A stretch of DNA of 21,230 nucleotides from Planctomycetota bacterium (lineage in GTDB: Bacteria; Planctomycetota; PUPC01; JACPCR01), in NCBI GenBank assembly GCA_030740295.1, contig JASLXP010000025.1, positions 1 through 21,230 of the forward strand. Direction: 5' to 3'. Below, piece by piece: positions 1-21,230 of this stretch. The number at the start of each line of letters is the position of its first letter. The first letter of the stretch is position 1. The position numbers and the translations under genes were made by a program. Under the pieces are notes generated by a model. It was not told the origin of the DNA, ran no database searches, and saw only the letters and a program-made list of their open reading frames with translations.

Positions 1-243
1 TCTTTCAGAATCGAGGCCAGCGGTAAGACCAGCTCCCATTGTCTCCGTCTGGAAGTTATATCTCCCAAAGGCGAGCCCATCGCCCATCTCGCCCAAAACG
101 TCCTCGCAGAGAACGGCACCGCCACGACCACGATCCCCTTCGCCCTCAACGACCCGCCCGGCGATTACACCATCAGCGCCCGCGATGTGACGAGCGGTGT
201 GACCAGTGAAACCAGGTTACAGTTGAGGCCTCACTCTCAATGA
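1..243 (+). CDS. C-terminal end of a beta-sandwich protein (partial)
   Basis: The first frame is open from the window edge to a TGA at 241-243 and gives about 80 residues; the start lies upstream of the window. The fragment reads like the last immunoglobulin-like or macroglobulin-like domain of a large secreted protein: alternating beta-strand stretches, a PKGEP turn, and NDPPGDYTISARDV followed by a threonine- and serine-rich last strand. In PVC bacteria such tails are common at the end of big exported glycosidase-like or hypothetical proteins. That assignment is from family memory and cannot be proved from this stub. The next gene starts 87 bp downstream on the same strand, so they may be co-transcribed. 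No catalytic residues are visible. Confidence 0.7.
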   Translation, partial: SFRIEASGKTSSHCLRLEVISPKGEPIAHLAQNVLAENGTATTTIPFALNDPPGDYTISARDVTSGVTSETRLQLRPHSQ

Positions 244-330
244 CAGTAAAGCTGGGTAGTTCCTCGACCTCTCCCGCCATCCGCATCCACAGTTTCGGTC
301 GAAAGAAGTCTTAAGCAGTACAGACATCCA

Positions 331-2850
331 ATGAAGAAACCATCAGTCTTTCTACTCCTCGTCTTCCTCACTTGCGCCACGACAATGGCGGAGCTTTTCA
401 TTATCAGAGACGGAAAGCCCAACGCCGAGGTCGTCATCGCAGAGGAACGGCCGCGCATGGCCAGCCTGGCCGCTCTCGAGCTGCAGTACTACCTGCAACA
501 GATCACGAGTGCACGATTGCCGATTACCACGCGGCCAGGTGATGAGCATCCAGTCAAAATCCATGTCGGCGTGAGTGCAGCGACGAAGCGACTCGGTGTC
601 ACTGCGGATGGATTGAAATATGGCGCCTTCAGAATGGTCTCGGGCCAGAACCACCTGGTGCTGCTCGGCAGCGATTTCGATTTCGTTCCGCCAAAGTCAT
701 GGCCGCGGTTTCGTCCCGACCAGAAGAGAGCTCAGGAGGAATGGGACAAGATTGTCGGCGACAGGACTGAGACTGCGTGGGGTCATCCGTTTCACAGCGG
801 CTTCAAACACTTCTGGAACCCAAGGAACTTTGACGACCAGATGTCCGAACGATACGGCACGGAAAATAAGGCCGTCTGGAATCCGCGGAACCAGAAGTGG
901 GCACGGGGAGTAGGTCCTGGTTACTGGAGCCACGACGAAGGAGGCACGCTCAACGCGGTTTACGAGTTTCTGCGGACACTCGGCGTTCGCTGGTATATGA
1001 CGCGTCCCCTCGGCGAGGTCATCCCGAAACACAATTCCATTGCACTGCCATCAATCGACAAGACGGTGCGACCCGATTACGCGCTTCGCTCTTTCTTCTG
1101 GTACAACTACGCAGGTTTCTCCTTCGATGACGTCATGTGGGCTCGGCGCATCGGAATGAATTCCGGGTACGAGGTTCTTGGGAACATGGGACACGCGCAC
1201 GGGCTCACCCACGTTCACCGGCGCCGGCAGATGAAAGAGGCCCATCCCGAATACTACGCTCTCGTTGGCGGTAAACGCGACACCGAACACCGCGGTTACG
1301 GCACAGCCTGTTACTCGTCTGGAGAACTCGCGGAGGAAGCCGCCAAGTATGCGCGCTTTGTGTTCGACCGGTTCAAGCAGCCGCACGTTTCGCTCTGGCC
1401 TACGGACGGTTTCAGGAAGTGCGGATGCGAATCGTGCAAGGGCAAGGAGCCTTCAGACCTCGTCTGGAATTTCGTCAACCGCGTGGCCGCCGAGCTCTAC
1501 AAGACGCATCCCGATCGTCTGGTCAGTTGCGGGGCATACACGCCGTATGTTGATCCGCCGAAAAGCATCAAGAAGTTCAGTCCAAATGTCGCGGTGTTCA
1601 TCTCTAACGTCGGCCGCCCACTGCTCAATGACAAGGAGCGCTGGGATTTCTACTGGGCACGTGTCGATGCGTGGAAGAAAGTGCTGGCACCGGGTCGGAT
1701 TCTGCGGGTTGAGAACAATCGTTACAGTCTCTGGAGCGGCCCCGAAAAGCCAGACCCGTTCCCCGTGTTCCACGCGCGTGCCATGGCTAAAGACCTGCGT
1801 GCCCTTAAAGGCATTTCACTGGGAGAGTGTGACGAGCAGAGCCAATGGCGGATGCGGTGGATTTCACCCGGAGTGAACCACCTGAACCTCTATGTACAGT
1901 CCCAATTCTTCTGGGACGCCAGTCAGAACATCGATGCGCTCCTCGAAGAGTATTACACCCTCTTCTACGGCCCCGTGCGCGACCAGATGAAAGCGGCCAT
2001 TGAATTCGCCGAGTCGGTTTACAGCAGCGAACGCAAAGGCGTAGGAGGGACACTGTCCACGAAAACACGCTCAAAACGGCCGACTTCTCCCAGCAACGTA
2101 ACGTTTCCTGACCGCATCAAGCTTGTGGAAATGCTGCGCGTTGCCCGGCAAAAGGCCGGCGAAACGGTCTATGGAAGACGCGTCCAGTTGATGATCGATG
2201 AACTCCAGCCCTTGTCCGAGCTCAAGGAACAATACGCAAAGAAACTGAAGGCCGGCGACCCCAGAAAGAACGCTCCCATTGCCATGGCCCGCGATGCAGC
2301 CAAGCCCGGCAAAGCAAAGACTTATTCGTTACGGGAAATCCAGACCGGTAAAGAGGCCGACGTCAAAACCACGTTCAGCGCGACGTGGGACAATGATCAC
2401 CTGGTCTTTGACATCCGATGCGAAGAGCCGGACATGAAAAACTTGTTCGTGACAGAGGACGTCTGGAGCGGCGACAGCGTAGCGCTCCTGATCGAGACGC
2501 CCAGTCACGCCTACTATCAGATCGAGGCCAACCCCGACGGCAAACTGTTCGACGCTGACCGCAAGATCCGAATCCGGACTACCTGGAAGTCCCAGGCCGA
2601 AGTCAGGACTGAGCGTGGCGCGGATTACTGGCGCGTCACCTTCCGCCTGCGCATCGTCGATCCGGTGCAGGGCTCGCAGGATCCCAACCACAATATTGTC
2701 GGCCCCAAGCCCACGGAGAAAGAGCCCTGGTACTTCAACGTCGGCCGCGCCCGCGTCCGTGGTGAAGATCGTTCCGCCTACACCTTCTCTCCAACCGGCA
2801 CCCGCACCTACCACGTGCTCGACAAATTCGCGAAACTGGTTGTGGATTGA
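331..2850 (+). CDS. Secreted DUF4838 protein with CBM9-like C-terminal domain (first paralogue)
   Basis: This 839-residue protein has a clear signal peptide (MKKPSVFLLLVFLTCATTMA, cut before ELFI), so it is exported. After an N-terminal alpha/beta part comes the segment GGTLNAVYEFLRTLGVRWY (about residue 205), typical of the alpha-glucuronidase-like N-terminal region seen in DUF4838 proteins. The DUF4838 core carries HPEYYAL and a Cys-x-Cys-x-x-Cys motif at C364, C366 and C369, followed by WNFVNRVAAEL. From about residue 650 to the end lies a CBM9-like beta-sandwich (ATWDNDHLVFDIRCEEPD, then YYQIEANPDG). The family is linked to polysaccharide use, but its reaction is not established; a glycan hydrolase or binding role is inferred. 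No strong Shine-Dalgarno is seen; the start is chosen from the signal peptide. It is followed 67 bp later by a longer paralogue. Confidence 0.88.
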   Translation: MKKPSVFLLLVFLTCATTMAELFIIRDGKPNAEVVIAEERPRMASLAALELQYYLQQITSARLPITTRPGDEHPVKIHVGVSAATKRLGVTADGLKYGAFRMVSGQNHLVLLGSDFDFVPPKSWPRFRPDQKRAQEEWDKIVGDRTETAWGHPFHSGFKHFWNPRNFDDQMSERYGTENKAVWNPRNQKWARGVGPGYWSHDEGGTLNAVYEFLRTLGVRWYMTRPLGEVIPKHNSIALPSIDKTVRPDYALRSFFWYNYAGFSFDDVMWARRIGMNSGYEVLGNMGHAHGLTHVHRRRQMKEAHPEYYALVGGKRDTEHRGYGTACYSSGELAEEAAKYARFVFDRFKQPHVSLWPTDGFRKCGCESCKGKEPSDLVWNFVNRVAAELYKTHPDRLVSCGAYTPYVDPPKSIKKFSPNVAVFISNVGRPLLNDKERWDFYWARVDAWKKVLAPGRILRVENNRYSLWSGPEKPDPFPVFHARAMAKDLRALKGISLGECDEQSQWRMRWISPGVNHLNLYVQSQFFWDASQNIDALLEEYYTLFYGPVRDQMKAAIEFAESVYSSERKGVGGTLSTKTRSKRPTSPSNVTFPDRIKLVEMLRVARQKAGETVYGRRVQLMIDELQPLSELKEQYAKKLKAGDPRKNAPIAMARDAAKPGKAKTYSLREIQTGKEADVKTTFSATWDNDHLVFDIRCEEPDMKNLFVTEDVWSGDSVALLIETPSHAYYQIEANPDGKLFDADRKIRIRTTWKSQAEVRTERGADYWRVTFRLRIVDPVQGSQDPNHNIVGPKPTEKEPWYFNVGRARVRGEDRSAYTFSPTGTRTYHVLDKFAKLVVD

Positions 2851-2917
2851 GTCGCAGCCGCAAGACGCGGGACTTCATTGGCCGGGCAATGGATAACAGT
2901 CTCACGATTATGCTACG

Positions 2918-5900
2918 ATGACTTTCATGAGGTATCCGGTTCGTTCATCGCGTCTGCTGGCGGCCCCGACCACGTTTTTTCTTCTCTGTTCCCTCGCTTC
3001 GCACGCCCACGCTGAAATCACCATAGCGCTCGATGGCAAATCATCCTGCGTCATCGTGCGGGCGAAAGACGCCATCGAGCCCGAGAAACATGCGGCGAAG
3101 GAACTGGCGCACTTTCTTGGACGCGTTGCCGGGGCGACATTTACAGCCGTAGAGGAATCGCAGGCTTCAGAGGAGACGTCTCGTATCTACGTCGGACAGA
3201 CGGCCTTCGCCGCTGCGCAGGGCATCGAGTTCAACAGACTTGGTGAGGAGGAATGGGTCATCCGAACGGTGGGCAAGCATCTCATCCTCACTGGTGGGCG
3301 ACCGCGAGGGACACTCTACGCGGTCTATGAATTCCTTGAAGACCACATCGGGTGTCACTGGCTGGATCGGCGAACGGAGGTGGTTCCTTCGAGAGCGTCC
3401 ATCAGGCTTGGCAAGCTCGATGTACAGTCCAAGCCCTGGTTCTGGCAGCGTGCGGTTCGCTCGCCGACCGGATGCCCTGACGACCAATGGGGCTTCATGA
3501 TCCGGAACAAGAATTACCGTTACGATTTTCGAGGGCGCAAGGACTTCTATCCCAAAGGAGCGTTTTACCGGCTGCATGGCCCGAAGCGATCGGCAGTTCA
3601 TTCGTTTTCGCAGTTCGTGAATGCGAAGGACTGGTTTGAGACGCATCCCGAGTACTTCGCACTGGATCGGAGAGGTAAGCGCATCCCCGCTTATGATGGC
3701 GCGGGGCCGGGACAGCTCTGCCTGACCCATCCGGACGTCGAGCGGCTGACGCTGGAGAAACTGCGCGAGTTCATTGCGGCAGATCGCATCGAAGCCGCGC
3801 AGAAAGGTGTGCCGCCGCCGAAGATTTACTGGCTCACTCAGAACGACAAATACGACGCGCACTGCCAGTGCAAAAACTGCCAGGCGAAAGCCAAAGCAGA
3901 AGCCAGCGAGAGCGGGCCGCTGATTCACTTTGTGAATCGAGTCGCCTCGGCCATCGAAAAGGAACATCCGAAAACCCTCATCGGCACACTGGGCTATAAC
4001 CAAACGTCGGAACCGCCCCGAAAGCTCCAGCCGCGGCACAATGTGCTGATTGGCTGGTGCGATGTTTACAGCAAGGTCGATGGGATACGCCCGCTATCGC
4101 ACGCGTTTAATGCGGAGAACTTCGGCGAGATTACGGCTTGGGGCAAAGCCGGCGGGCGGCTCGGTATCGGCGACGACTACTGGACGAGCCTGAGCTATTA
4201 CTCGGCGTTTCCGACGCCGTATTCCATTGTCCACTGCATCGCGTCTGACCTGAAGCTCTTCGCCGATCTGGGCGCGAAGTCGTTCTTTGCAGAGAGCGCA
4301 CATTACATGGAGGCGGGCCAGCAATTTGTTCCGCTGAAGTTCTGGCTCGCCTACCAGCTTCTGGTTGATCCCAAACAGCCTGTCGAGCCGCTGCTGGAGA
4401 TTTTCATGGACGGCTTTTTCAGCGCCGCCTGCGGGAAGATGCGTGCGTATCTGAACTATCTGCGGAAGCGCATCGACTCGGACGCTCAGTTCAAGATGCT
4501 GCGGGACGCGCCGCACAAGCTTGCCTACCTCGACCTCGAATTCTTCGTGACCTCGTCCAGGCTCTTCGAAGAAGCGGAGGCGCTGCTGGAACCCGACAGC
4601 CTCTTTGCCCGCCACGTCTACGACGAGCGCTTCATACTGGATTCCGCACTGCTCTGGCTCTGGCCATGGCTCGAACGCAAGCTGCCGCCGGGAGAGGCCA
4701 TGCCCTTCGGCCGCGAAAAAGTTATCAGCCGTTACGAACGGGGATGGCGATCATTCGTGAAGGGCCGTTACTCACGCTTCTACTCCAAGCAGAAACTCTC
4801 ACTCAACAAGGACGGCAAACTCATGGAGCGGATGGTCGGACTGTTTCGTGAGCCAAAGCTGCCGGATCAGTTCAGCAAGCTGCCTCGACGTGATGTCGCT
4901 GATTTCAACTGGCTGACCTTTTCGCACATCCGACCGCGGCAGAGGTTCGTTCCAGATGACGAAGCAGCCGGCCGCATGACTGCGACGTTCACCACCAAGA
5001 GCAGAATCCAGGCGGCCGAGAAGGGCGGCGACGCGCCCAAGCTTGCCGCAGACGCTCAGCATCAAAAGCCGTTGAAGCTCGGCGTAGACGACGACCTGAC
5101 CGTCACCATGGGCCCAAACAATCTGCCCCAGGACGGCAAGTATCACCTCTACAGGCTCGGCCGAATCCGCGTCCGGCCCGGCACGATGGTGTGGGCGCTG
5201 GAAGGCAGACGACTGGGTGTCATTGTTGACCGACTGTATGTCGAGGATTCGGACGATCCTGCCGCCAACGACTGGAACGCATACATTTCGCTCAAGCTCC
5301 GCGGCCCGGCCTACGTGCGAGGCTCGAAAGAGCCCAACGGAGTCTGGATGGATCGTGTGCTGCTCGTAAAGCCCCAGCCCGGCGAGGAAGTCGATCCCGC
5401 CTACCTCGCCCAACTCGAACTGGAACGCAAGCGCCTGGCCATGCGCCCCAGACTCGAAGCGCCACGAATCACTGCCGGCGCATCAGGTGATCCGAATAAA
5501 GTCGATTGGGCGAGTGCAGCAACCGCGCCCCAATGGCGAACGCTCAAAGGCGATCTCTCCAACCGAAAGCTGTCTGCAAGCTTCCTCCACGACACCGAGT
5601 TTCTCTATGTGCGCCTGCGAGACGTCATGGACACCAAACAACTCGTCATCCACAACGACGTCTTCGGCGGAGACGACTGGGAATTCCTCTTCGCGGAAAA
5701 GCGCGGCGTGCGTCCGTATCGTCAATGGGCAATCAACCCCAACGGCAAAAGCAGAGACCTCGCTTACGGAGAGGCACCCTGGAAGAGCCACGTCCGAGCG
5801 AAGTCAACCATCGACAGGAACGTCTGGACAGTCACTCTTTCGTTTCCGCTGAAGCATCTCCTCCCGCGCGGCGCCAAGTCGGGACAGACCATCTACATGA

Positions 5901-5998
5901 ACATCATGCGCGGCGGCAAAGAGAATCTGGTATGGAGTCCGACGTTCAGCGGCAAGTTCCAGGCCCTCGATCGGCTGGGCGCGCTCATTCTGAAATAA
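2918..5998 (+). CDS. Secreted DUF4838 protein with CBM9-like C-terminal domain (second, longer paralogue)
   Basis: This 1026-residue protein has an N-terminal hydrophobic signal segment ending SLASHAHA before EITIAL; ATG at 2927 is an alternative start. It shares landmarks with the gene before it: RGTLYAVYEFLEDHIGCHWL (about residue 130), HPEYFAL, Cys-x-Cys-x-x-Cys at C316, C318 and C321, then HFVNRVASAIEKEHP. The middle, about residues 420-840, is longer than in its neighbour and includes alpha-helical and beta-rich parts that I cannot assign. A CBM9-like module occupies about residues 845-1026 (FLYVRLRD, then WAINPNGKSRDLAYG). It is probably exported and acts on or binds glycans; this rests on the family and is not shown by catalytic residues. 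It converges with the ThuA/cytochrome gene, with a 141-bp gap in which I see no convincing terminator. Confidence 0.88.
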   Translation: MTFMRYPVRSSRLLAAPTTFFLLCSLASHAHAEITIALDGKSSCVIVRAKDAIEPEKHAAKELAHFLGRVAGATFTAVEESQASEETSRIYVGQTAFAAAQGIEFNRLGEEEWVIRTVGKHLILTGGRPRGTLYAVYEFLEDHIGCHWLDRRTEVVPSRASIRLGKLDVQSKPWFWQRAVRSPTGCPDDQWGFMIRNKNYRYDFRGRKDFYPKGAFYRLHGPKRSAVHSFSQFVNAKDWFETHPEYFALDRRGKRIPAYDGAGPGQLCLTHPDVERLTLEKLREFIAADRIEAAQKGVPPPKIYWLTQNDKYDAHCQCKNCQAKAKAEASESGPLIHFVNRVASAIEKEHPKTLIGTLGYNQTSEPPRKLQPRHNVLIGWCDVYSKVDGIRPLSHAFNAENFGEITAWGKAGGRLGIGDDYWTSLSYYSAFPTPYSIVHCIASDLKLFADLGAKSFFAESAHYMEAGQQFVPLKFWLAYQLLVDPKQPVEPLLEIFMDGFFSAACGKMRAYLNYLRKRIDSDAQFKMLRDAPHKLAYLDLEFFVTSSRLFEEAEALLEPDSLFARHVYDERFILDSALLWLWPWLERKLPPGEAMPFGREKVISRYERGWRSFVKGRYSRFYSKQKLSLNKDGKLMERMVGLFREPKLPDQFSKLPRRDVADFNWLTFSHIRPRQRFVPDDEAAGRMTATFTTKSRIQAAEKGGDAPKLAADAQHQKPLKLGVDDDLTVTMGPNNLPQDGKYHLYRLGRIRVRPGTMVWALEGRRLGVIVDRLYVEDSDDPAANDWNAYISLKLRGPAYVRGSKEPNGVWMDRVLLVKPQPGEEVDPAYLAQLELERKRLAMRPRLEAPRITAGASGDPNKVDWASAATAPQWRTLKGDLSNRKLSASFLHDTEFLYVRLRDVMDTKQLVIHNDVFGGDDWEFLFAEKRGVRPYRQWAINPNGKSRDLAYGEAPWKSHVRAKSTIDRNVWTVTLSFPLKHLLPRGAKSGQTIYMNIMRGGKENLVWSPTFSGKFQALDRLGALILK

Positions 5999-6139
5999 CC
6001 GTCCGCAGGCCGAACTCAAGGAAGACGGCTTATGACCGGCCACCTCTTTCGGATGTCGCCGCTTTGGATTTCCGAGGGTGTCGTCCGCAAACGACCGTAA
6101 GCAGCGGGAAGATATCGAGACGCGCCTGGGAAATGCAGG

Positions 6140-9100
6140 TTACTTCGTCTCCAGGGTCTTCAGATACGCCAGCAAAGATGCAAACTGGTCCGGGGTCAGC
6201 ATCTGCACAAGGCCATCCGGCATCATGGAGTTTTCTCGCTTGCCGCGCTTTCTGATATCGCGTTTGTTCATGATTATGGAGACTCCAGCAATGTTGCGGA
6301 TCTCGATCTCGTCACCACTTTCACGAACGACGAAACCCTCGTGCTGAACGTTCCCCCTTTTCATTTGAAACCAGTGGCTGGCAAACGCGGGCGCAATGCG
6401 GGCGCTCGGCTTGAGGATGCTCTCGATGACTTCGTGCGGCTTGTAGCGCTTGGTGATATCGATCAGGCTGGGTCCCTTGAGGGGCTCGTTGGGCGAGACC
6501 GTGTGGCAGGCAACGCAGCCCTGAGTCATGAACAATTGCTGCCCATCGGATGGCTTTCCTTTGATGCCTGCGACGATAGAGGCCAGTTTCTCCGGCTTCA
6601 ATTCGCCGATGGTCTCGTCTGTGAAATCGGAGGCCGGCCTTTCGAGGATAATCTTCTCGGCCAGTTCTTTTACCGCTGGATTCGCATGGCTTCGCAGCTC
6701 GCCGACGAGACCCACGATGGCATCACGTTCCTTGCCTTTGACCAGTTGGCTGGTCGCAAGATTATTTAATATGGCAAAGGCGACCGAACGGAGGGCGGCG
6801 TGTTGTCCGGTTGCAGCTTGCCTCACGAGATTCAAGCGTTTGGTATGTTTGGGGCTGCGAAGGAATGCTTCACGGGCGTACGCCATCTCGCCGGTCGTTT
6901 CTTTAACCGCCGATGCAACTTCACAGGCTGCGTTGAAACCTTGTTTGATGTCGGCCGTGCGCATAAGACCGTCCAGGATGCGAACGCGGATCTTGGAGTC
7001 TGCATTCGTGTCGATCGCCAATTCCTTCAGCAGATGGATGCCCTGGGACGGTACCTTTGAAGATTCCAGAAAGATGATGGCAGCAGTCGCTCTGAACTCT
7101 GGCTTCTTCTGTGCCAGATTCAGCAGTATGTTGAGCGAGTTCTTGATTTCGACGCGATTGCGCGGCAGTTCGCTCAAGAGGAATGGCACTAATTCAGGTT
7201 CGGAAAGTGATTTCATCAACCGCTCGAGAATCGCATCGCTCTTTTCCCATTTGACGGGCTTGTAGTACGGCCCGCGGCTGTCCGGTCGCGTGCCCCACCA
7301 GCCGCCGTCGTAATCAGCTTCCCTGTAATGCAGGCGGGCGAGCGCGCTCAGAAGATCTTTCTTAGCCTCGACGTCTGTCACCGAATCCAACCGCTCTATA
7401 AGCCCATCGACCACTTCGGGCTTGTGGAGCGCGTGCAAAGCCCTGAGACTCCCTTTACGTACTGCCGCATTGCTGCCATCAACACCAGCGAGCGCGGCAT
7501 CGGCGGCCTCGAGTCTCACCAGGCTTTTGACAGCGACGTGCGCGACGAGGAAGTCGCTGTCCGCAGTGAGCTTCGTGAGCGGCGCGGCGGCCTCAAGCTT
7601 TCCCAGGCGCCCAACGCCGATGGCCGCCTGGAGACGCACTCGAGGATTCTTGTCGGTGAGGGCATCAACGAACGGCATCACTGGCACGTCTGCGTTTTCA
7701 CCAAGCCGATCGGTGAGAGCGCGCAAGGCGAATTCGCGCAAGCTGTCATCTCTGGTGAGCTCAACGAGAGCCGGATGCGATTTCGCGCCCTGAAGTTGTT
7801 TCAATGTGAAGATGGCGGCTATACGTGCACCGCGATTCCTCTGAGCGTCCTTTGCCAGCTTCGTCATGCCATCGGCGAAGACGGGTCTGTCGCCGCGGCG
7901 AAGGATTTCCAATTGGGTGTGCTGACGCCAGATGTGACTCTCTGACGCCATCAGCCCAACGAGCTCTTCATCGGTGGCCTTCTTCAGGTCGGGGAATTTG
8001 CGCGGTTTGAAATCCTTTGGGGTGACGCGGACGACGTACCCGCAGTTCGGGTTCTTAAAAGCGAAACCGCCGCCGTGCCAGCTCGTGATGTAGATGCGAC
8101 CGCTGCCGTCCATGTCGATATCGGTCGGCCGGCTCACTTTGACGAACTCCCTCTGCTCGGCCTTGAAGCCGGCACCGTTCGGCGTCAGAGGATGGTGATA
8201 GACGACGCTGCGCCCCCAGTCGCAGGTGAGCAACCCGCCGAAGCCAGGCAGCCCGGGCTCATCAAAAAAGATCGATCCGCAGGGGGAGCCGCCGCCGTAA
8301 TCGTCCAGGCAATCGATGTGTTCGTCTTTGAAGTTCTTGAACTGACGCGGATAGCCGTACTGGGCCTGGCCTCCAATGACATGGCTGAGCCGGACGTTCC
8401 AGCCACCGCCGTCGTTCGTATTGTCGCGGGTAAAAAGATCGAGCCGCGGGCTGACCGCGACATCGTACACGTTGCGCAGGCCCCTGGCGTAGATTTCCAG
8501 TTCGGTCCCGTCCAGTCTTACTCTCGCGATTCCTCCTCCCTGCAGGACGACCTTCCTGCCACTCTTATCGACCGCGTTGTTAAATCCAAAATCGCCAACT
8601 GCGATGTACATCCATCCATCGATGCCAACGCGAAAACCATTGGTAGTGTGATCGCCACCGCGTCCAACAAGGCCACGCTGGGTGGATATGCCGCTGATGA
8701 GCAGATCGTTCTTGTCAGCTTTGCCATCGCCGTCGGTGTCCTCAAACACTCGCACGAAGGGCGGATGCAATACCCACAGTTTACCGTTGTCGTAAAACAT
8801 GCCGCGGCCGTTGAAAACCATCCACTTGTTGTCGCCGGTTGTGTCTTCGACTTTCTCTGCGAAGACGTTCACCTTATCGGCCTTGCCATCGCCATCGCTA
8901 TCGACCAGCCGAAGGATGTTCTGCTGGACGTCGCGCCTTTTCCCGAGAGAGCCATTCTGGTCGACCGCAACGAACACTTCGCCGGTCGGCGCGCAGGCCA
9001 CCGCGGACGGATAGCTGACCTCCGGCGCCTTTGCGAACATGCTGAATTCGTAATTATCAGGAACGCGGACACTACCCTTTGTGTTGAATGGCTTTGGCAC

Positions 9101-10423
9101 GTTTCTGTTGATCAAGACCTTCTCGGTCTTCGGCAACTCCTCGGTCGTGTACGCTTCGAACTCCCAGAAACTCGCCCAGAGAGCCTGGGAGTGCTTCAGA
9201 GCGGTCACCTTGATAAAGCGCGTGTCCGGCGCGTCCACCACATGCGCCGAGACAAAGTTGTCCTTTTTCGGTTTGGTTTCGTCGACGATCATTTTCCACT
9301 CTTTCTCGTCTTTCGAGCCTTCGATCTTGAACGTGTATCGGCTGTCCTTGTACATCTTTTCCCAATGGATACGCAGGCTCTTGATATGCTCGGGCTTGCC
9401 GAGGTCGACCTGCCACCACTGCGGATACCGGCTGTTCGCCGCGCACCAGCGAGTGCCGAGATTGCCATCGACGGCATTCTTACTGATGTTGCCCTTGTTT
9501 TTCTCGTTGCTGGATGCCTTGGTCGGCTTGTTGGTCGCCAGGTTTGGCTTCACCTTCCCCGCGCCTTTCTTCACCTGCGCTTTGGGCGCGGGTTTGCTCT
9601 TGCCTGCCTTTGACTTTGCTGCGGCGATTACCTTTGTGTGCTCGTCCTTGGAAACGGCCTTGAATGTCTGGTCATCGAGCCTTTTCAGGGTCCATAGAAA
9701 ACCGCGAGCGACAGTGTCCATCCATTCCTGGGTCTCGACGGTCTCGTTATGATGGCCGACGGTGGTGCCAAAGACGCGGCACTTTTCATATTCGTTCGTC
9801 CACATGCAGACCTCATAGAGGTCCTTCTTCTTGCCATCCAGTCGCAGTGCGTGTGCGATCGGCGTGGCCGTCTTCATGATTTCAGTGACCGCATAGAGCT
9901 CTCCCTTGGGCGTCTTCCATGCCTTACCCATTTTCGTGAGGATCGGATGGTCGGGCTTAATCGGCTCGACCGTGTACGGATAGTGGGAACCGTGGCGATG
10001 GGAACGGATACCGAGGAATTTCACATAGGGCTCGACGCGACCGAAACCATAGCTGTGCATGTTGCAGTGCATGACAACGGCCGGAATGCCTTCGCGGTGC
10101 GGCTGCAGAATCTTGTTTATCCATTCCATGTCACGTATGCCCGCGTGACATTCGTTGTGAAAAATGATGTCGAACTTTTCGCTGAGATCACCCTTTTCGT
10201 AAATGGGAATCTTTGCGTTCTGGCTGTGCTCCAGCGTCCATTCGATGGGGAAACCGCAACGAGCAGCGATTCCTTCAGTGATGGTGAATTTCTGCGAGTT
10301 GTAGTCGTGGCAGCACCCGCCGGTGACCATGAGGGCCCGAACGGCCTTGGGGGAGACGTCTTCCGCCTGAATGGATGTAATTGTTAAAGTGGCCACCAGC
10401 GTGGCATGCAGGAATGCGTTCAT
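6140..10423 (-). CDS. ThuA / discoidin / PVC-type dehydrogenase / HEAT / cytochrome c fusion protein
   Basis: The chosen ATG (10421-10423) has GGGAAG six bases upstream and begins a signal peptide (MNAFLHATLVATLTITSIQA), giving 1427 residues; an open frame continues upstream but would bury the signal. Domains in order: ThuA-like (about 25-260, starting RALMVTGGCCHDYN); a Lys/Ala/Pro linker; an F5/8 type C discoidin domain (about 290-425, NAVDGNLGTRWCA and WWQVDLG); a PVC membrane-bound dehydrogenase-type beta-propeller (about 440-810) with two DxDGDGKAD calcium-type loops; HEAT-like helical repeats (about 815-1270); and a C-terminal heme domain. The heme site is C1303-V-A-C1306-H1307, and M1400 or M1401 before PDGL is the likely axial ligand. 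It probably acts in the periplasm, oxidising a sugar-like substrate and passing electrons to heme c; the substrate is unknown. Confidence 0.92.
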   Translation of the reverse strand: MNAFLHATLVATLTITSIQAEDVSPKAVRALMVTGGCCHDYNSQKFTITEGIAARCGFPIEWTLEHSQNAKIPIYEKGDLSEKFDIIFHNECHAGIRDMEWINKILQPHREGIPAVVMHCNMHSYGFGRVEPYVKFLGIRSHRHGSHYPYTVEPIKPDHPILTKMGKAWKTPKGELYAVTEIMKTATPIAHALRLDGKKKDLYEVCMWTNEYEKCRVFGTTVGHHNETVETQEWMDTVARGFLWTLKRLDDQTFKAVSKDEHTKVIAAAKSKAGKSKPAPKAQVKKGAGKVKPNLATNKPTKASSNEKNKGNISKNAVDGNLGTRWCAANSRYPQWWQVDLGKPEHIKSLRIHWEKMYKDSRYTFKIEGSKDEKEWKMIVDETKPKKDNFVSAHVVDAPDTRFIKVTALKHSQALWASFWEFEAYTTEELPKTEKVLINRNVPKPFNTKGSVRVPDNYEFSMFAKAPEVSYPSAVACAPTGEVFVAVDQNGSLGKRRDVQQNILRLVDSDGDGKADKVNVFAEKVEDTTGDNKWMVFNGRGMFYDNGKLWVLHPPFVRVFEDTDGDGKADKNDLLISGISTQRGLVGRGGDHTTNGFRVGIDGWMYIAVGDFGFNNAVDKSGRKVVLQGGGIARVRLDGTELEIYARGLRNVYDVAVSPRLDLFTRDNTNDGGGWNVRLSHVIGGQAQYGYPRQFKNFKDEHIDCLDDYGGGSPCGSIFFDEPGLPGFGGLLTCDWGRSVVYHHPLTPNGAGFKAEQREFVKVSRPTDIDMDGSGRIYITSWHGGGFAFKNPNCGYVVRVTPKDFKPRKFPDLKKATDEELVGLMASESHIWRQHTQLEILRRGDRPVFADGMTKLAKDAQRNRGARIAAIFTLKQLQGAKSHPALVELTRDDSLREFALRALTDRLGENADVPVMPFVDALTDKNPRVRLQAAIGVGRLGKLEAAAPLTKLTADSDFLVAHVAVKSLVRLEAADAALAGVDGSNAAVRKGSLRALHALHKPEVVDGLIERLDSVTDVEAKKDLLSALARLHYREADYDGGWWGTRPDSRGPYYKPVKWEKSDAILERLMKSLSEPELVPFLLSELPRNRVEIKNSLNILLNLAQKKPEFRATAAIIFLESSKVPSQGIHLLKELAIDTNADSKIRVRILDGLMRTADIKQGFNAACEVASAVKETTGEMAYAREAFLRSPKHTKRLNLVRQAATGQHAALRSVAFAILNNLATSQLVKGKERDAIVGLVGELRSHANPAVKELAEKIILERPASDFTDETIGELKPEKLASIVAGIKGKPSDGQQLFMTQGCVACHTVSPNEPLKGPSLIDITKRYKPHEVIESILKPSARIAPAFASHWFQMKRGNVQHEGFVVRESGDEIEIRNIAGVSIIMNKRDIRKRGKRENSMMPDGLVQMLTPDQFASLLAYLKTLETK

Positions 10424-10429
10424 GAGGTT

Positions 10430-10435
10430 CTTCCC
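10430..10435 (-). promoter_or_regulatory. Shine-Dalgarno deciding the start of the ThuA fusion gene
   Basis: On the minus strand GGGAAG lies six bases before ATG 10423-10421. It supports the internal ATG, which directly precedes a signal peptide, over a start 51 bases further upstream. Confidence 0.6.
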
Positions 10436-10680
10436 ATTTGTATTAATCGCCGCGCCAGATTTTGGGGACAGCATTAAAACAATAATTTCAGGGTTCGCCG
10501 ATGGTTTGGGGGCCGTTTGAAATCTAATGGGAGGATGTGGAGTGAACCCACCGGAAGACGAGTTGGCGCAACAACTGCTGGCTGATGCTGGTTACATATC
10601 ATCGCACTGATATCGATCTGCCGGACATCCGGTTCAGTGCCATAAGAATCGCTGACCACGGCTGTCAAGGTGAAAAGCCT

Positions 10681-10709
10681 TTGAACCGCCTTCCAAGGTC
10701 GAGTAGAAA
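10681..10709 (+). promoter_or_regulatory. Weak candidate sigma70-type promoter for the oxidoreductase
   Basis: TTGAAC (10681-10686) and TAGAAA (10704-10709) are 17 bases apart, each matching four of six consensus positions. They lie 35 bases before the ATG at 10745. The match could be chance. Confidence 0.25.
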
Positions 10710-10744
10710 CGCGCTCTACCACACTACTCTCTCAACATGAAATC

Positions 10745-11848
10745 ATGAAAGTCTACAAAGTCGCCTTACTCGGTTGCGGCCCCAGGGGTACTTCTGCCAG
10801 CAAAGGTTACAGCGCACACCCCAGGGCCGAAGTCGTCTCCCTCTGCGACCTCGATCAGGAACGTCTCAATAAACTCGGCGACGAGCTTGACGTCTCCGCT
10901 CGTTACGAAGATCTGGACGCAATGATCCGGGAAACAGAACCGGACATCGTCATCATTCCCACGAACACAAAGTTTCATTACGAACTTGCCATGCGTGTGC
11001 TCGAGTACGGTGTGAACATCGATATGGAGAAACCGATGTGTGTGGATCTGGAGCAGGCCGATGCAGTGATTGCCAAGGCGAAGGAGAAAGGAGCCAGGAT
11101 CGCCATCCACCACCAGGGCCGAGTCTCCTGCGGAATGAATGCAATTGCCAGAAAGTTCGCTGAAGGCCGTATCGGCCGAATTCGCCATATCGAGACCAGT
11201 GGCAAGGGATATTTTGGTGGATACGGATTGCTGAACATCGGTACTCACTCGCTGAATAATGTGATCAAGTTTGCAGGGCACTGCCAGAGCGTGTACGCAA
11301 CCTTGCTGACTGGAGGACATCCGATCACAACGGAAGATGTCGTCCCCGCGCCGAATGGGATGGGCACTGCCGCGGGTGAATGCATCACTGCTACGATGAC
11401 GTTTGAAGACAATCTCTGCGCGACGCTCTATCAGCATCAGTTCGAGAAGATGGACAGCACTGCGTACCAACTCCGTCTCCTCGGCAGCGAAGGCCAGCTC
11501 TGCTGGAAAATGCACCAGGCATGGTTTCTGCCAACGCCGCACTACCTCCCGGACGGCGAGCACGACCAGTGGCAGGAACTGGATGCCGAGTTACCGGACG
11601 GTTTCGATCCAGAAAGCAATGCCGGCGAATCGGAATACGCCTTCGCCGCGGAATACGTCGCTGCCCTGGACGAGGATCGCGACCATGAATGCAGCGGTGC
11701 AGAGGCGCACCACGTTCTCGAAATCATGATGGGGATCTTTGAGTCAGGTGCCTACCGTCGCGCGATTGAATTGCCACAGCTCGAGCGGCGGCATCCGCTA
11801 TTGAGATGGCGTGAGGAGAATGGGTTGGGGCCGCCGGAGGAGGATTGA
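10745..11848 (+). CDS. Gfo/Idh/MocA family oxidoreductase with altered active-site motif
   Basis: This 367-residue protein has the usual family length. An N-terminal Rossmann fold begins VALLGCGPRGTS (GxGxxG type), followed by an acidic strand end (VSLCDLD) and the family lysine in MEKPMC (K96). The second, alpha/beta domain contains NIGTHSLN: H168 is kept, but the usual Asp four residues before it is N164, and the usual Asp three residues after it is N171. In inositol dehydrogenase-type members the first of these Asp residues and the His act in hydride and proton transfer, so chemistry may be changed. There is no signal peptide, so it is cytoplasmic, unlike most of its neighbours. NAD(P)-dependent oxidation of a sugar or cyclitol is the family expectation; the substrate is unknown. 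No Shine-Dalgarno is evident. Confidence 0.92.
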   Translation: MKVYKVALLGCGPRGTSASKGYSAHPRAEVVSLCDLDQERLNKLGDELDVSARYEDLDAMIRETEPDIVIIPTNTKFHYELAMRVLEYGVNIDMEKPMCVDLEQADAVIAKAKEKGARIAIHHQGRVSCGMNAIARKFAEGRIGRIRHIETSGKGYFGGYGLLNIGTHSLNNVIKFAGHCQSVYATLLTGGHPITTEDVVPAPNGMGTAAGECITATMTFEDNLCATLYQHQFEKMDSTAYQLRLLGSEGQLCWKMHQAWFLPTPHYLPDGEHDQWQELDAELPDGFDPESNAGESEYAFAAEYVAALDEDRDHECSGAEAHHVLEIMMGIFESGAYRRAIELPQLERRHPLLRWREENGLGPPEED

Positions 11849-11902
11849 GTCAGCCCAATGTGGGTGTGCGGCGGGCAAGTCTCAACTATGTCCTAATCCT
11901 AA

Positions 11903-11980
11903 CGTGGCCTAACGGCCACGACCAAAATCGTGGCACGGCCGTCCCGGCCGTGATTCACGGGCGAGACGCCCGTGCCACGA
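11903..11980. repeat. Nested inverted-repeat element with four potential hairpins
   Basis: The convergent gap between the oxidoreductase and the lipoprotein is packed with perfect inverted repeats. Hairpin A has arms 11903-11909 and 11914-11920 (loop TAAC). Hairpin B has arms 11915-11921 and 11928-11934 and excludes A. Hairpin C has arms 11934-11941 and 11945-11952 (loop TCC). Hairpin D has arms 11956-11963 and 11967-11974 (loop AGA). An outer 11-bp pair, 11928-11938 with 11970-11980 (TCGTGGCACGG and its complement), encloses C and D. No T-tract follows. It resembles intergenic palindromic repeats of PVC genomes; a bidirectional transcription-end role is inferred from its position between convergent genes. 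Confidence 0.8.
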
Positions 11981-12051
11981 ACTTCTTCGCGTCACGCGGA
12001 ATAAGTGACATCCGAAGTCTTTAATCGTCATAATCCAGTAGCCCCTGATCA

Positions 12052-13833
12052 TCATTCCTGTTCAGGTTGCCCTTCCGCCGGTGATGCAGGCTGGCCCGCC
12101 TTCGCCCCGTCGCTCTTTTCCTTTGGTTTCTCTGCCGCCTTCACAGGTTCTGCGAGCAGCATTCTGGCGAGGACTCTTTTGGGGCCGTCTACTTTTTCAA
12201 AGTGCACTTTCACTCTCTTGGCATCGCCCTTCTTTTTGTAGCAGAGGCCCAGGTGCAGATTCGAAAGACTGGCTGAATTCCCTTCAGGAAATCGCTCGAG
12301 ATACTTGAGGAAGGAATCGATCGCCTGGTCGATCTGTGCGTTCTCGTAATAGCATATGCCTGCATTGAATTGGGACTGTTCGGCAATCGGACCCTCGAGC
12401 TTGGCCAGGGCCCCATATTTCTTGATCGCGCCGCTATACTGACCAATCATCTGCTGCAGTCGGGCGGTGTAGAATTCTTTGCTCTTGCGCTGCGGCTCCG
12501 AGAGCCCGCGGAAATACTTGAAACCGCGACTGTCTTTATCTTTGGCTGCCCTGGCCCAGAAGACCTTCGCGAGGGAAAAGGGGTAAAGCCAGATGTCGGC
12601 CTGATACTCTCGATCTTTGAAAGTATATGGAAACGGGTTCTTCGTCTTGACGAGCTCTTCATCCTTTACAGGACCGGAAGCAAGAATGGACTGGATCTCT
12701 CTTCTAGCATCGAACGCGACGGTGGGGAACCTCTTCGCTGTAGGTGAGAACCTTCGGACCATTTCCTGAAGCACACGCATGCGAGGCACCAGCGCTTCCG
12801 GCGACAGGGTGATCGCAAACAGAGCTTTCTTGAAATATTCGCTCTTCAGTGGGTAGCCTGGATTTGCCTCAACGATTTTGTCTACAACTGACGGTTTGTT
12901 GAGGATGTCTTCCAGCCCCATCAATTCTCCGGATTCCGGGTCTTTGATCGCAAAGCCGGCGTACGTGTCCAGAAAAACGTATTTCTTGCCAAGCTTCACC
13001 GCGACCAGGGAGTGCGGCGAGGTCAGCCGAATCTTCTCTTCTTCTTGCTTTTCTTTCTTGTCTTCTTCCTGTTCTCCTTCTTTTTTCTCCTCTTCTTTCT
13101 TCACTTCCTCTTCTTTCTGTTCGGCACCTTCCTTCTTCTCGACTTTCTCGATCTCACCTTTGGGTTCTTCTTTCAGCTCTGTCCGCAGTTGTATCATGTG
13201 CGCGCTCAAGCCTGTCTGCCGGGCGAGCTCGATGTAGCTCCAGACGCTGCGATCGCAGACGCCAAAACCGCGCATCAGAATGTCGATGGGTTCTCCGGGC
13301 AGGTCTGCCTCGCCCTTGCCCAGCTTTGAACGGACGTTGCGGAGGACGAAATCCAGAATGGCAAGGGCACGTTCTTCATCAGTCTCCGCATCTCTGGTGA
13401 CGCTCAGAGAGATGGTTTTCAACAGCCGCATCTTTGTCAGGTGTGGTAGATCCGAAGACCGCTGCGGCGGAAGAAGTTTCGGGCTTTTTATTTGCTTGTC
13501 GCTCATTCCACCGATCCTCTTATTCTCCAGCAGTCTTACCGCGCCTATCCATGGCTTGAATTCCTGGTGCGCGCCACTCAGGTCAAGGTAGAGATTATAG
13601 GTATTGAAGAATTGGGCGTAATCGCCCATCTCGTAGTAGGAAATGGCCATTCGAATAGCGACGCTCGGATCGGTGGGGACGCCCTCGTATTCCTTTTTGT
13701 AAGCTTCGACGGCCTTTTTGAAATCGCCTTGCTCGAAGGCGGTGTTGCCCGCGGCCGGATTGGGTGGAGGTTTGCCACAACTGGTAAGGAGAATCAGAAG
13801 GACGGGGATAATGGCTGCGGTAATTTTGTTCAT
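12052..13833 (-). CDS. TPR lipoprotein with transglutaminase-like domain carrying a Lys/Glu-rich insertion
   Basis: The start at 13833 gives 593 residues beginning with a lipoprotein signal (MNKITAAIIPVLLILLTSC, lipobox LTSC, then GKPPP), so the protein is probably lipid-anchored. An N-terminal TPR-like pair (NTAFEQGDFKKAVEAYKK, then ISYYEMGDYAQF) precedes a transglutaminase-like core. C193 lies in GFGVCDRS, H274 in SPHSLVAV and D289 in FLDTYAG; the order and the 15-residue His-Asp spacing fit the family triad. Between Cys and His sits a 49-residue stretch (about 219-267) made almost only of Lys, Glu, Gln and Gly. Further TPR-like repeats follow (about 480-570), then a Pro/Ala/Glu tail. Such domains can be proteases, amidases or transglutaminases; the substrate is unknown. 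The longer upstream frame is rejected because it would bury the lipoprotein signal. Confidence 0.85.
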   Translation of the reverse strand: MNKITAAIIPVLLILLTSCGKPPPNPAAGNTAFEQGDFKKAVEAYKKEYEGVPTDPSVAIRMAISYYEMGDYAQFFNTYNLYLDLSGAHQEFKPWIGAVRLLENKRIGGMSDKQIKSPKLLPPQRSSDLPHLTKMRLLKTISLSVTRDAETDEERALAILDFVLRNVRSKLGKGEADLPGEPIDILMRGFGVCDRSVWSYIELARQTGLSAHMIQLRTELKEEPKGEIEKVEKKEGAEQKEEEVKKEEEKKEGEQEEDKKEKQEEEKIRLTSPHSLVAVKLGKKYVFLDTYAGFAIKDPESGELMGLEDILNKPSVVDKIVEANPGYPLKSEYFKKALFAITLSPEALVPRMRVLQEMVRRFSPTAKRFPTVAFDARREIQSILASGPVKDEELVKTKNPFPYTFKDREYQADIWLYPFSLAKVFWARAAKDKDSRGFKYFRGLSEPQRKSKEFYTARLQQMIGQYSGAIKKYGALAKLEGPIAEQSQFNAGICYYENAQIDQAIDSFLKYLERFPEGNSASLSNLHLGLCYKKKGDAKRVKVHFEKVDGPKRVLARMLLAEPVKAAEKPKEKSDGAKAGQPASPAEGQPEQE

Positions 13834-13895
13834 GATGGGCCTGGTACGAATCAGATAGTTGGAGTTTTCTGAAGGGGTGCATTGGAAAGGGAGGA

Positions 13896-13923
13896 AATCT
13901 ATCCTGCCCTCTTCTCTTGTCAA
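13896..13923 (-). promoter_or_regulatory. Candidate sigma70-type promoter for the lipoprotein gene
   Basis: On the minus strand a perfect TTGACA (13918-13923) is followed after 16 bases by TAGATT (13896-13901), four of six matches to the -10 consensus. It predicts a 5' leader of roughly 55 bases before ATG 13833. Confidence 0.45.
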
Positions 13924-13938
13924 AGAATCAGGATTCTT
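13923..13938. promoter_or_regulatory. 16-bp dyad between divergent promoters, possible operator
   Basis: AAGAATC and GATTCTT form a perfect 7-bp inverted repeat with a two-base centre. It touches the minus-strand TTGACA by one base and ends 30 bases before the plus-strand TTGACA at 13969. That position suits a regulator binding site serving both directions; no regulator gene is visible in the window. Confidence 0.4.
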
Positions 13939-13968
13939 GCCATATCCCCGTTGGAAGGCGAGCCCATA

Positions 13969-13997
13969 TTGACACTGAAGAATACGAACTCTTTAAT
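13969..13997 (+). promoter_or_regulatory. Near-consensus sigma70-type promoter of the symporter cluster
   Basis: TTGACA (13969-13974, six of six) and TTTAAT (13992-13997, five of six) are exactly 17 bases apart. The -10 ends 30 bases before the ATG at 14028, giving a leader of about 20-25 bases. This also argues against the upstream in-frame start at 13917, which lies before the promoter. Confidence 0.65.
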
Positions 13998-14027
13998 CCG
14001 GCCTCATCAAGTTCTGCCGGTAATAAT

Positions 14028-14273
14028 ATGAAGTGGCTCATCCTCATCCTCATTCTTGCTCTTTCCATCCTTCATCATGACGTCTGGTGGTGGACCTCCG
14101 AGGAGAGGATCATGGGCTTCATCCCAATCGGGCTTGCCTGGCATGCATTTATCTCCATCGCAGCATCCGCGGTTTGGGCCCTGGCGGTGTTCACCTGCTG
14201 GCCGGATGAACTGGACAAACGATTTGAAGAGCCGGCCTCGACGACGGCTGAATCAGGAAGCGAGGGCGAGTAA
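14028..14273 (+). CDS. Small DUF3311-like membrane protein
   Basis: This 81-residue protein has two predicted membrane helices: MKWLILILILALSILHH at the N terminus, and a second from about residue 27 to 55 (IPIGLAWHAFISIAASAVWA, then LAVFTCW). Between them is the polar turn WWWTSEERIMG, and a Glu/Ser-rich cytoplasmic-type tail follows. Its size, two-helix plan and position three bases before a sodium:solute symporter match the DUF3311 or YhdT-type small proteins encoded with SSS transporters; an accessory role in transporter assembly or stability is inferred. The start at 14028 fits the promoter at 13969-13997. It is first in the cluster and its stop is followed almost at once by the symporter ATG, which suggests translational coupling. 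Confidence 0.72.
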   Translation: MKWLILILILALSILHHDVWWWTSEERIMGFIPIGLAWHAFISIAASAVWALAVFTCWPDELDKRFEEPASTTAESGSEGE

Positions 14274-14276
14274 GGC

Positions 14277-15809
14277 ATGGTCCTCGGAATTATCATCGGA
14301 TATTTCTGCTTTCTGCTCGGGCTGGGCATTTTTGGTTCACGACTGCTGAAGCTGACTTCCGGCGATTACTTTCTTGCAAGCCGCGGTATCGGGCCGTTCA
14401 TGCTGTTGATGTCTATCTTCGGCACGACCATGACCGCGTTTGCGCTGGTTGGCAGCACGGGCGCGACATACAAACTGGGCATCGGCATTTACGGCAAGAT
14501 GGCGTCGTGGTCGGGCATTGTTCATTCAGCGGTGTTCTTTCTTATTGGCGCAAAAGTGTGGGCCATCGGAAAGGAACATGGCTACATGACGCAGCTTTCT
14601 TACCTCCGCGATCGTTATCAATCGAACTCGCTTCCGCTGGTGCTCTTTCCCATCCTTGTGGGGTTTGTCACTGTGTACATTCTGATGGGAGTGATGGGCG
14701 GTGGCGCCTTTCTGGAAGCTCTGCTGGGCAAAGACGTCGAGGGAACGCCCAACATGCCGAAGTGGCTTGGAATGCTCACTATCTGCGGCGTGGTGATGTT
14801 CTATGTTTTCTGGGGCGGCATGCGTGCGACCGCGTGGGCAAACACGATCCAGACGCTCGTATTCATGGGGACGGGCGTGGTGGCGTTTTATGTCATTACA
14901 AAAGGTGCCGGTGGAGTGGATAGTTTTTTCGAAGCAGCAAGTAAGGCGACCGATGCCGTTGCCAATTCGGATGCCAGCAATCGGATGACCCGCGCCAGGA
15001 TCGGCAAAGGGGAGTTCGCCACTTACTTTCTGATTCCGCTTTCAGTTGGGATGTTTCCGCACCTCTTCCAGCATTGGCTTACAGCAAAGAAGGCGAGCAA
15101 TTTCAAGCTGACAGTTATCGCGCATCCGGTCTGCATCCTCATTACCTGGCTGCCCTGTTGTCTTATCGGTATGTGGGCCGCTGGCATCCTTCCCGCCGAG
15201 ACGCCTTCGAATGCCGTGCTGGCGATCATGGTAAAGAGATTCTCCTCCTCTGAAGTTCTTAGAGGCATCCTCGGCGCCGGTGTGCTTGCCGCGATCATGT
15301 CCAGTATGGATTCGCAGTTTCTGTGCATCAGCAGCATGTTCACCAACGACATCGTTGTTCCGCATTGCGGCAAAGACAAATACTCAGAAAAACAGCGGGT
15401 CTGGATGGGCCGCATCTTTGTCGTTATCGTGGTTGCCGCGTGTTACATCATTGGCCTCATCAGCAATAAATCTGTTTTCAAGATCGGCGTCTGGTGTTTC
15501 AGCGGATTCAGCAGCCTCGTGCCGATTGTCGTTGCCGCGCTCTACTGGAAACGCAGCAACAGGCAGGGCGTGATCGCTTCCGCGGTCAGCGTAGCCGTCC
15601 TGTGGCTTGGCGGACTGGCGTTTGTATTTTCGGATACGCTTACAGAGCAGGTATTCGGAGGCAAATTTCTGATTGCCGGCCTTCACCCGGTGACTGCCCT
15701 GATCTCTGTGTCGACGGTCGTGCTGATTGCGGTGACCTTGATGACATCGCCGCCGGATGAGGGGTTGGTTGAGAAATTCTTCGGCGCGCAAGATTCGGAA
15801 TCGGAATAA
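14277..15809 (+). CDS. Sodium:solute symporter (SSS family)
   Basis: This 510-residue, strongly hydrophobic protein has about 13 membrane segments, as expected for SSS transporters (TC 2.A.21). The first segment is followed by DYFLASRGIGPFMLLMSIFG, the family region with small residues and Ser/Thr near the sodium site, then ALVGSTGATYKLGIG. A later conserved-type segment is GAGVLAAIMSSMDSQF (about residue 335), matching the Ser-rich helix that helps bind sodium. It should import a small solute driven by sodium; sugar, carboxylate or amino acid cannot be told apart by eye. GAGGG at 14262-14266 is a plausible ribosome site, inside the end of the DUF3311-like gene. The GT4 gene begins six bases after its stop, so the first three cluster genes are almost certainly one transcript. 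Confidence 0.93.
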   Translation: MVLGIIIGYFCFLLGLGIFGSRLLKLTSGDYFLASRGIGPFMLLMSIFGTTMTAFALVGSTGATYKLGIGIYGKMASWSGIVHSAVFFLIGAKVWAIGKEHGYMTQLSYLRDRYQSNSLPLVLFPILVGFVTVYILMGVMGGGAFLEALLGKDVEGTPNMPKWLGMLTICGVVMFYVFWGGMRATAWANTIQTLVFMGTGVVAFYVITKGAGGVDSFFEAASKATDAVANSDASNRMTRARIGKGEFATYFLIPLSVGMFPHLFQHWLTAKKASNFKLTVIAHPVCILITWLPCCLIGMWAAGILPAETPSNAVLAIMVKRFSSSEVLRGILGAGVLAAIMSSMDSQFLCISSMFTNDIVVPHCGKDKYSEKQRVWMGRIFVVIVVAACYIIGLISNKSVFKIGVWCFSGFSSLVPIVVAALYWKRSNRQGVIASAVSVAVLWLGGLAFVFSDTLTEQVFGGKFLIAGLHPVTALISVSTVVLIAVTLMTSPPDEGLVEKFFGAQDSESE

Positions 15810-15815
15810 GCGCAT

Positions 15816-17114
15816 ATGAAAATCGCGCTCATGACAGCAGGCGCCGCGGGGATGTATTGCGGCAGTTGCCTGCGCGATAACACACTGGCCCGTGCCCTCA
15901 ACGCGTCCGGAGAAGACGCGCTGCTGATCCCCACGTATACGCCAATTACTACTGACGAAGAGAACGCTAGCATCGACAGAGTCTTTTTCGGCGGGCTCAA
16001 TGTGTATCTGAAACAACGCTTCAGCCTTTTCCGGCACTCACCCGCTTTCCTGGAGCGTGCTCTGGATTCGCCGAAGCTTTTGAAACTGCTCACCCGCCTT
16101 TCCGGCAGTACGGATGCATCCAAACTCGGCGACCTCACTATCTCGATGCTGAAAGGCGAGGACGGAAATCAGCGGGCAGAGCTCGAAACTCTCATTGACT
16201 GGCTGGAAACGGATTTTCGGCCCGATCTGGTAAATCTGCCTAACGCGCTTTTCGCCGGCATGGCCGGTCGAATCAAGGAGCGTCTGAACGTGCCAGTCCT
16301 ATGCACACTCACCGGCGAGGATATCTTTCTCGAAGGTCTGGAAGAAGCAGACCGCAAGGCCGCGATCGAGCTCACAGCAAAGAAGTGTGCGAATATCGAT
16401 GGATTCATTTCGACGAGTGCCTACTTCGCAGACTTCATGTCTGTCTACCTGGGAATAGCGCGTGATAAGATCCACGTCGTTCCCCCTGGGATCACGGTCG
16501 AAGACTTCAAAGAAAGATCAATGGAGTCTTCTCAGCCCACCATCGGATACCTTGCCCGCATCTGCCCGGAAAAGGGTCTTCACGAGCTTGTGGACGCCTT
16601 CCTGAAAATCAAGGAATCCGGGGACGCTCCAGAGTGCCGTTTGCGAGTGGCCGGCTACCTCGGCAAGCGGGACGAAGCCTATCTGGATTCGCTGGTTCAA
16701 CAGATCGAAGATGCCGGCCACATCAAAGATTTTGAATGCCTCGGAACGGTAGAGCGAACACAGAAGATGCAGTTCCTTCAGAGCCTGGATGTTTTCTCCG
16801 TTCCAACGACTTATCGTGAGCCCAAGGGCATCTTCCTGCTCGAAGCCTGGGCCGCCGGGCTGCCGGTTGTGCAGCCTCGTCACGGCAGTTTTCCAGAGCT
16901 GATCGAAACAACAGGAGGCGGCCTGCTTTTCGATCCGGGCAATGCGGCTGAACTCGCAGAGAAGATTGTCCAGCTTTTGAAGGACCAAGAACTCCGCCTC
17001 GGATTAGCTGCCAGTGGAAGTAAACGGGTCAGGAGTGAGTTTACCGCTGCGAGAATGGCTGAGAGGACGATTGAGGTCTACCGAGCGTACCTTGGATTGA
17101 GAGAGAATAGATAG
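15816..17114 (+). CDS. Family 4 glycosyltransferase (GT-B fold)
   Basis: This 432-residue cytoplasmic protein has the GT-B two-domain plan. The N-terminal domain begins MKIALMTAGAAGMYCGSCLR, with a glycine-rich acceptor-side loop and a Cys-x-x-Cys at C15 and C18. The C-terminal donor domain shows IGYLARICPEKGL (about residue 245), the usual start of the nucleotide-sugar domain, and the EX7E motif at E335 and E343 (REPKGIFLLEAWAAGLP). Retaining transfer from a nucleotide sugar is expected; donor and acceptor are unknown. I recall the MYCGSC N terminus from other PVC and acidobacterial GT4 proteins, but I cannot check it here. It follows the symporter by six bases and is separated from the lipoyl gene by a 135-bp gap with a hairpin at its stop codon. 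Confidence 0.92.
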   Translation: MKIALMTAGAAGMYCGSCLRDNTLARALNASGEDALLIPTYTPITTDEENASIDRVFFGGLNVYLKQRFSLFRHSPAFLERALDSPKLLKLLTRLSGSTDASKLGDLTISMLKGEDGNQRAELETLIDWLETDFRPDLVNLPNALFAGMAGRIKERLNVPVLCTLTGEDIFLEGLEEADRKAAIELTAKKCANIDGFISTSAYFADFMSVYLGIARDKIHVVPPGITVEDFKERSMESSQPTIGYLARICPEKGLHELVDAFLKIKESGDAPECRLRVAGYLGKRDEAYLDSLVQQIEDAGHIKDFECLGTVERTQKMQFLQSLDVFSVPTTYREPKGIFLLEAWAAGLPVVQPRHGSFPELIETTGGGLLFDPGNAAELAEKIVQLLKDQELRLGLAASGSKRVRSEFTAARMAERTIEVYRAYLGLRENR

Positions 17115-17134
17115 AAATTCACATCGGAATTTCT
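17113..17134. repeat. Hairpin overlapping the glycosyltransferase stop codon
   Basis: AGAAATTC (17113-17120) and GAATTTCT (17127-17134) form a perfect 8-bp stem with a six-base loop. The left arm includes the last two bases of the TAG stop. No T-run follows, so a simple intrinsic terminator is not supported. It could define an mRNA end or reduce read-through into the lipoyl gene. Confidence 0.45.
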
Positions 17135-17207
17135 GCGCCTTGCACGTGTGATTTCTGTTTCCGATAGAAGGCAAGTTCTGTTCTGCAGCGGAAACTCTTC
17201 AGTAATT

Positions 17208-17225
17208 ACTCATACTCATACTCAT
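17208..17225. repeat. Three tandem ACTCAT hexamers upstream of the lipoyl protein
   Basis: ACTCAT occurs three times in a row and ends 24 bases before the ATG at 17250, in a leader with no Shine-Dalgarno. It may be chance, or a binding site in the leader. Confidence 0.5.
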
Positions 17226-17249
17226 TATTCAGTGTCCCTCACCTTCTCA

Positions 17250-17687
17250 ATGGGCAAACACGAAGCCCAGTTTCCAACCGACCGCGTCTACTGCTGGAAT
17301 CACATGTGGCGTAAATCGGAGGGAGGCCGATTCCGCTTTGGGCTGTCTGCTTACGCGGTTCGGTTGCTGCAGGATGTGTACTTTCTTGATTGGGCCTTCG
17401 AAACGCCTGCCGCTTTCAAAAGGGGTGATGAGATTGGCAGTATCGAAAGCTCAAAAGCCCTGTCTGCGCTCTTTGCGCCTATGGATGGCAATATAGTGAG
17501 CTTTAACGAAGATCTGCTGGACGACCCATCCACCATAAACGCTGATACATATAATGACGGTTGGCTGTTTGAAATGGAGGGTGAAACCGGCAAGGCTATG
17601 TCCCCTGAAAACTATCTGAAGTTTCTTGACCAGGCTTGGGACAAGGCCCAGAAGACTCTCAAGAAACAGCTCTTAACCGAGAATTGA
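17250..17687 (+). CDS. GcvH-like lipoyl carrier protein
   Basis: This 145-residue protein matches glycine cleavage H protein in size and plan. FGLSAYAVRLLQDVYFLDW corresponds to the H-protein strand region ending in the ILGDIVFVELP-like segment, GDEIGSIESSKALSALFAPM holds the expected lipoyl lysine (K69, in ESSKA rather than the usual ESVKA), and NDGWLFEM matches the conserved NPYGxGWLxKI-type strand. Lipoylation of K69 is therefore likely. No gcvP, gcvT or lpd is nearby, so it need not serve glycine cleavage; stand-alone lipoate-binding H-like proteins are known in sulfur oxidation, where they work with heterodisulfide-reductase-like proteins. ATG 17250 is preferred by alignment to the family, though no ribosome site is clear. 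The ferredoxin gene starts two bases after its stop. Confidence 0.88.
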   Translation: MGKHEAQFPTDRVYCWNHMWRKSEGGRFRFGLSAYAVRLLQDVYFLDWAFETPAAFKRGDEIGSIESSKALSALFAPMDGNIVSFNEDLLDDPSTINADTYNDGWLFEMEGETGKAMSPENYLKFLDQAWDKAQKTLKKQLLTEN

Positions 17688-17689
17688 AA

Positions 17690-18688
17690 ATGGCAGACAA
17701 ACTCACCGTTGTCCTTTCCCAATCGCAGAATAAGCACCCCGCTCGTCGCGGGCTCGAGGAAGACATTGCCACCCAACTGCTGATGGAAAAGGACGTCGTG
17801 GTCTCCGTCATCCCGCATCTCTACGATATCAACGAAAAGCACACGGCCATGCTGTTCCTGCGTTCGATTGAAAGCGATGTCGTCGTGCTTTCCTGGCTCT
17901 ACCCGCGTGCCGCGCACTGGATGCTCGACAGGTATCAGGTGAAGGGCCATATCGGCGACGTGCTCCTCAAGGATGATGAAGATGACGAAGGCATGGAAGA
18001 TACGGATGACGAAGGTAGCGGCATCGGTGCGGCGGACCTGCCTGACCGGCACATCTACACCATCGATCTCAGAGTGAGCGATCGGCACGAAGATTACCTT
18101 GAAGAAATCCGCCGTATCGCTAAAGAAAGTAAAGACCGCAGTCAGGCACAGAAGGCCGCTTCGCAGCTTGGGTTCGTATCGATTGATTCTGTCACCTCCA
18201 CGAATGGTGAAGGCAAGGTCCGACAGGAACTCATGGCCCCGACGCGGCGCCGCTGGTACCCAGTCATAGATTTTAATCGATGCACGAACTGCATGGAGTG
18301 TATCGATTTCTGCCTTTTCGGCGTTTATGGCGTCGACAACATCGACCGCATCCTCGTCGAAAACCCGGACAACTGTAAGAAGGGCTGCCCCGCATGCAGC
18401 CGTGTCTGCCCCGAGCAGGCCATCATTTTTCCGGAATACAGAAGCCCTGAAATCGCGGGCGCTAATCTCGGAGGCATCGGCGGCCTCAAGATCGATCTCA
18501 CAAAACTATTTGGAGGCGGCGACGCTGTTTCCACAGCCGCGAGTGAGCGCGATGCTGAGCTTGTTAAAGATGGTCGCGATGCGGTTGGATGGGCTGTGGG
18601 GATCCCGAAGCGTCAGGAAGGCATCGAGAGCGAACCGAAAGATGAACTCGATGACCTGATGGATTCGCTGGAGGATGTGGAGATTTAG
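17690..18688 (+). CDS. Two-cluster 4Fe-4S ferredoxin-like protein with unassigned N-terminal domain
   Basis: This protein has 332 residues. Residues 1 to about 100 look like an alpha/beta domain (KLTVVLSQSQNKHPARR, a VVVSVIPHLYDI strand and a DVVVLSWLYPRAA strand) that I cannot assign. An acidic loop (DDEDDEGMEDTDDEGS, about 104-119) follows. Cluster one is C198-x2-C201-x2-C204-x3-C208; cluster two is C229-x3-C233-x2-C236-x3-C240-P. Eight cysteines in this order should hold two [4Fe-4S] centres. The tail is Gly-rich, then acidic. There is no signal peptide or membrane helix, so it is a cytoplasmic electron carrier or the small subunit of a complex. Its tight pairing with the lipoyl carrier suggests that it exchanges electrons with the dihydrolipoyl arm or a shared enzyme; this is inference. 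It ends 15 bp from the convergent next gene. Confidence 0.85.
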   Translation: MADKLTVVLSQSQNKHPARRGLEEDIATQLLMEKDVVVSVIPHLYDINEKHTAMLFLRSIESDVVVLSWLYPRAAHWMLDRYQVKGHIGDVLLKDDEDDEGMEDTDDEGSGIGAADLPDRHIYTIDLRVSDRHEDYLEEIRRIAKESKDRSQAQKAASQLGFVSIDSVTSTNGEGKVRQELMAPTRRRWYPVIDFNRCTNCMECIDFCLFGVYGVDNIDRILVENPDNCKKGCPACSRVCPEQAIIFPEYRSPEIAGANLGGIGGLKIDLTKLFGGGDAVSTAASERDAELVKDGRDAVGWAVGIPKRQEGIESEPKDELDDLMDSLEDVEI

Positions 18689-18703
18689 TCAGATCCCAAT
18701 GTC

Positions 18704-20497
18704 TTATGGGCCTGTCCTGTACTCCAGCCGATTCCTTTTCCCGATCGGGCGTGGTTCGGATGGATCGAACCACTGCTCCCAGGTTGGTGACAGAAAGGCC
18801 GGTACGCCTTTTAGCTCCAGCGTGAATGAAAGATCTTGAAAGCGACAGTTGGGGCCGGTCTTCGTGATCATGCGGGTGGCGCTGCCGATGGATGGGCGGA
18901 GGTACCAAATCTTGCCGGCGAGGCCCTTGGGCACGGTGATCGCCTGTTCGCCTTGCCGGGCGTAGAGGAGCGCCTGGACGCGGTCAGGCGCGCAGACCTC
19001 CATCTGAAGCACATCCGTCGGCAGGTCGGCTGCAAAGCGTAAAGAGAAAGACTCAACAGCTGATGGTACGAAGAAATACCAGTTCCGCGGGGCGCAGGCT
19101 GTAAAGCGGAAACGCTTCCACTCACCGTGCCCTTCTCCGATTAACACCAGCGGCGTTGCCGGGTAAGTAAAGCTGAGCCAGCGTTCGACTCCGGCAACTG
19201 CCACCTTTGCCACGCCCTTGCCGGTCTTCAGGGTGTCGGTCGGTTTGCCGTGTGTGCCGTGGATGTGGCCCATGGGCATGGATTTTTCCAGCACGGGCTG
19301 ACCACTCGCGCCCGTTACCGTCACCTGCGCCATCGCTGGATTCTGAGCATCCTGCCGAGGGAGGTAAGTGCCGATGCGGAAGGCCAGGTTTCGGCCATCC
19401 GGATTCCACAAGGCAAACTGAGCGTCACCGAGAATCTCGATCCCGTCCGGGTCGCCAAGCGAAGGGCAGGGCGAGAAGTGTTCGAGGTGCGGCCACCGGG
19501 CATGAATCTGCTTCAGGCGTTCAGAGCCGGTGAATTTCGGATCTTTCATCTTGTGATGCAGAGCCTGGAAAGAGATGTTTCCTTCAAGGGGCGCGCCCTG
19601 GATATAGGGCGCGTCGTCGTAGACACTGATGGCAGGTGTCTTCCCAGTGCGCGGGTCGAACCATTCTTCCGGGCTGCGAGCCAGGTAGGGAGGGACGCCA
19701 TCGAAGGCGATGTTGATATTTGAATAATGGTGCGAGTCACCGAGGCTGACCTCAAGACACCAGAATCGCCCGGCCGCGCCCGGCTCGACCTCTACCTCGG
19801 CCCGCTGTCTCTGGTGGTATTTGCCACTGGCGTGGGAACGATTATCGGGCTGGCCCCACAGGGCCCGGATGCGCTGTCCACGCGGCGAAATGATGAAGAA
19901 ACCCCAGTCCTCGCGCTGCGACATGCTCCACTGGTCGCGCAGCGCCTCGGCAGTAAAGGTCGTTACTTCCGGCGGGACCCAGAACCACCATCGCCGCGGC
20001 ACGTTGGCCTGGAAAACCACCGGCCCGTGCTTTTCGTAGAACTTTCGCTTGCGTGCCTTACCGGTCTGCTTGTTGGAGATCGGGTCGTTGAAGTTGTGCA
20101 GGTTCGTGCCCTGGTCGCCCGTCCAGACCACCGACTGCGGCAGCGTAGATTCAAACCAGACGTTCACTCCCTTGGTGTGAAGTCGATACACGCCTTCAAC
20201 TGCCTTCTTCACTTCCAGTGTGACTGTCGAGTTTGCCAGCTTCTGTGGCCCATCGATGAGCACTTTTCCGTCAGGGGCGAGCAGCCTCAATGTGATCGTT
20301 TCCGGATTCCACTTCGGGATCGCCCATCGCATGACGTGTGCAGTAATCGTGAAGGCCCCGCCATCGGGATTGTTGAAGTGCGCGGTAGGGGTGTAGGACA
20401 TGAAATGGCCCCAGTCCCCCAAGGCCGTGTCAGCGGGGGTGTGGCGTCCTGTCAGGCACACCAGGATGGTGATCAGTCGAAGTTTGAAACTGTTCAT
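18704..20497 (-). CDS. Secreted protein of unknown function with internal duplication
   Basis: This 597-residue protein starts at ATG 20497, which has AGGAG nine bases upstream; a GTG 18 bases further upstream is rejected. A signal-like N terminus (MNSFKLRLITILVCLTG) suggests export. I do not recognise a family. The protein is a tandem duplication: residues about 30-285 and 370-585 each show a beta-rich opening, an aromatic segment (RRWWFWVPPEVTTF against RNWYFFVPSAVESF), an AGRFWCLEVSLG against AGKIWYLRPSIG segment, and a closing GVPPYLARSPEEWFDP against GVPAFLSPTWEQWFDP. This suggests a two-domain beta-sandwich, possibly carbohydrate-binding given its neighbours. No catalytic motif or metal cluster is seen. 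The partial gene upstream lies 75 bp away on the same strand, so both may be co-transcribed. Confidence 0.8.
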   Translation of the reverse strand: MNSFKLRLITILVCLTGRHTPADTALGDWGHFMSYTPTAHFNNPDGGAFTITAHVMRWAIPKWNPETITLRLLAPDGKVLIDGPQKLANSTVTLEVKKAVEGVYRLHTKGVNVWFESTLPQSVVWTGDQGTNLHNFNDPISNKQTGKARKRKFYEKHGPVVFQANVPRRWWFWVPPEVTTFTAEALRDQWSMSQREDWGFFIISPRGQRIRALWGQPDNRSHASGKYHQRQRAEVEVEPGAAGRFWCLEVSLGDSHHYSNINIAFDGVPPYLARSPEEWFDPRTGKTPAISVYDDAPYIQGAPLEGNISFQALHHKMKDPKFTGSERLKQIHARWPHLEHFSPCPSLGDPDGIEILGDAQFALWNPDGRNLAFRIGTYLPRQDAQNPAMAQVTVTGASGQPVLEKSMPMGHIHGTHGKPTDTLKTGKGVAKVAVAGVERWLSFTYPATPLVLIGEGHGEWKRFRFTACAPRNWYFFVPSAVESFSLRFAADLPTDVLQMEVCAPDRVQALLYARQGEQAITVPKGLAGKIWYLRPSIGSATRMITKTGPNCRFQDLSFTLELKGVPAFLSPTWEQWFDPSEPRPIGKRNRLEYRTGP

Positions 20498-20506
20498 GCG
20501 TTGCGT

Positions 20507-20511
20507 CTCCT
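20507..20511 (-). promoter_or_regulatory. Shine-Dalgarno deciding the start of the duplicated secreted protein
   Basis: AGGAG on the minus strand lies nine bases before ATG 20497-20495, one of the few clear ribosome sites in the window. Confidence 0.6.
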
Positions 20512-20527
20512 GCACCGATGTTGCGGG

Positions 20528-20567
20528 GTTGGAGCAACGGCTTCAGCCAGGTTCCTGTGGCTCCAAC
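20528..20567. repeat. 8-bp inverted repeat between two minus-strand genes
   Basis: GTTGGAGC (20528-20535) and GCTCCAAC (20560-20567) are perfect complements with a 24-base loop. It lies in the 75-bp gap after the partial beta-propeller gene and before the duplicated protein. No T-run follows on the minus strand, so it may be an mRNA-processing or attenuation structure, or chance. Confidence 0.4.
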
Positions 20568-20572
20568 AGAAC

Positions 20573-21230
20573 TCACTTCGCCGACTTCCCCTGCCATTTT
20601 CTGCTGTCAGCAGCATGCTTGAAGTCTTTTATTGGATCGATAATGACGAGTCGGCAGTGGATGTAACTGCTTGCGCGCGACGCTCCGCCCCAATCGTTTG
20701 CCGGGTCTTTTCCATCGATAGACCACACCATGGCCGGCCCGTGCAGCTTGCCGTCGCTGCCGAGGACGAGGGCGTGCATCTCGCTGATGCGGCGCCCGCC
20801 TTCGAGCACGATGGGGCCGTGGTCAGTGACGACGCCCGTCCCCATTTCATAGCTGGTGAGATGCGCCTGGGACCGCCATACGGGGTAGGAAACGAAATAG
20901 AGCTTTCGACCTTTCATGCCGAAACCGAAAGAAACATTGCCCATGCGCTGTTTTGGCGGTCGAAAAGACATCGAGGCCAGACCCTCAACACTGGCGTGAT
21001 GGCTGCGGCGGTTGTTGGGTGGGCGAAAGCGGAACAGATATTCCTGGCTCTGCAGAATTCCGTACCACCACCTGGTTTCGGAATCCCAGATCATCGGGCC
21101 CCAGGTATCCCAGTGTCTCCGTCCATGGCCGCCCGTTGGTTTCATGGATTCCGTTGAGCGGTCGTAGACAATCAGCGTCGGATGCGCGGTGGGGCCGGGC
21201 ACAGGTGGGGCATCCGGGTCTTTCGGCAAC
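20573..21230 (-). CDS. C-terminal part of a probable beta-propeller protein (partial)
   Basis: The frame is open from the window edge to a TGA at 20573-20575 and gives about 219 residues; the true start lies beyond position 21230. It contains propeller-like blades: a strand with LIVYDRSTE, then WDTWGPMIWDSETRWWYGIL, YLFRFRPPN, GRKLYFVSYP, ALVLGSDGKLHGPAMVWSID and a final HCRLVIIDP strand. Repeats of W-x-x-D and G-x-L-Y-F are common in six- and seven-bladed propellers of the PQQ or Kelch type in exported PVC proteins. The exact family and substrate cannot be named from this fragment. It precedes the duplicated secreted protein on the same strand. Confidence 0.75.
   Translation of the reverse strand, partial: LPKDPDAPPVPGPTAHPTLIVYDRSTESMKPTGGHGRRHWDTWGPMIWDSETRWWYGILQSQEYLFRFRPPNNRRSHHASVEGLASMSFRPPKQRMGNVSFGFGMKGRKLYFVSYPVWRSQAHLTSYEMGTGVVTDHGPIVLEGGRRISEMHALVLGSDGKLHGPAMVWSIDGKDPANDWGGASRASSYIHCRLVIIDPIKDFKHAADSRKWQGKSAK

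Follow-up and report, generated by a model that had tools for sequence, protein, structure and literature searches.

We analyzed a stretch of Planctomycetota DNA of 21,230 nucleotides (the window), in which two open frames, 17250-17687 and 17690-18688, lie on the + strand with a gap of two bases between them. The initial annotation had described a GcvH-like protein followed, two bases on, by a protein with eight cysteines in a 2x[4Fe-4S] pattern, and the frames, Pfam matches, and cysteine positions that we obtained agree with this description. The first gene (17232..17687, +) encodes a GcvH-like lipoyl carrier of 151 amino acids (Pfam GCV_H, E 2e-21) with the lipoyl motif IESSKA, and the codon for the lipoyl lysine lies at 17454-17456 (+). 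This lysine had been numbered K69, counting from the ATG at 17250; the residue itself stands, but its number probably does not. The true start of the gene is probably the GTG at 17232, in place of that ATG, because a near-identical database protein of 151 amino acids (P0121) begins at the equivalent of this GTG, and because a short leader before MGK is common to the carrier relatives in our alignment. P0121 has a leucine where the window carrier has the 17250 codon. With the GTG as the start, the lipoyl lysine would therefore become K75.

The carrier has the GCV_H domain with a lipoyl lysine that marks members of the GcvH family, and it is predicted to be lipoylated. It resembles GcvH in this domain, in the motif E-[ST]-x-K-A, and in its length of about 145 to 150 amino acids, yet it differs in its position away from gcvP, in the conserved C-terminal tail of its family (Y-x3-L-x3-W-x3-Q-x3-K), in the presence of further GcvH proteins in the genomes of its relatives, and in its scores, which fall under both NCBIfam gcvH cut-offs (79.8 versus 115.85 bits and 91.2 versus 117 bits). 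Two distant pair carriers likewise scored under the cut-offs of the gcvH models. The lipoyl lysine is kept in all 69 close sequences (68 loci plus the window) and in all eight distant carriers that we aligned, which come from loci where the ferredoxin is matched at its cluster core only. A search of plasmid records with the carrier gave 156 matches, all below 60% identity; among the 10 listed, all four with a named feature were gcvH.

The second gene (17690..18688, +) encodes a ferredoxin-like protein of 332 amino acids that consists of an unassigned N-terminal domain, a variable linker, a 2x[4Fe-4S] domain, and a conserved C-terminal tail. The dicluster ferredoxin domain (18254..18436, +; approximately residues 189-249) carries the motifs C-x2-C-x2-C-x3-C and C-x3-C-x2-C-x3-C, and the protein contains exactly eight cysteines, C198/201/204/208 and C229/233/236/240. 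These cluster cysteines are invariant across 32 aligned ferredoxin relatives. The two four-cysteine motifs that characterize dicluster ferredoxins, from which cluster binding is predicted, are present in 92 of 93 loci; in the remaining locus (L093), the spacing between the cysteine motifs is one residue shorter. All Pfam matches of the protein were of the Fer4 type and lay at 189-248, and its best NCBIfam match was PorD_KorD, at 32.8 bits (cut-off 60). Dicluster ferredoxins of the PorD/KorD type share the 2x[4Fe-4S] domain, but the window ferredoxin differs from them in its N-terminal region of about 180 residues, its conserved tail, and the form of its second cysteine motif.

That N-terminal region (17690..18229, +; approximately residues 1-180) had already been called unassigned, and our searches bear this out. 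Residues 1-190 of the window protein had no Pfam match better than E 0.13, nine N-terminal pieces from the window and its relatives gave a best E of 0.058 against Pfam at E<=10, which is not credible, and an N-terminal profile searched against the PDB at E<=10 returned nothing credible (best E 0.38). The region nevertheless keeps LTVVLSQ-, LYD-, and W-x-[YF]-P-R-A-like motifs across relatives (alignment A7). When the profile of this long N-terminal domain was compared with that of the short N-terminal domain in the core-only group, the probability was 9%, too low to establish that the two are homologous; the full-length and core-only groups of ferredoxins are connected by their cluster core and gene context. 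The ferredoxin had no match among plasmid records. Both genes look to be under purifying selection, with dN/dS values (NG86) against the closest relative compared (G049) of 0.056 (carrier) and 0.092 (ferredoxin).

The adjacency of the two genes, which the initial annotation had singled out for checking, proved to be conserved, and the pairing occurs well beyond a single genome. We scanned species genomes with the ferredoxin alignment and took the best 80 of the 392 relatives as loci; 79 of these 80 have titles whose genera we take to be planctomycete, and one (L008) is titled only Bacterium. We found a GcvH-like frame in 68 of the 80 loci. Among the 75 assessable loci, those with at least 700 bases upstream of the ferredoxin (five were set aside), 66 have a same-strand carrier at most 4 kb upstream, and in 60 no more than 300 bases separate its end from the point where the ferredoxin's stop-to-stop frame begins. 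For the nine loci without an upstream carrier, six genomes hold one of the same type elsewhere (counted at E<=1e-60), one holds a fragment, and two hold none; in this search, the genome of L033 holds a carrier, that of L028 only a fragment of 39 positions, and that of L060 none. The two-base gap is identical in G049. As a separate observation, a frame of about 900 amino acids, with an N terminus that presumably represents an NYN-type nuclease, lies between GcvH and the ferredoxin in L026, L034, and L052, and frames of similar size occur in L047 and L053. At L007, which has no GcvH at the locus, a related frame lies upstream.

We also drew 148 Planctomycetota genomes, a sample that includes genomes with proteins in our alignment (G004, G049), and found a ferredoxin match (E<=1e-30) in 33. 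The match was full length in 16 (one of them in two pieces), spanned positions 122-306 in 4, and covered the cluster core only in 13. Of the 33, 32 have a same-strand GcvH at most 3 kb upstream of the ferredoxin, the exception being G118. Genomes that have the ferredoxin and no recognizable full carrier of the pair type are G118, G158, G159, and G169, and only fragments were found in G164 and G168; incomplete assemblies may explain some of these cases.

Clustering of the genes around the pair in relatives revealed recurrent neighbors. Upstream there is a HemN-like radical SAM gene; downstream there are genes for an SQHop-domain cyclase and for a protein that fuses DUF116 to a polyprenyl synthetase (the DUF116-synthase). 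Some loci also encode a radical SAM protein weakly like HpnH. Where enough flanking sequence was available, the cyclase lies downstream in 34 of 53 loci, the DUF116-synthase downstream in 23 of 42, and the HemN-like gene upstream in 43 of 66. The pair also co-occurs with this machinery across genomes. At E<=1e-100, the DUF116-synthase was found in 33/33 ferredoxin genomes versus 3/115 others (Fisher p 7e-30) and the HpnH-like protein in 33/33 versus 2/115 (Fisher p 6e-31; 6/115 at E<=1e-60), statistics that ignore shared ancestry. Co-localization is frequent as well: in 25 of the 33 genomes the synthase and the ferredoxin share a strand and are no more than 8 kb apart, and in only 19 is the HpnH-like gene that close. 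Outside the 33, three genomes have a synthase: in G069 and G096 no ferredoxin or pair carrier was seen close to it, and G027 has a divergent ferredoxin, an HpnH-like gene, a synthase, and a cyclase with no GcvH beside them. Our literature search found no publication on this block of carrier, ferredoxin, and polyprenoid genes.

Twelve further regions were taken from the genome sample, comprising nine core-only loci, two of the 122-306 group, and one full-length locus, and some of them end at contig edges. Here we found GcvH in 11, a CobW-type GTPase in 10, the HpnH-like gene in 10, the synthase in 10, and the cyclase in 9, often in a different order; for L086, L087, and L091, the HpnH-like and CobW matches hold by construction. 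In the first set of 80 loci, the CobW-type GTPase is confined to L068, L073, and L077. The block was also found in two records titled Candidatus Kuenenia stuttgartiensis (L028, L058), titles that may be wrong, and the gene spacing of L028 is the same as that of L014 and L023, which are titled Planctomycetaceae.

The window itself looks different. A model search found no cyclase, synthase, radical SAM, or other partner gene within its 21 kb; a GT4-type glycosyltransferase and a symporter lie upstream of the pair, and downstream is a 603-amino-acid frame (18704-20515, -) without a Pfam or NCBIfam match. This frame occupies the place that the cyclase gene has in G049. In G049, whose ferredoxin is 83% identical to that of the window, the genes run consecutively in the order carrier, ferredoxin, cyclase, synthase, and the HemN-like and HpnH-like genes are on other contigs. 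Given that the partner genes are absent from the window and are partly kept beside the pair in G049, the window pair stands apart from the block. The initial annotation missed the polyprenoid block because it is not in the window, and the presence in relatives of a larger block of terpenoid-type cyclase, DUF116-polyprenyl synthase, and radical SAM genes changes the likely function of the pair. Elsewhere in the window, 331-2850 and 2918-5998 (+) encode neighboring DUF4838 proteins, and the second of these also has a GH67 N-terminal domain; 6140-10474 (-) encodes a protein of 1444 amino acids with ThuA, F5/8 type C, DUF7133, HEAT, and cytochrome c domains.

The enzymes of the block recall hopanoid synthesis, in that relatives of the pair are found with an SQHop cyclase and a radical SAM protein of weak similarity to HpnH, but the resemblance to the pathway of SHC and HpnH is distant. 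The block includes the DUF116-polyprenyl synthase fusion, and its enzymes score far under the hopanoid models: two cyclases reached 128 and 90 bits against hopene_cyclase (cut-off 431), and three HpnH-like proteins reached 38, 34, and 48 bits against TIGR03470 (cut-off 225). SQHop Pfam domains were present in the one cyclase that we scanned against Pfam. In our alignments, the cyclase keeps D-x-D-D-T and the synthase keeps D-D-x-x-D-like residues. The DUF116 part of the fusion has seven invariant cysteines in the 14 synthases of alignment A5 (including L003:6247-8148), which suggests that it may carry an Fe-S center. Since a passage of PMC6606645 speaks of hopanoid production in relatives of Gemmata obscuriglobus, the product could be a hopanoid-like lipid, although the cyclases and HpnH-like proteins that we scanned lie well below the hopanoid models. 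The same article reports genetic interruption in G. obscuriglobus.

In most of the relatives that we checked, the pair sits close to genes for making ring-shaped lipids, which suggests an undescribed redox reaction in the synthesis of these lipids. We therefore propose, with about even confidence, that the carrier and the ferredoxin form the redox module of a cyclic-polyprenoid pathway of Planctomycetota. In the relatives, the core enzymes of this pathway would be the SHC-domain cyclase, the DUF116-polyprenyl diphosphate synthase fusion, and the distantly HpnH-like radical SAM protein. Weighing against the proposal are the lack of the block in the window, the genomes with a ferredoxin but no full pair carrier (G118, G158, G159, G169, and G027, with fragments only in G164 and G168), the pair-bearing G098 with no LipA over the cut-off, and the limited number of genomes in which the HpnH-like gene and the synthase lie close to the ferredoxin.

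We found gcvP in all 33 ferredoxin-bearing genomes, along with at least one further GcvH in every one of them, and in 27 this further GcvH shares a strand with gcvP and is at most 2.5 kb away from it. By contrast, not one of the 32 pair-bearing genomes has the carrier of the pair within 5 kb of gcvP, and the pair carriers of the relatives are neither linked to gcvP nor the only H protein present. Given that all 33 genomes have a further GcvH and that no pair lies near gcvP, we conclude that the carrier is a dedicated GcvH paralogue outside glycine cleavage, a conclusion that is well supported by these relatives. The initial suggestion that the pair is not tied to glycine cleavage thus holds in the relatives, and the contrary case, a glycine-cleavage operon that lacks an H protein of its own and relies on this carrier, did not occur among the 33 ferredoxin-bearing genomes. 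A tree built from 27 pair carriers together with 20 further GcvH proteins has a split, with moderate ultrafast-bootstrap support (79), on one side of which all the 20 lie. LipA was over its cut-off in 32 of the 33 genomes, so that lipoylation of the carrier would be possible in nearly all of them; the remaining genome, G098, has the pair and no LipA over the cut-off. Extra GcvH-like copies were seen within about 4 kb of weak LipA-like matches in G098 (contig C62), G023 (C4), and G030 (C342), an arrangement that could be an LbpA/LipS-type cluster.

One alternative that would keep a link to GcvP is one-carbon delivery, in which GcvP would load an aminomethyl group onto the lipoyl arm of the carrier and a pathway enzyme would take the C1 unit, for example for lipid methylation. 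The retained GCV_H domain and lipoyl motif and the universal presence of gcvP are consistent with this, but the distance of the carrier from gcvP and the other H protein beside gcvP in most genomes argue against it, and the ferredoxin partner would be left unexplained. We regard such delivery as improbable.

Another alternative is that the pair serves the HemN-like radical SAM enzyme and that its proximity to terpenoid genes is simply inherited gene order. The HemN-like gene is indeed the upstream neighbor in many loci, and it was found (E<=1e-120) in 32/33 ferredoxin genomes. It was, however, also found in 9/115 genomes without the ferredoxin and is less specific for that reason, and we did not find it in the twelve regions, most of which have the polyprenoid genes. 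We rejected it as a core member of the block on these two grounds, and we see only a slim chance that the pair works for this enzyme alone.

The lipoyl arm might instead move sulfane sulfur for thiolation or Fe-S assembly, as an LbpA-like sulfur carrier would. LbpA is a GcvH homologue that works with an Fe-S system and has two strictly conserved cysteines near its N and C termini, according to passages in PMC6067878. The pair carrier is like the LbpA of sHdr systems in being a GcvH-like lipoyl protein outside glycine cleavage that is linked to Fe-S proteins, but its partner is a ferredoxin near polyprenoid genes and it lacks a conserved cysteine pair, the best column holding Cys in 40 of 69 sequences. 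No hdr-like, sLpl(AB), or lipS genes were seen among the annotated recurrent neighbors. The initial annotation had drawn an analogy to heterodisulfide-reductase-like systems; because the LbpA cysteines are absent and no Hdr gene appears among those neighbors, we consider the analogy weak. At one distant locus, a cysteine desulfurase (L087:9888-11048, -; 467 bits against the DndA model, cut-off 480) lies directly upstream of the carrier, which would suit sulfur transfer, but such a gene occurs in just 3 of 93 loci, one of them by construction, and we rejected it as a conserved neighbor. Sulfur carriage by the pair is, in our judgment, quite unlikely. It is very unlikely that the carrier is an additional acceptor in lipoate assembly or a spare H protein for glycine cleavage, for although database names, where given among the matches listed, refer to glycine cleavage H and a relay role is described for Bacillus GcvH in part of PMC6067878, the carrier falls under both gcvH cut-offs and is coupled to polyprenoid genes, and the 20 canonical GcvH proteins lie on one side of the moderately supported split in the tree.

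If the pair is the redox module of a polyprenoid pathway, the carrier would be lipoylated and its dihydrolipoyl arm could act as a mobile dithiol within the pathway, either reduced by the ferredoxin or passing electrons to it. Electron transfer between the two proteins, which the initial annotation had raised as a possibility, is plausible. The ferredoxin may pass low-potential electrons to the centers of the radical SAM proteins and perhaps of DUF116, to the lipoyl disulfide, or to both. More speculatively, the lipoyl arm might quench a radical on the polyprenoid. The lipoyl arm has so far been known as a carrier of acyl groups, aminomethyl groups, or, as proposed, sulfur. A more specific and rather doubtful version of our proposal is that it has been recruited as a swinging dithiol, donating electrons or hydrogen atoms for radical chemistry on a cyclic polyprenoid, and that it is recharged by its own ferredoxin, whose N-terminal region would be a new docking domain. 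If true, the H-protein fold would gain a new role, and Planctomycetota would have a new lipid pathway.

Among the matches listed, the source databases name these proteins "glycine cleavage system protein H" and "ferredoxin family protein" or similar. If our reading is true, these names mislead, and Planctomycetota would use lipoate in lipid biosynthesis. The conserved set of carrier, ferredoxin, DUF116 synthase, cyclase, and radical SAM protein would then be testable in culturable species.
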